Source: Nitrospirota bacterium (GTDB lineage: Bacteria > Nitrospirota > Nitrospiria > Nitrospirales > Nitrospiraceae). From it: 64,000 bases of DNA. Location: assembly GCA_004296885.1 (NCBI GenBank), contig SCVN01000023.1, positions 496,001-560,000 on the forward strand, written 5' to 3'. This document shows positions 1 through 64,000 of the stretch, piece by piece (within the stretch, counting starts at the first letter, position 1; every line of letters starts with the position of its first letter). The position numbers and the translations under genes were made by a program. The notes under the pieces were generated by a model. That model did no database searches. It saw only the letters and a program-made list of their open reading frames with translations, and was not told the DNA's origin.

Positions 1-138
1 TCCGGCATGACTCCCAAGAGACTCTATCCCCTGTTGCGAGTCAAACAGACGGACGGACGGATCACGCCGCTGGTCATCGTCATGCACCTTCGAGACAGAA
101 CCCGTCACGCAACGACACTGTGTCCATACAACTCATAA
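1..138 (+). other. possible 3' end of a gene cut by the window edge
   Basis: Frame 1 is open from the first base to a TAA at 136-138, giving 45 residues that end in LCPYNS. It may be the tail of a gene that starts left of the window, or chance. No domain is recognisable. The next gene starts 27 bases later behind its own strong ribosome binding site. Confidence 0.2.
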
Positions 139-165
139 CGCAACCGCTCACATAAGGAGGACCCG

Positions 166-549
166 ATGCTCACAGCCTTGCACCTGATGAAACGAAACCT
201 GGTCACAGTGCCGCACTCGGCGACGGCTTTGGATGCAGCCAAACTGATGCGGGAACGGCGCATCGGCAGCGTGTTCGTGGAGCAAGACAGTCAGATCGTC
301 GGGATTGTGACCGAGTCGGACCTTGTCCGCGATGTCGTCGGCATGAGCCTCGCCGCCAATCACATTCGCGTCAAGGACATCATGAGCAGCCCGGTCATCG
401 GCGTCGACGAGCGGAGCTCGATCACCGAAGCTGCCGACCAAATGGAACGGAATGGCACACGCCATCTGGCCGTATTCAAGGCCGACCAGATCGTGGGCGT
501 GCTCTCGGTGCGCGACCTGCTGCATCCGGTGTCGGTCGATGAGTTCTGA
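166..549 (+). CDS. CBS-domain pair protein
   Basis: A 127-residue protein made almost entirely of two CBS motifs (about residues 8-60 and 72-124). The repeats show the usual pattern of a small hydrophobic strand followed by GIVTESDLV in the first copy and GVLSVRDLL in the second. Stand-alone CBS pairs usually bind adenine nucleotides and act as cytoplasmic energy or ligand sensors. No catalytic domain is attached, so the partner is unknown. The ATG start is supported by AAGGAGG at 154-160. A psiE-like gene follows 82 bases downstream on the same strand and may be co-transcribed. The family call is secure; the specific role is not visible. Confidence 0.85.
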   Translation: MLTALHLMKRNLVTVPHSATALDAAKLMRERRIGSVFVEQDSQIVGIVTESDLVRDVVGMSLAANHIRVKDIMSSPVIGVDERSSITEAADQMERNGTRHLAVFKADQIVGVLSVRDLLHPVSVDEF

Positions 550-631
550 GAAGGCGAGTACGCTGCCGATATGGCCGCAGCTCTCGAAGAGCTGCCTGTG
601 GTTCGGGGGAGCGATTGGACGCGTGTGTGAC

Positions 632-1054
632 ATGGACCTGACCAAGCTCTGGACGAAGGGCATCAAGCTGGTCCTCAGCCTGCTCATCGTGACGATCCTG
701 GCGGCGTTGACCGGCGGCGTGGCCAAGACGTTCCTCGACCTGGGACTGCTCCTGCGCAGTCCGGTCGAGGTGGCCTTGCGCCAGGTCATCATCGACACTC
801 TCATCATTCTGGCGGTGGTGGAACTGTTCAAGACCACCCTCACCTACTTTTCCGAGGGGCGGGTCAAGGTCACCTTCATCGTGGACACGATCCTGGTCGT
901 GATGCTGACCGAGGTGATCGCCCAATGGTTCAAGGGGGGCGAGGTCACCCACCTGGCCATCCTCGGCGCGACGATTCTCACGCTGGGCGTCATGCGGGTC
1001 CTGGCCGTGCGCTTCTCCCCAATTCATGGAGAAATCGAACGCGAAGCCGCTTGA
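632..1054 (+). CDS. PsiE-family membrane protein (phosphate-starvation-inducible type)
   Basis: A 140-residue protein with about four hydrophobic membrane segments, near residues 10-35, 45-68, 80-100 and 108-128. Size and topology match the PsiE family, whose E. coli member is induced by phosphate starvation but has no known biochemical function. The frame is open further upstream, but the extension overlaps the CBS gene and is not membrane-like. The ATG at 632 begins the PsiE-like part and has only a weak purine-rich stretch (GGGGGAG near 605). It lies between the CBS gene and a sensor kinase. Phosphate control here is not shown by the sequence; no Pho-box-like array is seen upstream. Confidence 0.7.
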   Translation: MDLTKLWTKGIKLVLSLLIVTILAALTGGVAKTFLDLGLLLRSPVEVALRQVIIDTLIILAVVELFKTTLTYFSEGRVKVTFIVDTILVVMLTEVIAQWFKGGEVTHLAILGATILTLGVMRVLAVRFSPIHGEIEREAA

Positions 1055-1093
1055 GCGTGCAGCTCACTTCAGCCGACTATTCCGGAGAGTCGC

Positions 1094-2902
1094 ATGCGAC
1101 AAACTCTCGTCAAGAATAGGGTGACGATCGGACTCATCTGTGTGGCGTTAGTGCTCGTGCTGAATATCCTCCTGCTGAGTTACAACACCACCAGACAGCT
1201 CCACATCAGAGATTCCCACATTCAGACGTACGAAATCCTATCGGAACTGCAAACGGCGCTCTCGATCCTGAAGGACGCCGAAGCAGGCCAGCGGGCCTAC
1301 CTCCTGACCGGCGAAGAGCCGTACCTGGCTCCGTTCGATCTGGCAGGCCCATTGGTCAAGGATCACTTGCTCCGACTCCGAGCGCTGACGATGGACAATC
1401 CGCTCCAACAACAGCAGCTGGACAGCTTGGAGCCGTTCGTCGCCTACACCTTGACGGAATTCAGGCGGACGACCGACTTGCGACGAGTGAAGGGGCTTGA
1501 CGCCGCCTTGCGGAGCGTCGTCTACAGCCCCGCTAAATACAAAATTGCAGACATCGAACGCCTGATCGCGGCGATGGAACGGGACAACCGAACGCGACTG
1601 CAAGAAGAAGTCCGGGAAGCGCAGCACAACACCCGCCAGACTGCCGTCACCTTCGCCGCCACGACGCTGATTGCCTTTGCCCTGCTCTGGTTCATCAACC
1701 GTCGCCTCCACCGATACATTCAGGCGCGCGATCACGCGGAGGAAGCGTTGCGGGTTAGCGAAGCGAACCTTCGCCAATCACAAAAAATGGAAGCCGTCGG
1801 ACGGCTGGCCGGAGGCATCGCGCACGACTTCAACAACTTGCTGACCGTGATCACGGGATACAGCGAGGTGCTGCTCAAAAAACCGGACATGAAGGACCGC
1901 CAGCGGAATTATGTGGAGCAGATCAAGCAAGCCGGCGACAGGGCCGCCAGCTTGACCCGTCAGCTTCTGGCCTTCAGTCGGAGGCAGGTGCTGCAACCGA
2001 AAGTCCTGGATCTCAATGAGGCGGTAACCGCTATCAGCCCGATCCTCCAACGTCTGATGGGCGAGGACATCCGACTGACTCTGGACTTAGGCCGGATAGG
2101 CTCCATCAAAGCAGACCCGGGACAACTCGACCAGGTTCTGATGAATCTTGCGGCCAATGCCCGGGATGCCATGCCACAGGGAGGAACGCTGATCATCAAA
2201 ACCGCCGACATCGAGCTGGATGCCGGCGAGGCCAACCGACATCCCGGTGCACAAGCGGGCCCACACGTCATGCTGGCCGTGAGCGACACGGGATGCGGAA
2301 TGGATACGGAAACGCTGAGACATATCTATGAGCCCTTCTTTACCACCAAAGAACAGGGCAAGGGCACGGGGCTCGGGCTCTCCACCGTCTACGGGATCGT
2401 CAAGCAAAGCGGCGGTTCGATCTGGGCCTACAGCGAACCAGGGCTCGGCACGACGTTCAAGATATACCTGCCGAGAGTCGAATCATGCGCACCACCCCTC
2501 TGCGCACCTTCCCCAAGCGCGCTCGCCGGCCGCTCAACGGAAACCGTCTTGCTCGTCGAAGATGAAACGGCCGTCCGCCTGCTCGTACGAACCATCCTCG
2601 CGGACCACGGCTACACGGTGCTGGAAGCCGCCTCTCCGGAAGAGGCGCTTTCAATCGGCGCCAGCCACCAGAGTCAGATCCACCTATTGGTGACCGACGT
2701 GGTCATGCCGGGAAGCAGCGGGCGGAAGGTTGCGGAGCGCCTCGCCGAATGCCACCCACACCTCAAGGTCCTGTATATGTCGGGGTACACGAACAATGCG
2801 ATCGCCCACCACGGCGTATTGGAGGCAGGGCTCGCTTTTTTACAGAAACCGTTCACCCCGGACGCATTGGCGAACCGTGTCCGGGAGGTACTGAACGCGT
2901 GA
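1094..2902 (+). CDS. CHASE3-type hybrid sensor histidine kinase with C-terminal receiver
   Basis: A 602-residue membrane kinase. A first transmembrane helix lies at about residues 11-29 and a second at about 185-203. They bracket a helical periplasmic region of about 150 residues with the CHASE3-like signature KDAEAGQRAYLLTGE. HisKA follows with the phospho-acceptor His244 in GGIAHDFNN, then a HATPase domain (G boxes around DTGCGMD and GTGLGLSTVYGIV). A receiver domain covers about residues 480-600, with an acidic pair in VEDE, the phospho-Asp in TDVVMPG and Lys in QKPF. The GGIAHDFNN form is typical of kinases with a fused or partnered receiver. The ATG has GGAGAG upstream. No output regulator sits next to it. 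Confidence 0.9.
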   Translation: MRQTLVKNRVTIGLICVALVLVLNILLLSYNTTRQLHIRDSHIQTYEILSELQTALSILKDAEAGQRAYLLTGEEPYLAPFDLAGPLVKDHLLRLRALTMDNPLQQQQLDSLEPFVAYTLTEFRRTTDLRRVKGLDAALRSVVYSPAKYKIADIERLIAAMERDNRTRLQEEVREAQHNTRQTAVTFAATTLIAFALLWFINRRLHRYIQARDHAEEALRVSEANLRQSQKMEAVGRLAGGIAHDFNNLLTVITGYSEVLLKKPDMKDRQRNYVEQIKQAGDRAASLTRQLLAFSRRQVLQPKVLDLNEAVTAISPILQRLMGEDIRLTLDLGRIGSIKADPGQLDQVLMNLAANARDAMPQGGTLIIKTADIELDAGEANRHPGAQAGPHVMLAVSDTGCGMDTETLRHIYEPFFTTKEQGKGTGLGLSTVYGIVKQSGGSIWAYSEPGLGTTFKIYLPRVESCAPPLCAPSPSALAGRSTETVLLVEDETAVRLLVRTILADHGYTVLEAASPEEALSIGASHQSQIHLLVTDVVMPGSSGRKVAERLAECHPHLKVLYMSGYTNNAIAHHGVLEAGLAFLQKPFTPDALANRVREVLNA

Positions 2903-3070
2903 CCCCCTAAAATTTACACATCCGCAATCTGCGCTTAATCAAGATGAGACGATGAGCATCTATGCTGGCGCTTGTAGCGTTCTCCTGTGAGCCTCGGGTT
3001 CTTTCCAGGGTGTGCCCCCTGGGAAGAGTGCCCGGGGCAAGGAGACGGCTAAAGAAAGGAGGTGAATGAC

Positions 3071-3274
3071 ATGAGCTGTCCGCATTTTGCGGATCACGAG
3101 ACGAGCGGAACGACCGCATTGTGCTTTGGGATCATCGTGCCGTTCAAGCCGAGCTTGAACGAACGGATGCAGTACTGCGAGACGGGACTCCATCAGTCCT
3201 GTCCACTGTATCACTGCGCAGGCAAGGATCTCTCGCTCGCGATTCACCAAGAGGTTGCCCGAGCGATCGGGTAA
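3071..3274 (+). CDS. small cysteine-rich protein, function unknown
   Basis: A 67-residue cytoplasmic-type protein with no signal peptide. Its cysteines fall in a spaced pattern: MSCPHF near the N-terminus, LCFG in the middle, then QYCETGLHQSCPLYHC. Such spacing suggests a metal site (zinc or Fe-S), but this is inference. The start is ATG 3071, not the in-frame GTG at 3062, because AAGGAGGTGA at 3056-3065 sits at ideal distance from the ATG and covers the GTG. A small winged-helix gene follows 37 bases downstream in the same direction, so the two probably form a pair. I do not recognise a named family. Confidence 0.7.
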   Translation: MSCPHFADHETSGTTALCFGIIVPFKPSLNERMQYCETGLHQSCPLYHCAGKDLSLAIHQEVARAIG

Positions 3275-3311
3275 CCTCTTGTCTTCACCGCTCCGATGCC
3301 GAGAGGGGCCT

Positions 3312-3539
3312 ATGATGCGCACCGTCTCCTCCGACAAAGAACTCTTGCTGCTCGACCTACTGGCCCGCACCGGCTGCATGACCGTCGAGCAAGTCGCTGC
3401 CACATTGCCCGAACTCACCTGGTGTGAATTGTTCCACATGATCGACGACCTCAGCCGCAGCGGCGCCATCGTCCTTCAACGGAAGGGGTTTGCCTACGAA
3501 CTCCGATCAGGTCTTCCGGCAACATCCCCAACCAAATGA
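3312..3539 (+). CDS. small winged-helix-like protein
   Basis: A 75-residue protein whose pattern (LLDLLARTGCMTVEQVAATL, a second helix around WCELFHMIDDL, then IVLQRKGFAYEL) fits a minimal winged helix-turn-helix of the MarR/ArsR fold. It may bind DNA. The start is taken at ATG 3312 (a second ATG follows directly) behind GAGAGGGG. The longer reading to 3255 would overlap the small Cys-rich gene. It follows that gene closely and is probably in the same transcript. No ligand or effector residues stand out. Confidence 0.6.
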   Translation: MMRTVSSDKELLLLDLLARTGCMTVEQVAATLPELTWCELFHMIDDLSRSGAIVLQRKGFAYELRSGLPATSPTK

Positions 3540-3560
3540 TTTTCATAATAAAATAGCCGA

Positions 3561-3589
3561 TTGACTTGCCACCTCCTGCCTTCTAAGCT
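3561..3589 (+). promoter_or_regulatory. sigma70-type promoter placing the start of transcription at the ppx/gppA ATG
   Basis: TTGACT at 3561-3566, a 17-base spacer, and TAAGCT at 3584-3589. The expected transcription start coincides with the ATG at 3596, and no ribosome binding site lies between, so a leaderless mRNA is predicted. Confidence 0.5.
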
Positions 3590-3595
3590 GCTCCT

Positions 3596-5158
3596 ATGGC
3601 CAAACTGGCGGTTCTCGATATCGGCACCAATTCGATCCACATGGTCCTGGCGGAGGTCGAACCGGACTTCTCCTACAAGGTCTTGGATCGCTTCAAAGAC
3701 ATGACCCGCCTGGGCGACGGGGCCTTCAAGACCCGCCGCCTCTCCGAAGCGGCCATGACCCGCGCCTTGGAAGTCATCCGCACGCTCGCCACCCTGGCCC
3801 ACAACAAGGGCTACGACCGGATCAAGGCCGTGGCCACCAGCGCCGTGCGCGAGGCCAAGAACGGCGGCGAGTTCATCGAAGAAATCGCCCGGCAGACCAA
3901 GCTCCGGGTGCGCGTGGTGACGGGCCAGGAAGAAGCCCGCCTCATCTACCTCGGCGTGCGCCACAGCATGGACCTCTCCGACCAGCCGACGCTGGTCGTG
4001 GACGTGGGGGGCGGGTCGGTGGAATTGATGGTCGGCAACCGCGAGGCCATGGCCCAGGCCCAAAGCCTCAAGCTGGGCGCGATCCGGTTGAAGGACATCT
4101 ACCTCCGGCAGGACCCGCCCACCAAGGCGATGCTCAAAAAAATGCAGCAAGCCATCGATCAGCAGCTCAAAGAGGCGCTGCGGCAGTTCAAAACTACATC
4201 GTTCGAGCGTCTGGTGGCGACCTCGGGAATGGCCGCGAACCTCACCGAAGTCATCTATCTCCGCCGCACCGGCCGTCCCTTGACGCAACTCAACCTGACC
4301 CGGATCACGCGCAAGGAAATCCAGGCGGTGGAAAGTTTGTTGACCCATGCCAGCTTCAAAGACCGGCTGGCCATTCCCGGCCTCGACCCGAAACGGGCCG
4401 ACACCCTGCTGCCGGCCGCGATGGTGTTTCGCAGCCTCATGGACCGGACCGGGCACGAACAGATGACGGTCAGCGACAAGGCGATCCGGGAAGGGCTCAT
4501 TTACGACTTCATCGCGCGGCATAAGGACCGCATCCGCACCGAGCAGGAAATTCCCAACGTCCGCCGCCGCAACGTGGTCTATCTGGCCCGGCGGTGCCAT
4601 TATCCCCAGGTGCATGCGGATCACGTGGCGTTCCTGGCGACGCGCCTCTTCGATCAAACCGCCCCTCTGCACGGACTGGGCGAGCGCGAGCGGGAATGGC
4701 TGGAGTATGCGGCGATCCTCCACGACATCGGGTACCTCATCAACTCGCGCCAGCACCACAAGCACGCCTACTATCTGATCATGCACAGCGACCTCTACGG
4801 GCTGACCGCCGACGAGGTCGAGATCATCGCCAACGTCGCGCGCTACCATCGACGGGCGCTGCCCCGTGACACCCACGCCGGCCTGGCCCAGTTGCCGCCC
4901 AAAAACCGAAAGATGGTCCTGACGCTCAGCGCGCTGCTCCGCATCGCCGACGCCCTGGACCGCAGCCAGTTCTCGGTGATTCAAGACCTCCGCGTTTCGG
5001 TCGGCGAGCCCCTGCGCGTCACGCTCAAAACCGGCGGCGATCCCGAGTTGGAAATCTGGTCGGCCCGCAACCGGTCCGACCTGTTCGAAAAAGTGTTCAA
5101 GCGGCCGATCCAGTTCGAGACGGCCGGCTCGCTCACCCGCGAAGGAGTGCCTGCATGA
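3596..5158 (+). CDS. Ppx/GppA-family phosphatase with C-terminal HD domain
   Basis: A 520-residue protein of the exopolyphosphatase/guanosine-pentaphosphate phosphatase family. The N-terminal actin-like fold shows the phosphate-1 motif LDIGTNSIHM at residues 6-15 and the phosphate-2 motif VVDVGGGSVELM near residue 137. An HD-type helical domain begins near residue 340 with the metal-binding HDIG near 374 and HHKHAYYLI after it. Members cleave inorganic polyphosphate or pppGpp; which one applies cannot be read from the sequence. Length and architecture match the longer Ppx2-like members. The stop overlaps the next start (ATGA), so the P-loop kinase-like genes downstream are translationally coupled. 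That context, with a CHAD gene, favours a polyphosphate role. Confidence 0.88.
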   Translation: MAKLAVLDIGTNSIHMVLAEVEPDFSYKVLDRFKDMTRLGDGAFKTRRLSEAAMTRALEVIRTLATLAHNKGYDRIKAVATSAVREAKNGGEFIEEIARQTKLRVRVVTGQEEARLIYLGVRHSMDLSDQPTLVVDVGGGSVELMVGNREAMAQAQSLKLGAIRLKDIYLRQDPPTKAMLKKMQQAIDQQLKEALRQFKTTSFERLVATSGMAANLTEVIYLRRTGRPLTQLNLTRITRKEIQAVESLLTHASFKDRLAIPGLDPKRADTLLPAAMVFRSLMDRTGHEQMTVSDKAIREGLIYDFIARHKDRIRTEQEIPNVRRRNVVYLARRCHYPQVHADHVAFLATRLFDQTAPLHGLGEREREWLEYAAILHDIGYLINSRQHHKHAYYLIMHSDLYGLTADEVEIIANVARYHRRALPRDTHAGLAQLPPKNRKMVLTLSALLRIADALDRSQFSVIQDLRVSVGEPLRVTLKTGGDPELEIWSARNRSDLFEKVFKRPIQFETAGSLTREGVPA

Positions 5159-5907
5159 CGCCCCCCCTGGTCACGTTCAACCAACCGCACCCCTTCCCCG
5201 GCAAGCTGATCATCGTGGAAGGCATCGACGGCTCCGGTAAAAGCACCCAATTGCTGTTGCTGCAAAAATGGCTGACCGCCAAGGGCTACAACGTGTTTTT
5301 TACCGAGTGGAACTCGTCCGAGCTGGTCCGCGAGACGACCCGCCGCGGAAAAAAGAACAAGTCCCTCACCCCGACGACGTTCAGCCTGCTCCATGCCACC
5401 GACTTTGCGAACCGGCTCTACTACGACATCCTGCCGCCGCTCAAAGCCGGCATGGTGGTGCTGGCCGACCGGTACGCCTACACCGCCTTTGCGAGAGACG
5501 CCGTGCGCGGCGTCTCGCCGGCCTGGGTGCGCAAGCTCTATGGGTTCGCAATCCGGCCGGACATGGCCTTTTATTTCAAGGTCCCGATCGAGGTGGCCAT
5601 CAATCGACTGCTGGGCGGCATGCGAGCCCAATTCAAGTATTACGAAGCCGGCATGGACATGGGCCTGAGCCAGGACATGACGGAAAGCTTCCGTATCTTC
5701 CAGTCCCGCATCCTGCTGGAGTACGACAAGATCGTGAGCGAGTACGGACTGATCACGATGGACGCCACGAAGGAAATCGAAGAACAGCAAAACGATATGC
5801 GTCAGTTGGTCTCCACGGCACTGGAACATTACAAACCGAAACGGGGCACGCATGGAAAACGCGAGACAGTATTTTGGCGACGGTTTGCCGTACCAAAATC
5901 TGAATGA
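5155..5907 (+). CDS. thymidylate-kinase-like P-loop NMP kinase, copy 1
   Basis: A 250-residue P-loop protein of the thymidylate kinase superfamily. Walker A is GIDGSGKST with Lys29. A DRY motif (ADRYAYTAFARD) corresponds to the nucleotide-binding DR[YF] motif of Tmk. The normal TREPGG motif of housekeeping Tmk is replaced by FTEWNSSELV, so dTMP may not be the substrate. It starts in an ATGA overlap with ppx/gppA, and its 3' end overlaps a second, related gene by 56 bases. The tight coupling suggests a complex or sequential action on phosphate compounds. PPK2-type polyphosphate kinases share this fold, but I see no PPK2 signature. The family is secure, the substrate unknown. Confidence 0.8.
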   Translation: MTPPLVTFNQPHPFPGKLIIVEGIDGSGKSTQLLLLQKWLTAKGYNVFFTEWNSSELVRETTRRGKKNKSLTPTTFSLLHATDFANRLYYDILPPLKAGMVVLADRYAYTAFARDAVRGVSPAWVRKLYGFAIRPDMAFYFKVPIEVAINRLLGGMRAQFKYYEAGMDMGLSQDMTESFRIFQSRILLEYDKIVSEYGLITMDATKEIEEQQNDMRQLVSTALEHYKPKRGTHGKRETVFWRRFAVPKSE

Positions 5908-6613
5908 CCTCAAAGGCAAGCTGATCGCGATCGAGGGCACGGACGGCGTGGGCCGCTCCACGCACATCGAGATGTTGCAGGAGTGGCTCGAGGTGCAGGG
6001 CTACGGCGTCGTGACGACCGGCTGGACCCGCTCCAACCTCATGTCCAAGACCATCGAGATGGCCAAGCAGGGCAACATCCTGGACCGCTGGTCGTTCAGC
6101 CTGCTCTACGCCACCGACTTCGCCGACCGCCTGGAACATCAGATCATTCCGGCCCTCCGCTCCGGCTTCATCGTGTTGGCGGACCGGTACATTTACACGG
6201 CCTTCGCCCGGGACTTCGTCCGCAGCGGGGACCGATCGTGGATCAGAGACGCGTTCGGCTTTGCGGTCGTCCCAGACCTGGTCTGCTACCTGCGGATCGA
6301 CGTAGACACGCTGGCCCTGCGTGTGATCGAGACCAAGGGCATGAACTTCTGGGAGTCCGGGATGGACTTACGGCTGGGGGGCGATCTCTACGACAGCTTC
6401 AAGAAATACCAGGGGCTGCTGATCGAGGAATTCGACAAGATGGCCGAGGAGTTCAAATTCGAAGTGGTGGATGCCCGCAAGCCGCCGGAGGAAATCCAGG
6501 AAGCGCTCCGGGGCAAGATCGAGCCCCTGCTCAAGAACGGCCGGACCCAACTGGCGTCGGCAGGAACAGGGGGGCCGATCAAAGAGTCGGCTACTGCGCC
6601 CCCAGCTTCCTGA
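5852..6613 (+). CDS. thymidylate-kinase-like protein, copy 2, with altered Walker A
   Basis: A 253-residue paralogue of the gene before it, alike along most of its length (TDFADRLEHQIIPAL, ADRYIYTAFARDFV). The P-loop reads GTDGVGRST: the invariant Lys is Arg35 (codon CGC at 5954-5956). TREPGG is again missing, replaced by TTGWTRSNLM. The Lys change normally cripples phosphoryl transfer, so this may be a regulatory or scaffolding partner of copy 1, or a nucleotide sensor. A proline/alanine-rich tail of about 25 residues follows the kinase fold. The start ATG lies inside copy 1 (56-base overlap). Its 3' end overlaps the convergent sixA-like gene by 23 bases. Confidence 0.78.
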   Translation: MENARQYFGDGLPYQNLNDLKGKLIAIEGTDGVGRSTHIEMLQEWLEVQGYGVVTTGWTRSNLMSKTIEMAKQGNILDRWSFSLLYATDFADRLEHQIIPALRSGFIVLADRYIYTAFARDFVRSGDRSWIRDAFGFAVVPDLVCYLRIDVDTLALRVIETKGMNFWESGMDLRLGGDLYDSFKKYQGLLIEEFDKMAEEFKFEVVDARKPPEEIQEALRGKIEPLLKNGRTQLASAGTGGPIKESATAPPAS

Positions 6614-7094
6614 GCTGCGAGGGCGTGAGCCACCAGCGCAACATCCCCGGTCCGGCCTTGGGCAGTCCCTCGAAACGGACGCAGCAGGCGCCGGCTTTCT
6701 TCAGCGACAGGCCGGCGACCGGCTGGCCAAACAGCAACACGCCGGCGGCTTCGCCGAGATGAGGTTCATGGCCGACACAGAGCACGCACGCCTCGCCCGG
6801 CAGGGCCGTCAGCAAAGGCAGGAGCTTGTCCGGAGGCGCGTCGGGAACCAATTCGTCGCAGATCCGAATTTCCAGACGGAGCCGCAACGTGTCACGGATA
6901 ATTTTCGCGGTGTCGAACGCGCGAAGCAATGGGCTGGACAGGATATGGGTCGGTTCCACGCCGAGTTGCACGAGCCCTGCAGCCCCCTCGCGAACCCGCT
7001 CCGCCCCCTTGGGCGTCAGCGGCCGTTGGGCTTCAGACCCCTTCCACTCCTCCGGCTCCACGGCAATCCCATGTCGAAACAATATACAGTCCAT
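6591..7094 (-). CDS. sixA: SixA-type phosphohistidine phosphatase
   Basis: A 167-residue histidine-phosphatase-superfamily protein. The catalytic RHG motif lies near the N-terminus (LFRHGIAVEP), the second Arg in SSPLLRAFDTA, and the second catalytic His in VGHEPHLG. The size matches SixA, which dephosphorylates phosphohistidine on HPt domains or PtsP. The ATG at 7094 is preferred over the upstream GTG at 7112 because GGGAGGAG precedes it at good spacing. It is divergent from the CHAD gene and convergent with the second kinase-like gene. SixA-like proteins often occur with CHAD and Ppx genes, so a phosphate or polyphosphate substrate is also possible here. Confidence 0.82.
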   Translation of the reverse strand: MDCILFRHGIAVEPEEWKGSEAQRPLTPKGAERVREGAAGLVQLGVEPTHILSSPLLRAFDTAKIIRDTLRLRLEIRICDELVPDAPPDKLLPLLTALPGEACVLCVGHEPHLGEAAGVLLFGQPVAGLSLKKAGACCVRFEGLPKAGPGMLRWWLTPSQLRKLGAQ

Positions 7095-7181
7095 TCCGCT
7101 CTCCTCCCGCACGCGTATGCGAGCGACGACTGTACCATAACTGTTCAGCCGGCGTGAAGCGCCGGAACGAGGGTGCTCACC

Positions 7182-8006
7182 ATGGCCGGACAGGCCTTAC
7201 GCGGACGCCTAGTGGGACAGGATCGGGCCGCTCGGTACCGGGCCACGGTGCTGCACGCCCTGGCCTTGCTGGCGGCGGGAGACCGCCGCGCCAAGACCTT
7301 GCACCGGCTGCGCACCCACCTGCGACGGCTGCAAGCCTATCTGGAGCTGGTGGGGGAAGAAGAAAACGCCGCGATCATGGCCCGTTGCGTGTCGCGCTTC
7401 AGCCGGCTTCGGACCTTGCAAGTCTTCAAGCCCTATCTGGATCACTTAGGGGCCCCCGGACGAGATCGTCGACTGGTGCACGAGCAAATCCAGGCCATGC
7501 AGCGCAGGCTCAAGGACAAACATGCCTATCGAAAAGTCGAACGCCTAGTCGAACATCATGCCCTCCCGCCCACGCCGGCCTCCTTCGACTGGATGGGCCG
7601 ACGCATCATCGCCTTACGGCGCATGCATGCCGACCGCCTGCGGAAACTGATCGCCAAGACCGAAGCCGAGCCCCGCCGCAAGCCTCTCCATACCCTGCGG
7701 CTCATGATCAAGTCCGTCCGCTATCAAGAGGAATGGGCTCTCGGCGAACCCTATGCCAGGCCTGACCTTGTGGCCTGGCTGAAACATGCCCAAACCGTCC
7801 TGGGGAACTACGAGGAACGGGCCCAGTTCCGCAAGCTTGCGGGCAGGCTCGGACTGAAGTCCCGCCGCGCCATCGAACAGGACTGGCATCGGGCACGCGA
7901 CCGCGCCCGCGCCATGCCGGACCATCTCCACAAACGGCTCGGCACCCTGGCGACAACCCGGTTGCGGCTGCTTCCCGGCCGCAGAACAAGCCTTTCTACA
8001 GCCTGA
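7182..8006 (+). CDS. CHAD-domain protein (polyphosphate-binding type)
   Basis: A 274-residue alpha-helical protein rich in Arg, His and Lys. It has two similar helical halves with the CHAD signatures HRLRTHLRRLQAYLEL (near residue 43) and HTLRLMIKSVRYQEEW in the second half. CHAD domains form a basic central pore that binds inorganic polyphosphate. No CYTH triphosphatase domain is fused. The ATG at 7182 is chosen over GTG 7173, whose bases lie in the purine-rich run used as ribosome binding site. It is divergently placed from sixA and downstream of ppx and the kinase pair, which supports a polyphosphate-linked function for the whole block. Confidence 0.85.
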   Translation: MAGQALRGRLVGQDRAARYRATVLHALALLAAGDRRAKTLHRLRTHLRRLQAYLELVGEEENAAIMARCVSRFSRLRTLQVFKPYLDHLGAPGRDRRLVHEQIQAMQRRLKDKHAYRKVERLVEHHALPPTPASFDWMGRRIIALRRMHADRLRKLIAKTEAEPRRKPLHTLRLMIKSVRYQEEWALGEPYARPDLVAWLKHAQTVLGNYEERAQFRKLAGRLGLKSRRAIEQDWHRARDRARAMPDHLHKRLGTLATTRLRLLPGRRTSLSTA

Positions 8007-8018
8007 CCGGAGAGTCCT

Positions 8019-9200
8019 TCATGAAAGCCCCCCGCGCCGCCGTGACAGACGGATGAACGTGATGGCGGACAAGGAAGCCGCTGCCGCGCCGAACCAAAAC
8101 GGCGCGGCAGGCCCGATGTGGTCCCACAACAGCCCTGCCATCACGCTCGCCGGCAGTATGGTCGCGCCCACGACCAAGTGAAAGAGGCCAAACCCCGTGG
8201 CCTTCCGCTCTTCCGGAACCAGCGTGGCCAGATAGGCTCGCTGCACTCCGTCCGTCAATCCCATATAGGCTCCGTACAGCCCAAATAACAGGGCGATCTG
8301 CCAGGGAGCCTCGGCCAGGGCAAATCCGGCGGACAGGCCCGCGAACAGGCAGAACCCGCCGGCAATCACCCGGCGCTTGCCGAACCGGTCCGCCAACATT
8401 CCGCCTGGAATCGAAAGCAAGGCATAGACGACGTTGAACGTCAGGTAGACGCCGGAGATCCTGGCCGGACTCATGCCCACCTGCTCGGCTTTCAGAATCA
8501 GAAACGCATGGCTGAAATTACCCAGGGAGAAGAGCCCGATGACCAGGAGAAATCCCCGAAAATTCCGATCGAATCCGCTCAGGGACCAGGAGAAGGCCGG
8601 CCGCGCCAAGGGCGCCGGTCCATCGGCCGAAATGAACAGGGCGATGAAGGCGACCGCCAGCAGGCCCGGAACGATGGACAACCAGAAGACCAGCCGATAA
8701 TCGGAGGACCAGACCGCCAGGATCAGCAGAGCCACAGCAGGACCGACGACGGCCCCGGCCGTGTCCATGGCCCGATGGATGCCGAAGGCCAGCCCCGATT
8801 GCGCCGGCGGAGTGGACACGGCAATGATGGCATCGCGGGGAGCAGTCCGGATTCCCTTGCCGACCCGGTCGGTGAATCGGGCTGTCAGCACCATGCCCCA
8901 GCCCGTCGCCAGCGCCAGCAGGGGACGAGAGACCACGGAAGTGGCGTACCCGATCCCCATCAGCAGTTTGTTTTTGCCGAAGCGGTCGGCCAGCATGCCG
9001 GAGAACAATTTGAGCAGGCTTGCGCTGGCCTCGGCGATCCCCTCGATAATCCCTACCACCGATTTGCTGGCACCAAGCGTGGAGGAGAGGAACAATGGGA
9101 CGAGGGGATAGACCATTTCAGAGCTGACGTCCATGAAGAAGCTGACCCAGCCCGTGATCCAGACATTTCGTGGCATTCTTCGTGGCATTCGATTGTTCAT
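8019..9200 (-). CDS. MFS transporter
   Basis: A protein of about 393 residues with 12 hydrophobic segments and the major-facilitator loop motif in both halves: GMLADRFGKNKLL after TM2 and GGMLADRFGKRRVI after TM8. A further ARFTDRVGKGIRTAPRDA loop resembles MFS proteins annotated as drug or metal efflux. The substrate is not predictable. The start is uncertain. ATG 9200 is used; a TTG at 9224 and an ATG at 9188 are alternatives, and none has a clear ribosome binding site. It ends 12 bases from the convergent CHAD gene, leaving no room for a separate terminator. Confidence 0.85.
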   Translation of the reverse strand: MNNRMPRRMPRNVWITGWVSFFMDVSSEMVYPLVPLFLSSTLGASKSVVGIIEGIAEASASLLKLFSGMLADRFGKNKLLMGIGYATSVVSRPLLALATGWGMVLTARFTDRVGKGIRTAPRDAIIAVSTPPAQSGLAFGIHRAMDTAGAVVGPAVALLILAVWSSDYRLVFWLSIVPGLLAVAFIALFISADGPAPLARPAFSWSLSGFDRNFRGFLLVIGLFSLGNFSHAFLILKAEQVGMSPARISGVYLTFNVVYALLSIPGGMLADRFGKRRVIAGGFCLFAGLSAGFALAEAPWQIALLFGLYGAYMGLTDGVQRAYLATLVPEERKATGFGLFHLVVGATILPASVMAGLLWDHIGPAAPFWFGAAAASLSAITFIRLSRRRGGLS

Positions 9201-9329
9201 GGTCTGACAGGAATGCCGAGCCAATCCCCATTTGGCTGAAATTCCGATACGGCCCCGATGCAGTCATCACGCAACACGGATTCACTTCTGGCTCTTAGCT
9301 CTTCCAATTGTCAGTCTTCTCCACCTCTA

Positions 9330-10340
9330 TCAGGGTGTACTTTGTGTAGCTTTGACACTCGTGCTGAATACCAACTCTTGAGACAACAGATACAGATCTT
9401 GGTTCATCAGGTTGACCGCGACTCTAAGGGACTCGAGCATTTCCGCCTGTGTTCGGAGGTCATCAATGGTATAGAGGCCACCATCGCCAAAGAAGAGCGC
9501 GATGCGCTGCCGTTCGGTCTCAGAGCCAGGCGTGCCCAAGGAACTATCTTGGCGCCAGTCCGCAACCAAACTCTCTCGCAAAGTGGGAGTATCCTCACTT
9601 GCCGTAGTCAGATATTTCCACACTGATGCGGGAAAGAGCTTCGAGTGCTCCGGCCCTTCCCAGGCTTCACGTAATAGATTGCGCCGATGTTGAAACTGAT
9701 GTGTTTCCTTCTCTATAAAAGCCGCTAGTCCAAAGCCCGTGGCCAAACTACCTCCTGTAATGTCCATAGTGGCGGCAGCGACCCCCTCCGCCGCCAGGGA
9801 TAATCCTCCCGCGACGATACCGATCATGGCCTCCCCGACAATCGCAACGAGTGTCTGTGTGTGCACTTTCTTATCTTGGACCACTTGGAGCCGATCCGCG
9901 AGGTGAGCGGCCCGCGCTTCCTCACAGGCCGCCTCCGCTGTCACACTGTGGATTTCGTAGGAGACGCGCAACAGACGATCTGCGAGTTGCTGACGCAACT
10001 CCAGTAACCGGATGCGCTCGCGATCAGTCGCGTGTACCCCATTTGCTTGATAGGCCGCAAGTTCCGAAAGGAGATCCAAGACCCCAATGATCTCCGCAGT
10101 ATGCCGTGCTTGGGGGGAAAGCTGGGGCGCTGCAGGGCGATCCTTGTCGTCTAGTGACGGCTGTCGAGGGACCTCAGACACCCTTGGGGCTGAGAGTCCT
10201 ATCTGAAGACTCGGCGGGGGCTCGCATTGACGGCTCAGTGTATAGAAAGGGAATTCTTCATGGACTGAACCGTGTTGCCTCGACGCACATCCTGAAACCA
10301 CGCACAAGATGATAAGAAGGAAATGAGCAGGGGATTTCAT
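9330..10340 (-). CDS. lipoprotein with coiled coil and glycine-rich hydrophobic segment
   Basis: A 336-residue protein with a lipoprotein signal peptide (lipobox VSGC, Cys18). A proline-rich linker (about 40-75) is followed by a long charged helix likely to be coiled coil (about 80-160). Residues 164-209 form a glycine- and alanine-rich hydrophobic hairpin (IVGEAMIGIVAGG ... GGSLATGFGLAAF), then a polar C-terminal region. Glycine-rich hydrophobic hairpins of this sort occur in membrane-inserting lipoproteins and some toxins; here the role is unknown. Composition is slightly more AT-rich than its neighbours at the 3' end. It lies downstream of the RND operon on the same strand but behind a gap of 54 bases. 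Confidence 0.65.
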   Translation of the reverse strand: MKSPAHFLLIILCVVSGCASRQHGSVHEEFPFYTLSRQCEPPPSLQIGLSAPRVSEVPRQPSLDDKDRPAAPQLSPQARHTAEIIGVLDLLSELAAYQANGVHATDRERIRLLELRQQLADRLLRVSYEIHSVTAEAACEEARAAHLADRLQVVQDKKVHTQTLVAIVGEAMIGIVAGGLSLAAEGVAAATMDITGGSLATGFGLAAFIEKETHQFQHRRNLLREAWEGPEHSKLFPASVWKYLTTASEDTPTLRESLVADWRQDSSLGTPGSETERQRIALFFGDGGLYTIDDLRTQAEMLESLRVAVNLMNQDLYLLSQELVFSTSVKATQSTP

Positions 10341-10394
10341 TTTTCAGCCCTATCGGACATATATCCGCCCACGGCCCTGTGGCGGCCATGCGCG

Positions 10395-11519
10395 TCAAGA
10401 CACAGGAAGGGCGGGCCGGGCCACCACTTTCGTCCCCGGCCTGAGTTCATCGGTCCCTCGGGCCGCCACGGAGTCTCCAGCACTCAGATCGCCGAACACC
10501 TCGACTAGGTTGCCGACAGCCCGCCCTTTCTGCACCTTGACCCATTCGACAGTCTCCTGCCGGACGCGGATCACGAACGTGAGTTCGGTCGTCGTCACGA
10601 CCGCCTTGGCGGGCACAAAGAGGGTCGGCCCCGATCGCCGTACCGGCCACTCCACCTCCGGAAACATGCCGGGAGCCAGGCTCCCCGCGGGGTTGTCCAC
10701 GTCGATTTCGACCGGCATCGTACGCGTCTTCATGTCGATCGAATGGGCGATCCGAGCGATGGTGCCGGGGAAGGTTTGCCCGGGAAACGCGGGAACCGTG
10801 AACGTGACGCTCTGACCCGGCGCAATCCCTCCCGTATAGGCCTCCGGAACGGGCACCATGAGCCGGAGATGGGCCGTATGTTCCAACCTGACCAAGGGAG
10901 GGTTCGCTCCCGCTCCCCCGCCACCGGCTGGCCCCACCAACGCGCCTGGGTGCACGTTCCTCGTGGTGATGACGCCGTCGAACGGCGCGGTGATCACCAA
11001 ATACCCTTCCATCTCTTGGAGGGTTTTCACCCGCGCGCGATCCGCCTCCACCGTCCGCTGGGCGATATGCACATCGTTGGGCGCGACAACGCCGGGAGTG
11101 GCCGCGGCGGCAACCAATCGCGCATGCGTGATTTCGTCGGAATGCAACTTAGCTTCGGCCTCAACCCGCTGCGCAGTCAGCTCAGGGGCCGTGAGCCGAA
11201 CCAGCACCTGCCCTTTTTTTACCTGCGAGCCGCGGTCGACGCCAATCCAGTCCAAGATCCCTGTGACTTTCGGGTAGAGGTCCACGCTGAGAAACGGCTG
11301 TAGCTCTCCCGGCAGACGAACAGTCTCATCCAAGCGTTGCGCGATCACCGGCACGACGGCCACCTGGGGAACGATTCCGCCCTGGCTCCCTGCAGGCGAT
11401 CCTTGACCGGAGGGCACGGCCTTCTCGACCGTGCGACCGTCGTTGTTTTCGATAACCAGCATCAGCACAGCAATCATGAATACCGCGAGCAGACCACCGA
11501 GCACGAACCATCGTCTCAT
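10395..11519 (-). CDS. RND efflux periplasmic adaptor (membrane fusion protein)
   Basis: A 374-residue HlyD/AcrA-family adaptor. It has an N-terminal membrane anchor (about 5-25), a biotinyl-lipoyl-like half ([28 protein letters not shown]), a short helical hairpin, the second lipoyl half ([20 protein letters not shown]) and a C-terminal beta-barrel. It would link the inner-membrane RND pump to the TolC-like protein encoded upstream. The ATG overlaps the stop of the RND gene (ATGA), showing translational coupling as the last gene of the padR-tolC-RND-MFP operon. The substrate is not evident; no metal-binding His/Met-rich tail is present. Confidence 0.88.
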
Positions 11520-14500
11520 GACGGGAGCCCCTTCCGTAGCGAGTCGCCGGGAGGATCGTAATAAGCGCTGTACGGATCATCCGGGTCCAGCGAGACGGCG
11601 ACAGGCCGGCGCCGGCGCTTGATCAGCGCGAAGACGGTGGGCAGGATCAGGAGCGTGGCCAGCGTGGCGGCGACCAAGCCGCCGATCACGGCCCGGCCGA
11701 GCGGCGCCGTCTGCTCGCCCCCTTCCCCGAGCGCCAGGGCCATGGGAATCATGCCGGCGATCATGGCCGCGCTCGTCATGAGGATCGGACGCAGACGTCC
11801 CTGCGCGCCCTCGATGGCAGCCTCCTCGGCGGAACGGCCGGTCCGCCATCGCGTCTCGGCAAAGGACACCAGCAGAATCGCATTCGCCACGGCGACGCCG
11901 ACCGCCATGATGGCGCCCAGAAAGGACTGGATATTCAACGTCGTGCCGGTCAGCGCCAGCACGACCATGATGCCGGCCAGGACCGCCGGCATGGTGGAGA
12001 GCACGATGACCGCGTTCCAGACGGATTGAAAATTCGCAGCCAGCAGGAGAAAGATCACCCCGATCGAGAGGGCCAAGCCGATCCGTAGGCCGGCGAGCGT
12101 CTCCCGCATCGGCGCGGCCTGTCCTCGGAGGGCGACGGTCACCCCGCGGGGCGGCTCACCGGCTCGCGCGATGGCGGCTGACACTCGATCGGCGGCATGA
12201 CCCAGATCTTCCCCCGCCACATTGGTAACGATCGTGACCATCCGCTGCATATTGTACCGCGCATACTCACCGATCATTTTCCCCGGGGCGACCCGCGCAA
12301 GATCCCTGACCAAGGGACCGGCAGCGGCATTGGGCATGACCGGCACGTTCTCCACGTCTTCCGCGGACGCCATCCGGTGCTGCGGCACTTCAATCTGCAC
12401 CTGGTAGGCGTTGCCGGAGGACGCGTCACGCCAGAACATGGGCTGGATAAACCGGCTGGACGAGGTGGCGGAGACGAGCGAACGAGCCACGTCGGCCATG
12501 GACAGCCCCAGCTGGCCGGCCCGTACGCGATCCACCGCCACCTCGACCGTGGGGTATTCCAACGGTTGGCCGAACTGCAGGTCCCGGAGGGTGGGAATCC
12601 GCGCCATCTCCTGCAGCACGCGCTCCGCATAGGCCCGATTCGCCTCGAGCTTGGGCCCGCTCATCGCGACCTCGATGGCGGTCGGCGACCCCATGTTCAT
12701 AACCTGGCTGATCACGTCGCCCGCCTCGAAAAGGTATTTTGTGCCGGGAAAGCGCCCGGGGAGCTTCTCCCGAAGCCGCTCCTTGACGTCTTCGACGGAG
12801 AGGCCGCTACCCCGTTTCAACGCGACCAGGAGCACCGCCTCGTGCGGCCCGCTCGTCCAGAGGTGCACGGTGTTGACCGGATAACTGGCCGGCTGGACAC
12901 CGACGAACCCCTGCGTGATGGCCACGTTGTCGGAACCGACCTCCTCCTTGATCGCCTCCAGCACTTGCTGAGCCAGGACTTCGGTTCGCTCGATGCGGGT
13001 CCCGTCCGGGGCCCGCACCCGCAGTTGGAATTGACCCGTGTCCACGCCCGGGAACAGCTCCAGGCCGAGCCGGTCGGCCAGGCCCCAGATCACGATCGCC
13101 GCGACAAGCAGGTAGAGCGCCACGACCAACCACCGGAGCCGGACGAGTGTTCCAACGAGCCGTCCGTATCCCCGCTCGAATCGCAGGAAGCGGCCATCCA
13201 CCTGTTCGAGCTGCGGCTCCATCCGGAGCAGCCAGGTGGCCAACACCGGCACCAGCGTGCTGGCCAGCACATAGGAAGCCGCCATGGCAAAGCCCACGGC
13301 GAGGGCCAGCGGCACAAAAAGCGCCTTCCCGACGCCGACCATGAAGAAGGAGGGAATGAAGACCGCCAGCACGCTCAGCATCGCGATCAGGCGCGGCACC
13401 GCCACGTCGCGGCCCGAATCCAAGATGGCACGTGCCCGGTTTCCGCCTCGTGCCAAATGTGCATGGATATTCTCGATCGCCACCGTGGACTCGTCCACGA
13501 GAATGCCCACCGCCAACGCCAGCCCGCCCAGCGTCATGATGTTGATGGTCTGGCCCGCGGCCCAGAGCGCCACCACCGCCGACAGGAGGGCGAAGGGGAT
13601 CGTCAGGAGGACGATGCCGGCGCTGCGCCAATCCCGCAGAAACAGCAGCACCATCAGCCCCGTGAGCAGCGCGCCCAGGACTCCCTCCGTGGCGAGCGAC
13701 CGCACCGCGTTCTTGATATAGACGGACTGGTCGAATTCGAAACTGATGGCAATGTCGTCGGGCACCAGCGCCCGGAACCGGGGCAGGGCCTCTTTGACGC
13801 GATCCACGACGGCCAGGGTGGAGGCGTCCGCCCGCTTCGTGACCGGGATATACACGGCGCGCTTCCCGTTGATGAGCGCATAGGCGGTCACGATGTCGGT
13901 GCTGTTCTCGGCGTAACCGATGTCCCGCAAGAAGACGGTGGCCCCGGCTCCGGTCCGGATCGGAATGTCGCCGAACCCCGACATCGTCGGGATCACGGAG
14001 TTGACCGTCGTGATGGTGGTCAGGTCTCCAATGCGGACGTTGCCGGCCGGCACGATCAGATTACTCTTGTTCACGGCCTGCACGACTTCGTCCGGCGCCA
14101 TCCGGTACGCGCGCATCCGTTCGGGATCGGCGTGAATTACGACCGTGCGCGCATTCCCGCCGAACGGCGGCGGGGCGGACACGCCGGGGAGCGTCGCGAA
14201 CATGGGGCGGACCCGGAACAGGGCGAGGTCCTGAATTTCTCCCACGCTCTTGGTCTCGCTGCGGAAGACCAGGGAGCCGACCGGCACGCTGCCTGCGTCG
14301 AACCGCACGATGAAGGGGGGCACGGTGCCCGGCGGCATGAAGGCCCAGGAGCGGTTGACGTAGGCCACGGTCTGCGCCAAGGCTTGGTTCATGTCCGTGC
14401 CCGGATGGAAGAACAATTTGATCAACGCCGCGCCTTGAATCGATTTGGACTCGACATGCTCGATGCCGGTGATATAGAGAAAGTGGTACTCGTAGAAGGA

Positions 14501-14692
14501 GACCAGGTAGCTCTCCATCTGGGCCGGGTCCATCCCGGAATAGGGCTGCGCCACGTAGATCGCCGGCAGGCCCAAATCCGGGAAAATGTCGATCGGCATC
14601 CGCTTCAAGGCGAGGCTCGAGCAGAGCGCAATCGCGACAATCGCCACCAGGATCGTAATGGGCCGCCGCATGGCGCCGAGGATCAGCCACAT
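11516..14692 (-). CDS. RND efflux permease (AcrB/HAE family)
   Basis: A 1058-residue inner-membrane pump with the standard two-fold layout: 12 membrane helices and two large periplasmic loops. Markers are [20 protein letters not shown] after TM1 and [17 protein letters not shown] in TM4, where the usual Asp-Asp proton-relay pair reads Asp-Glu. The C-terminal half has [17 protein letters not shown]. The length fits hydrophobe/amphiphile-efflux pumps, but the family also includes metal exporters, and the substrate is left open. It follows tolC by 12 bases and overlaps the adaptor gene, so all belong to one leftward operon led by a PadR-type regulator. Confidence 0.9.
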
Positions 14693-14704
14693 AGATTGCC
14701 GCCT

Positions 14705-16141
14705 TTACGGATTCCGTTGCCCGGTCGAGCTGCGTACCAGGTTCAAAAAGAGGCCCAGATCGCCCCGGGCCCCGGCCAGGCCCAGGATTGAACGCCAGAC
14801 ACCGAGACGCGCCAGGGCATCATCGATGCTCGCCTGGACGACCAACTGTTGGGCCTCCGCCACTTCGACGACCGTGGCAAGACCCGTTTGATACCGTGCC
14901 CGCGCCTGCACCTCCGTGTCACGCGCGGCGGTCAATTGGATCGGCGTGTTTTCGGCGATCCGATTGGCGCCCTTCACCGTTTCCACGGCCTTGAAATGCT
15001 TGCCAGTCAAGGCCTGGATCACCTGATCATAGGCCGCCAACTCCGCCTGCTGATTGTGCTCTTCCGTGAGGCGCTTGGCGCGGATGGAGGCAAAGTCGAA
15101 TAGCTGGAAGGACATCGTCCAGCCCCCGACCCAGTTCGGCACGTCCGGAAACAGCCCCCCATAGCCTGGCTCCCGGTTCCCATTCCGTTCCCACGAACTG
15201 CCGCGCGAGGAAAACCCGGCCATGAGGTCAAACCGGGGCACCCAGGCCCGGTCCAAGGCTTCCTTGCGCTTTTGAAAGACATCGGCTGTCGCCTTCTGGG
15301 CCACAGCCAGCGGGTGAGCCCAAGGCGCCGGCTCCGGCAGCCGGCTCGAGCCCGGCAAGGTCATGAGCGGCCCGGGACGAATGTCAAATTGCTCCCCGGC
15401 GGCGCCAAGCACCTCGGCGAGGGTCGCCCGCGCAATCCCTTCCGCCTGCTCGGCCTGGATGAGCTGCGTACGCGCCATGGCCAGTTCGGCCAGGGCACGG
15501 GAGGCGTCCACCCCGGGACGCAAGCCGTTCTTCACCAGTACGTTCACCGTGTCGGAAAACACGCGCCGACGCTCCACATTGCCCTTCATGGCTTCGACCG
15601 TCTGCTGAGCCATCAAGACCATAAAGAACGCGTCTCCAACCCCGAGGCCGACGTCGAGCTGGGTCAAGGTCACCCCTGCCGCCGTCTGCCGTTCGGCTGC
15701 GCGGGCGGCTTCCACGTTGGCGTTTCGCAGTCCAAAATCAAAGGGCTCCCACGCAGCCATGGTCCCGGCGGCGCTGCCCCATGCGCCCCGATAGGAGACA
15801 CCGTCCCCTTGCCGACCCCAAATCGGCGGCGTGTAGGGGGTCATGAAAAACACCCCGGAAGCCTTGTTGAACGTGCCCATGTTTTGTTGAAAGCCCATTT
15901 CCACACGCGGGAGGTAGGCCGTGCGTGTCAAATCAATGCCTGACTTCGCCGCTTCAACCCGGGCCAGGGCGACGCGCACGGAAGGGTAATGGTCGAGGCC
16001 GAACTGAATGGCGTGATCGATCGTCAAACCGGAAGGCAGCCGATCAGGGGACTGAGCCCATACCGCATCGGCCGAAGACCAGGTCATCAGCACAAGCCCC
16101 AGCCAGAACCACATCGAACGCCCGATCGCCCGCAAGCTCAT
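14705..16141 (-). CDS. TolC-family outer membrane efflux protein
   Basis: A 478-residue protein with an N-terminal signal peptide (WLGLVLMTWSSADAVWA, cleavage near residue 29) and two OEP repeats rich in long amphipathic helices (first repeat starting at LTIDHAIQFGLDHYPSVRVA). It would form the outer-membrane duct for the RND pump next to it. The open frame continues to 16702, but the ATG at 16141 is chosen. It gives a proper signal peptide and overlaps the stop of the PadR gene (ATGA), whereas the extension runs through that gene. Confidence 0.88.
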   Translation of the reverse strand: MSLRAIGRSMWFWLGLVLMTWSSADAVWAQSPDRLPSGLTIDHAIQFGLDHYPSVRVALARVEAAKSGIDLTRTAYLPRVEMGFQQNMGTFNKASGVFFMTPYTPPIWGRQGDGVSYRGAWGSAAGTMAAWEPFDFGLRNANVEAARAAERQTAAGVTLTQLDVGLGVGDAFFMVLMAQQTVEAMKGNVERRRVFSDTVNVLVKNGLRPGVDASRALAELAMARTQLIQAEQAEGIARATLAEVLGAAGEQFDIRPGPLMTLPGSSRLPEPAPWAHPLAVAQKATADVFQKRKEALDRAWVPRFDLMAGFSSRGSSWERNGNREPGYGGLFPDVPNWVGGWTMSFQLFDFASIRAKRLTEEHNQQAELAAYDQVIQALTGKHFKAVETVKGANRIAENTPIQLTAARDTEVQARARYQTGLATVVEVAEAQQLVVQASIDDALARLGVWRSILGLAGARGDLGLFLNLVRSSTGQRNP

Positions 16142-16518
16142 CGATGCCGATCCTCCAGTACTTCTTCCACCAACTCTTTGATCCGCTTGCGGGCCTCTTC
16201 CAGCGCCCAACGTCCGGCCTTCGTGATCCGATAACACTTCCGTCGCCGCCCGTCGCACAGTTGCGACTCGCAGCGCAGAAAGCCCGCCGCCTCCAGCGCA
16301 TGAAGCGTGGGATAGAGGGTGCCTGGGCTCAGCCGGTACCCGTGGGTACCCAGCTCCTCCGTGAGTTCCACACCGCAGACCGCCTCCTCGGCCGCATGGT
16401 AAAGGATGTGAATACGGACGAATCCCAGGAACAACTGGCGGGTGAGACGGCTCGACGCCGGATCCACTGCGGACCGGCCGGGCCGGCGCTTTGCATTGAG
16501 AGGCGACGATGCGGCCAC
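16138..16518 (-). CDS. PadR-family transcriptional regulator
   Basis: A 126-residue winged-helix regulator. The N-terminal domain is recognisable from HILYHAAEEAVCGVELTEEL, the wing and recognition part YRLSPGTLYPTLHALEAAGFL, then CDGRRRKCYRITKAG. A short C-terminal helix provides dimerisation. PadR proteins are usually repressors released by a ligand, often in front of efflux genes, and here it is the first gene of a tolC-RND-MFP operon. The start is GTG 16518 with AGGAGG immediately upstream. The earlier in-frame start at 16647 would run across the operator-like palindrome. Cysteines in the wing are a possible sensing feature, but this is speculative. Confidence 0.82.
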   Translation of the reverse strand: MAASSPLNAKRRPGRSAVDPASSRLTRQLFLGFVRIHILYHAAEEAVCGVELTEELGTHGYRLSPGTLYPTLHALEAAGFLRCESQLCDGRRRKCYRITKAGRWALEEARKRIKELVEEVLEDRHR

Positions 16519-16530
16519 TGGACCTCCTGA

Positions 16531-16558
16531 TATCGAAATTAGATATCGAGTTTCGATA
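16531..16558. promoter_or_regulatory. palindromic operator candidate upstream of padR
   Basis: TATCGAAA (16531-16538) and TTTCGATA (16551-16558) form a perfect 8-base inverted repeat with a 12-base spacer that contains a further GATATCGA word. It lies directly upstream of the padR ribosome binding site and is the likely site of autoregulation. Confidence 0.5.
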
Positions 16559-16697
16559 ACATAAATGAGCCGACCAAGGAACGCAAGGAAAACTTTTCGA
16601 CAGGCGCGCCCCAGCGGATGCCCGGATAGGCCGCCCCCAGCGCGCAACCCGTCTTCCGCCCCAGAAGCCGGAAGACGCTTCTCTCTCCCCTTGACTA

Positions 16698-16713
16698 ATC
16701 AATTTTAATTGAT
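16698..16713. promoter_or_regulatory. ArsR operator, copy 1
   Basis: ATCAATTTTAATTGAT is a perfect palindrome with the ATCAA-N6-TTGAT form known for ArsR-family operators. It lies 13 bases before the arsR start, overlapping the expected promoter. Confidence 0.7.
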
Positions 16714-16725
16714 ATATCGTAGCGC

Positions 16726-17052
16726 ATGATCACGACGCGCACAAAAGACTTGGAGCAGACAGCCCTCTGGTTCCATGCCCTGGCGGATGAGACCAGACTT
16801 CAGATCATCGAGCATTTGCTGGAAGGCGAACAGTGCGTGTGCGACCTGACCGACTTTCTCCAAACCGGTCAATCCCGGCTCTCGTTTCATCTCAAGACAC
16901 TCAAAGACGCGGGACTGCTCCAGGACCGCCGGGAAGGCCGCTGGATTTACTATTCGCTGAATGCCGAAACGGTCGAAGCAATCGGCCAATGGTTGATGAC
17001 TTTGAAAGGCACACGCGCAAAATCCAGACCGGCTGCCCCTTGTTGCGACTGA
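16726..17052 (+). CDS. arsR: ArsR-family arsenite-responsive repressor
   Basis: A 108-residue winged-helix protein. The metalloid-sensing motif is EQCVCDL with Cys37 and Cys39. The recognition helix is in [17 protein letters not shown] and the wing in [12 protein letters not shown]-terminal Cys-Cys-Asp ending adds two more thiols that might complete a three-coordinate As(III) site. It should repress the arsenic genes until arsenite binds. The first copy of the ATCAA-N6-TTGAT palindrome overlaps its promoter, and further copies precede arsM and acr3, so it probably controls all three promoters. Confidence 0.88.
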
Positions 17053-17072
17053 ACTATTTTTTTCCCTGAATA

Positions 17073-17088
17073 ATCAACTTTTATTGAT
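17073..17088. promoter_or_regulatory. ArsR operator, copy 2, before arsM
   Basis: ATCAACTTTTATTGAT repeats the arsR operator with the same ATCAA-N6-TTGAT layout. It lies 18 bases before the arsM start, between arsR and arsM, which suggests a second regulated promoter inside the cluster. Confidence 0.65.
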
Positions 17089-17106
17089 GAATGGAAAGAG
17101 GCACCC

Positions 17107-17952
17107 ATGAGCCCCCACACCGGCGAAAAGACCATTAAAGAACTCGTCAGGAACGAATATGGACAAGCCGCCTTGCAGGCCAAGAGCGGCGGCAGCTCTT
17201 GTTGCGGCGGCAAATCTCCGGGCAAGTTCGATCCGATCACATCCAATTTGTACCAGCCGTCAGAAACCGGGGCGCTGCCGGCCGAAGCTCTGTCGGCCTC
17301 GCTGGGCTGCGGCAACCCGACGGCCCTGGCCCAATTGAACCCAGGCGAAACCGTGCTGGACCTGGGATCGGGTGGCGGAATTGACGTCCTCCTCTCCGCC
17401 AAGCGCGTCGGCCCGACCGGCAAGGCCTACGGCCTCGACATGACGGACGAGATGCTGGCGCTCGCCCGCGACAACCAGCGCAAAGCCGGAGCGGACAACG
17501 TGGAGTTCCTGAAGGGCGAGATCGAGCAGATTCCCCTGCCCGACTGTTCCGTGGACGTGATCATTTCCAACTGCGTCATCAACCTCTCTCCGGACAAGGA
17601 CCGGGTCTTTGCCGAAGCCTTTCGGGTTCTGAAACCGGACGGCCGTCTGGCCGTCTCCGACGTGGTCGTGCGCGGACCGGTTCCGACTGAGATTCGCCGC
17701 AACATCGAGCTTTGGATGGGCTGCGTGGCCGGCGCGCTGGAAGAATCGGAGTATCTCGACAAGCTGGCCAAGGCTGGTTTTACAAACATCAGCCTGGAAC
17801 CGACCCGCATTTACCGGGCGGAAGATGCCCGAGAATTTCTGGCAGGAGCCGGGCTCAATGTCGAGGCCATCGCCCAGCAAGTCGACGGCAAATTTCTCAG
17901 CGCCTTCATCCGCGCCAGCAAACCGCCCGAGGAGCCAAGGCGCAATAACTGA
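17107..17952 (+). CDS. arsM: arsenite S-adenosylmethionine methyltransferase
   Basis: A 281-residue class I methyltransferase. The SAM-binding motif is [14 protein letters not shown] (about 83-96). Arsenic-binding cysteines Cys68, Cys156 (in [11 protein letters not shown]) and Cys206 (in GCVAGALEE) are in the positions of the conserved ArsM trio, and an N-terminal Cys32-Cys33 pair is present. The enzyme methylates As(III) to methylated and finally volatile species in the cytoplasm. GAAAGAGG precedes the ATG. It sits between arsR and acr3 and carries its own operator copy. Confidence 0.92.
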
Positions 17953-17984
17953 GCGAGCAATAGATATGATTATGATCTTTCACT

Positions 17985-18004
17985 ATCAATGATAACTAAT
18001 TGAT
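17985..18004. promoter_or_regulatory. ArsR operator-like palindrome, copy 3, before acr3
   Basis: ATCAAT (17985-17990) and ATTGAT (17999-18004) form an inverted repeat around GATAACTA. The half-sites match the other two copies, but the spacing between ATCAA and TTGAT is 10 rather than 6 bases, so binding may be weaker or different. Confidence 0.5.
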
Positions 18005-18091
18005 ATTTCAATAGATTCAAACGTTAAATCTCCAAACGAAAAGCGCCTTAATCTGTTCCAGCGCTACCTGACCCTCTGGGTCGGGCTCTGC

Positions 18092-19093
18092 ATGGTGGCG
18101 GGAGTGGCGATCGGGAAGCTCCTGCCTGGCCTGGTGGACTCCATGCGGTCGCTCGAACTGGGGGCAGACAGCCACGTCAACTTACCCATGGCGATCCTGA
18201 TCTGGCTCATGATCGTCCCGATGATGATGAACGTCGATTTCGCCTCGGTTCGCAACGTCGGCAAACGGCCGAAGGGACTGGCCGTGACCCTCCTCGTCAA
18301 TTGGCTGGTGAAGCCCTTTTCCATGGCGTTCTTGGCCTGGCTCTTTTTCCGCCATCTCTTCTCGGCCTGGATCACCCCGGCGGAAGCGGACCAGTACATC
18401 GCCGGGGCGATCATCCTGGCGGCCGCCCCCTGCACTGCCATGGTCTTCGTCTGGAGTTACCTGACCGACGGAGATCCGGCCTATACCCTGGTCCAGGTCT
18501 CGGTGAACGATCTGATCATGTTGGTCCTGTTCGCGCCCCTGGTCGGCTTTCTGGTCAGCGGCGCCTCTTCGTTGACCGTACCTTGGCTTGTCCTGTTCTA
18601 TTCGGTTGCAGCTTTTATCGTCATCCCCCTGACCATCGGGACGGCGCTCCGAGCCTGGTTCATCAGGCAACGAGGCCTCCGCTGGTTCGAGGAGAACCTG
18701 CTGCCCCGTTTCGCACCGGTCACGATCACCGCCCTATTGGCTACGCTGGTCCTGATTTTCGCTTTTCAGGCGGACAATATCATGGGGCGCTCCTTTCACG
18801 TGGCCCTGATCGCCGTCCCGATCCTGCTCCAGGTCTACTTCAACTCGTCGCTGGCCTACGGCCTCATGAAATTCCTGCACGTGCCCCATGCGATCGCCGC
18901 GCCAGGCGCGCTGATCGGCGCCAGCAACTTTTTCGAGCTGGCCGTGGCCACCGCCATCGCCCTCTACGGTCCCGGCTCGGGCGCCGCGCTGGCGACGGTC
19001 GTCGGTGTGCTGGTCGAGGTGCCCGTCATGCTCTCGGTCTGCGCCGCCTGCAACCGAACGCGCCATTGGTTTCCGAGAGAGGCAGCCGCATGA
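18092..19093 (+). CDS. acr3: ACR3-family arsenite efflux transporter
   Basis: A 10-TM permease of the bile/arsenite/riboflavin superfamily. The ACR3 hallmark Cys lies in AAAPCTAMVFVWSYLTDGDP, with further family segments around NLPMAILIWLMIVPMMMNVDF. It exports As(III)-thiolate or arsenite across the inner membrane. The coordinates start at the first canonical codon (ATG 18092), but the coding frame clearly continues upstream: KRLNLFQRYLTLWVGLC is encoded from 18041 on and is the usual start of TM1. The frame is open back to a TAA at 17993 without any ATG, GTG or TTG. A rare start (ATT, ATA or CTG) or a lost start codon is likely. The stop overlaps arsC (ATGA). Confidence 0.88.
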   Translation: MVAGVAIGKLLPGLVDSMRSLELGADSHVNLPMAILIWLMIVPMMMNVDFASVRNVGKRPKGLAVTLLVNWLVKPFSMAFLAWLFFRHLFSAWITPAEADQYIAGAIILAAAPCTAMVFVWSYLTDGDPAYTLVQVSVNDLIMLVLFAPLVGFLVSGASSLTVPWLVLFYSVAAFIVIPLTIGTALRAWFIRQRGLRWFEENLLPRFAPVTITALLATLVLIFAFQADNIMGRSFHVALIAVPILLQVYFNSSLAYGLMKFLHVPHAIAAPGALIGASNFFELAVATAIALYGPGSGAALATVVGVLVEVPVMLSVCAACNRTRHWFPREAAA

Positions 19094-19509
19094 AGCCACG
19101 CGTCTTGTTTCTCTGCACCGGTAATTCCTGCCGCAGCCAGATGGCGGAAGGCTGGCTCCGACATCTGGCCGGAGACCGTTTCGATGTGGCCAGCGCGGGC
19201 ACTCATCCGGTCGGCTTGAACCCAGTCGCGGTCGCAGCCATGCGCGAGGTCGGCGTGGATATTTCACGGCACACTTCCAAAAACGTCAATCAGTTCCTTG
19301 GCGAGCGATTCGACTACGTCATCACAGTCTGCGACAGTGCCAAAGAAGCCTGTCCGACTTTTCCCGGCGCCACGTCCCGCTTGCACTGGAGTTTTGATGA
19401 TCCCGCTGCAGCCCAGGGCTCGCTGGAGGAACGGCTGCAGGTCTTCCGACGGGTCCGCGACGAGATCGCCGGACGCCTACGCCTGTTCCTTGCCTTCGTT
19501 CGAATCTAA
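19090..19509 (+). CDS. arsC: arsenate reductase, thioredoxin-coupled type
   Basis: A 139-residue low-molecular-weight phosphatase-fold protein. The CX5R loop is CTGNSCR (Cys9 to Arg15), followed by the two resolving cysteines Cys81 and Cys88 in TVCDSAKEACPTFPG. This is the Staphylococcus/Bacillus pI258-type ArsC, which reduces As(V) to As(III) using thioredoxin. The ATG overlaps the acr3 stop, so reduction and export are co-translated. It ends the arsenic cluster. Confidence 0.9.
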   Translation: MKPRVLFLCTGNSCRSQMAEGWLRHLAGDRFDVASAGTHPVGLNPVAVAAMREVGVDISRHTSKNVNQFLGERFDYVITVCDSAKEACPTFPGATSRLHWSFDDPAAAQGSLEERLQVFRRVRDEIAGRLRLFLAFVRI

Positions 19510-19597
19510 ACCGCCCGCAGCACGACACCGTCACAGCCTTTCCACAAAACACAGGGCCGTCTCTGCCCATCGACGAGTCTGCTCGCTCACACGTCAG

Positions 19598-19635
19598 TTT
19601 ACCCACTCTTAACGTTTCGGCAACCGCATCGCAAC
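19598..19635 (+). promoter_or_regulatory. Pho box array upstream of pstS
   Basis: Pentamers TTTAC, TTAAC, GCAAC and GCAAC begin at 19598, 19609, 19620 and 19631, exactly 11 bases apart, as in PhoB-type direct-repeat boxes. A plausible -10 TATGCT lies at 19646-19651, 10 bases after the last repeat, the usual spacing for PhoB-activated promoters. Confidence 0.65.
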
Positions 19636-19699
19636 AGAGCTCATCTATGCTGGTCCTGTTCTCAAGGGCTCGCAACAGAAGATATCAATGGAGGAACGC

Positions 19700-20710
19700 G
19701 TGAAAAGCGTCGCCGTAAGCTATCTCGCCGTCTTCGCCCTGCTGATCGGTGCCGCACCGCTCCTGCGCGACTTCGCCGGGGCCCAGCCTGCATCGCTGGT
19801 GAAGATCGACGGCTCCAGCACGGTCTTCCCCATTACGGAAGCTGTGTCGGAGGAATTCCAGAAACAGAACAGAGGCTCCGTGCGAGTGACCGTGGGCATT
19901 TCCGGCACCGGCGGAGGCTTCAAGAAATTCTGCCGCGGCGAGACGGACATTCAAGATGCGTCGCGCCCGATCGCGGCGGCCGAGATGGAAGTCTGCAAAC
20001 AACAGGGCATCCAGTACTACGAATTGCCCGTGGCTTTCGATGCCATGGCGCTGGTGGTCAGCCGCCAGAATGCCTGGGCGGATTCCCTGAGCGTGGCCGA
20101 ACTCAAGACAATGTGGGAACCGCAAGCCCAGGGCAAGATCACCAGATGGAACCAGATCCGTACGACCTGGCCCGATGCCCCCCTCAAGCTGTTCGGCGCC
20201 GGGTCCGATTCGGGCACCTTTGATTACTTCACCGAAGCTATCGTGGGCAAGGCCAAGGCCAGCCGGGGCGACTATACGGCCAGCGAGGACGACAATACCT
20301 TGGTGCAGGGAATCGCCAACGACAAGCATGCGCTGGGATACATTCCGTTCGCCTACTACGAACCCAACAGCCAACGGCTGAAAGCCGTGGCCGTCGACGC
20401 AGGACGGGGTGGTGTGCTGCCGTCCCGCCAGACCGTCGAGAGCGGGACGTACCGACCTCTGGCCCGCCCCATCTTCATTTATGTGAGCAAGCAGGCGGCC
20501 GAGAGGCCGGAGGTGCGCCGCCTCGTGGACTTCTATCTCACCCACGCAGCCGAACTCGTCGCCCAAGTGAAATATGTGCCGTTGCCGAAGGAGGCCTACC
20601 GCATCGCCCTGGAGCATTTTCATCACGGCAAACTCGGGACGTCGTTCCAGGGAGCGTCTGCGGTCGGACTCACGATCGGAGAGTTATTGGCCCGCTCGAA
20701 GGCGGAATAG
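19700..20710 (+). CDS. pstS: phosphate ABC transporter substrate-binding protein PstS
   Basis: A 336-residue periplasmic binding protein. A signal peptide (residues 1 to about 27, ending in FAGA) is followed by the PstS phosphate-binding signatures [32 protein letters not shown] and the later [10 protein letters not shown]. It captures phosphate for the PstCAB importer. GTG 19700 is preferred to ATG 19688, because GGAGG at 19690-19694 is correctly spaced for the GTG and would be inside the gene otherwise. The four-repeat Pho box lies about 65 bases upstream. It is the first gene of pstSCAB-phoU. Confidence 0.93.
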
Positions 20711-20718
20711 CGGAGGCC

Positions 20719-21630
20719 GTGGAAGCGTTGCAGACCGAGCCTATGCGGAAGACTGTGGGGCGCGTGCGCGAGCGCGGGATCGAGCTTGGGCTCTTTCTGG
20801 CAGCGCTCACCTCGGTCGCCGTCACCGTGGGAATCGTGGGAGTCCTGCTGTACGAATCGCTGGGCTTTTTCCGGCAGGTATCGCTCGGAGCGTTTTTGAC
20901 GGACACCCAGTGGACTCCGCTCTTTTCGGACGCCCATTACGGGATCCTGCCCTTGGTCTCCGGCACGCTCGTGACCACGGTGGTGGCTCTGCTGGTCGCC
21001 GTGCCGCTGGGCACCATCACCGCCGTCTACTTAAGCGAGTACGCGCCGCTCCCCGTCCGTGAAACCGTCAAGCCCATCCTCGAGCTGTTAAGCGCGGTCC
21101 CCACCGTGGTGTTCGGATATTTTGCGTTGCTCTTCGTCACCCCGCTGCTGCAACGCCTGTGGCCGGACCTGCCCGGATTCAACATGTTGAGCGCCGGACT
21201 GGTGATTGGCATCATGATCATGCCCTACGTCAGTTCGGTGAGCGAAGACGCCATGCGGGCGGTGCCGATGCTCATGCGGGAAGGCTCGTATGCCATGGGC
21301 GCCTCGCGTCTCCAAACGGCCGTCCGGGTCGTCGTCCCCTCCGCGCTCTCCGGCATCGCCGCAGCGTATGTCTTGGCCGTGTCCCGAGCGATCGGGGAAA
21401 CGATGGTGGTGGCCATCGCGGCCGGGATGCAGCCCACGTTGACCGCCAACCCGCTTGAGCCGGCCGCCACGCTGACCGCCTACATCGTCCAAGTCAGCCT
21501 GGGCGATCTGCCTCACGGCAGCCTCGGGTACCAGTCGATCTTTGCGGCCGGCCTGGTACTCCTGATCATGACGTTGACCTTCAACATTGCCGGGCACATG
21601 TTGCGCAAGCGGTTTCAGCATGCCTTCTAG
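20719..21630 (+). CDS. pstC: phosphate ABC transporter permease PstC
   Basis: A 303-residue inner-membrane permease with six hydrophobic helices and the BPD permease EAA loop (SEDAMRAVPMLMREGSYAMGAS ... SRAIGETMVVAIAAG). A PstC marker is the long periplasmic loop TDTQWTPLF. It pairs with PstA in the high-affinity phosphate importer. The start is GTG 20719, 8 bases after pstS; ATG 20743 is an alternative. The stop lies 11 bases inside pstA. Confidence 0.92.
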   Translation: MEALQTEPMRKTVGRVRERGIELGLFLAALTSVAVTVGIVGVLLYESLGFFRQVSLGAFLTDTQWTPLFSDAHYGILPLVSGTLVTTVVALLVAVPLGTITAVYLSEYAPLPVRETVKPILELLSAVPTVVFGYFALLFVTPLLQRLWPDLPGFNMLSAGLVIGIMIMPYVSSVSEDAMRAVPMLMREGSYAMGASRLQTAVRVVVPSALSGIAAAYVLAVSRAIGETMVVAIAAGMQPTLTANPLEPAATLTAYIVQVSLGDLPHGSLGYQSIFAAGLVLLIMTLTFNIAGHMLRKRFQHAF

Positions 21631-22543
21631 GTTCCCCTCGGACAGGCCGTACGGTCGGGCCCTCCGAAAGCGTCTGGATATCCTGGTTGCCGGCGCCGGA
21701 CTGCTGGCCATGCTGGCGAGCATCGCCACGTTGCTCATCTTGCTCGCCGGATTGGCCATGGACGGGGGCCCGCACCTCTCCTGGAAGTTTTTCACCTCAT
21801 ACCCGTCCCGATTCCCCGATGCCGCGGGCATCCTGCCGGCCTGGGTCGGCACCATGTTGGTGATGGTCGTGACCGCCGTGACCGCCGTTCCGCTGGGCAT
21901 CGCGGCCGCCGTCTATCTGGAGGAATATGCGCCTCGCCACTGGGTCACCGATCTTATCGAGATCAACATGGCGAACCTGGCCGGTGTGCCGTCGATCATC
22001 TATGGACTTATGGCGCTGGGACTGTTGGTGTACCAGTTGCATTTGGGCCAAAGCATCCTGACAGCCGGGCTCACCTTGGCGCTGCTGATCCTGCCGATCG
22101 TCGTCATGGCCACCCGCGAGGCGTTACGGACAGTGCCGCAGAGCATCCGCGAAGCCGCCGGCGCCCTCGGTGCCACCAAATGGCAAACGGTGTGGGACCA
22201 CGTGCTCCCCGCCGCCACCGGGGGCATCCTGACCGGCTTGATCCTGGCGCTCTCCCGGGCCATCGGAGAGAGCGCGCCGCTCATGACGATCGGCGCCCTG
22301 TCCTTCATCGCCTTCCTGCCGCATGAACCCTGGCAAACGGACTTCCCGTTTGTTTCGTTCGAATGGCTGCTCGATCCCTTCACCGTCATGCCTATCCAGA
22401 TGTTCAATTGGGTGTCCCGACCGCAAGAGGCCTTTCACAGGATCGCCGCCGCCGCAGGCTTGCTCCTCATGGTGATGACCCTGGCCATGAACGGCCTCGC
22501 CATCTACATCCGCGCCCGTTATCGGAAACACATCCAATGGTAA
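21620..22543 (+). CDS. pstA: phosphate ABC transporter permease PstA
   Basis: A 307-residue permease with six membrane helices and the PstA pattern ([20 protein letters not shown], then [18 protein letters not shown] and the EAA loop [21 protein letters not shown]). It forms the channel with PstC. ATG 21620 lies 11 bases before the end of pstC, indicating coupling. Its own end overlaps pstB by 7 bases. Confidence 0.92.
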
Positions 22544-23334
22544 CGTTGCCTGTCGCCACGCCCGACGCCGCCCACGCCCTGAAAGCTGAGACCAAACAGC
22601 TCAATTTTTATTACGGGGCGGCCCATGCCCTGCGCGACGTCAATCTGGTGATCGCCGACAACCGGGTGACCGCCCTGATCGGCCCTTCCGGCTGCGGCAA
22701 GACGACCTACCTGCGCTGCTTCAACCGTATGCACGACCTCTACCCCGGCACCCGCTACGAGGGACAGATCGTGCTCTATCCGGAGGGAATGAACATCATC
22801 GATCCGTCCATCGATCCGCTGGCCATACGCATGCGGATCGGCATGGTCTTTCAGAAACCCAATCCGTTTCCGAAGTCGATTTTCGAGAATGTGGCCTACG
22901 GACTGCGCATTCGCGGCCAGGCTCAGCGCTGCCTGCTGGACCGTAAAGTCGAGCAGGCGCTGCGGGGCGCCGCCCTCTGGAACGAAGTCAAGGACAGGCT
23001 CCATCATCCGGCGTTCCAGCTGTCGGGGGGCCAACAACAGCGCCTCTGCATCGCCCGCGCTCTCGCAACCGACCCGGAATTCCTGCTCTTCGACGAGCCC
23101 TGCTCGGCCCTGGATCCGACCGCAACGGCCCGCATCGAGGAACTCCTGAGCGAGCTCAAGCAACGGGTCACCATCCTCATCGTGACCCATAACATGCAAC
23201 AAGCCGCAAGGGTATCGGACTTCACCGCATTCATGTATCAGGGCCGGATCGTCGAATTCGGGAAAACCGACGCCATCTTCACCAATCCCGTCGATCAGTT
23301 GACGGAGGATTATGTGACCGGCCGCTTTGGGTAA
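22537..23334 (+). CDS. pstB: phosphate ABC transporter ATP-binding protein PstB
   Basis: A 265-residue ABC ATPase. Walker A is GPSGCGKTT, the PstB-specific [18 protein letters not shown] segment is intact, the ABC signature is [16 protein letters not shown], Walker B is [12 protein letters not shown], and the switch His is in VTHNMQQA. It powers phosphate uptake through PstCA and, with PhoU, transmits phosphate status. The ATG overlaps the pstA end by 7 bases; the long upstream extension of the frame is not PstB-like. Confidence 0.94.
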
Positions 23335-23370
23335 GGCTCCCGACGCTTCCACGCAACCGAGGACACGATC

Positions 23371-24033
23371 ATGCACCGACATTTTGACGACGAGCTCACC
23401 GATCTCAAAGACAAGCTGCTCCGGATGGGGAAGCTCGTCGAGGACCAAATTCAGCAGGCCCTCCGCGCGCTCACGGAGCGGGACTCGGAATTGGCCCGTC
23501 GGGTGATCGACAACGATCGCCGAGTGAATGCCTTGGACGTGGAAATGGACGAAGATTGCCTGCGCTTACTGGCCTTGCATCAGCCGACCGCAAGGGATTT
23601 GCGCTTCATCACAACGGCCATGAAAATCGCCACCGAGCTTGAGCGCATGAGCGACCTGGCTGAAAATATTTGCGAGCGCGCCATCGAATTAAACGAAGAG
23701 CCCCAGCTGAAGCCCTACATCGATATTCCACTCATGGCCAACTGGGCATTACGGATGGTAAAGAACAGCCTGAACGCGTTCGTCGACTACCACGCGCCGC
23801 TCGCCCGACAAGTCTGCGTCGACGACGATTACGTAGACAATCTCACCGAACAACTGTTCCGCGAGCTGCTGTCCTTCATGATCGAGGATCCCCAAACGAT
23901 TTCCCGCGCGATCCGGTTGACCTTCATCGGCAAGTACATCGAGCGCATCGCCGACCATGCCACCAACGTGGCCGAGCTCGTGGTCTACATGGTCGAAGGC
24001 AAAATCATCCGCCACACAACGGATGCCGGTTGA
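23371..24033 (+). CDS. phoU: phosphate signalling regulator PhoU
   Basis: A 220-residue all-helical protein of two similar three-helix halves, each with the acidic PhoU motif (DVEMDEDCLRLLALHQPTARDLRFI in the first half; DDDYVDNLTEQLFRELLSFM in the second). PhoU senses transport state at PstB and inhibits the PhoR-type kinase when phosphate is ample. It follows pstB by 36 bases. No phoR or phoB gene is in the window, so the kinase and regulator must lie elsewhere. Confidence 0.93.
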   Translation: MHRHFDDELTDLKDKLLRMGKLVEDQIQQALRALTERDSELARRVIDNDRRVNALDVEMDEDCLRLLALHQPTARDLRFITTAMKIATELERMSDLAENICERAIELNEEPQLKPYIDIPLMANWALRMVKNSLNAFVDYHAPLARQVCVDDDYVDNLTEQLFRELLSFMIEDPQTISRAIRLTFIGKYIERIADHATNVAELVVYMVEGKIIRHTTDAG

Positions 24034-24138
24034 GCGCACGCTTCCGTCGCTGCCGATGCGAAGCCGCGCCCCCAACACAGATCTCGCCGCCCGCGTCCCT
24101 GCTTCTTGTTTCTCTTCCCCTCTCCTCCAGGGAATCAT

Positions 24139-24176
24139 TTTACGCACCTTTAACACGGCGCTCATTCATCCGTCAC
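24139..24176 (+). promoter_or_regulatory. Pho box array upstream of the porin gene
   Basis: TTTAC (24139) and TTAAC (24150) are followed at the same 11-base step by CTCAT (24161) and GTCAC (24172). The 16-base core TTTACGCACCTTTAAC matches the pstS site in 13 of 16 positions. A weak -10 (TACAAA, 24187-24192) follows at 10 bases. Confidence 0.55.
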
Positions 24177-24286
24177 AGCACTACCGTACAAAGTCTCCAG
24201 CAAGATCAAGACCGTACCGCGTAGCGCGATTATCGAAACAGGCCTAAACCGATATGACTATCATCATTAACAAGGAGGACACATCG

Positions 24287-25825
24287 ATGAAGAGCCGCCA
24301 GCCATTTTTCTGGATCGCCGTCTTTGCCGCCGCGCTCGCCATGGATTGTGGAGCCGGCCCAGCCGAAGCGGCCGAGTCGGCGAGCGATCCGTCCGGCTCA
24401 TCACGGCCACTCCTTCCAGCCCAGAGCAACAGTCCCTCGTCGATGCTCATGACCCAGGCAGCCCCCGCCCCCCAATTACCTGCGACGCAAGTCACCGGGG
24501 CGCCCTATGAGATTCCCCGACAGATCGAACAACGGCTCGACATCATCGAAGAGTGGAAGGAAAAGGTCGAGAAGCTCCCGATCCTGACCGACAAAGTGAA
24601 CTTCGGCTTGAACGCCCTGCAATGGCTCTACAGCCATCAGGATGCCCACCAGGCGGAGGGCAAGAGCCAAGACCAGTTCTCGATCCGACGGTCAGAGTTT
24701 CTCTTCTGGGGAAGAATCAACGAGTACCTTCCCCGTTGGCACGCCCTGTATGAGTTTCAAAGCACCGGCTTAACGAACAATACCCCGACGGGTAACAGCA
24801 GCACGGCAGCTGGCACTCCCACATCAGCCACCTTTTTCCGGGAGTCCTATATCGACTTCCGGCCGATTCCTTCTCTTGCGCCTAACCTGAACTTTTTCCG
24901 ATTCGGTATCTTCCGTATGCCCTTCGGCATCTACACTGAGACATCGGGAGGTCTGCGGGACGTCATCAGCTCTCCCTACCTCACGACGGTCGGGAGCGGG
25001 GCGGCCAACAGCACGACCGGAAAAAATGGCGCCGCAGGGACAATTGAATTTATCCAGGAACGCGATTTCTTCCTCGACATGCGCGGACGGCTGTGGAACA
25101 AACTGGACTATGCGATCGGCGTGATGAATAACAATAACTTTCAGGCCAATTTTAACGGCCAAAACGGCGCCAATAGCCCCAAGGCGGTCTACTCGCGCAC
25201 CAGACTGTTTTTGACCGACGTGTCGTTCGTCAGCTTTACGGTGATCGGGGGGGAAAGCAACAATGCAGGCACCTTCATCAACGGGCGCGGCAAAGGAGCC
25301 TTCGACCGATTCGGCGTGGACGCACGATACGTCTCCAAACTGATTCCGGGGCTCCATATTCAAGGCGAATACTGGATCGGCCATGACGGAGCCAACCAGA
25401 CCTCGGTCGGCCTCCCGGCCCAGGGCGCCTGCCTGATCCAGACGCAATGCGGTGGGAACGGGGCCCCAGGTGTCCAGCGCCAGACCTGGTATGTCTATGG
25501 CAAATACCTCTTCACGCAAGGGCCCTTGGAGAACTGGGAGCCGATCATCTGGTATGAACAATTCAATCCGAACACCCACGCGGGATCAACCAACCTCAAC
25601 GGCGGCGTCATGGCCGGTAACGACCTCTATACAAGAACGATCCTGGGGCTGAACTACTACTTCGAGAATCTGCCTCCCAAGATTCAAAGCAAGTTGATGT
25701 TCAACTATGAATTCCGGCACCATTCGGGCAATGGGTCCGGCCTTGTGGCCGACCCCACCAGAGGCGTCGGCGATCCTTTCGCCCAGAATGCGTTTTACGT
25801 GCAGTTTCAAATCCGGTACATGTAA
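24287..25825 (+). CDS. outer membrane porin, probably phosphate-limitation-linked
   Basis: A 512-residue protein with a signal peptide (about residues 1-30, ending AEA) and a short polar/coiled segment (IEEWKEKVEKLPILTDKV). The remainder is rich in alternating Tyr/Phe/Gly strands ending in aromatic VQFQIRYM, a typical last beta-strand for outer-membrane insertion. It resembles large porins or alginate/phosphate-selective channels in general layout, without a diagnostic motif. ATG 24287 has AAGGAGG at 24272-24278; an earlier ATG at 24254 would place that site inside the gene. Location after pstSCAB-phoU and a Pho-box-like array upstream suggest phosphate uptake across the outer membrane. Confidence 0.75.
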   Translation: MKSRQPFFWIAVFAAALAMDCGAGPAEAAESASDPSGSSRPLLPAQSNSPSSMLMTQAAPAPQLPATQVTGAPYEIPRQIEQRLDIIEEWKEKVEKLPILTDKVNFGLNALQWLYSHQDAHQAEGKSQDQFSIRRSEFLFWGRINEYLPRWHALYEFQSTGLTNNTPTGNSSTAAGTPTSATFFRESYIDFRPIPSLAPNLNFFRFGIFRMPFGIYTETSGGLRDVISSPYLTTVGSGAANSTTGKNGAAGTIEFIQERDFFLDMRGRLWNKLDYAIGVMNNNNFQANFNGQNGANSPKAVYSRTRLFLTDVSFVSFTVIGGESNNAGTFINGRGKGAFDRFGVDARYVSKLIPGLHIQGEYWIGHDGANQTSVGLPAQGACLIQTQCGGNGAPGVQRQTWYVYGKYLFTQGPLENWEPIIWYEQFNPNTHAGSTNLNGGVMAGNDLYTRTILGLNYYFENLPPKIQSKLMFNYEFRHHSGNGSGLVADPTRGVGDPFAQNAFYVQFQIRYM

Positions 25826-25870
25826 CACACAGCTTCTAGGCCACGACGCATACATAAAGGAGAGACGGTT

Positions 25871-26449
25871 ATGAAACCCACAGGTATTGGCTCGGCACTT
25901 CTATTTTGTCTGACTCTTGGAGGCTGCACCACTCCCGCACTGTTTCCGGCAGACGTGATGGAGGACGTGGTCCCCACTTTTGATTTCAAAGCCTGGAGGC
26001 AGACATCCGGCAACCCCATGACGAGTGACCGAGGTGTCGATGCGAAGGGGCCGAAGGTGCAAGTGGGTGGGCGTATTGTCGCCTCCCAAGAAACTCCCAA
26101 CGGCATTGTGATTGTTGGACAACAATTACCTATTGTACGCCATCCGGCTTACGGGCCAGCCGATACGGGTAAGCAGACCGGCGAATACGAGTTTGCCTTC
26201 CTCTTCAACGGCAAGCTTGACCAGCGGGCATTGATGACGGGCAATCGATTCATCATGGTCGGGAGAACGAAGGGCAAGCCGGAAACGGTGATGGTGGACG
26301 GGGCGCCGAAAAGCGAACCCTTTCTGATTGCTCAGTGCCTGCACGTGTGGAATACGGAAGGAAGGGAAATCGCGGACTTCATTTCTGGCGGTGTCGGGGG
26401 CGGCTTTACCGCACTGGAAGAAAACACCTATTGCGAGCCGAAGAAGTAA
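25871..26449 (+). CDS. Slp-family outer membrane lipoprotein, paralogue 1
   Basis: A 192-residue lipoprotein with lipobox LGGC (Cys19) and a single beta-rich domain like E. coli Slp (KVQVGGRIVASQETPNGIVIVGQQLPI). A shared C-terminal block (FLIAQCLHVWNTEGREIADF ... ALEENTYC) recurs in two further genes nearby. Slp proteins are outer-membrane lipoproteins induced in starvation or stationary phase. AAGGAGA lies 9 bases before the ATG. Only 45 bases separate it from the porin, so both are probably one transcript under the same Pho-box-like control. Confidence 0.75.
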   Translation: MKPTGIGSALLFCLTLGGCTTPALFPADVMEDVVPTFDFKAWRQTSGNPMTSDRGVDAKGPKVQVGGRIVASQETPNGIVIVGQQLPIVRHPAYGPADTGKQTGEYEFAFLFNGKLDQRALMTGNRFIMVGRTKGKPETVMVDGAPKSEPFLIAQCLHVWNTEGREIADFISGGVGGGFTALEENTYCEPKK

Positions 26450-26457
26450 CTGACAAC

Positions 26458-26486
26458 GTGACACCCTGCCGCGAACCTTGTAGAAT
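26458..26486 (+). promoter_or_regulatory. sigma70-type promoter before a small lipoprotein gene
   Basis: GTGACA (26458-26463), 17-base spacer, TAGAAT (26481-26486). It lies just after the Slp paralogue stop and reads towards the gene at 26527. Confidence 0.45.
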
Positions 26487-26495
26487 GTCTTTCTA

Positions 26496-26520
26496 GGGGG
26501 CCGCTCTCAGGGTGGCCCCC
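26496..26520 (+). other. hairpin between promoter and start codon
   Basis: GGGGGCC (26496-26502) pairs with GGCCCCC (26514-26520) around an 11-base loop. It falls in the predicted leader of the next gene, or could end the previous transcript. No U-tract follows, so termination is uncertain. Confidence 0.35.
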
Positions 26521-26526
26521 ATCTCC

Positions 26527-26877
26527 ATGCGAAAGAACTCTGTGACAAGGTTCTTCGGTCGGTGGATCGGCCTGGTCGCTTTCTGGGCCGGGCTGTCCGC
26601 TTGTATGCAAGAAGCCTCCTTCGTCCGTGAAACGCCTTCGGGAGGCGTCATCGGGTTCTCTTACACCAAAGAAATCGAAACGGTTTCCTCGCTCGGCCGT
26701 AACGAAGCCCTGACCTTGATGGATAGAAAATGCCCGACCGGATACCGCATCGTAAAGGAGGGAGTGCTCCCGAGGGTCAATGAGAAGGTGGACCAGAAAT
26801 GGCGGGGAACGGTGAATACCGTGTACGATGGCGGCGTCGAAGAGCGGCTCTGGGGCATCCAATTCTCGTGCAAGTAA
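26527..26877 (+). CDS. small lipoprotein, function unknown
   Basis: A 116-residue protein with lipobox LSAC (Cys26 in the ATG 26527 reading) and a compact mature part that has a central Cys (MDRKCPTGY) and ends in QFSCK; the two cysteines could form a disulfide. ATG 26527 is chosen; GTG 26512 is in frame but lies within the predicted leader hairpin. It has its own promoter candidate and sits between Slp-family and other lipoprotein genes in the phosphate region. No family is recognised. Confidence 0.6.
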   Translation: MRKNSVTRFFGRWIGLVAFWAGLSACMQEASFVRETPSGGVIGFSYTKEIETVSSLGRNEALTLMDRKCPTGYRIVKEGVLPRVNEKVDQKWRGTVNTVYDGGVEERLWGIQFSCK

Positions 26878-26996
26878 TCCCGGACTCCGCCCCACAGTCA
26901 TTCACCTACGTCGCGGCGCAGCCCAGGCGCAACAGGGTCGCGAACGACATACCAGACCATGCGTCAACACTTAACACACCCGTGAAGGATCGCTTC

Positions 26997-27980
26997 GTGT
27001 TTCGGCATACCATGCGCTCCCGACCCAGCCCGATCATTCCCCTTCTCCTTATAGTACTGCTCTGCACGGCGCCCGCTTGCGGTGCGCTGAGCCATGAGCG
27101 GCTCGTCTACAATGAACGGGATGTGCAGATAGGCACCGAGCACGATCCTTCCACCAGCAGTTCCCCGCCCACCGTCCTGAACAGTCACCCGGCTCGTTTG
27201 ACGGTGGAAGATATCCGGGCCCTGCTCAGTTCGGTTCAGGTCAGCGGCTGGAGCGGCATGGTCGGCGGCCTCCTCAGGGACCCCACACCCATCCCTTTGC
27301 TCAAAGAAGAAGAGTTGAATCTGGTGGCCAAGCCTCTGGTGTCTGCACTGAGCCAGGCAAGACCGGACGAACGGGTGTTCTTCTCAGTTCCCAATCTGGC
27401 TGTCCGCTACAACGAGGACCGGACGGCCGGGTCCCTCTTCATTCGCGGACCCTACCTGCACCTGACGCTGCAAGACCACACGGCCTTTGTGCGCACCGAC
27501 ACGGCCGGCGGGGAGGACTATAAGGACCCGCGGGACTTCAAAGGGATGCATCTCTGGCTGGCGAGGCCGGCTCAACCAGCCTCGCTCTCTCCGGCGGACA
27601 CACCGGCCTGGGGCCCCTTTGAGAAAGTCCATATTTCAATGAAGATTCAGGATGTCCTGGCGGCCCGCTCACTCCCTATCGCCGCCCAGACGGGACAGCC
27701 AGTACCGCAGGTGCCTGCTGCACAACTGGTCCCAGTCATTCCTACGCTACCAACCTCCAAGGGCAGTTCAGGCGCACCAACTACAGCCGAGTCGGCGGAA
27801 GACTTACGTCTGATGCTTCGCGAACTCTCCTCCGCCAACCTCGAGCTCCGCTCGCGCTTGAAAGACCAAGCCCAAGACATGCAGTCGCTCAAAGACGAGC
27901 TGGCAAAACTGAAACAAGAACTGACGGACAGCAAGCCCAAAGCCAAGTCTCGCCGCAAACCCGCCGCGCCACAGCAATAG
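26997..27980 (+). CDS. lipoprotein-like secreted protein with C-terminal coiled coil
   Basis: A protein of about 327 residues. A hydrophobic signal segment (IIPLLLIVLLCTAPAC) ends in a possible lipobox Cys. A globular middle follows (NLVAKPLVSALSQARPDERVFFSVPNLAVRY split over about residues 100-160), then a proline/threonine-rich linker and a C-terminal helix with strong heptad character (LRELSSANLELRSRLKDQ ... LKQELT) and a basic tail. The start is unsure: GTG 26997 has AAGGAT at good distance, while ATG 27012 has no ribosome binding site. I do not recognise the family. Neighbouring genes are lipoproteins of the phosphate-linked region. Confidence 0.6.
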   Translation: MFRHTMRSRPSPIIPLLLIVLLCTAPACGALSHERLVYNERDVQIGTEHDPSTSSSPPTVLNSHPARLTVEDIRALLSSVQVSGWSGMVGGLLRDPTPIPLLKEEELNLVAKPLVSALSQARPDERVFFSVPNLAVRYNEDRTAGSLFIRGPYLHLTLQDHTAFVRTDTAGGEDYKDPRDFKGMHLWLARPAQPASLSPADTPAWGPFEKVHISMKIQDVLAARSLPIAAQTGQPVPQVPAAQLVPVIPTLPTSKGSSGAPTTAESAEDLRLMLRELSSANLELRSRLKDQAQDMQSLKDELAKLKQELTDSKPKAKSRRKPAAPQQ

Positions 27981-28018
27981 TTTACACAGATGTAACAGGC
28001 TCGCTATCCGCCAGTAAT
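27981..28018 (+). promoter_or_regulatory. Pho box-like array upstream of the TPR lipoprotein gene
   Basis: TTTAC (27981), GTAAC (27992), GCTAT (28003) and GTAAT (28014) are spaced exactly 11 bases. A -10 candidate TAGAGT (28029-28034) follows 10 bases after the last pentamer, matching the layout at pstS. Confidence 0.5.
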
Positions 28019-28086
28019 GGCGGCAGGTTAGAGTTCTACGCATGTTGACTCGGAACTCACGAACCGCCACCGACCCGGAGGTATTG

Positions 28087-28965
28087 ATGACCGCCTCTAC
28101 ACCCACTGCGTCCCAACTGCTCGGCGCCCTGACGGCCCTCCTCCTCACTTGGGGCTGTACCGCTGTGCAGACAAACCATCCTCAGGCCACAGACCCCTTC
28201 GCCAGGATCATGGCGCAAGGCGAACAGGAGTTTACGCAGGGGCAGAGCGATCGAGCCGTGGCAAGCTTCTCGCGGGCGATCCGGATGGAACCGGCCAGAG
28301 CCGAGGCGTGGAATGCCTTGGCCTTCGTCAAAATGCACCAGGGAAAACGGGCGGAAGCCGTCCACGACCTATCCCAAGCCACCACGCTTGCTCCGGAGAA
28401 CGTCCTCTATCGCAACAACCTCGGCGTCGCCTACCTCGAACTTGGGAATCCGGCTTCGGCGCTCGATGTCCTCCAGGAGGCGGTTCGACTTTCTCCCCGG
28501 TCGGCTCTGGCGCTCACCCATCGGGGGCTCGCCTATCGCCAGCTCGGACGGTTGGACGAAGCCTTGGCCGACTTCAACGCTGCCCTGGATCTTGATAATC
28601 GCATGGCAGCCGCCTATGCGAACAGGGCCGTGGTCCATGCCCTCAAGCGCGACTTTCTTCTGGCCAAACAAGACCTGGACCGGGCGGAAGCCCTCGACCG
28701 ATCCCTTGCCGAGGTCTATGAGAGCCGCGGCTTGATCCAGATCCTGACGGGAGAATTCGACCTTGCGGTGCAGGATCTGTCTCAGGCTCTTGCGCTTGGA
28801 GCGACCGACAACCTCCTCTATTTCAACCGAGCCGTAGCCTTGTCCATGTTGGGCGACTCAGCCAGCGCCCAGCGGGACTATCAGACGTCTTGCCAACGTG
28901 GCTATACCCCAGCTTGTCCGTTCAGCCAAGTTCATTACTCGCCTCCCTCTTCCGCAGCCCTTTAA
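28087..28965 (+). CDS. TPR-repeat lipoprotein
   Basis: A 292-residue lipoprotein (lipobox TWGC) followed by six or more tetratricopeptide repeats from about residue 40 to 275, for example AWNALAFVKMHQGKRAEAVH, LYRNNLGVAYLELGNPASAL and AYANRAVVHALKRDFLLAKQ. TPR lipoproteins of this kind usually scaffold outer-membrane or periplasmic complexes. ATG 28087 is preferred to 28042 because GGAGG at 28077-28081 is well spaced and the signal peptide then has normal length. A Pho-box-like array sits upstream. Confidence 0.8.
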   Translation: MTASTPTASQLLGALTALLLTWGCTAVQTNHPQATDPFARIMAQGEQEFTQGQSDRAVASFSRAIRMEPARAEAWNALAFVKMHQGKRAEAVHDLSQATTLAPENVLYRNNLGVAYLELGNPASALDVLQEAVRLSPRSALALTHRGLAYRQLGRLDEALADFNAALDLDNRMAAAYANRAVVHALKRDFLLAKQDLDRAEALDRSLAEVYESRGLIQILTGEFDLAVQDLSQALALGATDNLLYFNRAVALSMLGDSASAQRDYQTSCQRGYTPACPFSQVHYSPPSSAAL

Positions 28966-28996
28966 GCCACCTCCCTCATATTCCTTAAGACGCAGG

Positions 28997-29025
28997 GCTA
29001 GGCCGGTTATTTCGACCGGCCTAGC
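28997..29025. terminator. strong hairpin after the TPR gene
   Basis: GCTAGGCCGGT (28997-29007) and ACCGGCCTAGC (29015-29025) form a perfect 11-bp stem with a 7-base loop, 31 bases after the TPR stop. The sequence after it is AT-rich (AAAATTTATTG) rather than a clean U-tract. Confidence 0.55.
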
Positions 29026-29033
29026 AAAATTTA

Positions 29034-29099
29034 TTGTTGCATTAATGTAAATTCTATGTTAAATAATTGTTACGTTTAAATTACGAAATTGTTATCGGT
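29034..29099 (+). promoter_or_regulatory. six-fold 11-bp repeat array upstream of Slp paralogue 2
   Basis: Six consecutive 11-mers with consensus near wTGTTAnnnnn: the core pentamers GTTGC, GTAAA, GTTAA, GTTAC, ATTAC and GTTAT begin at 29036, 29047, 29058, 29069, 29080 and 29091. The pentamers are the reverse complements of those at pstS, so the array has opposite polarity. The region is markedly AT-rich. Confidence 0.5.
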
Positions 29100-29135
29100 A
29101 GTCCCATTCAAGGATTCCAAGTAAGGAGGTGACCC

Positions 29136-29669
29136 ATGAAAGCCTTCACCGTCACTTTAATGGCCGCCCTGGCTGCCCCCGTCCTGGCCTATGCCGCCCC
29201 GTCGCTTTTCCCCGCCGGCATAACCAACGACATTACCCCAAACGTGGAGTTTGGCGTGCTCAAGGCCAAGCCGGACACCTATAAGGGACGCGCTGTTCAG
29301 TTGGCCGGCCGCATCATGGAAGTCCGAGAGGTGGACAATGGCACCTTAATCGTAGCCAAGCAGCTCCCCATTCAGGAGTATCCAGCCTATGGCCCGGTGG
29401 AGACCGTCGGATCCACTGGGCTCATTGCGGTTCTGTATCCGGGAAAAGTCGATCCGGCAGGACTTAGGGATGGCAATAAGTTCATCGTGGTCGCTGAAAT
29501 GCAGGGAGCCAAAGCGGTGAGCTTTGACGGGGCCACGAGGCCGCAGACCTATCTCCTCGCCCGCTGCATGCATGTCTGGAAGACCGGAAGATATTACGAG
29601 ATCTCCGACTTCCCCCACGTAGCGGACGGCTATTACCCCTTGGAAGAACAGACCTATTGCACCAAGTAA
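29136..29669 (+). CDS. Slp-family protein, paralogue 2, without lipobox
   Basis: A 177-residue paralogue of the Slp-like gene at 25.9 kb (AVQLAGRIMEVREVDNGTLI, ... CMHVWKTGRYYEISDFPHV ... YYPLEEQTYC). Its signal peptide ends ALAYA and no cysteine follows, so it should be cleaved by signal peptidase I and be periplasmic or outer-membrane attached by other means. AAGGAGGTGA precedes the ATG. Two conserved cysteines near the C-terminus (RCMHVW and TYC) occur in all three paralogues and may form a disulfide. The upstream array of six 11-bp repeats suggests phosphate control. Confidence 0.72.
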   Translation: MKAFTVTLMAALAAPVLAYAAPSLFPAGITNDITPNVEFGVLKAKPDTYKGRAVQLAGRIMEVREVDNGTLIVAKQLPIQEYPAYGPVETVGSTGLIAVLYPGKVDPAGLRDGNKFIVVAEMQGAKAVSFDGATRPQTYLLARCMHVWKTGRYYEISDFPHVADGYYPLEEQTYCTK

Positions 29670-29687
29670 GTTGCCGTAGCCTCTCCA

Positions 29688-29728
29688 CCAGGGCAGACCC
29701 GACACAGAACGTGTCGGGTCTGCCCTGG
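29688..29728. terminator. perfect 18-bp hairpin
   Basis: CCAGGGCAGACCCGACAC (29688-29705) pairs perfectly with GTGTCGGGTCTGCCCTGG (29711-29728) around AGAAC, 18 bases after the Slp paralogue 2 stop. There is no U-tract, but position and strength support transcript termination or 3'-end protection. Confidence 0.6.
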
Positions 29729-29863
29729 CCCTTCCCTCTCCGCCCGCTTCGCGTCACTCGCACATTCCCAATAGCGGTGACAAGCTGCTTGTGAAGTCAG
29801 GCAGGGCTCCGCCGCACGGGAAGAACGACGGACATGTATGAGATAACCGTCGGTCTCACCGAT

Positions 29864-30406
29864 TCACGGGTTTTGAGGCAGGCAGTAAGTCTGTTCGGCG
29901 AGGGGATAAAATCCATCCGGCAAATCCGGAAAGTCCCGGATGGCATAGCGGCCCGTTTTCCAAACATGGAGGCACCGCGCAATCAAATAGGGCACGGCTT
30001 TGGAGGCCCCGTCAATGACAATCGTTTCGGTTCCTCGCATCTCCCCTATCAGCAAAAACTTATTCGCATGCTGAAGGCCAGCCGGCTCTACCGACCCCAG
30101 ATAGGTAAATACAAAGTCCCCGATCGGCTTCACGTGATCGATGGGGCGGCGAGAGGGACGTTCCTGGACCGGGAGTTCCTGGGCAACGATCACAAGGCCC
30201 TTATCCTTCCGTTCGGCTGAAACGATACGCCCGCCCAAGAGAACCATCTGTCCCTTGAGGTAGGTATCGGCCTCGGCGTTAAAGATGCCGAATTGCATGC
30301 CCGGATCGACCTTTTGCTCCACGCCAGACGGGAAGAGCGGATCGGCGGCGCAAGCTGCCAGCACCCACGGAGCCATGGCCATCAGGCCGACAGTTCTTGC
30401 CCGCAC
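29864..30406 (-). CDS. Slp-family outer membrane lipoprotein, paralogue 3
   Basis: A 180-residue lipoprotein (lipobox LAAC, Cys19), the third member of the local Slp set (VLLGGRIVSAERKDKGLVIVA; IARCLHVWKTGRYAIRDFPD; YPLAEQTYC). It is closest to paralogue 2 in the C-terminal block. The GTG start at 30406 is supported by GAGGAGGTAAACC just upstream. It is transcribed towards paralogue 2, so the two form a convergent pair separated by about 195 bases containing the 18-bp hairpin. No clear 11-bp array is seen upstream. Confidence 0.75.
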   Translation of the reverse strand: MRARTVGLMAMAPWVLAACAADPLFPSGVEQKVDPGMQFGIFNAEADTYLKGQMVLLGGRIVSAERKDKGLVIVAQELPVQERPSRRPIDHVKPIGDFVFTYLGSVEPAGLQHANKFLLIGEMRGTETIVIDGASKAVPYLIARCLHVWKTGRYAIRDFPDLPDGFYPLAEQTYCLPQNP

Positions 30407-30765
30407 GGTTTACCTCCTCGATCTGACCGGCAACAACCAGACACTCAGCGCAACAAGAGAACGCAGAGAAGGACAGGTGCCCGCATCATAGGACACCAAG
30501 CGAGGCTTCGGCAAGCTTCATGACACCCGAAGGCATAGGACGCCGGCGTCCACGGCTTGGCAATATCCAGAGGACAGCCACGAGCTGTTGGGAAACGACA
30601 TCGAGGTAACGGCGGTGAATCACTCACCCACATCGGAAAGCGGCTTCCGATATCGTACCGAAATATCAACGAAGCGGTGATCCTGGTGCCCCCCAGGTGA
30701 TGGTCGCAGAGGCGCAGCGCTGAAGTTGAGCCGGAGGAACCGAGGGCTAGCCGCCTATGGGAGGG
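30407..30765. other. intergenic stretch without a convincing gene
   Basis: Divergent from paralogue 3 and downstream of the small lipoprotein gene at 30766-31002. The only structure I see is a small stem (ATCGGAA/TTCCGAT, about 30632-30651) and scattered GCAAC words that are not in 11-base register. A 74-codon open frame on the minus strand has no ribosome binding site and an unprotein-like composition. Confidence 0.4.
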
Positions 30766-31002
30766 CTATTCGGTTTCCCTGATCATCCACCCTTTTTTCA
30801 TGACGCAACGCTCGGTTGCCTCCAGCACCATGTAGCGGTTCCCCTGCTGCAACTTGGGATCTTTCAGCACATCGGACTCGCACCTGTTGTAGTCCTCCGT
30901 AAACGCCCCCTCAGGCTTGTTGGGATGAACCCATGAGCTAGCGCCGCAGGCCGTCAGTTGGACCACCACCGCCATCACTACAAGGATTTTTAAGACTCTC
31001 AT
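30766..31002 (-). CDS. small lipoprotein
   Basis: A 78-residue lipoprotein: signal peptide with LTAC lipobox (Cys18), then a mature part of about 60 residues with two further cysteines (DYNRCESDV and TERCVMKKGW) that could form a disulfide. Such short entericidin-sized or YbfN-like lipoproteins are common and mostly uncharacterised. The ATG at 31002 is preceded by a strong GGGGGGAAGAG site. The frame remains open upstream across the tRNA gene, which is not real coding. Confidence 0.65.
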   Translation of the reverse strand: MRVLKILVVMAVVVQLTACGASSWVHPNKPEGAFTEDYNRCESDVLKDPKLQQGNRYMVLEATERCVMKKGWMIRETE

Positions 31003-31148
31003 CTCTTCCCCCCCTTCAATTGGACGGCGCTTGAGCGCGATAAAATAGACCAGCCGCTTGGCCCCGTCAAGCCGCGCCGGCCAGGAACGGCCAACGAATC
31101 GCCAAGGCTTGCCAGGGAACGGAGCCCCAGTGTACTCTCTGGGTCGGT

Positions 31149-31223
31149 GCTGGCGTAGCTCAATGGCAGAGCATCGGTTTTGTAAACCGACGGTTGGAGG
31201 TTCAATTCCTCTCGCCAGCTCCA
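31149..31223 (+). tRNA. tRNA-Thr(UGU)
   Basis: Full cloverleaf: acceptor GCTGGCG/CGCCAGC, D stem GCTC/GAGC, anticodon stem TCGGT/ACCGA with loop TTTGTAA (anticodon TGT), T stem GGAGG/CCTCT with TTCAATT loop. The discriminator is T and the CCA end is encoded at 31221-31223. Confidence 0.95.
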
Positions 31224-31239
31224 CACCGAGCTTGCTGAG

Positions 31240-31270
31240 CCGCCGGCCCTCCCACTTCAAGGGCCGGCGG
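31240..31270 (+). terminator. hairpin after tRNA-Thr
   Basis: CCGCCGGCCCT (31240-31250) and AGGGCCGGCGG (31260-31270) form a perfect 11-bp stem with a 9-base loop, 16 bases after the tRNA. A T-containing stretch follows (AACACCTTATTAGC). Confidence 0.55.
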
Positions 31271-31303
31271 AGAACACCTTATTAGCTTTCTTTTGAGGTC
31301 TTC

Positions 31304-31510
31304 ATGGCAGTCCGTGATCGCGAATGGCCGGCTTATACCCAGTGGTACTGCTGCCCTGCCTGCCACCGCCTGTGGACGTTCCAGGGCACGGAGGTCGTGG
31401 CCCTGGATACGAAGTTTGCGCTGGCCCCCGCCCGGCCCAGCAACGGTGTTCCGGCCAGGGTCTGCACCGTCTGCGAAGGCGACCATACCGCGCCCGTCGC
31501 CGAGATCTGA
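31304..31510 (+). CDS. small zinc-ribbon-like protein
   Basis: A 68-residue protein with two cysteine pairs, WYCCPACHRL and RVCTVCEGDH, spaced about 35 residues apart, as in a zinc ribbon. No other domain. It may be a nucleic-acid- or protein-binding accessory factor. GAGG precedes the ATG. It lies alone between a tRNA gene and a convergent membrane-protein gene. Confidence 0.6.
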   Translation: MAVRDREWPAYTQWYCCPACHRLWTFQGTEVVALDTKFALAPARPSNGVPARVCTVCEGDHTAPVAEI

Positions 31511-31514
31511 CGAA

Positions 31515-31590
31515 CAGCTGTTCAGCTTACAGCAGTCAGCCAGCAGCTGATGAATTCTCATCGGAAGCTGAAGGTTGACGGCTGACAGCT
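31515..31590. repeat. intergenic repeat built of TCAGC/GCTGA words
   Basis: AGCTGTTCAGCTTACAGC on the left is matched in inverted sense by GAAGCTGAAGGTTGACGGC and further GCTGA words on the right. Similar word clusters occur near 37.2, 47.1 and 54.6 kb. Confidence 0.5.
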
Positions 31591-31602
31591 CCCTTGGCTT
31601 AG

Positions 31603-32415
31603 CTATGCGCCCCCCATCCCTCCCCGAAACATCCGCTGGCGACGCGACGCCCCGTGCAGCGCGGCAAACAGATGCCCGCGAAAGATCAGCATCGCCACAG
31701 CCAATGGCGGAGTCAACAGCATGACCAGCGCGGATCCGGCGGTCTCCGGCAGGCCCAGGTATCCGAGCCAGGCCGTGAGCAGCGTAAACGGCAGCACCAG
31801 CACCTGAAAGAAATCCAGCCCGGCTCCCCGTCCCAGACGCCCAGAAATCCCGAAGAAGAAGGACAGTCCTAGGGGCGTAACCAGTACGGCCAGAGGGAGA
31901 AACCACTCGATCCAGTTTTCCAAGACAAACTCGTAACTTTCCCGAATGACATCGAGCGGAGACTGGGGCCGCGCCTGATAGATGACTTCCGGCGCCGGGT
32001 TGAGCAGAATGAACAGGAGCATGAAGATCGCCGCGGCAAGGAAGGGGCCATTGGGATTGGCCGCCATGCCACGGTCCAGCACCATGATCGGCACCCAGAG
32101 CACAAACCCCACACCGATCACATCTCCGAAGTATCGTCCGAAGCTGTCCCAAATATCCTGAAACGTCATCCGTCGTATGCCGGCGACCGCCTGCTCGATC
32201 AGCCCGAGTGTTGCCCCGATCAACAGCGCATTGACCGCGCCCAGGATGAACCCACCGATCATACCCAAGGGCGCCGCCACCGAGGTCGCCAAGACCATCA
32301 GCCCCGCGAAAATCACCACAGCCAGGGCCAAGAGCCAGCTGCGAGCAAACGACTTCAGCGTGGCGCGCAGGGCGCCCCGGTAGAGTTCAATGGTCGCGCG
32401 GACGATTCCTGTCAC
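31603..32415 (-). CDS. polytopic membrane protein, unknown function
   Basis: A 270-residue protein with about six hydrophobic segments (for example LALAVVIFAGLMVLATSVAA near 30-50, FLAAAIFMLLFILL near 125-140 and FQVLVLPFTLLTAWLGYLG near 205). It has the overall look of uncharacterised inner-membrane proteins of 250-280 residues. The GTG start at 32415 is supported by AAGGGGGACAG upstream. It is 33 bases from the SDR gene on the same strand, so the two may be co-transcribed. No transport or enzyme motif is seen. Confidence 0.6.
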   Translation of the reverse strand: MTGIVRATIELYRGALRATLKSFARSWLLALAVVIFAGLMVLATSVAAPLGMIGGFILGAVNALLIGATLGLIEQAVAGIRRMTFQDIWDSFGRYFGDVIGVGFVLWVPIMVLDRGMAANPNGPFLAAAIFMLLFILLNPAPEVIYQARPQSPLDVIRESYEFVLENWIEWFLPLAVLVTPLGLSFFFGISGRLGRGAGLDFFQVLVLPFTLLTAWLGYLGLPETAGSALVMLLTPPLAVAMLIFRGHLFAALHGASRRQRMFRGGMGGA

Positions 32416-32448
32416 GTATCTGTCCCCCTTCTTGCTTCTTCCCGCCTA

Positions 32449-33246
32449 TCAGCTTCCCTTTGACCGCCTCATCCACCAGGCGGCACCTCTCGCGAGCAGT
32501 CCCCTAGGCACCCACCGGCCCAGCCAATCGGTCAGTGCCCCGCTCCAGTGTGTCGTGACGACCGTGCGCCCGCTACCCAATGCCCCCAGGGACGCGGCCA
32601 CGACCTCCGCAGATGTCTGGGCCCTGAACGGACCCTTCTGGTGCGATCCGGCCGTCTGATGAAAATCGGTCAGCGTGGCGCCGGGGCAGCAGACCTGGAT
32701 ACGCACGCCGGCCGGGCGAACCTCTTCGGCCAGGGCCTCCGAAAAGGCGATGAGGAACGATTTCGTCGCTGCATATTCCGTCATGCCGGCAATCGGCATG
32801 AAACCCGCCGTCGAGGCCACATTGATGATGGCGCCGGACCGACGTTCGACCATGCCGGGCAGAAACAGCCGGCAGCTTTCGACGACGGTATTCACGTGCA
32901 GCCGGAGCATGGCCTGGATGCGGGCCATCGACATGGCGATAAAGTCCCCGCTCGACCCGAATCCGGCGTTGTTGATCAAGAGGTCCACCGCCGCACGACG
33001 CTCTCGCGCGGCCTGGTACAGCCGATGGGCCGCCTCCGGGTCGGACAGCTCCAGCAGCGCGATATCCGCTTGTACCTGGTGTCGTCCCGTCAATTCCGAG
33101 GCGAGCAGTTCCAGCTTGGGACGATCCCTCGCCACCAACAGGAGATCATAGCCACGGAAGGCCAGCACACGGGCATACTCGGCCCCAATCCCCCGGGACG
33201 CCCCGGTGATCACGGCAAAGGACCGTGTAGTTCCTTGATTTGCCAC
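32449..33246 (-). CDS. short-chain dehydrogenase/reductase
   Basis: A 265-residue SDR of classical type. The cofactor motif is TGASRGIGAEYA (about 13-24), the structural motif NNAG is in LLINNAGFGS, and the catalytic Ser is in NVASTAGFMP with YAATK (Tyr and Lys of YxxxK). An Arg in LLLVARDRPKL suggests NADP(H) preference. It resembles the DltE/YqjQ-like group; the substrate is unknown. The GTG start has GAGGT upstream; the ATG four bases earlier is out of frame. Confidence 0.85.
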   Translation of the reverse strand: MANQGTTRSFAVITGASRGIGAEYARVLAFRGYDLLLVARDRPKLELLASELTGRHQVQADIALLELSDPEAAHRLYQAARERRAAVDLLINNAGFGSSGDFIAMSMARIQAMLRLHVNTVVESCRLFLPGMVERRSGAIINVASTAGFMPIAGMTEYAATKSFLIAFSEALAEEVRPAGVRIQVCCPGATLTDFHQTAGSHQKGPFRAQTSAEVVAASLGALGSGRTVVTTHWSGALTDWLGRWVPRGLLARGAAWWMRRSKGS

Positions 33247-33454
33247 ACATACCTCGCGCGCGACAATAGTCCGGGCTGGCCCTTGGGGTCAAGCGGGTTA
33301 TCCCACACCTGTCCGGCAAATATAGAGCAGGAGGAAGCCCCGCGAGGCGCGCCCCATCCGCGACCTTCCGCGAAGCTACGCCTTACGCCGACCACCCCCT
33401 GAGAGACGCATACATAGAATCTCGGGCGATTCTGCATTTACCCGGCTCAGGTCG

Positions 33455-33482
33455 TTGACTTGAAGGCTGGCATGATTATTGT
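33455..33482 (+). promoter_or_regulatory. promoter candidate for clpB
   Basis: TTGACT (33455-33460), 16-base spacer, TATTGT (33477-33482). The overlapping CTTGAAGG also resembles part of a heat-shock sigma32 -35 element, but no matching -10 is evident. Confidence 0.35.
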
Positions 33483-33535
33483 TCTCTCATATTCGCATCG
33501 CTTGCCTCATAATAAGGCCCTGGAGGACATCAAAC

Positions 33536-36139
<2,604 letters not shown>

Positions 36140-36160
36140 CCGTCGGCCTTGCCCCGGGGC

Positions 36161-36188
36161 TTGACCGGCCGTCAAACCTGGTTATCTA
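36161..36188 (+). promoter_or_regulatory. promoter candidate for hsp20
   Basis: TTGACC (36161-36166), 16-base spacer, TATCTA (36183-36188), within the clpB-hsp20 gap. Confidence 0.4.
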
Positions 36189-36256
36189 AAGCACTGGTTC
36201 GCAGGCGGATAAAACAGGCCATCGAGCCATTCATTCACATAAGGAAGGGGGATGCT

Positions 36257-36670
36257 ATGACCCTGATGACATACACACCGTTTGATCGGCAGATCGATCA
36301 GCTCTTCAACGAGACGCTCGGGCTGCGGAGCAAACCCGCGGCGGCATGGGCACCTCGTTGCAACGTTTACGAGGATGAGCAGCGCTTTGTGGTAGAGGCG
36401 GCTCTGCCCGGGATGGATGCGAAGGAAATTGATATCCAGGTCGAGGATGGGATACTGACCTTGGCGGGCGAGCGCAAAACCGCGCACAAGCCCGACCAGA
36501 CCTATCTGGTCAAGGAAATCGGCTTGGGACCATTTTCCCGGTCCTTCACGTTGCCGACCAACGTGGATCAGGGAAAGGTCGCCGCATCCTACAAGCAAGG
36601 CGTGCTGGTGATCGAACTGCCCAAGCGCGAGGAAACCAAACCGCGCCGCATCACGATCGACGCCGAGTAA
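36257..36670 (+). CDS. small heat-shock protein (Hsp20/alpha-crystallin)
   Basis: A 137-residue Hsp20-family chaperone. The alpha-crystallin domain runs from about residue 35 to 125 (NVYEDEQRFVVEAALPGMDAKEI; FSRSFTLPTNVDQGKVAASYKQGVLVIELPK, seen in parts), with the conserved GVLVIELPK strand and a C-terminal IxI-like tail (PRRITIDAE). It holds unfolding proteins for ClpB/DnaK. The ATG at 36257 is preceded by AGGAAGGGGG. The gene order clpB-hsp20 supports a joint heat-stress role. Confidence 0.9.
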   Translation: MTLMTYTPFDRQIDQLFNETLGLRSKPAAAWAPRCNVYEDEQRFVVEAALPGMDAKEIDIQVEDGILTLAGERKTAHKPDQTYLVKEIGLGPFSRSFTLPTNVDQGKVAASYKQGVLVIELPKREETKPRRITIDAE

Positions 36671-36680
36671 GGCAAGCACC

Positions 36681-36724
36681 GAATGGCCGGGCGGGGGAGC
36701 AGCCGCTCTCCCGCCCGGCCATTC
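36681..36724. terminator. 20-bp bidirectional hairpin between convergent genes
   Basis: 36681-36700 pairs with 36705-36724 over 20 bp with one G-T wobble and a 4-base loop. It begins 10 bases after the hsp20 stop and ends 2 bases before the stop of the convergent gene, so it can serve both. Confidence 0.65.
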
Positions 36725-36726
36725 CC

Positions 36727-37167
36727 CTAGCCGATCGCAACCGACTTCCCCTTGAGATCCTGGGTCTTCCCGCTGGCGTGGCGCTTCTCGATGCGCCATT
36801 CGGTGGGCGTGATTTGCAGCAGATGCCCTTTTACCGTCAACAATTCCCCCTGCGTGAACCGCACGCGCCCGGCATCTCCCAGCTCAACCTGCAGCACCAC
36901 TTTCCCCGTCTCGGTGTTCTTGATCAAGAGACTGGTCGGCGTGCGGCTAAGCTCATGCGCGCGCCGTTCGTTGAACGCCAACGTACTGTCCACAACCTTG
37001 ACGATCAGCCGGCTCATCTCATCGTACAGCACACAGCTGACCCGCAGCGGCCCGACCGGCTTTGGCAGCGACACTTCGATCTGCGGAATATTTTCGATTT
37101 CCACTGTGCCATCGCAGTTGCGATACAAATTGGACCCGATTTCTATGTCCACTCTATCCTCTCGCAT
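36727..37167 (-). CDS. conserved-looking hypothetical protein, beta-rich
   Basis: A 146-residue soluble protein with no signal peptide. The pattern is of alternating beta strands (VEIENIPQIEVSLPKPVGPLR in parts, SCVLYDEMSRLIVKVVDS, TSLLIKNTETGKVVLQVEL) and no catalytic motif. The start is uncertain: ATG 37167 is used, since the upstream ATG at 37188 lies in a repeat of GCTGA words and has no ribosome binding site. It ends against the 20-bp hairpin. I do not recognise a family. Confidence 0.55.
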   Translation of the reverse strand: MREDRVDIEIGSNLYRNCDGTVEIENIPQIEVSLPKPVGPLRVSCVLYDEMSRLIVKVVDSTLAFNERRAHELSRTPTSLLIKNTETGKVVLQVELGDAGRVRFTQGELLTVKGHLLQITPTEWRIEKRHASGKTQDLKGKSVAIG

Positions 37168-37177
37168 CTCAATCAAG

Positions 37178-37245
37178 CCGTCAGCCATCAGCTTTCAGCA
37201 CGGAACGATCCGGCCTCAACTGAGGGCGGATCGCTGACGGTTCCT
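37178..37245. repeat. GCTGA-word repeat plus imperfect hairpin
   Basis: CCGTCAGCCATCAGCTTTCAGC (37179-37200, here split as CCGTCAGCCATC and AGCTTTCAGC) is followed by an imperfect stem with GGAACGATCCG on one side and CGGATC ... GGTTCC on the other. Confidence 0.45.
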
Positions 37246-37247
37246 GG

Positions 37248-37460
37248 TTATGATCTCTTGATCCGATCCAGAATCAGCGCCACGCACCCGCCCAGCAACC
37301 CTCCGCCCACCACCGCGGTAAGGAGTTCGACCAGCTTCACCTCCCACAAAGAGCCCTGGGCTTGCACGACTTCCCGGATGCCGCCTTGAAGCATGATCAC
37401 CGACAATGCCATGGCCGAACCGATCAGAAACCACCAGGCGAACATCTTGACGACTTCCAT
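37248..37460 (-). CDS. small two-TM membrane protein
   Basis: A 70-residue protein with two hydrophobic helices (MFAWWFLIGSAMALSVIML and LLTAVVGGGLLGGCVALIL) joined by a short polar loop and ending in a basic tail DRIKRS. Function unknown. AAGGAG lies upstream of ATG 37460. It directly follows the YifB/ComM gene (14 bases) on the same strand and is likely in its transcript. Confidence 0.55.
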   Translation of the reverse strand: MEVVKMFAWWFLIGSAMALSVIMLQGGIREVVQAQGSLWEVKLVELLTAVVGGGLLGGCVALILDRIKRS

Positions 37461-37474
37461 GGCGCGGCTCTCCT

Positions 37475-39007
37475 TTACGACCAGTCGCTTCCGCGTCGGT
37501 CCAGACTGCGGTACTGAATCGCCTCCGCCAAATGGGAGGCCTGGATCCGATCCGACCCGGCCAGGTCGGCGATCGTCCGCGCTACGCGCAGAATGCGCCC
37601 GTAGGCCCGGGCGGACAGGCCGAGCGTCCCGATGGCCCGTTCCAGCAGCTCCCGGTCGCCCGTATCCAGCGCGCAGTATTTCTTCAAATGACGGGGCTTG
37701 AGCTGGGCGTTGCTGAAGATCGTTTCCTTCCGGTAGCGGAGCGCCTGTCGCTTCCGGGCTTCCGCCACCCGCTCCCTGATCGTTGCGGACGGTTCCCTGG
37801 TTCCGTCCCGTCCCAACTCGCGGACCGGGACCGAGGGAACCATCACCTGAATGTCCAGCCGGTCCATCAGTGGCCCGGACAGACGGGTTCGGTACATCCT
37901 GATCTGGTTCGGGGCACATCGGCACTCCTTGGTTGAGTCTCCGTAATAGCCGCAAGGACAGGGATTCATCGCCGCCACCAGCATGACGCGCGCCGGATAT
38001 CGCAGCGATCCGCTGACCCTCGTGAGGGCCACGGTACCGTCTTCGAGGGGCTGCCGCAACCCCTCCAGCACATGCCGCTTGAACAAGGGGATCTCGTCCA
38101 GAAACAAGACCCCGTGATGGGCCAAGGACACTTCGCCCGGACGGGGCACGGCGCCCCCGCCCACAAGCCCGGCGTCGGAAATGCTGTGATGCGGAGCCCG
38201 GAAGGGCCGGGTCGTCACCAGCGGATGCCCCGCGCCCAGCAACCCCGCCACGCTATGCACACGCGTGGTCTCGATGGCCTCTTCCGGCTCCATCGCCGGC
38301 AGGATGCCCGGCAGGCGCCGCGCCAACATCGTCTTGCCGGAGCCGGGAGGCCCGACCATCAGGACATTGTGTCCGCCCGCCGCCGCAATCTCCAGCGCCC
38401 GCTTTGCGTGCTCCTGCCCGACGACCTCCGCAAAGTCATCCTCCGACAGGACCGGTTCAGCCAGCAGGGCCTGACGGTCCACTTCGACCGGAGGGATGAC
38501 CGAGCGGCCGCTCAGAAACTCCACGGCTTCGGGCAAGGTCCGAACCGGATGGGCCGCCACCCCCTCGACAACCGCGGCCTCCGTCGCGTTCGCCTCCGGC
38601 AGCACCAACTGGTGGGTCCGCCGGAACGCCAAGCCGATCGAGAGGGCCCCGACCACGGGCTTAATGCGGCCATCCAGCGACAGTTCCCCGACCAACACCC
38701 GATCGCGCAACGCCTCCGGTGGAAGCACCTCTTCCGCGACGAGAATGCCCAGGGCGATCGGTAGGTCCAGGCCGGACCCTTCTTTTTTCAACCCGGCCGG
38801 CGCCAGATTGACCGTGATCTTTTTGACCGGAAACGAGAAACCGGAATTCTTGAGCGCCGCGCGGACCCGGTCACGGCTCTCGCGCACGGTGGCATCCGGC
38901 AACCCCACCACCGCAAACTGCGGCAGGCCGCCTCCGATATCCACCTCGACCTCCACCGGATGCGCATCCAGTCCGACCAACGCTGCGCTGAGAACCTTGG
39001 CCAACAT
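37475..39007 (-). CDS. YifB/ComM-family Mg-chelatase-like AAA+ ATPase
   Basis: A 510-residue AAA+ protein of the ComM/YifB group. An N-terminal Lon-like ChlI fold (GLPDATVRESRDRVRAALKN) is followed by the AAA core with Walker A GPPGSGKT near 219 and Walker B in FLDEIPLF, then a C-terminal helical domain starting near PCGYYGDSTKECRC. ComM is a branch-migration helicase that promotes integration of incoming DNA. The start is ATG 39007 (MLAKVLSAALVGLDAHPVEV); the longer frame to 39076 is not conserved-looking. Confidence 0.9.
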   Translation of the reverse strand: MLAKVLSAALVGLDAHPVEVEVDIGGGLPQFAVVGLPDATVRESRDRVRAALKNSGFSFPVKKITVNLAPAGLKKEGSGLDLPIALGILVAEEVLPPEALRDRVLVGELSLDGRIKPVVGALSIGLAFRRTHQLVLPEANATEAAVVEGVAAHPVRTLPEAVEFLSGRSVIPPVEVDRQALLAEPVLSEDDFAEVVGQEHAKRALEIAAAGGHNVLMVGPPGSGKTMLARRLPGILPAMEPEEAIETTRVHSVAGLLGAGHPLVTTRPFRAPHHSISDAGLVGGGAVPRPGEVSLAHHGVLFLDEIPLFKRHVLEGLRQPLEDGTVALTRVSGSLRYPARVMLVAAMNPCPCGYYGDSTKECRCAPNQIRMYRTRLSGPLMDRLDIQVMVPSVPVRELGRDGTREPSATIRERVAEARKRQALRYRKETIFSNAQLKPRHLKKYCALDTGDRELLERAIGTLGLSARAYGRILRVARTIADLAGSDRIQASHLAEAIQYRSLDRRGSDWS

Positions 39008-39129
39008 ACGATTGCCTTGCGGCGAGGCGACGGATCGAGGCTTCGCGATTATAGGCCTGCCCCACGGACATTTCAATTGGACTTTTCAATCACAGCAGGC
39101 GGGCCGACGCACAACCGAACGCCCCCGTG

Positions 39130-39135
39130 TATAAT
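39130..39135 (+). promoter_or_regulatory. consensus -10 predicting a leaderless transcript
   Basis: A perfect TATAAT ends 6 bases before the ATG at 39142, so transcription should start at or next to the start codon. No good -35 and no ribosome binding site are seen. Confidence 0.45.
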
Positions 39136-39141
39136 ACAGCT

Positions 39142-39762
39142 ATGCGCCGCTCGATCGTCCACGGCTTCGTTGTTCTCTCATTGCTTCTGGGCCTTGCGTT
39201 GACGGATCCGCCGGCTTCCTCCGCCCTTGCACAGGAACCGCCGACGACTCCTCGAAGCCAGGGCCGCGCCTCTGCCGCGCAGGTCGGAACGGTCATGGCC
39301 CTGCTGGCGACCTTTCAGGACGCCGGCGCCCTTCCCCCGGAATCCAGCTCCGAGGCCAACCGACTCATCAAAGCCCTCATTCAGTTTCAGGCGGCGTTCA
39401 TGAAAAGCGGAGACTCTAGCGTCTCGGACGTCTTGCTCCAGGCCCTCTCGGCAAAGTTCGGCAGCGATGCACCGGCGGCGGCTCGGGCCTTTCGGACCGA
39501 CGGGTGGACCTCCGAATCCTTGGAAGCGTTGGTGGACTATGTGACCGGCAGCCCCCCCTGGGAAAAGGGATCGTTTGAACAGGGCCTGCGCGCGTATAAT
39601 GTGGGGCGGCAGGATTTTGAGTTGCTGGCGCGCGTTTTCGTCGCCGCCCGCCTGGACCTGCAACGCCGGGGACAGGACCTGCATCAGGTCTATCGAGCCA
39701 GGAGACTGGAAATGCCTGGCGGGCGAACCGTCCCCAAGAAGAGCACTCCCGCCATCGAATGA
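39142..39762 (+). CDS. exported protein, unknown function
   Basis: A 206-residue protein with an N-terminal signal peptide (IVHGFVVLSLLLGLALT..., likely cleavage after SSALA). The mature part is mostly helical, with long amphipathic stretches (ANRLIKALIQFQAAFMKSGD; VFVAARLDLQRRGQDLHQVY) and no cysteines. No recognised domain. The start is placed at ATG 39142, six bases after a perfect TATAAT, so translation of a leaderless mRNA is likely. It precedes a small RAM-domain gene. Confidence 0.6.
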   Translation: MRRSIVHGFVVLSLLLGLALTDPPASSALAQEPPTTPRSQGRASAAQVGTVMALLATFQDAGALPPESSSEANRLIKALIQFQAAFMKSGDSSVSDVLLQALSAKFGSDAPAAARAFRTDGWTSESLEALVDYVTGSPPWEKGSFEQGLRAYNVGRQDFELLARVFVAARLDLQRRGQDLHQVYRARRLEMPGGRTVPKKSTPAIE

Positions 39763-39813
39763 ACGCAACCGGACAGGCAGCGATCGACCCATCACTAACG
39801 GAGGAGGCGGAGC

Positions 39814-40050
39814 ATGGCGACAAAAGCCTACATCCTGATCAAGGTTAAGGCCGGCAAGACCAAGGAGGTCATCAAGCAGCTCAAAAAGATCCCTGGCCTC
39901 GAGCAGGCGCACCCCTGCTTCGGCCAGCCGGACATCTTCAGCTTCGTCAATGTCGCCGACGAGAAAGCCCTGTCCGACGTGGTGATCACGAAAATCCACA
40001 CGATCGAGGGCGTGGAGGAGACCGACACGCATATTGTCGCGGAAACCTAA
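39814..40050 (+). CDS. stand-alone Lrp/AsnC ligand-binding (RAM) domain protein
   Basis: A 78-residue protein equal to the C-terminal effector-binding domain of Lrp/AsnC regulators, without the DNA-binding half (AYILIKVKAGKTKEVIKQL; ... ITKIHTIEGVEETDTHIV). Such stand-alone RAM domains form oligomers that bind small molecules or join full-length regulators. GGAGGAGGCGGAG precedes the ATG. The domain call is secure, the ligand unknown. Confidence 0.85.
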   Translation: MATKAYILIKVKAGKTKEVIKQLKKIPGLEQAHPCFGQPDIFSFVNVADEKALSDVVITKIHTIEGVEETDTHIVAET

Positions 40051-40097
40051 CCGGCAAAGACCACCTGCGCAACCGGCGGCAGTCAACGACAACAAGG

Positions 40098-40136
40098 GTG
40101 TGGGAGAGGCGGGGGTCTCGGGGCTCCCTCCCACGC
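40098..40136 (+). terminator. hairpin after the RAM-domain gene
   Basis: GTGTGGGAG (40098-40106) pairs with CTCCCACGC (40128-40136), one G-T pair, with a G-rich loop, 48 bases after the stop. No U-tract. Confidence 0.35.
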
Positions 40137-40235
40137 TCATTGACAAGCCGGCGGGGCCGTCGCTATAGTACGCCCCGCTCGCCGCAACCAAGGCCACCAC
40201 GCGATTCTTCACCGCCCATCGAACCAAGGAGCACC

Positions 40236-41027
40236 ATGCCCGAACGGCTTCCTCGTTTCACGAAAGACCAAATCGGCACAAGCGCCGTACGCTTCCCGAG
40301 CGGCGTTCCGATGCCCTCCATGACCGATGCCGCCGTGGACCCCTACGCCAAGACCAGGGTCTCCAAAGAAGTCTTGGTGGAAGGGTTGCTGTTCGGCCCG
40401 CAGGAGAAGGGGCCGTTCCCCGGCATGGTCCTGTTGCACGAAGCCTGGGGGCTCACGGCCCAGATCAAGAACCTCGGCAGCCGGCTGGCCCAGGAAGGCT
40501 ATGTGGTGCTGATCCCCAACCTCTATTCCCGGCAAGGCGGCATGGTCACGGCCAACGAGGAAATTGCGAACGCCCTGGCCGCCCGCGTCAAAGAGACGGA
40601 CCTGTTGCAGGACATCTCCTCATGTTGTGAATTTCTCAATACCCGCGACCACGTCATGCGCAACATTCATGGCGTCATCGGATTCGGCCTGGGCGGAGCG
40701 CTGGCCATGCGGTTTGCCTGCCAACGCAAGCGCCTCCGCGCCGCCGTAGCCTTCTACGCTACACCGCCAACTCCACCGACGGTCCTGAACGATCTGGTCT
40801 GCCCGCTCCTCTACCATCAGGCAGGAGCCGATACCCGGGTGCCGGCCGACTCGGCGGAACAGCTTCGCCAGACGGCCAAGACGACAGGCAAACAGGTAGA
40901 GATCCGCACTTACGCCGGGACTCCCCATGCCTTCATGAACGAAGCGAAGCCGGACAGCTATCGGCCGGAAGCAGCGAATGAGGCCTGGGAAGCGACCATT
41001 CAATTCCTCAGTCAACACCTAAAATAA
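40236..41027 (+). CDS. dienelactone-hydrolase-family protein lacking the nucleophile
   Basis: A 263-residue alpha/beta-hydrolase of the dienelactone hydrolase group (VLLHEAWGL for the oxyanion region, then HGVIGFGLGGALAMRFA). The nucleophile elbow normally reads GxCxGG or GxSxG, but here the Cys/Ser position is Gly (GFGLGG). The other triad members remain: Asp in GADTRVP and His in GTPHAFM. So it may be a pseudo-enzyme or use another mechanism. Start ATG 40236 with AAGGAG 8 bases upstream. A hypothetical secreted protein follows after 3 bases. Confidence 0.82.
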   Translation: MPERLPRFTKDQIGTSAVRFPSGVPMPSMTDAAVDPYAKTRVSKEVLVEGLLFGPQEKGPFPGMVLLHEAWGLTAQIKNLGSRLAQEGYVVLIPNLYSRQGGMVTANEEIANALAARVKETDLLQDISSCCEFLNTRDHVMRNIHGVIGFGLGGALAMRFACQRKRLRAAVAFYATPPTPPTVLNDLVCPLLYHQAGADTRVPADSAEQLRQTAKTTGKQVEIRTYAGTPHAFMNEAKPDSYRPEAANEAWEATIQFLSQHLK

Positions 41028-41030
41028 ACA

Positions 41031-42245
41031 GTGCAAGCCATCGCAAGACTAAACGTATTCAACCATCGACAAGACTGGATTGCCCGCGCCCTACTGGTGG
41101 GCGCCATCATCCTTTCAGCCTGGGTTATCCCCTCCCATCCAGCTCATGCCGACGGCCCGGCTGATCAACCTGACTTCGCCTCCATCGTGAAAGCGCACCA
41201 ACAAGGCCTGGCCTCCCTCGCTTCCGATGCCCAGGCCCAGACCCTCTTTGCATCCAGCCTGGGGGCGGCCTTGAACCTCAAAGATGGCCCCCCGACCGGC
41301 AAGCCTGGAGCCAGAAGCCAGCCGCAATCCGACCGGAGCGACCGCGTTGCAGGACAGGCGGAGGGGTCACCTCAAACAGAATGGGGCAACTTCTCCCTTC
41401 GGCTCACCGCCGAGCTGGCCGCCTGGAACCTGGCCGTCGGCCTGAGAGAGGCGGCCGACAAGGGAGACCAGGCACTCCAGACGTTGGTCCGGGCTAACGG
41501 CATGCAACACAGTTGGCTCACGGGAACCAACCAGCAACGTGAACGCCTGCGCCGAGCGTTTCTCCTGGCCGAAACCCTGACCGCCTTCGCCCCGACCGGT
41601 CAGCCCACTGGCGAGGGAACGGGGAGCCTCGACTATGCGGCAGACCTCGACCGCGCCATGCCCCTCACAGGCGCCGACAATTCGTGGTTGACTCTGGCCG
41701 AACGGACCGGGGCGACCGGCCTCAGACAACGCCTGCGCTCCGGCGCGCCGTCGTCGTCCAGCGAACCGGATATGGACCGTCTGGCGCAGACCTACTTCGA
41801 GACAAGACTGAAACCGGTATTCGTCGCGCAGGTGATCGCGCTGGCCTTGCGGGCGGAAGCGGAAGCGGAGCGGAACAGCCGAGAGGCCTGGCTCCAATTG
41901 CGGACCTGGCGGGATCGTCAGCGGGAAAGCAAAGGGTTGGCGCGCCTGTGCGGGACTTGGCAATGGACCATTCACAACCACCAGAACCACCAGGACCACA
42001 AGATGGTGATGGTGTTCGCCCCGCCGCCAGAGACGCAGCAAGCCGCTTCGGCCCAGGGGATGAAGCCGGCCAAGATCGTCGTCCTGGGGGAAGGCGTCTA
42101 TCTGCGCTGGGAATCAGCGGGAGGATATCAGGAAGACAGCCTGCTCTTCACCAGCGAAGGGCAACGACTGGAGGGCAGCTTCGTCAACTCGGCCGGAGCC
42201 TGGGGATCGATCACGGGCAAACGCGTGGCCGCCTGCAAGAATTGA
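41031..42245 (+). CDS. exported hypothetical protein
   Basis: A 404-residue protein with signal peptide (ALLVGAIILSAWVI... ending AHA). The first half of the mature part is helix-rich (TAELAAWNLAVGLREAADKG) and the C-terminal part has a small beta region (KIVVLGEGVYLRWESAGGYQ, NSAGAWGSITGKRVAACKN). No known domain. It starts with GTG only 3 bases after the hydrolase-like gene and has no separate ribosome binding site, so it should be translated by coupling. Confidence 0.6.
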   Translation: MQAIARLNVFNHRQDWIARALLVGAIILSAWVIPSHPAHADGPADQPDFASIVKAHQQGLASLASDAQAQTLFASSLGAALNLKDGPPTGKPGARSQPQSDRSDRVAGQAEGSPQTEWGNFSLRLTAELAAWNLAVGLREAADKGDQALQTLVRANGMQHSWLTGTNQQRERLRRAFLLAETLTAFAPTGQPTGEGTGSLDYAADLDRAMPLTGADNSWLTLAERTGATGLRQRLRSGAPSSSSEPDMDRLAQTYFETRLKPVFVAQVIALALRAEAEAERNSREAWLQLRTWRDRQRESKGLARLCGTWQWTIHNHQNHQDHKMVMVFAPPPETQQAASAQGMKPAKIVVLGEGVYLRWESAGGYQEDSLLFTSEGQRLEGSFVNSAGAWGSITGKRVAACKN

Positions 42246-42356
42246 CGATTGAGTGATTGAAGATTGATGATTGAAAGAACACGATTCGTCGATTCCTCTT
42301 CCGACAACGATTCGCTCATCAACCATCATCAATTCCGTTCAATCATTAATCCTTCT
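42246..42356. repeat. GATTGA-word inverted repeat between convergent genes
   Basis: GATTGA-type words cluster at 42247-42275 and their inverse (TCATCAAT, TTCAATCA) at 42326-42349. The right arm overlaps the last codons of the DUF423 gene, which therefore ends LMIERN out of the repeat. Confidence 0.45.
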
Positions 42357-42757
42357 TGATAGCCCCCCCACGCCAAACATCCCCATCCCGCGATGAAACA
42401 GACCCCGCCCACCGGCGTGATCGCGCCCAGCCATCGAAGGCCGCTCAAGGCCAGCGCATAGAGACTGCCGGAAAAGAGCAGGATGCCGGCGAGAAACAGC
42501 CAGCCCGCGAGACGCAAGCACCTCCATCCAGCCTGCGCCTCCGGCCCCCTTCGCTCGAGCAGCATCCCGGTCAGCAGAAGCGTCAGCGCATGGTACATCT
42601 GATAGCGGACTGCGGTTTCGAAGACCGCTTGCATCTCCGTCGGCAGGACCGCCTTGAGGGCATGGGCGCCGAACGCACCGGCCGCGACCCCCAAGGCTCC
42701 CAGCGCCGCCCCCAGCAGCAAGAAATTCGACGGTTGCCCCATGTCCATGCGTTCCAT
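42329..42757 (-). CDS. DUF423-family membrane protein
   Basis: A 142-residue protein with four membrane helices and the DUF423 signature LGAALGALGVAAGAFGAHALK at the N-terminus and LALSGLRWLGAITPVGG later. Inner membrane, unknown function. ATG 42757 has AAGGAGGG just upstream; longer frames do not look like coding. Its last codons lie in a GATTGA-word repeat. It is 15 bases from the large hybrid kinase on the same strand. Confidence 0.85.
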   Translation of the reverse strand: MERMDMGQPSNFLLLGAALGALGVAAGAFGAHALKAVLPTEMQAVFETAVRYQMYHALTLLLTGMLLERRGPEAQAGWRCLRLAGWLFLAGILLFSGSLYALALSGLRWLGAITPVGGVCFIAGWGCLAWGGYQEGLMIERN

Positions 42758-42771
42758 CGGCCCTCCTTCCG

Positions 42772-45700
42772 TCAGCCCTGCACCTGTCGGCCCTCCTCTA
42801 TAACCACGCGATACAAAACCTGGCTGAATGCGACGAGTGTATAGGGCTTCGCCACCATCCCGCAAAATCCGTAACGACGATAATCGGCCATGACCGGATC
42901 GTTGGCATAGCCGCTGGAAACGACGGCCTTGACCTGAGGATCCATCTCCAACAGTTGCTCGAGCGTTTCCAGCCCGCCCATGCCGCCAGGAATTGTCAAA
43001 TCCATGATGACCGCGTCGAACGGCCGGTCCTGCTCCTTGGCCTCCCGATACATCTGCAGCGCCTGGGCGCCGTCGCTCGCCTCCGCCGCTTCATAGCCGC
43101 ATTGCGTCAGCATCTCGACGCCCACGGCGCGAATCACCGGCTCGTCGTCCATGATCAGCACCCGCCCCCGCCCTTGCATCACGAGATGTACCCGCTCCTG
43201 GGGAGCCGGCGTGCCGGCCGACGAGGCCGGCAGGTAGATCGAGAAGCTCGTGCCCACGCCGAGCTGGGATTCCACCGTCAAATGTCCCTCATGGTTCTTG
43301 ACGATTGAGAACGAGGTGGATAGGCCCAGACCGCTGCCCACTTTCTTCGTCGTAAAATAGGGGTCAAAGATCTTGGTGAGAAACTGCGGCGCGATGCCCA
43401 CGCCCTGATCCCGGATCGTGACCTTGACATAGCGTCCGTCCGGAAGCGGCGGTTGCCGGGCCACGGCAAAGCCGGCCAGCACCACATTTTCCCCCCGAAT
43501 CGTCACGGTGCCTCCGTTGGGCATGGCTTGCTGCGCGTTGAGGACCAGGTTGTGCACCACCTGGCTCATCTGCCCCTCATCGATATCGACAGCCCACAGA
43601 TCCTGGGGAAACAGGCAATCGCACAGGACGTTGCTCCCGCGCAGCACGAAGTTCGCCCACTCCGGCAACAGCTCGCCGATCGCCGAGACCCGCTTGAGCG
43701 GCTGCCCCCCCTTGGAAAAAGTCAGGAGCTGTTGGGTCAGGCCGGTGGCCCGGAGCGTGGCGCTTTCCGCCTCGCTGAGCCGGCGGAACAGTTTGTCCTC
43801 CTGGTTCAGCCCCCGCTTGGCCAGGGAAAGATTCCCGAGGACCGCCGTGAGAATGTTGTTGAAGTCGTGGGCGATCCCGCCGGCCAGGACTCCGATCGAT
43901 TCCAGCTTCTTCACAACTAGCAGCTGCCGTTCGATTTTCGCCTGCTCGGTCACATCCCGAAACACGAGCACCACGCCGATGATCGTCCCGTCGTGCGCCC
44001 TGATGGGAGCGCCGCTGTCGGCCACGAGCCGTTCGGCCCCGTCCTTGGCGATGAGGAGCGCGTGGGCGCTCAACGCCACCACGTGGCCCCTCCGCAGAAC
44101 CTGCTCGGCGGGACTGACACGGGGCTGGCGCGTCATCTCGTCCACGATATGAAAGACCCGGTTCAGCGGCTGTCCCTGCGCGTCCGCCTGGGTCCAGCCG
44201 GTCAGCGTCTCGGCGACGGCGTTGAGCAGCTGAACATATCCTTCCGCATCGGTGGCGATCACGCCGTCGCCGATCGAGCGGAGCGTCACGTCCAGCCGCT
44301 CCTTTTCGGCCGCCAAGGCACGCTCGGCCTCCTTGCGTTCGATGAATTGGCCGACCTGCCGTCCGACGGCCGTCATCATGGCCAGCAAATTCTCGTCCGG
44401 TTGCCTGGGCGCCCGACTGAAGAACTCCAGGACTCCCAGCGTGTCCGTTCCCACCTGCACAGGAAATCCGAACGCGCCGTGCAACCCGGCGTCAGCCGCC
44501 GCCTGCTCGCGCGGGAAATTTCTGTCCTGCGCCACATCGGCAATCCAGGCCGCCTCGCCTCCGGCCCAGACTCGGCCCGGCAGACCCACCCCCCCCTCGA
44601 AGGTCCGGCGCCGACTCTCCTGCACAAACCCCGGACAGTTCGCCTCGAGGAGCGGGTGTTGCCAGCCATGCTCGAACCGAAGGTGCTGTCCGGCTTCATC
44701 TATCGTCCAGAGCAGCCCCACATCCCAGGCCAGGGTCCGGCAGATCGTCTCCAGCAGCTTCGGGGCGGCCTCCGGGAGAGAAGCGGACTCCGAGAGAATG
44801 CGGGTGACCGTATGCTCCGCCAGCATCTGCTTTTCCGCCTTCCGCCGCTCCTCGATCCCGCGGAAGACCAGCACCACCCCGATCATCCGCCCTGCCGCAT
44901 CCCGGATCGGGGCCCCGCTGTCGTCGATGGGACATTCCGTCCCGTCCCGCGCCATCAAGATCGTATGGTTGGCCAGGCCCGCCACCATCCCTTCCCGCAG
45001 CACCTTGGTCACGGGGCTCTCCACCGTCTCGCGGCTGTTCTCATTGACGATCTTGAAAATCTCATCCAGGGGCCGGCCTTTCGCGTCCGACTGTTGCCAG
45101 CCGGTCAGCGATTGCGCGATCTGGTTCATGAACAGGACCGTCCCATGACGATCAGTGGCGATCACGGCATCCCCGATGCTCCCGAGCGTGATGGACAGCC
45201 ACTCTTCCCGTTCCTGGGAATAGCCGTACAGGCCGGCCAGGGACCGCGCGGCCCAGAGCGTCAAGCCCAGCATGGGCAGCCACACGAGCAAGCCCAGCCC
45301 GCCCAGGCGCAGCAAGTCCATGCGGATCGGCGCCAGCACATCGCCCCGATTCATCCGCACGAGGACGCCCCACTTTACGCCGCCCCCGGCGTCCACGCCG
45401 TGCGTTCGCGCATAGCCCGTGATCACCTGGACATGCCGGCGCAGATGTTCTTCTTCGACATAGCCCGAGCGATCCGATTGGCTCAGCCTCGCCGAGGGCA
45501 ACCCGAGTCGCAGCAGGTTGATCGGCTCCTTGAAGGCCTGTTCGGAATCCACAAAAGCCGCTCCGGATGCGGTGACAAACTGGTACTCCAGACGGCCGGA
45601 AAAGCCCGCGCGCATTTGGAACGTCCGCAAGGTCTGCGTGACAGCCTCTTCCAACTCCGCCAGCCCCACGAGGGCCGTGACTGCGCCGAGGAACTCGCCG

Positions 45701-46230
45701 CCCGGCCCGGCCAGACGTGCCGTAAACGCCAGCGTATCGGGCCCGCCCGCCTCCGTGAACGGCGAGACATCGGCGATGTGGAAGGCGGCGCCGTCCCGCA
45801 CCGTGCGAAACCATGCGGTCTCCGCCCGGTCCCGGCCGATCGTCGCCGCATCGGTGGCGGCCAGGATACGGCCTTGCGCATCGGTCACCCCCAACCATAC
45901 ATAGTCCGGCGCCTGCACCGCTTTAATGTCCCGGAGAAATCGCGTCATCGCGGCCGAGTCCCGGCTGTGGAGCACCGGGCTGGAGGCGATGATCCGGACG
46001 TCCCCCAGACGTTCGCGCAGAACCCGGTCCACCTTGTCCGCGATCTCCGCCGCCGACAGGCTCAATGTTTCGCCGGTCGCCTGCACAAGCCGGCGCTCCA
46101 CATACCGCAGCCCCAGCGCCGCGATCGCACAGGCCAGCAGAGAGATGAGCACAATGAGGAGCAGGAGGCGTCGGGAAGGCCCAGCCCAGGGGTAAGCCGA
46201 TCCGGCTGATGTGTCCGTCCGAGGTGTCAT
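42772..46230 (-). CDS. large hybrid histidine kinase with Cache, PAS, GAF and receiver domains
   Basis: A 1152-residue sensor kinase. TM1 lies near 22-42, then a periplasmic double-Cache-like domain (about 45-300, with WFRTVRDGAAFHIADVSPF), TM2 near 310-335, PAS (about 345-460), GAF (about 490-640), PAS (about 650-765), HisKA with phospho-His in GGIAHDFNNIL, HATPase (DQGVGIAPQF, GSGLGLSTSFSIV) and a receiver domain (MDDEP, phospho-Asp in IMDLTIPGG, Lys in VAKPY). It integrates a periplasmic small-molecule signal with cytoplasmic PAS/GAF inputs. It sits next to motB but is not an obvious chemotaxis protein. Confidence 0.9.
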   Translation of the reverse strand: MTPRTDTSAGSAYPWAGPSRRLLLLIVLISLLACAIAALGLRYVERRLVQATGETLSLSAAEIADKVDRVLRERLGDVRIIASSPVLHSRDSAAMTRFLRDIKAVQAPDYVWLGVTDAQGRILAATDAATIGRDRAETAWFRTVRDGAAFHIADVSPFTEAGGPDTLAFTARLAGPGGEFLGAVTALVGLAELEEAVTQTLRTFQMRAGFSGRLEYQFVTASGAAFVDSEQAFKEPINLLRLGLPSARLSQSDRSGYVEEEHLRRHVQVITGYARTHGVDAGGGVKWGVLVRMNRGDVLAPIRMDLLRLGGLGLLVWLPMLGLTLWAARSLAGLYGYSQEREEWLSITLGSIGDAVIATDRHGTVLFMNQIAQSLTGWQQSDAKGRPLDEIFKIVNENSRETVESPVTKVLREGMVAGLANHTILMARDGTECPIDDSGAPIRDAAGRMIGVVLVFRGIEERRKAEKQMLAEHTVTRILSESASLPEAAPKLLETICRTLAWDVGLLWTIDEAGQHLRFEHGWQHPLLEANCPGFVQESRRRTFEGGVGLPGRVWAGGEAAWIADVAQDRNFPREQAAADAGLHGAFGFPVQVGTDTLGVLEFFSRAPRQPDENLLAMMTAVGRQVGQFIERKEAERALAAEKERLDVTLRSIGDGVIATDAEGYVQLLNAVAETLTGWTQADAQGQPLNRVFHIVDEMTRQPRVSPAEQVLRRGHVVALSAHALLIAKDGAERLVADSGAPIRAHDGTIIGVVLVFRDVTEQAKIERQLLVVKKLESIGVLAGGIAHDFNNILTAVLGNLSLAKRGLNQEDKLFRRLSEAESATLRATGLTQQLLTFSKGGQPLKRVSAIGELLPEWANFVLRGSNVLCDCLFPQDLWAVDIDEGQMSQVVHNLVLNAQQAMPNGGTVTIRGENVVLAGFAVARQPPLPDGRYVKVTIRDQGVGIAPQFLTKIFDPYFTTKKVGSGLGLSTSFSIVKNHEGHLTVESQLGVGTSFSIYLPASSAGTPAPQERVHLVMQGRGRVLIMDDEPVIRAVGVEMLTQCGYEAAEASDGAQALQMYREAKEQDRPFDAVIMDLTIPGGMGGLETLEQLLEMDPQVKAVVSSGYANDPVMADYRRYGFCGMVAKPYTLVAFSQVLYRVVIEEGRQVQG

Positions 46231-46296
46231 GAGTAGGCCGCGGCCTACTAACCATTCGGCGGATGATTTGTCAAGTGCGCGGACCTGCGGAAGGAC

Positions 46297-47070
46297 TCAG
46301 GGTAAACCAGGAGACGCGGGCGGCGCGTTCGGGACAGACGATTCCGTAAAGACGGTCAACTCCACGCGCCGGTTTTTGGCGCGGCTCTCCGGCGTCAGGT
46401 TGTCGGCGACCGGCTTGAACTCGCCGAAGCCGGTCGCCTCAAACAGTTCGGGCTTGACCTGATACATCTCGGTCAGCACGCGGACCACCATGACCGCGCG
46501 AACGGACGACAATTCCCAGTTGGAGGGAAACTGCGCCGTTTGAATGGGCACGTTGTCCGTATGTCCCTCCACCTTCACGTGCGTCGTCTTCACCCCGACC
46601 TCGCTGTGGGAGAAGACCTCTGCGAGAGCCTCCAGGAATGGCAGGGCTTCCGGACGAATGTCGGCGCGGCCGCTTTCGAACAGCGTGCTGTCGGCAATCG
46701 TCAGAAGAACCCCCTTGTCGGTGGACAACAACCCCGGGATCGGCTTGACGGTAATCGGATGCCCCGGGCCTTGCAACTTGGAGATGGCGAGTTCGAGTTT
46801 TTTGACGAAGGAAGTCTTGGGGCCGGCCACCGGAATGAGGGAAGACTTATAGTCGCCGACGTCGATGCGATGGGACGAGACCGGCGGCGAAGTCACCGGG
46901 CGCAACGCGGCCTGGATGGACTCGCTGACCGCCCGGTACTTCCCCTCGTTGACCGAGGAGACGGAATACATCACGACGAAAAAGGCGAAGAGGAGCGTGA
47001 TGAAGTCGGCGTAGGAGACCAGCCACCGCTCGTGGTTCTCATGCTCTTCGTGTTTGTGCTTCTTCGCCAT
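46297..47070 (-). CDS. motB: flagellar stator protein MotB
   Basis: A 257-residue protein: charged N-terminus, one membrane helix with the proton-binding Asp22 in SYADFITLLFAFFVVMYSVS, a linker, and a C-terminal OmpA-like peptidoglycan-binding domain (about 125-250, with VKVEGHTDNVPIQTAQFPSN seen in part). It anchors the stator to the cell wall. It follows motA by 80 bases on the same strand, an interval occupied by a GCTGA-word repeat. Confidence 0.93.
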   Translation of the reverse strand: MAKKHKHEEHENHERWLVSYADFITLLFAFFVVMYSVSSVNEGKYRAVSESIQAALRPVTSPPVSSHRIDVGDYKSSLIPVAGPKTSFVKKLELAISKLQGPGHPITVKPIPGLLSTDKGVLLTIADSTLFESGRADIRPEALPFLEALAEVFSHSEVGVKTTHVKVEGHTDNVPIQTAQFPSNWELSSVRAVMVVRVLTEMYQVKPELFEATGFGEFKPVADNLTPESRAKNRRVELTVFTESSVPNAPPASPGLP

Positions 47071-47091
47071 GGCGGAAAGTAAGCGGTCGGC

Positions 47092-47150
47092 ATTCAGCTC
47101 TCAGCTCGTTGCTTCGAAATTCATGCTGAAAGCTGAGGGCTGACGGCTGC
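47092..47150. repeat. GCTGA-word inverted repeat in the motA-motB gap
   Basis: ATTCAGCTCTCAGCTC at the left and ATGCTGAAAGCTGAGGGC with GCTGACGGCTG at the right are near-inverse copies flanking a short spacer. Same word family as at 31.5, 37.2 and 54.6 kb. Confidence 0.5.
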
Positions 47151-47921
47151 TCACTTCTTTTTCTCGACGGCACGCTCGCTGTGCGGCAGATAGCCTTCCA
47201 GCTTCTCCTGCAGCATGCGGGGATTCTCGCCCTGCGCCAGCCCGACGAGCCCCTCGATCATCATCGTACGCGCCGTGGTCGTGCCCTTGATTTTCAATTT
47301 GATCTTGTTGGCGAGCGGCAAAAAGAACAGGTTGGCCGCGCCGACCCCGTAGACGGTCGCCACGAAGGCAACCGCGATGCCGCCGCCCAGCTTCGAGGGG
47401 TCGGCCAGGTTTTCCATCACATGGATCAACCCGAGCACGGCGCCGAGAATCCCGACCGTCGGGGCGTAGCCACCGGCTGCCTCCCACACCTTGGCCGCGG
47501 TCACCCCCTCCTCCTCCTCATGCTCCACCTCGAGCTCAAGCATGCCCTGCATCACCTTGGCATCGGTCCCGTCCACGATCATCTGCACGCCCTTTCGGAA
47601 GAGCGGGTCCTTGATGTCTTTCAGCTTGCCCTCCAGCGCCAGCAGCCCTTGCTTGCGCGAGATATTCGCCAGGTCCACGATCTGGGCGATGTGCTCCTTG
47701 GCATGGCTCTTGGGATCGAACAGCGCGAGGGACAGCGAGGTCACGCCCTTGATCACCACGGACAGGGGATTCTGGACGCAGATCGCCCCGATGGTGCCCC
47801 CCATCACGATGATGAAGGCGGTCAGCTGCATGATGGAGCCGAGGTGTCCGCCTTCCAGCGCCTGGCCGCCGATGATCGAGCCGAGCGCAAGCGCGATCCC
47901 GACGAAGGTCATAATGTCCAT
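47151..47921 (-). CDS. motA: flagellar stator protein MotA
   Basis: A 256-residue inner-membrane protein with four helices and a large cytoplasmic loop. Signatures are GGYAPTVGILGAVLGLIHVM and LGGGIAVAFVATVYGVGAAN, containing the conserved prolines and charged loop residues that contact FliG. Forms the torque-generating channel with MotB. TAGGAG precedes the ATG at good spacing. Upstream is a small divergent gene. Confidence 0.93.
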   Translation of the reverse strand: MDIMTFVGIALALGSIIGGQALEGGHLGSIMQLTAFIIVMGGTIGAICVQNPLSVVIKGVTSLSLALFDPKSHAKEHIAQIVDLANISRKQGLLALEGKLKDIKDPLFRKGVQMIVDGTDAKVMQGMLELEVEHEEEEGVTAAKVWEAAGGYAPTVGILGAVLGLIHVMENLADPSKLGGGIAVAFVATVYGVGAANLFFLPLANKIKLKIKGTTTARTMMIEGLVGLAQGENPRMLQEKLEGYLPHSERAVEKKK

Positions 47922-48078
47922 GACGCGTCGCTCCTAACAGGCACGATCCGACACAAACCGGCAGCAACGGCGCGAACCAAGCCGGGCTTCACTTTCCCCG
48001 CTTGCACGCCTGAAAAATCTCTGATATAGGCTAGGCAAGAAGTGCCTCGTCGGTTCACCCGCAACGTATGGAGGCTCC

Positions 48079-48330
48079 ATGACACCGGCAGACAGCCTGA
48101 TGCTGGACGCCAAGCAGGCGATTCTCGAGGAACAGCACCGTCGCTTCCAGTCTCTGCAGGAGGAAGGACGGCTGCAGGAAGCCATGCAGCAGTTCCAGGT
48201 CACACTGGGCTGCGCATCCGACCTGCTGAACGATTCGCTCGGCGTGCTGGAGCGGTTGCTGGTCGAACGACGCAGCGCCGTCCTCCCGCACGGCCAAGAG
48301 CCGCCCCGGCTCCCCGAGCTGGGCGCCTAA
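48079..48330 (+). CDS. small helical protein, unknown function
   Basis: An 83-residue soluble protein, almost wholly helical with heptad-like spacing (AKQAILEEQHRRFQSLQEEG; LLNDSLGVLERLLVERR). GGAGG sits 6 bases before the ATG, which supports a real gene. It is divergent from motA and convergent with cheW, so it interrupts the leftward motility block. No family recognised; a small adaptor or flagellar accessory is possible. Confidence 0.5.
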   Translation: MTPADSLMLDAKQAILEEQHRRFQSLQEEGRLQEAMQQFQVTLGCASDLLNDSLGVLERLLVERRSAVLPHGQEPPRLPELGA

Positions 48331-48350
48331 CTCCGCCCGCGGAACCCCCT

Positions 48351-48878
48351 TCAGGCCGCTTCCGACACCGCCCCATCGGTGGGCAAGAGGAGCCGTTTCA
48401 GGTCCAAGAGCGTCAGCAGCCGGTCCTCAAGCCGGCCGACGCCTTGGATGAACTCGGCGCCGACGGTCGCGCCCAGCGACGGCGCCGGCTCCATGGCGCT
48501 CTTGGGAATCCGCAACACCTCCGAGACCGAGTCCACGACCAGACCGACCACCCGCCCGCGCACCATCACCACCACGATGCGCGACTGGGCCGTCCGCGCC
48601 GCCTCCGGTACGCCCAGACGCCGGCGCAGATCCAGCACCGGGATGATGCGGCCGCGCAGGTTGATGACCCCTTCCACGAAAGACGGGGATTTGGGGACTC
48701 TGGTAATCTCGACCATGCGGATGATCTCCTGAACGCTCAGGATATCCACCGCAAATTCCTCCCCGTCCACGTGGCAGGTGACGAACTGGGAAAACTCCTC
48801 CGTGCTTGCTTCGTGTTCGGCGGACGCGGTGTTATAGACATCGCTGGCTCTCGCCGGATCGGTCTTCTGGGTGATCAT
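48351..48878 (-). CDS. cheW: chemotaxis coupling protein CheW
   Basis: A 175-residue protein with a CheW SH3-like double barrel (FVTCHVDGEEFAVDILSVQEI, GVINLRGRIIPVLDLRRRLG, VVGLVVDSVSEVLRI). It bridges chemoreceptors and CheA. The N-terminal 28 residues are a polar extension. It starts 4 bases after the MCP stop, so the receptor and coupling protein are co-translated. Confidence 0.92.
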   Translation of the reverse strand: MITQKTDPARASDVYNTASAEHEASTEEFSQFVTCHVDGEEFAVDILSVQEIIRMVEITRVPKSPSFVEGVINLRGRIIPVLDLRRRLGVPEAARTAQSRIVVVMVRGRVVGLVVDSVSEVLRIPKSAMEPAPSLGATVGAEFIQGVGRLEDRLLTLLDLKRLLLPTDGAVSEAA

Positions 48879-48882
48879 CCCC

Positions 48883-50580
48883 TTACCCCCTGCGCTTGTC
48901 CGAGCCGGCGATTTTGAACCCGCCGACGATGGTCTGCAGCTCCGTCGCCAGCACGCTGAGATCCTGGCTGGCCTTGGCCGACTCCGTGGCTCCGCCGGCC
49001 GACTCCTTGCTGACCTTGGCGACGTTCTCCAGATCGCCGGAGATCTGCTGAGTGGCCACGGACTGCTCTTCCGCCGCGACCGCGATCAGCCGGATCATGT
49101 CCGCCGTCTGCGTCACCCGTTCGGCGATGGTGGCCAGGGATTCGCCGGTCTTGTTGACGAGATCGACCCCGCTGTTGACCTTTTGCGTCCCCTCGTCCAT
49201 CGAGGCCACCGCCCCCTTGGTGTCCTGTTGGATGTGGCGGATCATGTCGCCGATTTCCTTCGTGGCTTTGGTCGTCCGCTCGGCCAGCTTCCGGACCTCG
49301 TCGGCGACGACCGCGAACCCGCGGCCCTGTTCGCCGGCCCGGGCCGCTTCAATCGCGGCATTCAACGCCAGCAAGTTGGTCTGGTCCGCGATGTCCTCGA
49401 TGACCCGCACGATCTCCCCGATCTGATCCGACGATTTGCCGAGCGTCGCGATGATCGTCGCCGACTGGGACACGGCGTCGGAGAGCTGCTGCATCCCCGA
49501 AATCGTCTCCTGCACGACGTCCTTGCCGCTCTTGGCCGTTTCCACCGCTTCCTGGGCGATCGAGGCCGCCTTGCCGGAGTTCTGGGCCACCTCGCCGACG
49601 GTCGCGTTCATTTCCTCCACCGCGGCTGCGGTCTGGGCCGTCCGCGCCGTCAAGCCGTCGGCCCCCTTGGCCATCTCCTCGGAGGTGGCGGACAGTTGAA
49701 CGGACGCGGCCGCCACCTTGTCCGTCACATGGGCGACTTTCCCGATCATCCCCTGCAATTTCTCGATGAACAGGTTCATCCAGCCGGCCAGTTCGTTGAT
49801 CTCATCCTTCCCGGCCACCGGCACCCGCTTGGTCAAATCGCCTTCGCCCTCGGCAATGTCGTGCGTGATCGCCGTCATCTGATGCAGGGGCTTCAGCACA
49901 ACCACGCGCAAGAGGCCGTACATCGCGGCCAGGATGGCCAGGATCATGCCGATGAGGACCATCGCACTCTTGACAAAGGAATCCTGCGCAAATTGTTTCG
50001 CCTTGACCATCGGGAAGGACACCGACAATATGCCCAGCGTATCCCCGATTTTCTTGTCCGTATGGCAGCCGATGCAGGCGGCCACCTGGGCCTTGTCCGG
50101 GGTCGCGCGGCGGTAGAAGGGCTCTCCGTTCTGCTCTTCCACCCGCGCATAGGATTCGGCTCCGCCCATAATGGCCCTCATCGCCGCTTCCTCGAAGCCG
50201 TCCTTGGGCGCATTGCTCGGATTCAGCGGGGTCGCGCTCACCATGCGTGCCGTCAAGATCCCGTCCTTGCCCAGTATCTCGCCGATTTCCCTCATGGCCG
50301 TGGCCGGCAGCGGCACCGCCTTGGGATTGTCCGCATGGTCCTTGACCACGACCATCTCGCTCTTGGGCATAGCCTTGACCTTGGCCACATAGTTCTTGGT
50401 AATGTAGGCGCGGGTGGCTTCCATCTGCGCCTGCACGACTTTGCCACGCATCTCCAGCATCCCCAACAGTTGGACTTGGTTTTGCTGGTAGGTCACCCAC
50501 AGGCCGATGGCCATGACCACGAGCCCGACGCCCGTGATCAACATGAGAAACTTCGGTCCGATTTTCATTTGCTGCAACAT
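48883..50580 (-). CDS. methyl-accepting chemotaxis protein with c-type heme site
   Basis: A 565-residue chemoreceptor. TM1 lies near 9-30. The sensor domain of about 165 residues is of the DUF3365/Tll0287-like kind and contains one CIGCH heme-c attachment motif (residues 169-173). TM2 near 203-223 is followed by HAMP (about 225-280) and an MCP signalling hairpin with the conserved tip NLLALNAAIEAARAGEQGRG. The periplasmic location of CxxCH fits cytochrome c maturation. It should sense redox state, oxygen/NO or another heme ligand. An internal ATG five codons in is an alternative start. Confidence 0.9.
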   Translation of the reverse strand: MLQQMKIGPKFLMLITGVGLVVMAIGLWVTYQQNQVQLLGMLEMRGKVVQAQMEATRAYITKNYVAKVKAMPKSEMVVVKDHADNPKAVPLPATAMREIGEILGKDGILTARMVSATPLNPSNAPKDGFEEAAMRAIMGGAESYARVEEQNGEPFYRRATPDKAQVAACIGCHTDKKIGDTLGILSVSFPMVKAKQFAQDSFVKSAMVLIGMILAILAAMYGLLRVVVLKPLHQMTAITHDIAEGEGDLTKRVPVAGKDEINELAGWMNLFIEKLQGMIGKVAHVTDKVAAASVQLSATSEEMAKGADGLTARTAQTAAAVEEMNATVGEVAQNSGKAASIAQEAVETAKSGKDVVQETISGMQQLSDAVSQSATIIATLGKSSDQIGEIVRVIEDIADQTNLLALNAAIEAARAGEQGRGFAVVADEVRKLAERTTKATKEIGDMIRHIQQDTKGAVASMDEGTQKVNSGVDLVNKTGESLATIAERVTQTADMIRLIAVAAEEQSVATQQISGDLENVAKVSKESAGGATESAKASQDLSVLATELQTIVGGFKIAGSDKRRG

Positions 50581-50671
50581 GGCACTCCCCCCTCCTTGGT
50601 ATTGTGCGGCGGCTCCGTGCCCCGCACCTCCTGTGACGCCTGTGACGATTGAGATGCTCCCTCGAGACTCC

Positions 50672-51733
50672 CTAAATCATGTTCATCACTTCGCCCGCGA
50701 CGTGAGACAGAGGCACGACCTTGTCCGCATAGCCTCCGTCCACCACCGCCTTGGGCATGCCGTAGACCACGCAAGTCGCCTCGTCCTGGGCCACCGTCCG
50801 GCCCTTGGCCCCCTTGATGGCCTTCATCCCCTCCAGCCCGTCGTGGCCCATGCCGGTCAGGATGACGCCGATCCCGCGCCCCGAATAGATCTCGGCCACC
50901 GACTGCATCATGATGTCCACGGAAGGCGCGTGGAGATGGTTTTCTCGGTTGGGCGCCAGGGTGATCGACACATCGAGCGCGCTCCGCCGGGCCACCCGCA
51001 TCTGCAAGCCGCCCGGCGCCATCAAGGCGACCCCGGGGGCGACCACCTGGCCGTCCTCCGCCTCACGCACCTCGATCTGGCAGAGCTGGTTCATCCGCTC
51101 CGCGAAGGGCTTGGTAAAGTATTTCGGCATGTGCTGGACGACCAGGATGCCGGCCGGAAAATCTTTCGGGAACAGGGGCAGGACATCCTGGAGCGCCTTC
51201 GGTCCCCCGGTCGAACAGCCGATGGCGACGATCTTGTTGCCCCGCATCACGCTGAGGGCCGATTGCGTGAGCGTCGGCAGCGGCAGGGGCTTCGGCCGGC
51301 TGCCGTTGGGCCTGGCAATCTTGCCCGCCGAACCGGCCGCCGCGATGATTTTGGCGATCAACTCCTGCTGGATCGCCACGATATTCGTCGAGACCCCGTC
51401 CAGTTGCTTGGGCAGATAATCCACCGCGCCCAGTTCCAGGGCTTTCAGAGTTTCCTTCGCCCCCTCCTCGGTCAGGGAGCTGACCATGATGACGGGGAGC
51501 GGCCTGATCTCCATGATCTTTTTGAGCGCCTCCAGCCCGTTCATCCCCGGCATCTCGACGTCCAGCGTCACCACGTCCGGGTGCAACGTCCCGACCTGCC
51601 GGATGGCTTCCTCCCCGTCCCGGGCCATGCCGACCACGGTCATGCGCGGATCGCTGCTCAGCATGGTGCTGATCGTCTTGCGCATGAAGGTGGAATCGTC
51701 CACCACCAGAACTTTGATCGGCGCCTGGCTCAT
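50672..51733 (-). CDS. cheB: chemotaxis methylesterase CheB
   Basis: A 353-residue protein with an N-terminal receiver domain (VVDDSTFMRK, phospho-Asp in TLDVEMPGMNG, Lys in YLPKQ) and C-terminal methylesterase domain with the catalytic triad elements GCSTGG, QHMP and GMGHDG. It demethylates and deamidates MCP glutamates for adaptation. It lies 12 bases after cheV within the leftward che block. Confidence 0.94.
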   Translation of the reverse strand: MSQAPIKVLVVDDSTFMRKTISTMLSSDPRMTVVGMARDGEEAIRQVGTLHPDVVTLDVEMPGMNGLEALKKIMEIRPLPVIMVSSLTEEGAKETLKALELGAVDYLPKQLDGVSTNIVAIQQELIAKIIAAAGSAGKIARPNGSRPKPLPLPTLTQSALSVMRGNKIVAIGCSTGGPKALQDVLPLFPKDFPAGILVVQHMPKYFTKPFAERMNQLCQIEVREAEDGQVVAPGVALMAPGGLQMRVARRSALDVSITLAPNRENHLHAPSVDIMMQSVAEIYSGRGIGVILTGMGHDGLEGMKAIKGAKGRTVAQDEATCVVYGMPKAVVDGGYADKVVPLSHVAGEVMNMI

Positions 51734-51745
51734 GGTCGTGTCCCC

Positions 51746-52696
51746 TCAAGCATCGAGATACTTGAGAATTTTTTCCGTCAGAATCTTGGGATCGAACTTG
51801 GTCACGTAATCCGTCGCCCCGACGCTTTTCCCCTTCTCTTCGTTGCAGACCCCGGTCAGCGAGGAATGCAGGATGATCGGGATGCCGGCGAAGCGGTGAT
51901 CGGAGCGGACCTGCTTGGTCAGCGCGAACCCGTCCATCTCGGGCATTTCAATATCGCTCAGAATCAGATGGACCTCGTCCCGGACCGACTTCCCCTCGGC
52001 CTGCGCCTTGTCCGCCAGGGCGGCCAATTGCGTCCAGGCCTCGCGGCCGGTCGTGGCTTGGTGAAACGACATGCCGAGCCGCTCCAACGTCTTGCGGATC
52101 TGTGTGCGGGCGACCAGGGAATCGTCCGCGAACATCACGTGCCTGGCTTTCAGGTCGGTTTTTGCCGCAACCCCGGCGAAGACCTCTTCGTCCGGCCGCG
52201 GACAGATGTCGCTCAGCACCTTCTCCACGTCCAAAATGAGAACCATCCGCCCGTCCTCCAGCGTCGTCACGGCGGTGACCGCTCCGCCGCCGCCCACATG
52301 GCGCATCAACGGCGGCGGCGGCTTGACCTGGTCCCAGGACACCCGGATGATTCGATCCACCCCGGCCACGTGCAACCCCTGCAGCGTCTGGTTGTACTCG
52401 GCGACGATGAGATTGCCCGAGTCGGCCGAGAGACCAGGCCCTTCGCCCAGGTCGATCTTCAGCGCCGACACGAGGTTCACCACGGGAACCGTCTTGCCCC
52501 GGAGATTGGCCATCCCTTCGATGCGCTCATCCGTCTCCGGCACTTTCGTCAAGGGGGGCAACTTCATGACTTCCCGCACTTTGAAGACGTTGATCCCGAA
52601 GACTTCCTCGCCTCCCAGGAAAAAGAGGAGCAGTTCCATCCGGTTGGCCCCGGCCAGCCTGGTCCGGGCATCTACTTCCTTGATGAGTGTCGACAT
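51746..52696 (-). CDS. cheV: chemotaxis protein CheV (CheW-receiver fusion)
   Basis: A 316-residue protein: CheW-like domain (about 20-165, FFLGGEEVFGINVFKVREVM and GMANLRGKTVPVVNLVSAL, given in parts) followed by a CheY-like receiver (MFADDSLVARTQIRK, phospho-Asp in LILSDIEMPEMDG, Lys in VTKFDP). CheV is a second coupling protein whose receiver damps signalling. The presence of both CheV and CheW suggests layered adaptation. Confidence 0.93.
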   Translation of the reverse strand: MSTLIKEVDARTRLAGANRMELLLFFLGGEEVFGINVFKVREVMKLPPLTKVPETDERIEGMANLRGKTVPVVNLVSALKIDLGEGPGLSADSGNLIVAEYNQTLQGLHVAGVDRIIRVSWDQVKPPPPLMRHVGGGGAVTAVTTLEDGRMVLILDVEKVLSDICPRPDEEVFAGVAAKTDLKARHVMFADDSLVARTQIRKTLERLGMSFHQATTGREAWTQLAALADKAQAEGKSVRDEVHLILSDIEMPEMDGFALTKQVRSDHRFAGIPIILHSSLTGVCNEEKGKSVGATDYVTKFDPKILTEKILKYLDA

Positions 52697-52724
52697 AGCC
52701 GCTCTCCTCGAGCCTCCAAACGTT

Positions 52725-54593
52725 TCAACAACTGCGCACGTTTTGCACGAGCTCGCCGATGTCCAGGATCAGGACCACCTTGCCTTCCCCCGTGATCGTC
52801 GCGCCGGCAATGCCCTTGATGGCGGCCAGATAGTCCCACATGGACTTGATGACCACTTCTTCCTGGGAACGGAGCCGGTCCACGACGACGCCGATCTGCC
52901 GGTCGCCGACCCCCACCACCACCACGTAGAACTTGTCCAAATTCGGATCGCCGGGCATCTGAAATTCCTCCGCCATGCGGAAGAGGGGCAGCACCCGTTC
53001 GCGCAGATTCAGCACCTCGCGGCCATTGATCGTTTTGACGTCATCCTTGGTGATCTTGACCGCCTCGAGCACCGACCCGAGCGGAATCGCAAAAATCGCC
53101 CGATCCACCTCCACCAGCAGGGCTTGGATGATGGCGATCGTCAACGGCAGCTTGATCGTCACCAGGCTTCCCTTGCCCGCTTCGGAGGCCAACTCCACCG
53201 TCCCGTTGATCTTGCGGATATTGGTCCGGACGACATCCATCCCGACGCCGCGCCCGGAGATATCCGACACCTGATCGGCCGTGCTGAAGCCCGGCAGAAA
53301 AATCAGATTCAACACCTCGCGCGGCTCCATGGTGGCGAGTTCGGCTTCGCCGACCAGGCCTTTGGCCAAGGCTTTGGCCTTGATCTTTTCTACCTGCATG
53401 CCGCGACCGTCGTCCTCGATGCGGATGACGATGCTGTTCCCTTCCTGGCTGGCCGCAATCCGCACCACCCCTTCGCCGGACTTGCCGGCCGCCATGCGAT
53501 CGGCCGGCGGCTCGATCCCGTGATCGATGGCGTTGCGCACCAGATGGACCAGCGGATCACCGATTTCGTCGGCCACCGACTTGTCCAACTCGGTTTCTTC
53601 CCCGTGCAGTTCCAGCCGGACCTGCTTGCCGATCTTCTGCGACAAGTCCCGCACCATACGCGGGAACTTGGCCAAGGCCTTGCGGATCGGCAACATGCGG
53701 GTCTTCATGACGGCCAGCTGCAGGTCGGTCGTCACCAGATTCAGCTGGGCGAGGGTCTCGGAGAGTTCCCGGACTTTCGGATCGTTCTCGTGGATCTCCT
53801 CCAACTCGCCGCCGATTTTCATCATGCGGTTGCGGCCCAGCACCAGTTCGCCGACCAGGTTCATGACCTGATCCAGCCGCTTCGTCTCGACCCGGATCGT
53901 CTGGTCTTCCTCGGGCCGCTTGGCCGGCTTCTCCTGCTGCTGCTTCTGTAACGCCGCGTCCAGCGTTTGTTCGTTGACCGCCTCCATCTTGACGAGGATC
54001 TCGCCGAGGGGGACCTTGGTCTCCTGCTTGTCCAGCGCCTCGATCACCTGCTCCTTGGACACCGCCCCCTGTTCGATCAGGATCTCGCCGAGCCGGGAGG
54101 GCGTCGGCGGCTTCGACAGAGCGCCGGGCTCCACCGACGGAGCGGACGGGGCGTTGGGCTTGGCTTCGGCCTTCGCCGGAGACGCGTTCAGGACCGGATC
54201 GGCGTCGAGGCTCAGCACCAGGTCCAGCTTGTTCGACATCGCATCGGTTTCCACATGCTGGTCGGTTCCGGACTCCCGGATGTCCGCCATGAGCAGCTTC
54301 ACGACGTCGATGGTCTCGAGAATGACGTTGATCACGCCCGGCGTGACCGTCATGTCGCCCTGACGCAGCTTGTTCAGGATGCTTTCCGCCCGGTGGGTCA
54401 CGTCCACCAGCCGGGTGAAGCCCAGGAACCCGGCGGACCCCTTCATGCTGTGCATGGCCCGGAAGATCTCGTTCAGGAGATCCTTGTTGCCGGGGTCGGT
54501 TTCCAAGGTGATGAACCGCTGATCGAGCAGTTCGAGCATCTCCTGGGTCTCCGCAAGAAAGTCGTTGCGGATCTCTATCATTTCGTCTTCCAT
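52725..54593 (-). CDS. cheA: chemotaxis histidine kinase CheA with MshEN-like insert
   Basis: A 622-residue CheA. An HPt domain at 1-125 has phospho-acceptor His48 in AMHSMKGSAGF. A proline/alanine-rich linker is followed, in the position of the usual P2 domain, by two 24-residue motifs of the RLGEILIEQGAVSKEQ type at 167-190 and 195-218 that resemble the tandem motif of c-di-GMP-binding MshEN domains. Then dimerisation P3 (about 233-300, RLDQVMNLVGELVLGRNRMM), ATPase P4 (NAIDHGIEPP, EDDGRGMQ, GRGVGMDVV) and CheW-like P5. CheA phosphorylates CheY and CheB. It lies 28 bases from cheV. Confidence 0.92.
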   Translation of the reverse strand: MEDEMIEIRNDFLAETQEMLELLDQRFITLETDPGNKDLLNEIFRAMHSMKGSAGFLGFTRLVDVTHRAESILNKLRQGDMTVTPGVINVILETIDVVKLLMADIRESGTDQHVETDAMSNKLDLVLSLDADPVLNASPAKAEAKPNAPSAPSVEPGALSKPPTPSRLGEILIEQGAVSKEQVIEALDKQETKVPLGEILVKMEAVNEQTLDAALQKQQQEKPAKRPEEDQTIRVETKRLDQVMNLVGELVLGRNRMMKIGGELEEIHENDPKVRELSETLAQLNLVTTDLQLAVMKTRMLPIRKALAKFPRMVRDLSQKIGKQVRLELHGEETELDKSVADEIGDPLVHLVRNAIDHGIEPPADRMAAGKSGEGVVRIAASQEGNSIVIRIEDDGRGMQVEKIKAKALAKGLVGEAELATMEPREVLNLIFLPGFSTADQVSDISGRGVGMDVVRTNIRKINGTVELASEAGKGSLVTIKLPLTIAIIQALLVEVDRAIFAIPLGSVLEAVKITKDDVKTINGREVLNLRERVLPLFRMAEEFQMPGDPNLDKFYVVVVGVGDRQIGVVVDRLRSQEEVVIKSMWDYLAAIKGIAGATITGEGKVVLILDIGELVQNVRSC

Positions 54594-54604
54594 GGTCTCC
54601 CCCC

Positions 54605-54657
54605 GGTCACAGCCTTCAGCGATCAGCTTTCAGCGAGGACGACTCCTCGGATTGCAT
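54605..54657. repeat. GCTGA-word repeat between cheZ and cheA
   Basis: CAGCCTTCAGCGATC and AGCTTTCAGCGAGG are followed by GGACGACTCCTCGG. It shares the TCAGC words of the elements at 31.5, 37.2 and 47.1 kb, but has only one orientation here. Confidence 0.4.
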
Positions 54658-55248
54658 TCAATTGAATCCGCACTCGCCGAGAATGTCGTCCACCAGATCC
54701 TGCTTGAGCGCGGTCGTCCGGGACGCTTCCAGCTCTTTGAGCATCTGTCCGGCCCGGTTATCCTCGGCGCGCCGCTCCCCCTCCTGCTTGCAACCGAACA
54801 CCACGATCATCTCCAGCAGCCGTCGTTGCACATCGTCGAGAATGACCAGAATTTTCTTGACCCGCTGGCCGACGAGATCCTGAAAAGACAGGGCCGTCAT
54901 GATGTCAAGCAGCCGCTTATCGTCGGCCACCAACAGCCGTTTGATCGAAGCGATCCGGTCCGCAATGCCGGCGTCCAACTTGGCCTGCAGGGCCAGCCCG
55001 GCGAGTTGATCCAGCAACTTGGTCGCTTCCGCCCGCCCATCCTGCATCTCCTCGGTCAACTCCATCACCTGATGGGTTCCTTCCTCGGTCAACTTCGTCA
55101 GGTCCGAGAGCTGCGCGGACACTTGCGGCAGGTTTCCGAAGGACGGCACCGCCGCCGCCTCCATGTCCGACACCGTCCGGACGGTGGCATTGATGAACCG
55201 GCTGACCTCCACCACCTTGCGGTACAAATCCTGACTCTCTTCATTCAC
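54658..55248 (-). CDS. cheZ: CheZ-type phosphatase of CheY-P
   Basis: A 196-residue helical protein with the CheZ hallmark MTALSFQDLVGQRVKKI (catalytic Gln in SFQDL) and a C-terminal CheY-binding tail (DLVDDILGECGFN). It removes phosphate from CheY. The start is GTG 55248 with GGAGG upstream. Its presence next to cheY outside the Proteobacteria is worth noting but known for other phyla. Confidence 0.85.
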   Translation of the reverse strand: MNEESQDLYRKVVEVSRFINATVRTVSDMEAAAVPSFGNLPQVSAQLSDLTKLTEEGTHQVMELTEEMQDGRAEATKLLDQLAGLALQAKLDAGIADRIASIKRLLVADDKRLLDIMTALSFQDLVGQRVKKILVILDDVQRRLLEMIVVFGCKQEGERRAEDNRAGQMLKELEASRTTALKQDLVDDILGECGFN

Positions 55249-55318
55249 GATGGCCTCCTGCTCACGGAAACGATCGACGCCGAGCGTCGGCCGACGGCTG
55301 CACGCCGAGTATGATTGC

Positions 55319-55699
55319 CTATTTGAAGATCTTCGCCATCTTGTCTTGCAGCGCCTCGGCCGTAAACGGCTTGACGATGTAGTTGCTGACGCCGGCCTGC
55401 ACCGCCTCGATGATGTTCTCTTTCTGCGCTTCCGCGGTCACCATCAGGACCGGAATCTGCTTGAGCGCCTCGTCGGCGCGGATCGCCCGGAGCATGTCGA
55501 TCCCCGTCATGACCGGCATGTTCCAGTCGGACACGACGAAACCGTAGGGCTCCCCCTTGAGCTTCTCGAGGGCTTCCTTCCCGTTCTCGGCTTCCTCGAC
55601 ATTGGTGAACCCGAGCTGCTTCAAGACGTTTTTGACGATGCGACGCATCGTGGACATATCGTCCACCACCATGATTTTCATATTGGGATCAGCCGGCAT
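55319..55699 (-). CDS. cheY: chemotaxis response regulator CheY
   Basis: A 126-residue single receiver domain: acidic pocket [13 protein letters not shown], phospho-Asp in [12 protein letters not shown], Thr in MVTAEAQK and Lys in [11 protein letters not shown], the typical CheY set. Binds FliM/FliN in the motor when phosphorylated. It is read before cheZ and cheA in the leftward block and has GGAGGGGAG before its ATG. Confidence 0.95.
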
Positions 55700-55893
55700 G
55701 GACTCCCCTCCTCCTTACACCCATTCAAATGCGCCGATGATTCGCGCCACGGTGACATTCCTGTTGAGTCGGCCGGCCGGGCAGCCCGGCTCCGTCGCCG
55801 ATCCGTTCTGCCGCTCTTGTCGGCAGTTCCGCGCAAGAACATGAGTAGAACCCACCTGCCCACCCTCGAAACCGCCGCCCGGCAGCCCTTCCG

Positions 55894-56715
55894 TCAGGCT
55901 TTCTGGTACAGCACCGTCCGATGCGCGTGCATCGTTTTGAAGGCGCTCGAAACCGCGTGCATGGACTCCGAGAACCCGATAACCAGATAGCCGTTCGGCC
56001 GCAAGCAGTCATACAGGCTGGCCACGATCTTTTGCTTGGCCTTGTCGTCGAAGTAAATCAGGCAGTTCCGGCAGAAGATCACATCCATCCCCCGCAGCAT
56101 CTTCAGGCGCGCCTGGTCGTAGAGATTGACGTTCATGAATTTGACGAGTTGCTTGGCCTTGGGGGACAGCACGTACTGACTGCCCTCGAGAGCAAAGTAT
56201 TTCTTGAGGAGATCCGGCGGAATGTTGCGCACCGAGTGGGCACTGTAGGCGCCTCGGCGGGCATGGCTCAGAACGGTCTCGCTGATGTCGCTGCCCAGAA
56301 TTTCGATCGACCAGTTGGCCAACGCCGGCCGCTCCAGCAGCATCATGGCCAACGTGTAGGGCTCGTCCCCCGTGGAGCAGGCGGCGCTCCAGATCCGGAG
56401 CTTCGACGCCTCTCGGTTCGCCTCCATAATGGCCGGCACGATCGTGTCGTTGAACGCGTGCAATTGGGGCACGTCCCGATAGAAAAAGGTTTCGTTCGTC
56501 GTGATCAAGTCGAACAGGGCCGTCAGCTCGCTGTCCCGCCAGGCGTCGAATTTCAAGAGATTGTAGTAGTCTTCGTAGGATCGGCAGTGTCGCTCGCGCA
56601 GCCGAGACTGCAACCGTCCCTCCAGGATGTATTTCTTGTTGTCCTGAAAATACATCCCGCTCCGTTCGTAGATCAGATCCCGGAGCTGCTTGAAGGTGTC
56701 GGGGCTCAACTGCAT
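55894..56715 (-). CDS. cheR: chemotaxis methyltransferase CheR
   Basis: A 273-residue enzyme with an N-terminal helical CheR domain (FKQLRDLIYERSGMYFQDNK) and SAM-methyltransferase domain (LRIWSAACSTGDEPYTLAMM; RNCLIYFDDKAKQKI). It methylates glutamates of MCPs. ATG 56715 is used, with AAGGAA upstream; the longer frame (to 56757) is unlikely. Confidence 0.93.
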   Translation of the reverse strand: MQLSPDTFKQLRDLIYERSGMYFQDNKKYILEGRLQSRLRERHCRSYEDYYNLLKFDAWRDSELTALFDLITTNETFFYRDVPQLHAFNDTIVPAIMEANREASKLRIWSAACSTGDEPYTLAMMLLERPALANWSIEILGSDISETVLSHARRGAYSAHSVRNIPPDLLKKYFALEGSQYVLSPKAKQLVKFMNVNLYDQARLKMLRGMDVIFCRNCLIYFDDKAKQKIVASLYDCLRPNGYLVIGFSESMHAVSSAFKTMHAHRTVLYQKA

Positions 56716-56817
56716 GGTGCTATTTCCTTCACGAGACGGACAGACCCCGGGCCCCATCCGCCGGCCGGCCCAAGTCCAGCCGTGGGTCTACGTCCGAGGC
56801 CTTCCGCCACGGCCCAG

Positions 56818-57057
56818 TTAACCGATCAAGAGCTGGTTCGAGCGGCTGTGGACCCACTGCTGGATATCCCTGCGCTGAAACCGCCAGTGCTTCCCGATTT
56901 TGGAAGCCGGCAGTTCGCCCAGCCTGGCCAATTTGTAGACCGTGGACTTGGGAACCCGCAGAAACCGGGCGACGTCAAGCACGGTCAAAATCTCGTGCTC
57001 GGCCCCCGAGCGTGTGTCCTGGCTCATGTCGGTTGCTGTCAATAGTGCGTCATTCAT
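56818..57057 (-). CDS. excisionase/MerR-like helix-turn-helix protein
   Basis: A 79-residue DNA-binding protein of the excisionase-like HTH_17 group (ILTVLDVARFLRVPKSTVYKLARLGELPASKIGKHWRFQRRDIQQWV, given here as ILTVLDVARFLRV and STVYKLARLGELPASKIG). It should bind DNA as a small winged helix. ATG 57057 is chosen from several in-frame starts (57027 is another). It stands between cheR and the divergent flhG-like gene, close to a GTGTAGTACAC palindrome, so local regulation of motility is plausible but unproven. Confidence 0.75.
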   Translation of the reverse strand: MNDALLTATDMSQDTRSGAEHEILTVLDVARFLRVPKSTVYKLARLGELPASKIGKHWRFQRRDIQQWVHSRSNQLLIG

Positions 57058-57131
57058 ATCGAATGGAGTTATCGGACAGCCGGCGGGGAAACTTGAGCCA
57101 CGCCGGCGACCGATCCGGAGACACTCTCCTG

Positions 57132-57160
57132 CGGACAATTTTCCCCGGGTGTAGTACACT
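57132..57160 (+). promoter_or_regulatory. promoter candidate with embedded palindrome before the flhG-like gene
   Basis: CGGACA (57132-57137), 17-base spacer, TACACT (57155-57160), ending 7 bases before the ATG, so the mRNA would be leaderless. GTGTAGTACAC (57149-57159) is a perfect odd palindrome overlapping the -10. Confidence 0.35.
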
Positions 57161-57167
57161 CCCGGCC

Positions 57168-58055
57168 ATGGCGATCATCGTGTCGGTGGCGTCCGGCAAG
57201 GGCGGCGTGGGCAAGAGCGTCGTCGCGTCGAACCTGGCCCTGCTCTTGGCGCGACACGGCAAGCAGGTCGTGCTGGCCGATCTGGACGTCGGCGGCGCCA
57301 ACCTCCACGTCCTCTTCGGCCTGTTCCACCCGTCCCGCACCCTGACCGATTTTCTCGCCAAGCGGGTGGAGACGCTCGACGCCGTGGCCCAACCTCTCGA
57401 CGCCCATCCCGGCCTCCGCCTGCTGCCCGGAACCGGAGAGACGCTGGCCACCGCCAACATGCCCTTCGCAAAGAAAAAGCGCCTGATTCGTCATCTGAAG
57501 GACCTGCCCGCCGACATCGTCGTCGTGGACGTGGGCGCGGGCACCAGCTATCATGCGCTGGATTTTTTCCTGATGGGCGACGCCCACCTCGCCGTGGCCA
57601 CGGCCGACCCCACGTCGGTGCTGGACCTCTACCGCTTCATCAAGCTGGCCGCCATCCGGCGGGTGCTGTCGGCGTTCCTCGCACGGGATGAAATCGCCGA
57701 GGTCCTGTCCGACCGCGACTTCGCCAGCGTCGAGGAAGTGCTGGAGGCCGCGGGCAAGACCGGCGACGCGGGCCGGGCCCAAGCCGCGGACATGCTGCAA
57801 GGGTTCCGTCCCTACTTGATTCTGAATCGGATGTCCGGACGCTCGCGGATCAACACCCTGCAGCTCAAGAACCTGCTGCAATCCTACGTCGGCGGGGACT
57901 TGGCTATGCTCGGCGAGATTCCCGAAGACGAAGCGGTGGAACGGTCCGTACGCCGCTATCTCCCGGTCGTGGACCATGCGCCCCTATCTCCTGCCGCCGA
58001 GTCCTTCAACCGCCTCGCGGAGGCGCTCCTGTTGGAGCTCCGCGGACGGGCCTAG
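57168..58055 (+). CDS. MinD/ParA-type ATPase, FlhG-like
   Basis: A 295-residue deviant-Walker ATPase: VASGKGGVGKSVVASNLAL (signature Lys in GKGGVGKS), Walker A' region LADLDVGGANLHVLFGL, and switch regions DIVVVDVGAGTSYHALDF. The C-terminal part (MSGRSRINTLQLKNLLQSY) resembles FlhG/FleN-like MinD proteins that set flagellar number. The motility context supports FlhG over septum MinD, but no flhF is in the window. It has no ribosome binding site and a promoter ending 7 bases upstream. Confidence 0.82.
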   Translation: MAIIVSVASGKGGVGKSVVASNLALLLARHGKQVVLADLDVGGANLHVLFGLFHPSRTLTDFLAKRVETLDAVAQPLDAHPGLRLLPGTGETLATANMPFAKKKRLIRHLKDLPADIVVVDVGAGTSYHALDFFLMGDAHLAVATADPTSVLDLYRFIKLAAIRRVLSAFLARDEIAEVLSDRDFASVEEVLEAAGKTGDAGRAQAADMLQGFRPYLILNRMSGRSRINTLQLKNLLQSYVGGDLAMLGEIPEDEAVERSVRRYLPVVDHAPLSPAAESFNRLAEALLLELRGRA

Positions 58056-58080
58056 ACAGCCATGCCGCTGGACCGCGTGA

Positions 58081-58103
58081 TGCGTGAGCCCACGTTTCAC
58101 GCA
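58081..58103. terminator. hairpin between convergent flhG-like and PilZ genes
   Basis: TGCGTGA (58081-58087) and TCACGCA (58097-58103) form a 7-bp stem with a 9-base loop in the 62-base gap between the two convergent stops. No U-tract. Confidence 0.35.
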
Positions 58104-58117
58104 CGACGCATCCGCCG

Positions 58118-58801
58118 CTAGCTCTCGTCGCCTCGTGCATATGCCGCACCCATGTGGCGCGCACGCAGCCGCTCTGCCTGCAGGTGCAGGATGTGCCGGA
58201 TGAGCCGCTCCCGTCCCTCCGAGTTGATCGAGGCGAACCGCGCCGCCGTCGAAAACCGGTCGGAGCCTCCGCGGGACGCCGCATCGGAGTGGCTGCGCCG
58301 AACCGGAATCACCCGCACCACTTCAGCCACCGTCGCGATGGGCACGAAGGGCGGCAGGATGATCCGCAGTTCCAGTTGCGCGCCACCCTCGAACCGGCGC
58401 GGCGCCTCGAAGCAGATCCCGCCGCCGCTGATATTCACCTCGGTCAGGCAGGGAATGGCCAGCCCCTGCGGGCTCATGCGGGCCACGGTTTTCAGGATCA
58501 GCTCCAGCGCCCAATCCACTTTCATCAGCCAGGGGGCAAGCCGCGCTTCGATCACGGTGGCCTGATCCGCCTCCTGCGCGGCGGCCCGGGCCAGCAGGTC
58601 GGTGGTCGGGCGCGCAATGAACGCCGTAATGGCCTCGTCCACCTGCGGCAGGGAGCGGCGTTCGCCTGATTCCGGCGCCTCGCCGAACGGCCAGTACTCA
58701 AGGAGCAACCGGTCGTCGATACGCAGCAACTCCCGCCGATCATCCTCGACCGGCTGGGTCTCGCGCAGCCGTGGCGTGTCAGCTGAGGATACGCGCGCCA
58801 T
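58118..58801 (-). CDS. PilZ-domain protein with long helical insertion
   Basis: A 227-residue protein with both c-di-GMP elements of PilZ: RELLR (RxxxR) near residue 24 and NISGGG (matching [D/N]xSxxG) about 105 residues later. The usual distance is 20-30, so a long helical region (DEAITAFIARPTTDLLARAA, WALELILKTVARM) is inserted between them, as in tetrameric PilZ proteins. It probably binds c-di-GMP and acts on flagella or attachment. The ATG is 2 bases from the stop of the diguanylate cyclase on the same strand (start at 58801, stop of the next gene at 58803), so they form one unit. Confidence 0.75.
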   Translation of the reverse strand: MARVSSADTPRLRETQPVEDDRRELLRIDDRLLLEYWPFGEAPESGERRSLPQVDEAITAFIARPTTDLLARAAAQEADQATVIEARLAPWLMKVDWALELILKTVARMSPQGLAIPCLTEVNISGGGICFEAPRRFEGGAQLELRIILPPFVPIATVAEVVRVIPVRRSHSDAASRGGSDRFSTAARFASINSEGRERLIRHILHLQAERLRARHMGAAYARGDES

Positions 58802-58802
58802 C

Positions 58803-60290
58803 TCAGCACCTGGCCCCGGCGTTTCCGACGCCGACCTTTTCCCGCTTGTACACTGGGCCCTCCATCGTCTGCGCCGCCCCATTCCGGACGGACTGGTTCG
58901 TTTCGACGCGGTTCCGTCCGCGCGTCTTCGCCTGGTAGAGCGCCTCGTCGGCCGCCGCCACGAGATCGTCCACCGTGGCGATCTGCGGATTGGGCGTCTG
59001 GGCGATCCCCATACTGACCGTCAGGCCGAAGCGCGCGCCGTCGGCGAGAAACGTCTGCTGCGCCAGCAGCTCGCGGATGCGATTGGCCAGCACCTGGGCC
59101 TGAGCCACGTCGGTCCGCGGCAGAATGATCGCAAACTCCTCGCCCCCGTACCGCGTGGCAATGTCCACCGTCCGAATGGCCTGCCCGATCAACCCGGCCA
59201 CATCCTGAAGAAGCCGATCTCCGACCGGATGCCCGAACCGGTCGTTCACGGATTTGAAATGATCCACGTCCAGCATGATCAGGCACAGCGGAGTCTGGTA
59301 TCGTTCGGCTTCGCGGAATTCACGGGCCAGAATGTTCGTGAAGGCCCGCCGGTTGAGCAGGTTCGTCAGCCCGTCCGTCAACGCCTGGCTTTGGACCTGC
59401 AGATGCGCCTCCGCATTCCGCAGGGCCAACGCCAGCGAGGTTGTGACGGCCTTGATGAGTTCCACATGGTACGGCTCGAAGGGTTCGCGTGATCCCCGTT
59501 GGAGCCGCAGGAACCCGACCGGCTCCTGGGCCACCCTGAGCGGCACTTCCAAGACCGCGCCCCCGACGGCAGACTCGCCTGCGACCGTCCCCTCCGGGGT
59601 CCGCGTGACCGATCCGGATCCGCCGGCGAGCAAGACACCCTGCACTCGCTGAATGGTCGCCGAGTCGGTCGCCGGGGCGGCATGGACCCATGCGCGCGGG
59701 GGCGCACACCAACCGACGCCCAGCAGGTCAAGATCGAGCATAGGGGTCAGCCGATGGCCGACCATCTGCACGATTTCCTCGGCATCCAGGGTGCCGGCAA
59801 AACTCTGGCTGAGATCGTTGACCAGCACGAGACTCTGGTTCCAGTGCCGCAACCCGTCCCGTTCCCGGGCCAGCTCTTCGTTGGCTTGCTGCAACTTGTC
59901 GGACAGTTCCCGGACCTGCAGAAAGGACCGACGGACCTCCAGCCCCTGGCGCAACGCCTCTTCCAACCGGCCGTCCGGCACGGGAGTGGCCAGATAATCG
60001 AAGGCGCCGGTCCGCAGCAAGGCCGCCGTGCGCTCGGCTCCGTGATCCCGCCCCGCCACAATCAGGCAGGCATCGGAATGGGAATCTCGGAGATCCTGCA
60101 AGAGCGCGAGCGCCCCCATTCCCGATCCGGGGAGATGGCAGATCACCGCTTCCACGTCGCAGGCGCTCCCCTCCGGCCCGCTCCACACGTCGTAGCCGGC
60201 GGCCTGCACCCGAGCCTGAAACGCCCTCCGGACCGACGCGGTGGGGCTCATCACCATCACTCGGGCTCGCTGGGAATCAAGTATGCTCAC
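58803..60290 (-). CDS. diguanylate cyclase (receiver-like, GAF, GGDEF)
   Basis: A 495-residue protein with a receiver-like N-terminal domain (about 1-120) that lacks a clear phospho-Asp, a coiled coil (about 120-160), a GAF-like domain (about 160-310), and a GGDEF domain with intact active site RYGGEEFAI (near 382) and the inhibitory I-site RTVD five residues before it. It makes c-di-GMP with product inhibition. The start is GTG 60290 with GGAGG spaced correctly; the TTG at 60296 is less likely. It precedes the PilZ gene and a sigma54-like promoter lies upstream. Confidence 0.88.
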   Translation of the reverse strand: MSILDSQRARVMVMSPTASVRRAFQARVQAAGYDVWSGPEGSACDVEAVICHLPGSGMGALALLQDLRDSHSDACLIVAGRDHGAERTAALLRTGAFDYLATPVPDGRLEEALRQGLEVRRSFLQVRELSDKLQQANEELARERDGLRHWNQSLVLVNDLSQSFAGTLDAEEIVQMVGHRLTPMLDLDLLGVGWCAPPRAWVHAAPATDSATIQRVQGVLLAGGSGSVTRTPEGTVAGESAVGGAVLEVPLRVAQEPVGFLRLQRGSREPFEPYHVELIKAVTTSLALALRNAEAHLQVQSQALTDGLTNLLNRRAFTNILAREFREAERYQTPLCLIMLDVDHFKSVNDRFGHPVGDRLLQDVAGLIGQAIRTVDIATRYGGEEFAIILPRTDVAQAQVLANRIRELLAQQTFLADGARFGLTVSMGIAQTPNPQIATVDDLVAAADEALYQAKTRGRNRVETNQSVRNGAAQTMEGPVYKREKVGVGNAGARC

Positions 60291-60383
60291 GGGCAACCTC
60301 CGTCTCGATGGCGGCGCCCCATTCGGGACCGCCGTGACGATGCGGACCGACTACGGCAACTTCTTCCTGTGCCGGAAAAGTAA

Positions 60384-60399
60384 AGCAAGGAGTGGGCCA
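60384..60399 (-). promoter_or_regulatory. sigma54-type promoter candidate upstream of the diguanylate cyclase
   Basis: On the minus strand the sequence reads TGGCCCACTCCTTGCT: GG and GC are separated by exactly 10 bases, as required for -24/-12, and 10 of the 12 fixed positions of TGGCACG-N4-TTGCW match. The predicted start leaves a leader of about 80 bases before the GTG. Confidence 0.5.
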
Positions 60400-60580
60400 G
60401 CGGCCGCAGAACCATTTGGAGGTGAGACGAAAGACGACAACCAGTCGCGGAACGTCTAAACTGGGTCGTTGAAAGAGGGATTAGACAGGAGCGGCCCGTC
60501 CGTAGGCAGTATTTGCCGGGTGAAAGACGGATCATCCGGCGTCAGCGACCGGCCGGTTCGGTCGGTCCGCTGACAGTCGG

Positions 60581-60784
60581 TCATCGTCGGGCTGACGTCG
60601 CGCCCTGGCTCTGACCGACCTTGCCGAGGCCTTGCTGCAGGTTGCGGGCTTCAGACGAAATGGAGACCCGGTCGTCCTGTTCGGAGGCAGCCCCCTCGGA
60701 TGAGGACGGACCGGAGTGGTCCAGGTTCAGCACCCGCTGATAGGTCCGGACCAGATTATGAATCTCGCTGCCTTGAATACTCAC
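60581..60784 (-). CDS. short FlgM-associated (DVU0524-like) flagellar protein
   Basis: A 67-residue protein whose pattern (IHNLVRTYQRVLNL, a variable polar part, then DDRVSISSEARNLQQGL) fits the DVU0524 family found beside flagellar genes. Some members overlap in sequence with the C-terminal part of FlgM, so a role with sigma28 control is possible. GTG 60784 has AAGGA upstream. It lies between the fliS-fliT group and the diguanylate cyclase on the same strand. Family assignment is from pattern only. Confidence 0.6.
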   Translation of the reverse strand: MSIQGSEIHNLVRTYQRVLNLDHSGPSSSEGAASEQDDRVSISSEARNLQQGLGKVGQSQGATSARR

Positions 60785-60831
60785 GTTGGGCTTCCTTGAA
60801 CGTCGGCATGAACGGACCGGCGTGCCAGACC

Positions 60832-61221
60832 TTAGCCCTGGGTATGCATCATCCCCTGGGCATGGAGCGCCACGCCTGCGTAGCCGGCCATGGCGACGCT
60901 GCCTGCCTTGGCGGTACAGAGCCACTCCTGCGTCTGCGCCTTCCAGGCGGTAATCCTTTCTTGGTTTCTTTCCGAACGATTGATCGCGTCCCGCATCAAC
61001 AGGCCGAGCGATTCCAATGCGGCCTCCTCGCCGGCCAACCCGCCCGTGACTGCCTGGGCCTCCAAATCCGCCAGGACGTCGCGCATCTCCGCGAGCACCA
61101 GCGCCGAGGCCGCCGCCACCGCTTCCAACGCCTCGAGGTCTTCCCGTTCGATGGCTTTGGCGCCACGATCCAACAGGTCAAGGTAACGCCGATACGGGCT
61201 CTCAAGCTGTTGCTGGTACAT
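60832..61221 (-). CDS. probable FliT/FlgN-like flagellar chaperone
   Basis: A 129-residue all-helical protein (YLDLLDRGAKAIEREDLEAL; ALESLGLLMRDAINRSERNQ) with no catalytic motif. Size, helical character and position directly after fliS are those of FliT, the chaperone of FliD, although sequence similarity is too low to be certain. It may equally be a FlgN-type chaperone. Confidence 0.55.
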   Translation of the reverse strand: MYQQQLESPYRRYLDLLDRGAKAIEREDLEALEAVAAASALVLAEMRDVLADLEAQAVTGGLAGEEAALESLGLLMRDAINRSERNQERITAWKAQTQEWLCTAKAGSVAMAGYAGVALHAQGMMHTQG

Positions 61222-61272
61222 CCTTGTGCCTTCCTCCGGCTTCCTCGGCCGGCTGACGGTTTCACCATCCTG

Positions 61273-61719
61273 CTAGCCGACGCTGTTGAGCTGCCGCATG
61301 GGGACGCCGGGCTTGACGTATCCGGCGGGCGGCTGCGCCCCGCCGGCCATCTGCTGCGCCAACCCCTTCCATCCCTGCTGCAACTCCTCCAAGAGACGGG
61401 CCACTTCCGCCATCGGTTTGGGATCATTCTCGTAATTGGCGACGGTGAGCTGCTGCACCATGTAGGTGTAGAGCTGGTCCAGTTTGGCCGCGATTTCTCC
61501 GCCCCGGTCCTTGTCCAGGACGGCGTGCAGCTCGGTGATGATATCCACCGCATGACAGATCGCCTTGGCCTTGTCCGCGAGCCGACCTTCCTGAACCAAC
61601 CGGGCGGCGTCGCCCAGCCGCGTGATCGCCTTGTCGTAGAGCAACACGACCAGTTCGATCGGCGAGGCCTGTTGGAGCTGGTTCTGGCGGTAGACCTGAA
61701 TCTTGTGCGTAACAAGCAT
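61273..61719 (-). CDS. fliS: flagellin export chaperone FliS
   Basis: A 148-residue helical protein with the FliS N-terminal pattern IQVYRQNQLQQASPIELVVLLYDKAI and later AVDIITELHAVLDKDRGGEIA (each given in part). FliS binds the flagellin C-terminus before export. ATG 61719 is chosen because AGGAGGG lies 5 bases upstream. It follows fliD by 40 bases. Confidence 0.9.
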   Translation of the reverse strand: MLVTHKIQVYRQNQLQQASPIELVVLLYDKAITRLGDAARLVQEGRLADKAKAICHAVDIITELHAVLDKDRGGEIAAKLDQLYTYMVQQLTVANYENDPKPMAEVARLLEELQQGWKGLAQQMAGGAQPPAGYVKPGVPMRQLNSVG

Positions 61720-61759
61720 GAATCCCTCCTGAGGCGTTCGCACCAATGATCGCGAGCGA

Positions 61760-64000
61760 TTATCGTTTACTGATCGAGGTCGCCAAATTCTGCAGTGCCG
61801 AGAGCGAGTTGTTCACCGCCTGGCTCTGGGTTTGGAACTGCCCCAGCACGCTCTCCAGCCGGTTGAACTGGTCGCGCAGCCGTTTTCCCTCTTCGTCGAT
61901 CGCCGCGCTCTTCCTGGCGACGTCCTTGTCTATCAGCGCAATGCTGTCGGTCAGCCCGTTGACCCTGGCCTGGATCGGCCCGTTCACCCTGGTCGTGACG
62001 TCAAGAAGGCTGGCCACCCGGTCCGAGACGCCCGCCGAGACCGTGACGGTTCCGTAAGAACCGACCGTGGTCACCGGGGCCTTGACCTTGAGGCCGCTTT
62101 CCAGCCCCCCGCCGGCGGTCAGTACCTCGCCGGCCCCGGTCGCCTTGTGGCTGTTGATGCGACCGGCTACGTCCACCCCTTGGGAAGTGAGGGCGGTCGC
62201 GCCGATCCCCGATTGATTGGTTGCGGCCACGGTCGAGAAGGCCACCAGTTTGTAGTCGTCACCGTAATTGGTGGCGGTAATCTGCAGCGTGCCACTGTTG
62301 TTGGAGGCGCTGGCGGCGATACCCTTGGTGGCGAAGGCGCTGTTGAGCCCGTTCACAATGTCGCTGATCTTGCTCCCCGCCGAGAACGTCGCGCTGGCGG
62401 CAAGAGGCGTGTCGCCCGACACAGTCGCGTTCGAATAGAGACTCACCGTGATGGTCTCGGCCGCCGTGATTCCGCCGGCGGGGACGGTGTTGCCGCCCGT
62501 GATCGTGGCCTTCGTCGGCACCTGGGTGACCTCGACCGCATAGGCGCCCGGTTGGGTGTCGGCGGTCTTGCTGACGTATTGGACCAGCGAGTTGCTCGGC
62601 ACGCCCAGTCCGACGAAGAGCCTGGTGACATCCCGCAAGCTTTTGGCGACGGCCGCGTCGAACTTCGACTCGTCCAGCGTGAGTTGCCCGGTCGTCTTGT
62701 TGGTGCTGACGCCCACCTTGCCGAGACTGTTGATGTCCGTGCTCGCGCCGGGGACCACCGAGGTAATCAGGCTCTGAAGCCGCCGTTGGAGCATGAGGGC
62801 CGTGCTGTCCCCCAACAACGGCTTGGCGCTGCTGCCTTTGGGGTCGTACGACAGTTGCCCCTGCAGATACTTGATCGCCGTGTTATAGCCGGAGATAAAA
62901 TCTTTGACTTTGGTCTTGATGTTGCTCGTATCGGATGAGACCGTCACATTAACGGTCTCGCTGCTGGCTGCCTTTAAAAGGTTCAGCGTGACGCCCTGGA
63001 TCGCATCGGTGACGGTGTTGCTGGCTTTCGTGAATGTCAGGTTCCCCACTTGCACGACCGCATCCTGGGCCGATTGCAGCGTCGGATTGAAGACATCCAC
63101 CGAAAAGGTGTCGTCGGCAACCAAGGTGCCGGCCCCGAAGGCGAGCTGGACCCCTTCGTTCGTCGAATTGGAAGCGGCCGCGCTGTCGATGTAGTTCGTG
63201 AGGGCGCCCTGGGTTGTGATCGCGTTGGACCCGTTATAGGTTGCCCCGTTGGCCCCCAGGTAGGTGATGCCTCCGTCCGTCGAATATTTGTAGGTGGCGG
63301 CCCCGGCCGCGCCGCCAGCGACGATTTTTACCAAAAAACTCTTATTTGTGGTGCCCGTGTAATTGTTGCCGGAATTGGACGAGACCGTGCCCGCGAAGCT
63401 ATTCGTCGTCGCAGCATAGGCCGCTTCCACTTGCTTGTTGGCGAAATCCAGGTTCGTCGGGTTGCTGGAGATCGTGATCGTATTGGCCGAACCCGAGTTC
63501 TTGGCGGTCAGGACCAACCGATAGGGATTCGAGCCGGACCCGTCGCTCAGGATGGAGGCCGTCGCGTCCCCGGTCTGCGCGTTGATCAGATCCCGGAGCT
63601 GCGTCAAGGTCGTGGAGGTCGTCACCGCCACGCTGGTGGTCTTGCCGGCCGCGCCCACTTTAAAGGCGAACGTGCCGGCGGCGCCGGCGACCGCGGTCGT
63701 GCTCTGGTCCACAAATCCTTGGGACGCCAGCACCTGCGCTTGCGCAAGTTGGTTGACTTTGACCGCATAGGTCCCGGGAGAAGCGGAGGTGGCGACGGAT
63801 GCCGACAGCAGATCCAATCCCGTGGAAGACTTTGTGACCGAGACCGTATTGCTGTTGAAATTGGCCAGAGCGGCCAGAGCACCGGCCTTGTCCTTGAGCC
63901 CGGACATTTGCACGCTTAAGTTGTTGAGTTCGACGCCGGTCGCCGTCAGCGCTTGTTTTTTCTGGTTCAACAGGTCGATCGGGCGCTGCTGAAGCTGTAA
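61760..64000 (-). CDS. fliD: flagellar hook-associated protein 2 (FliD), N-terminus beyond window
   Basis: At least 746 residues, read leftwards. The frame is open to the right edge (LQLQQRPIDLLNQKKQAL), so the extreme N-terminus and start are missing. The N-terminal FliD helix (LNNLSVQMSGLKDKAGALAA) and the C-terminal FliD_C coiled coil (DRVASLLDVTTRVNGPIQAR; LESVLGQFQTQSQAVNNSL) are both present. The middle is a Ser/Thr/Gly/Asn-rich beta region, longer than in most FliD proteins. FliD caps the filament and guides flagellin polymerisation. Confidence 0.9.
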   Translation of the reverse strand, partial: LQLQQRPIDLLNQKKQALTATGVELNNLSVQMSGLKDKAGALAALANFNSNTVSVTKSSTGLDLLSASVATSASPGTYAVKVNQLAQAQVLASQGFVDQSTTAVAGAAGTFAFKVGAAGKTTSVAVTTSTTLTQLRDLINAQTGDATASILSDGSGSNPYRLVLTAKNSGSANTITISSNPTNLDFANKQVEAAYAATTNSFAGTVSSNSGNNYTGTTNKSFLVKIVAGGAAGAATYKYSTDGGITYLGANGATYNGSNAITTQGALTNYIDSAAASNSTNEGVQLAFGAGTLVADDTFSVDVFNPTLQSAQDAVVQVGNLTFTKASNTVTDAIQGVTLNLLKAASSETVNVTVSSDTSNIKTKVKDFISGYNTAIKYLQGQLSYDPKGSSAKPLLGDSTALMLQRRLQSLITSVVPGASTDINSLGKVGVSTNKTTGQLTLDESKFDAAVAKSLRDVTRLFVGLGVPSNSLVQYVSKTADTQPGAYAVEVTQVPTKATITGGNTVPAGGITAAETITVSLYSNATVSGDTPLAASATFSAGSKISDIVNGLNSAFATKGIAASASNNSGTLQITATNYGDDYKLVAFSTVAATNQSGIGATALTSQGVDVAGRINSHKATGAGEVLTAGGGLESGLKVKAPVTTVGSYGTVTVSAGVSDRVASLLDVTTRVNGPIQARVNGLTDSIALIDKDVARKSAAIDEEGKRLRDQFNRLESVLGQFQTQSQAVNNSLSALQNLATSISKR

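Follow-up and report, generated by a model that had tools for sequence, protein, structure and literature searches.

A conserved PhoB-type array reads away from slpB in Nitrospirota genomes and may repress the gene

Six 11-bp units with a PhoB-type motif lie in a row upstream of slpB, a Slp family gene in a pst gene cluster of a Nitrospirota bacterium. The motif reads away from slpB, the arrangement is conserved in relatives, and the −10 hexamer found at standard spacing in other arrays is missing. We regard this as very probably a real, conserved, reversed array of PhoB type. We further propose, at a probability of roughly 55%, that it is a PhoB operator that represses slpB in phosphate starvation; both the binding by PhoB and the sign of control are what we infer from the sequence.

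Gene cluster and the slpB gene

The DNA analysed here (the window) is a stretch of 64,000 nucleotides from a 3.26-Mb genome (G000), for which a sister species of the same genus (G003) served as comparison. Its cluster runs pstS-pstC-pstA-pstB-phoU, a porin gene, slpA, two more genes, a TPR gene and slpB, followed by slpC on the minus strand. PstS was identified by family match, and the next four genes are those that we take to be pstC, pstA, pstB and phoU. The porin had no family match. Both SlpB and SlpC score above the cut-off of the Slp profile; SlpA does not and owes its name to similarity. Against the NCBIfam slp model, SlpB scores below the cut-off (33.6 of 88.45). SlpB of the window and of G003 has no lipobox cysteine, which is kept in three other, more distant aligned orthologs, so SlpB of this genus may be periplasmic instead of lipid-anchored.

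A hairpin that is probably a terminator separates the TPR gene from the array (Table 1). One of 200 shuffles was equally stable, and a similar shape is seen by eye in G003. Directly before pstS, positions 17107-19509 hold three genes that are presumably arsenic methyltransferase-, ACR3- and arsenate reductase-like; relatives of the first two also precede pstS in G031.

Table 1. Position and strand of the array and of features near it in the window.
Feature	Position	Strand	Description
Forward PhoB-type box of pstS	19596-19651	+	−10 TATGCT at unit 4 + 15
Forward PhoB-type box of porin gene	24137-24192	+	−10 TACAAA at unit 4 + 15, register by eye
Forward PhoB-type box of TPR gene (28042-28965)	27979-28034	+	−10 TAGAGT at unit 4 + 15
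Hairpin, probable terminator	28997-29025	+	Between TPR gene and array; −24.1 kcal/mol, z −4.1
PhoB-type array, six 11-bp units	29034-29099	−	Motif reads opposite to slpB; from sequence, shuffles and matrix
Candidate slpB promoter within array	29067-29095	+	TTGTTA, 17 bp, TGTTAT; best-scoring in window
slpB, Slp family protein, gene behind array	29136-29669	+	PF03843, 47.3 bits (cut-off 22.5)

A regular row of six units

The six cores are GTTGC (29036), GTAAA (29047), GTTAA (29058), GTTAC (29069), ATTAC (29080) and GTTAT (29091). Successive cores are exactly 11 bp apart, which bears out the six 11-mers in a row described in a sequence-only reading of this DNA. That reading also held that the row has unusually many units and a polarity opposite to pstS, and it was right on both: pstS boxes here have four slots, and the pstS box of the window reads TTTAC, TTAAC, GCAAC, GCAAC. 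The sixth unit is the least certain. Its TGTTAT may double as a −10 hexamer, although the sister species has GTTAA in place of this core.

The period-11 score of positions 29025-29100 is 91, compared with 58 ± 6 for dinucleotide shuffles, none of which scored as high (0/2000). Periods 5-10 and 12 of the same stretch were ordinary relative to these shuffles. With a matrix built from pstS boxes, the minus-strand array scores from 22.4 bits (three units) to 32.7 bits across three to six units, and 0 of 5000 local shuffles reached such scores. AT-richness therefore does not explain the array. The shuffled controls that the earlier reading had named as a possible refutation thus yielded neither the 11-bp period nor the motif score from AT-rich composition. 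Chance periodicity of AT-rich DNA has a negligible probability, being opposed by both sets of shuffles and by conservation of the array at 15 loci; in its favor are the AT-rich composition of the surrounding stretch and the result of a crude three-core pattern, which had 10 matches genome-wide versus 9 for a backwards control and so gives no regulon list.

Motif and polarity

We gathered pstS upstream regions from 16 genomes. A pstS-directed box of 11-bp units (TTAAC, GTAAC, GTCAT) was present in 15 of them, two of these weak (L048, L049), and no box was found upstream of pstS at L044. The PhoB-type matrix was trained on 14 of these boxes, excluding L035 (own genome) and L044. Its top match in the window is the slpB array, on the minus strand (22.4 bits versus 5.8 forward). 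The array is thus built, like the boxes of the same organisms, from direct-repeat 11-bp units with a PhoB-type core. The next matches are the forward boxes at the porin gene, pstS and the TPR gene, followed by the box at 2911 described below. At a threshold of at least 15 bits, the window contains 7 overlapping matches in four places; 40 shuffled windows contain none.

The core is near-palindromic, so the polarity call rests on the flanks. With flanks included, the pstS matrix gives 11.1-25.4 bits to the reversed reading of the 15 slpB upstream regions and at most 8.9 bits to the forward reading. A genome-wide model of pstS boxes returned the slpB array as its sole match at E≤10, itself a weak one (E 0.26); this model is insensitive, as it missed the genome's own pstS box.

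Conservation in the SlpB clade

The Slp survey read 71 loci and retained 60 distinct proteins that are at least 130 residues long; 52 of 235 genomes had a match at E≤1e-35, and upstream regions were inspected for part of these. Among the 60 proteins, reversed arrays are confined to one clade of 17, the SlpB clade, where 15 members have one. These 15 loci, which include the close pairs G079/G080 and G211/G213, fall into two families (f1 and f3; six f3 loci are Nitrospirales or Nitrospira MAG records), and every array found is reversed. The two members without an array are long-branch genes of G029, and the 18 slp genes located directly behind a porin gene also have none. On the Slp tree one change explains the array label, as it does in 58% of bootstrap trees. 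Within the genus, both species have six units, with 29 of 30 core positions and 21 of 33 spacer positions identical (Fisher p 0.001).

Many slpB arrays (L100, L101, L105, L007, L096, L099) are immediately preceded by a TCACA/TGTGA-type palindrome (e.g. TCACAATTGTGA) followed by AAATTTT. This palindrome looks like a second operator from its sequence. The window and G003 retain AAAATTT alone.

Absence of the standard −10 hexamer

We compared the slpB arrays with 76 other PhoB-type arrays of the loci retrieved, a set that includes a few opposite-strand readings of real boxes and some arrays picked one unit out of register (among them the porin box of the window). In this set, a spacing of exactly 15 bp separates the fourth core from the −10, with 3.26 mean matches at this offset versus 0.7-2.3 at the 29 other offsets. 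At least three of six matches occur in 60/76 arrays and at least four in 37/76; 13-14 of the 76 are pstS boxes used to train the matrix, and their −10 lay outside the training. None of the 76 has a TTG at the −35 place. The f3 genes beside phoBR obey the same rule. In the window's own genome, the rule fits pstS, the TPR gene and C23:495833 by script, and the porin box and a box at 2911 by eye. The 15-bp spacing from last core to −10 is the same as in E. coli phoA.

The slpB arrays depart from this rule. We tested 11 of the 15, after removing those under 13 bits (including G223) and repeated 33-mers. Read in the direction of the array, 0 of 11 have a −10 of at least four matches at this position (p 1e-4 against 37/76), and two have three matches. 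Canonical Pho boxes, of the E. coli phoA/pstS type, are likewise made of 11-bp direct-repeat units, but they are directed toward the gene and stand in for the −35 element (PMC4415409), whereas all 15 slpB arrays point away from it and the arrangement of a −10 hexamer at 15 bp from the last core without a −35 was found at 0 of 11. Because the other arrays keep to a rule exact to one base, departures from it like that of slpB can be recognized in the genomes of uncultured Nitrospirales.

The missing −10 also bears on a reading in which the array drives minus-strand transcription, either of a divergent gene or of antisense RNA into the TPR gene. In five f1 genomes, the array is directed at an SlpA-like gene that diverges from slpB, and a further three SlpA-like genes are preceded by their own forward boxes with a −10 at + 15 (register by eye). 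Against such a promoter are the 0/11 count and the arrays of G000, G003 and G050, which are kept without an adjoining divergent gene. We judge this reading very improbable.

Overlap with predicted slpB promoters

In all 13 slpB relatives outside the genus, the array overlaps a gene-strand pair of a TTG-type −35 and a −10, a predicted promoter; several of these genomes are close relatives, and the pair is not the top-scoring one at four loci (it ranks second in G017 and G223 and fourth in G079 and G080). The eight f3 loci all have TTGnAn, a 17-bp spacer (once 18) and TATAAT, TAGAAT or TATGAT, with the −10 placed 17 bp (once 18) after the third core. At all five f1 loci outside the genus, a 17-bp spacer separates TTGnnG from TACAnn, and the −10 falls within the first unit. 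The window has its own candidate (Table 1), but G000 and G003 have no conserved promoter pair in common, the −10 of the window not being kept in G003, and the place of the slpB transcription start in this genus is itself a prediction. Between f1 and f3 the overlap is kept while the register shifts, as expected of a blocking site; a blocking operator tolerates two registers relative to the promoter, and an activator that contacts polymerase does not. The earlier reading, which had seen room for three PhoB dimers, was correct about a reversed PhoB-type motif, which all 15 slpB arrays show. Activation by three dimers fared less well: with no fixed −10, and with probable slpB promoters overlapped in relatives, repression fits better than activation.

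Reversed direct-repeat boxes of the OmpR family are known at promoters: the slpB array shares this polarity with architecture V of Salmonella PhoP (PMC3335776). A reversed PhoP box there is active when it lies 27, 37 or 48 nt from the −10 and inactive at 12 or 23 nt, and repression is assigned to boxes that sit on the −10 or downstream of it (PMC3335776). By analogy, PhoB might bind the reversed array and activate slpB through an unusual geometry, a reading favored by these active Salmonella spacings and by the position of slpB among genes with forward boxes. The activating Salmonella boxes lie farther from the −10 than the slpB array does; the reversed units of f3 end 12 and 23 nt (some 1 nt) from the −10, where reversed PhoP boxes are inactive, although the PhoP comparison is an analogy (PMC3335776). 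The register relative to the promoter also varies between f1 and f3, whereas other arrays are precise to one base. We consider activation by this geometry unlikely.

Candidate regulators

The genome of the window encodes three Trans_reg_C regulators: PhoB-like, KdpE-like and CopR-like proteins. From its sequence, the PhoB-like protein is the natural candidate to bind the array. PhoB is its best family match, below the NCBIfam PhoB cut-off in G000 (239 versus 296 bits), and its gene precedes genes for a PhoR-like kinase and a PiT-like transporter. The protein is present in 14 of 15 array genomes (E≤1e-60; G211 is the exception) and is 48-54% identical in f3, where forward boxes of the same type (TTAACA/GTAACA) occur at the PstS-like genes linked to PhoB.

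The CopR-like regulator, encoded next to a kinase gene and htrA, occurs in 14/15 array genomes and is 76-78% identical across them (93% in G003); it stays a rival because it is better conserved than the PhoB-like protein. Such an OmpR-type regulator might read TGTTAC as a direct motif and activate slpB, the likeness to a reversed PhoB motif then being a coincidence of the near-palindromic core. The f3 spacing of 12 and 23 nt is that of active direct PhoP boxes (PMC3335776), which agrees with this reading. Against it, the full pstS-box matrix including flanks fits the reversed reading alone, the genome has three such regulators only, and the sites found near CopR-like genes are only of CTTAAT type (3/13 loci at ≥11 bits), unlike the array. 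Activation by another regulator is, in our estimate, improbable, and CopR-like control of slpB is disfavored. At the f3 loci L155:2252, L156:2431 and L161:5885, a common CTTAAT-type repeat lies in the gap that separates the CopR-like kinase gene from its neighbor. This repeat resembles a PmrA box.

Proposed repression by PhoB

Repression of slpB by PhoB would proceed as follows. In phosphate starvation, PhoB~P would fill the row of half-sites head to tail. It would keep RNA polymerase off slpB because it would face the wrong way and cover the core promoter. The same PhoB~P would activate pstS, the porin/slpA genes and the TPR gene through their forward boxes. Cells with ample phosphate would thus make SlpB, and starved cells would turn it off.

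This proposal resembles autorepression of E. coli phoB, in which PhoB represses its own gene from a site on the antisense strand at the −10, by blocking RNA polymerase (PMC6194859). Both systems have opposite-strand PhoB half-sites over the core promoter, which at slpB is a predicted one, and we propose the same blocking action for the slpB array. The E. coli site consists of two weak half-sites whose tracts are 5 bp apart, and a normal activating box lies next to it (PMC6194859), whereas the slpB array is a regular row of six at 11 bp that stands alone and is conserved across families. In B. subtilis, PhoP~P represses tagAB, so that a phosphate regulator both represses and activates genes within one response, as proposed here (PMC6232261). 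The functions of tagAB and slpB differ.

Other points count against repression. The distances of the f3 array to the −10, 12 and 23 nt, are those at which direct PhoP boxes of Salmonella are active (PMC3335776); a protein whose direct motif is TGTTAC could therefore act as an activator. The limited likeness of the candidate regulator to PhoB, given above, is a further point. As slpB sits in a cluster proposed to be PhoB-activated, induction would be natural. Intragenic PhoB sites tested in E. coli showed no roadblock action (PMC10294691), which counts against easy generalization. The open-access literature that we searched, outside which most subscription papers lie, yielded no paper on a reverse-oriented Pho box for PhoB and none on an opposite-strand Pho box and PhoB repression as a combined topic.

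A wider possibility, which we put forward tentatively, is that one regulator switches between paralogous outer-membrane proteins through nothing but the direction of the operator: in starvation, forward boxes would turn on porin/SlpA and TPR, the reversed array would turn off SlpB, the array would have been kept since before the two families split, and direction and register would encode the sign. If so, operator polarity and register would reveal the sign of control by PhoB, and slpB would encode an outer-membrane protein that phosphate starvation turns off instead of on.

Other PhoB-type boxes

The forward TPR-gene box is present in the window and at 8 of 10 other TPR-bearing loci scanned, and absent at L072 and L087. 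A match on contig C14 (L069) was rejected because it sits in ATTCAACATT-rich DNA. Another array is located at C8:36546, some 10 bp ahead of a gene on the minus strand.

Positions 2911-2966 of the window contain a forward PhoB-type box (11.2 bits) with a −10 TATGCT at standard spacing (by eye), before a small ORF; the gene behind this box and ORF is presumably exopolyphosphatase-like. Just left of the window, at C23:495833 of G000 (L065:3334), a forward box of 20.9 bits has a −10 CATGAT at standard spacing. The membrane protein encoded downstream of it has no NCBIfam match, and we take it to be PsiE-like.

Follow-up and report, generated by a model that had tools for sequence, protein, structure and literature searches.

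The chemotaxis histidine kinase CheA encoded in the window (the whole stretch of 64,000 nucleotides that was analysed, and to which all positions refer) carries a genuine MshEN_N domain between its P1 and P3 domains, as established by the profile match, the predicted fold and the conservation of contact residues across the Nitrospirota. The reading that we prefer, and to which a probability of about 0.6 is assigned, is that this domain, placed on the P1-P3 tether of a flagellar-cluster CheA, binds one molecule of c-di-GMP between its two units and in this way alters kinase output.

c-di-GMP and chemotaxis together decide whether a bacterium swims or settles, the known links between them being found at the receptors, at methylation and at the motor, and Nitrospira is a nitrifier of biofilms and flocs. 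If the preferred reading is true, CheA with its c-di-GMP receptor domain would connect c-di-GMP to chemotaxis by the shortest possible route, at the kinase itself. Input of c-di-GMP to chemotaxis is shared by the MapZ-CheR1 system of Pseudomonas aeruginosa and by Cbp1, a PilZ chemoreceptor of Azorhizobium, where it acts at methylation or at the receptor via PilZ domains, whereas the kinase is the proposed site here (PMC6370697, PMC6454048).

The pairing of MshEN with CheA was already known, CheA having been named among the MshEN-associated proteins by Wang et al. in 2016 (PMC5013675), where the main text lists the same domain combination. In the present analysis it proved to be conserved across the Nitrospirota with the c-di-GMP-contacting residues kept. 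In the literature searched, the 2016 listing is the only direct statement found on MshEN or T2SSE_N in connection with CheA and it has seemingly had no follow-up; likewise, no report was found there of an experiment on whether a CheA binds c-di-GMP, or of c-di-GMP control at the kinase step. The terms MshE, T2SS, GspE and c-di-GMP are all missing from the 2023 survey of CheA architectures (PMC10782961).

The CheA gene and the che cluster

The genome (G000, in which the window is C23:496001-560000) is Nitrospira-like, its nearest named relatives being Nitrospira and Nitrospirota MAGs. The cluster comprises cheR, cheY, cheZ, cheA, cheV, cheB, a gene for a methyl-accepting chemotaxis protein (MCP) and cheW, after which come motA and motB. 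The genes and domains of immediate concern are as follows.

50672..51733, minus strand: cheB (PF01339, E 4.3e-64)
51746..52696, minus strand: cheV (CheW plus receiver)
52725..54593, minus strand: cheA, of the class named CheA-1, 622 aa, from the ORF and Pfam (Hpt - linker - MshEN_N - H-kinase_dim (P3) - HATPase_c - CheW)
52740..53126, minus strand: CheW-like domain (P5) of CheA, residues 490-618 (PF01584, E 1.3e-26)
53139..53555, minus strand: HATPase_c (P4) of CheA, residues 347-485 (PF02518, E 1.2e-18)
53700..53903, minus strand: H-kinase_dim (P3) of CheA, residues 231-298 (PF02895, E 7.6e-17)
53940..54095, minus strand: MshEN_N domain of CheA, residues 167-218 (NF053729.1; AF2 model with four helices)
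54306..54575, minus strand: Hpt (P1) of CheA, residues 7-96 (PF01627, E 5.4e-16), phospho-acceptor motif HSMKG intact
54658..55248, minus strand: cheZ (PF04344, E 1.1e-13)
55319..55699, minus strand: cheY (PF00072, E 2e-31)
55894..56757, minus strand: cheR (PF01739, E 3e-57)

Every domain of the histidine kinase core (Hpt, H-kinase_dim, HATPase_c and CheW) scores above its Pfam cut-off, and the kinase domains and the P1 histidine are intact. The protein thus has P1, P3, P4 and P5 in common with the canonical E. coli type of CheA (P1-P2-P3-P4-P5), from which it differs by having MshEN_N between P1 (7-96) and P3 (231-298) and no P2 by Pfam.

The MCP gene of the cluster (48883-50580, minus strand) encodes a Tll0287-like sensor domain; the sequence CIGCH within it is a CxxCH motif for c-type haem, and redox state or a gas may therefore be sensed through haem by this chemoreceptor.

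Identity and predicted fold of the MshEN_N domain

The domain consists of two units, separated by the four residues ETKV.

54024..54095, minus strand: unit 1, residues 167-190, RLGEILIEQGAVSKEQVIEALDKQ; Val for Leu at 17 (plus Ala at 11) are the sole departures from the consensus of PMC5013675
53940..54011, minus strand: unit 2, residues 195-218, PLGEILVKMEAVNEQTLDAALQKQ; Pro for Arg1 and Glu for Gly10 (plus Ala at 11) depart from the same consensus

The sequence-only reading, which had placed two 24-residue units four residues apart here, was exact in its coordinates and residue numbers. It had also correctly noted Glu at Gly10 of unit 2, but had overlooked a second key change, that of Arg1 to Pro. 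With these two substitutions in unit 2, the pair has the MshEN_N layout of two tandem units, RLGxxhhxxGhhxxxxLxxxLxxQ, about five residues apart.

The NCBIfam model NF053729.1 (cyclic di-GMP-binding, MshE-related) matches residues 167-218 of CheA over its full length (1-53 of 53) with an E value of 3.9e-13 and 49 bits, the curated cut-off being 38 bits, and the isolated segment scores 54.2 bits. Searched against the PDB by phmmer, the segment returned PilB, PilF and MshE chains only. Nothing rose above the cut-off in a Pfam scan of the segment, and a sub-threshold Pfam match to DUF4388 was superseded by the NCBIfam match.

The AF2 model of the domain, built from 35 CheA-borne sequences, is a bundle of four helices with a mean pLDDT of 78.8, i.e. 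of medium confidence. In a Foldseek search of the PDB its best match is 5htl, the c-di-GMP complex of V. cholerae MshE, at an rmsd of 1.1 A over 57 columns, and every chain from rank 1 to rank 14 is of the MshEN type; with a structural aligner, Z is 10.1 against 5htl and 9.4 against the GSPIIB domain of T. thermophilus PilF, unrelated rows reaching at most 4.3. Likeness of fold by itself does not demonstrate function. A profile score above the cut-off, the four-helix predicted fold and the retained ligand-contacting residues together bear out the assignment as MshEN_N.

The closest known counterpart is thus MshEN_N of V. cholerae MshE (5htl; PMC5013675), with which the domain shares the two 24-residue units, the four-helix fold and Leu2, Gly3, Leu21 and Gln24 in both units, while it differs in being part of a CheA rather than an ATPase, in lacking MshEN_C, in a spacer of 4 instead of 5 residues and in the Pro at Arg1' and Glu at Gly10'. 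Like unit 2 of the CheA domain, GSPIIB of T. thermophilus PilF (8pdk and mutants) has no Arg at 1'; with Lys and Leu found at 1 and 1', it binds c-di-GMP without Arg at either position, and it was solved with this ligand; in contrast to CheA, PilF is a type IV pilus ATPase, and has a C-terminal subdomain.

Ligand-contacting residues and their conservation

In MshE, the contacts with the base and with ribose/phosphate are made by Arg1, Leu2, Gly3, Leu17, Leu21 and Gln24 of each unit, Gly10 having a role in the turn, and MshEN_N without MshEN_C binds c-di-GMP with a KD of 0.35 uM (PMC5013675). Unit 1 of the window CheA keeps Arg1, Leu2, Gly3, Gly10, Leu21 and Gln24, with Val at 17; unit 2 keeps Leu2, Gly3, Leu17, Leu21 and Gln24. 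The set of Leu2, Gly3, Leu17, Leu21 and Gln24 is therefore present in both units, save for the Val of unit 1, whereas the stacking Arg1 of unit 1 is replaced by Pro in unit 2 and the turn Gly10 by Glu, the latter falling outside the [GAS] that the relaxed motif of Wang et al. allows at position 10 (PMC5013675). Arg1 is not an absolute requirement: its changes in MshE cost less than five-fold and the relaxed motif permits Pro at position 1 (PMC5013675), and PilF GSPIIB does without it. The retained Gly3, on the other hand, argues for ligand binding, because the MshE Gly3 mutants G11L and G40I are still folded, yet lose the stabilization by c-di-GMP (PMC5013675).

The domain is common in CheA of the Nitrospirota: of 396 sampled genomes searched with a profile that joins MshEN and P3, 109 have matches spanning both, 135 in all (counts transcribed from the profile-search listing), and 81 of the 109 belong to the window's own family. 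The survey covered the Nitrospirota, together with two plasmid-borne gammaproteobacterial CheAs obtained by tblastn. Residues were read out from 66 distinct CheA-borne pairs, the search profile and the read-out pattern both favouring motif-like sequences to some extent. Gln24, which the pattern did not demand, is found in both units of all 66 pairs, and Gly3, at a position where the pattern demanded Gly or Ser, in both units of 65; the question raised by the sequence-only reading, whether homologous CheA proteins conserve the motif residues, is thus answered in the affirmative for the Nitrospirota. The two residues are kept across spacers of 1 to 13 residues, which fall into classes of 1 (CheA-2), 4 (window type), 8 (N. 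defluvii type) and 11-13 (other families), and at identities down to about 30%. Mean entropy is 0.63 bits at the contact positions versus 1.70 elsewhere (p 0.0006, after clustering at 65%), and helix positions 18, 19 and 22, near the contacts, are highly variable. Position 1 is without Arg or Lys in both units of 17 of the 66 pairs, N. defluvii-type CheA-1 among them. The MshEN_N domain of CheA is under selection, strongest at the residues that would touch the ligand, because the contact positions are the most conserved and because the window protein and N. defluvii-type CheA share an identity of about 0.54-0.58 over the domain, compared with 0.26-0.36 over the linker before it.

These data bear on whether the MshEN fold might be a mere structural spacer or helical docking module that has lost nucleotide binding, as in Xanthomonas XpsE/GspE and PilB, which we consider unlikely. 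Degenerate MshEN domains are indeed known, i.e. XpsE (PMC5013675) and X. citri PilB (PMC8389850), and both the Pro and Glu of unit 2 and the 17 pairs without Arg or Lys would suit such a loss. However, in XpsE one or both units have lost Gly3, Gln24 and a number of the hydrophobic contacts (PMC5013675), and the contact residues are missing from PilB proteins of the FimX/PilZ type (PMC8389850), whereas the CheA pairs hold Gln24 invariant and Gly3 nearly so, which a mere spacer would not need.

Gly10 is present in unit 1 of 64 of the 66 pairs, but in unit 2 of only one. Glu at position 10 of unit 2 is therefore the usual state of the subfamily, since Gly is missing there in 65 of 66 pairs, and is weak evidence for weaker binding; the earlier concern that Glu for Gly lowers affinity loses much of its force, also in view of the role of Gly10 in the turn rather than in contacts (PMC5013675). 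The idea that this Glu marks a decaying domain in the window protein was rejected on the same count. In the closest relative (L013), with a CheA 93% identical, position 10 of unit 2 is Gly, and the differences from the window in this unit cluster in the turn, at positions 9'-13'. That the window CheA domain binds c-di-GMP at physiological concentrations is considered probable.

The c-di-GMP neighbourhood

Two genes with a bearing on c-di-GMP lie near the cluster.

58118..58882, minus strand: PilZ-domain protein (PF07238, 33.4 bits, cut-off 22.5), with RELLR for RxxxR and NISGGG for NxSxxG
58803..60296, minus strand: GGDEF protein (PF00990, 164.9 bits), with the I-site RTVD upstream of GGEEF (RTVD-IATRY-GGEEF)

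Thus a PilZ protein and a GGDEF protein with an intact I-site are both present, as the sequence-only reading had it, although the argument that it built on them is weakened. The PilZ gene next to the che cluster is conserved in Nitrospira clusters, its motif being found in relatives, whereas among ten named relatives examined only two (L013 and L014) have a GGDEF gene beside CheA, the N. defluvii-type clusters being without it; furthermore, a gene for a MinD/FlhG-like ATPase on the opposite strand (57012-58055) intervenes between the PilZ/GGDEF genes and cheR. The genome yields 17 matches to GGDEF, 3 to EAL and 8 to PilZ, and it is very likely, judging from gene content, that c-di-GMP is made in this cell. 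The neighbourhood indicates the presence of the messenger, not that the nearby GGDEF protein serves CheA.

The conserved PilZ gene raises the question whether the product of this upstream gene binds to the MshEN_N domain of CheA, in the way that PilZ docks on the N-terminal domain of X. citri PilB, the PilZ protein then being the carrier of the c-di-GMP signal. XcPilB-PilZ structures are also among the fold matches of the window domain, and it is PilZ, not GGDEF, that is the constant neighbour. Such docking is nonetheless improbable, because XcPilB grips PilZ mainly by its ND1 (MshEN_C) subdomain (PMC8389850), which is missing from CheA; moreover, the nearest fold matches are c-di-GMP-bound forms, and docking would leave the conserved Gln24 unexplained.

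There is very little likelihood that the ligand is another cyclic dinucleotide, e.g. 3',3'-cGAMP. The neighbouring GGDEF protein keeps, in its sequence, the Asp of GHPVGD, a position at which Hypr cGAMP synthases presumably have Ser. Going by section headings of Wang et al., MshEN also binds cGAMP according to one, but the domain is specific for c-di-GMP according to another (PMC5013675).

Proposed mechanism

According to the preferred reading, namely c-di-GMP binding by the P1-P3 tether, each CheA would hold one c-di-GMP between the two units, and the ligand would order the bundle about 12 residues N-terminal to the P3 helices. An ordered bundle so near to these helices could alter the mobility of P1 and its access to the ATP-binding domain or to CheY and, through it, autophosphorylation or phosphotransfer, so that the cellular level of c-di-GMP would shift the output of the chemotaxis kinase when the cell changes from swimming to life on a surface. 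That binding also alters kinase activity or phosphotransfer is given a slightly better than even chance. Counted against this explanation are a unit 2 without Arg1 and Gly10, the 17 of 66 pairs in which neither unit begins with Arg or Lys, f2-family CheA-1 proteins without the domain and the medium confidence of the AF2 model.

Two classes of CheA and other lineages

The domain-bearing CheAs form two deep classes, CheA-1, to which the window protein belongs, and CheA-2 (about 740 aa), besides CheA-1-like proteins of more distant families. The genome of the window encodes one domain-bearing CheA of each class, CheA-2 being on contig C16 (L001). In a tree of the kinase core, long branches with full support separate the two classes, each of which includes proteins with the domain, and at least four gains or losses of the domain are needed; the differing spacers may reflect separate insertions, or one insertion and losses, and the tree fits either. 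The notion that CheA-2, with its one-residue spacer, is unable to form the bundle was rejected: its AF2 model has the same fold, with a pLDDT of 88.6, and superposes on 5htl with Z 9.5 and an rmsd of 1.9 A over 56 residues. At the coordinates L001 652-2868 and G000:C16:125093-126328, the CheA-2 gene and a gene for a GGDEF-EAL protein are some 8 kb apart.

The CheA-1 orthologues of the f2 family (L086-L093) have no MshEN domain and a low-complexity P1-P3 region, while CheA-2 of the same genomes keeps the domain. They are a natural set of loss or non-gain, and the domain is dispensable in them because it is wholly missing there. Two cheA genes about 11 kb apart occur within one cluster in N. defluvii-like genomes, and one genome has three in tandem (L061, G384:C22:2500-12500), each with an MshEN pair and with spacers of 12-13. 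The assembled set, with the domain present or absent, four spacer classes and two CheA classes within a single genome, opens c-di-GMP input to CheA to a direct test in Nitrospira. A wider proposal, which we hold more tentatively, at somewhat below even odds, is that Nitrospira chemotaxis kinases read c-di-GMP directly, so that the gain of two arrays would be set by one messenger, at the kinase step, via CheA-1 and CheA-2.

As for the site of the domain, Pfam finds no P2 or CheY-binding domain between P1 and P3 of the window CheA at E up to 10, a search by which most P2 domains are missed, as is known of HMMER (Berry et al., PMC10782961). Where P2 is absent, the P1-P3 region is described as unstructured in that survey (PMC10782961).

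Given the position of the domain and the lack of a P2 match, it might be thought to substitute for P2, recruiting CheY or CheB for phosphotransfer, a reading to which we assign an even slimmer chance than to PilZ docking. MshEN is not known to have affinity for CheY. More than half of CheAs are without P2 (PMC10782961), and the MshEN pair of CheA-2 from the same genome, like that of the two plasmid CheAs from the Gammaproteobacteria, is C-terminal to a segment of about 100 residues that looks P2-like. The earlier statement that the units sit where P2 usually is thus stands as regards position, but not as regards replacement of P2. In CheA-2 (L001), the extra segment, at residues ~155-240 between Hpt and MshEN, is alpha/beta-looking and P2-like by eye, with no Pfam match.

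The plasmid CheAs, those of Pseudomonas sp. HR96 and Aeromonas sp. BC14, have similar pairs with both Gln24 kept, scoring 28 and 31 bits, below the NF053729.1 cut-off, and because of them the MshEN-CheA arrangement extends beyond the Nitrospirota. Their genes (L107 1012-3195 and L108 994-3207), in which the MshEN pair is divergent, adjoin STAS-domain and receptor genes.
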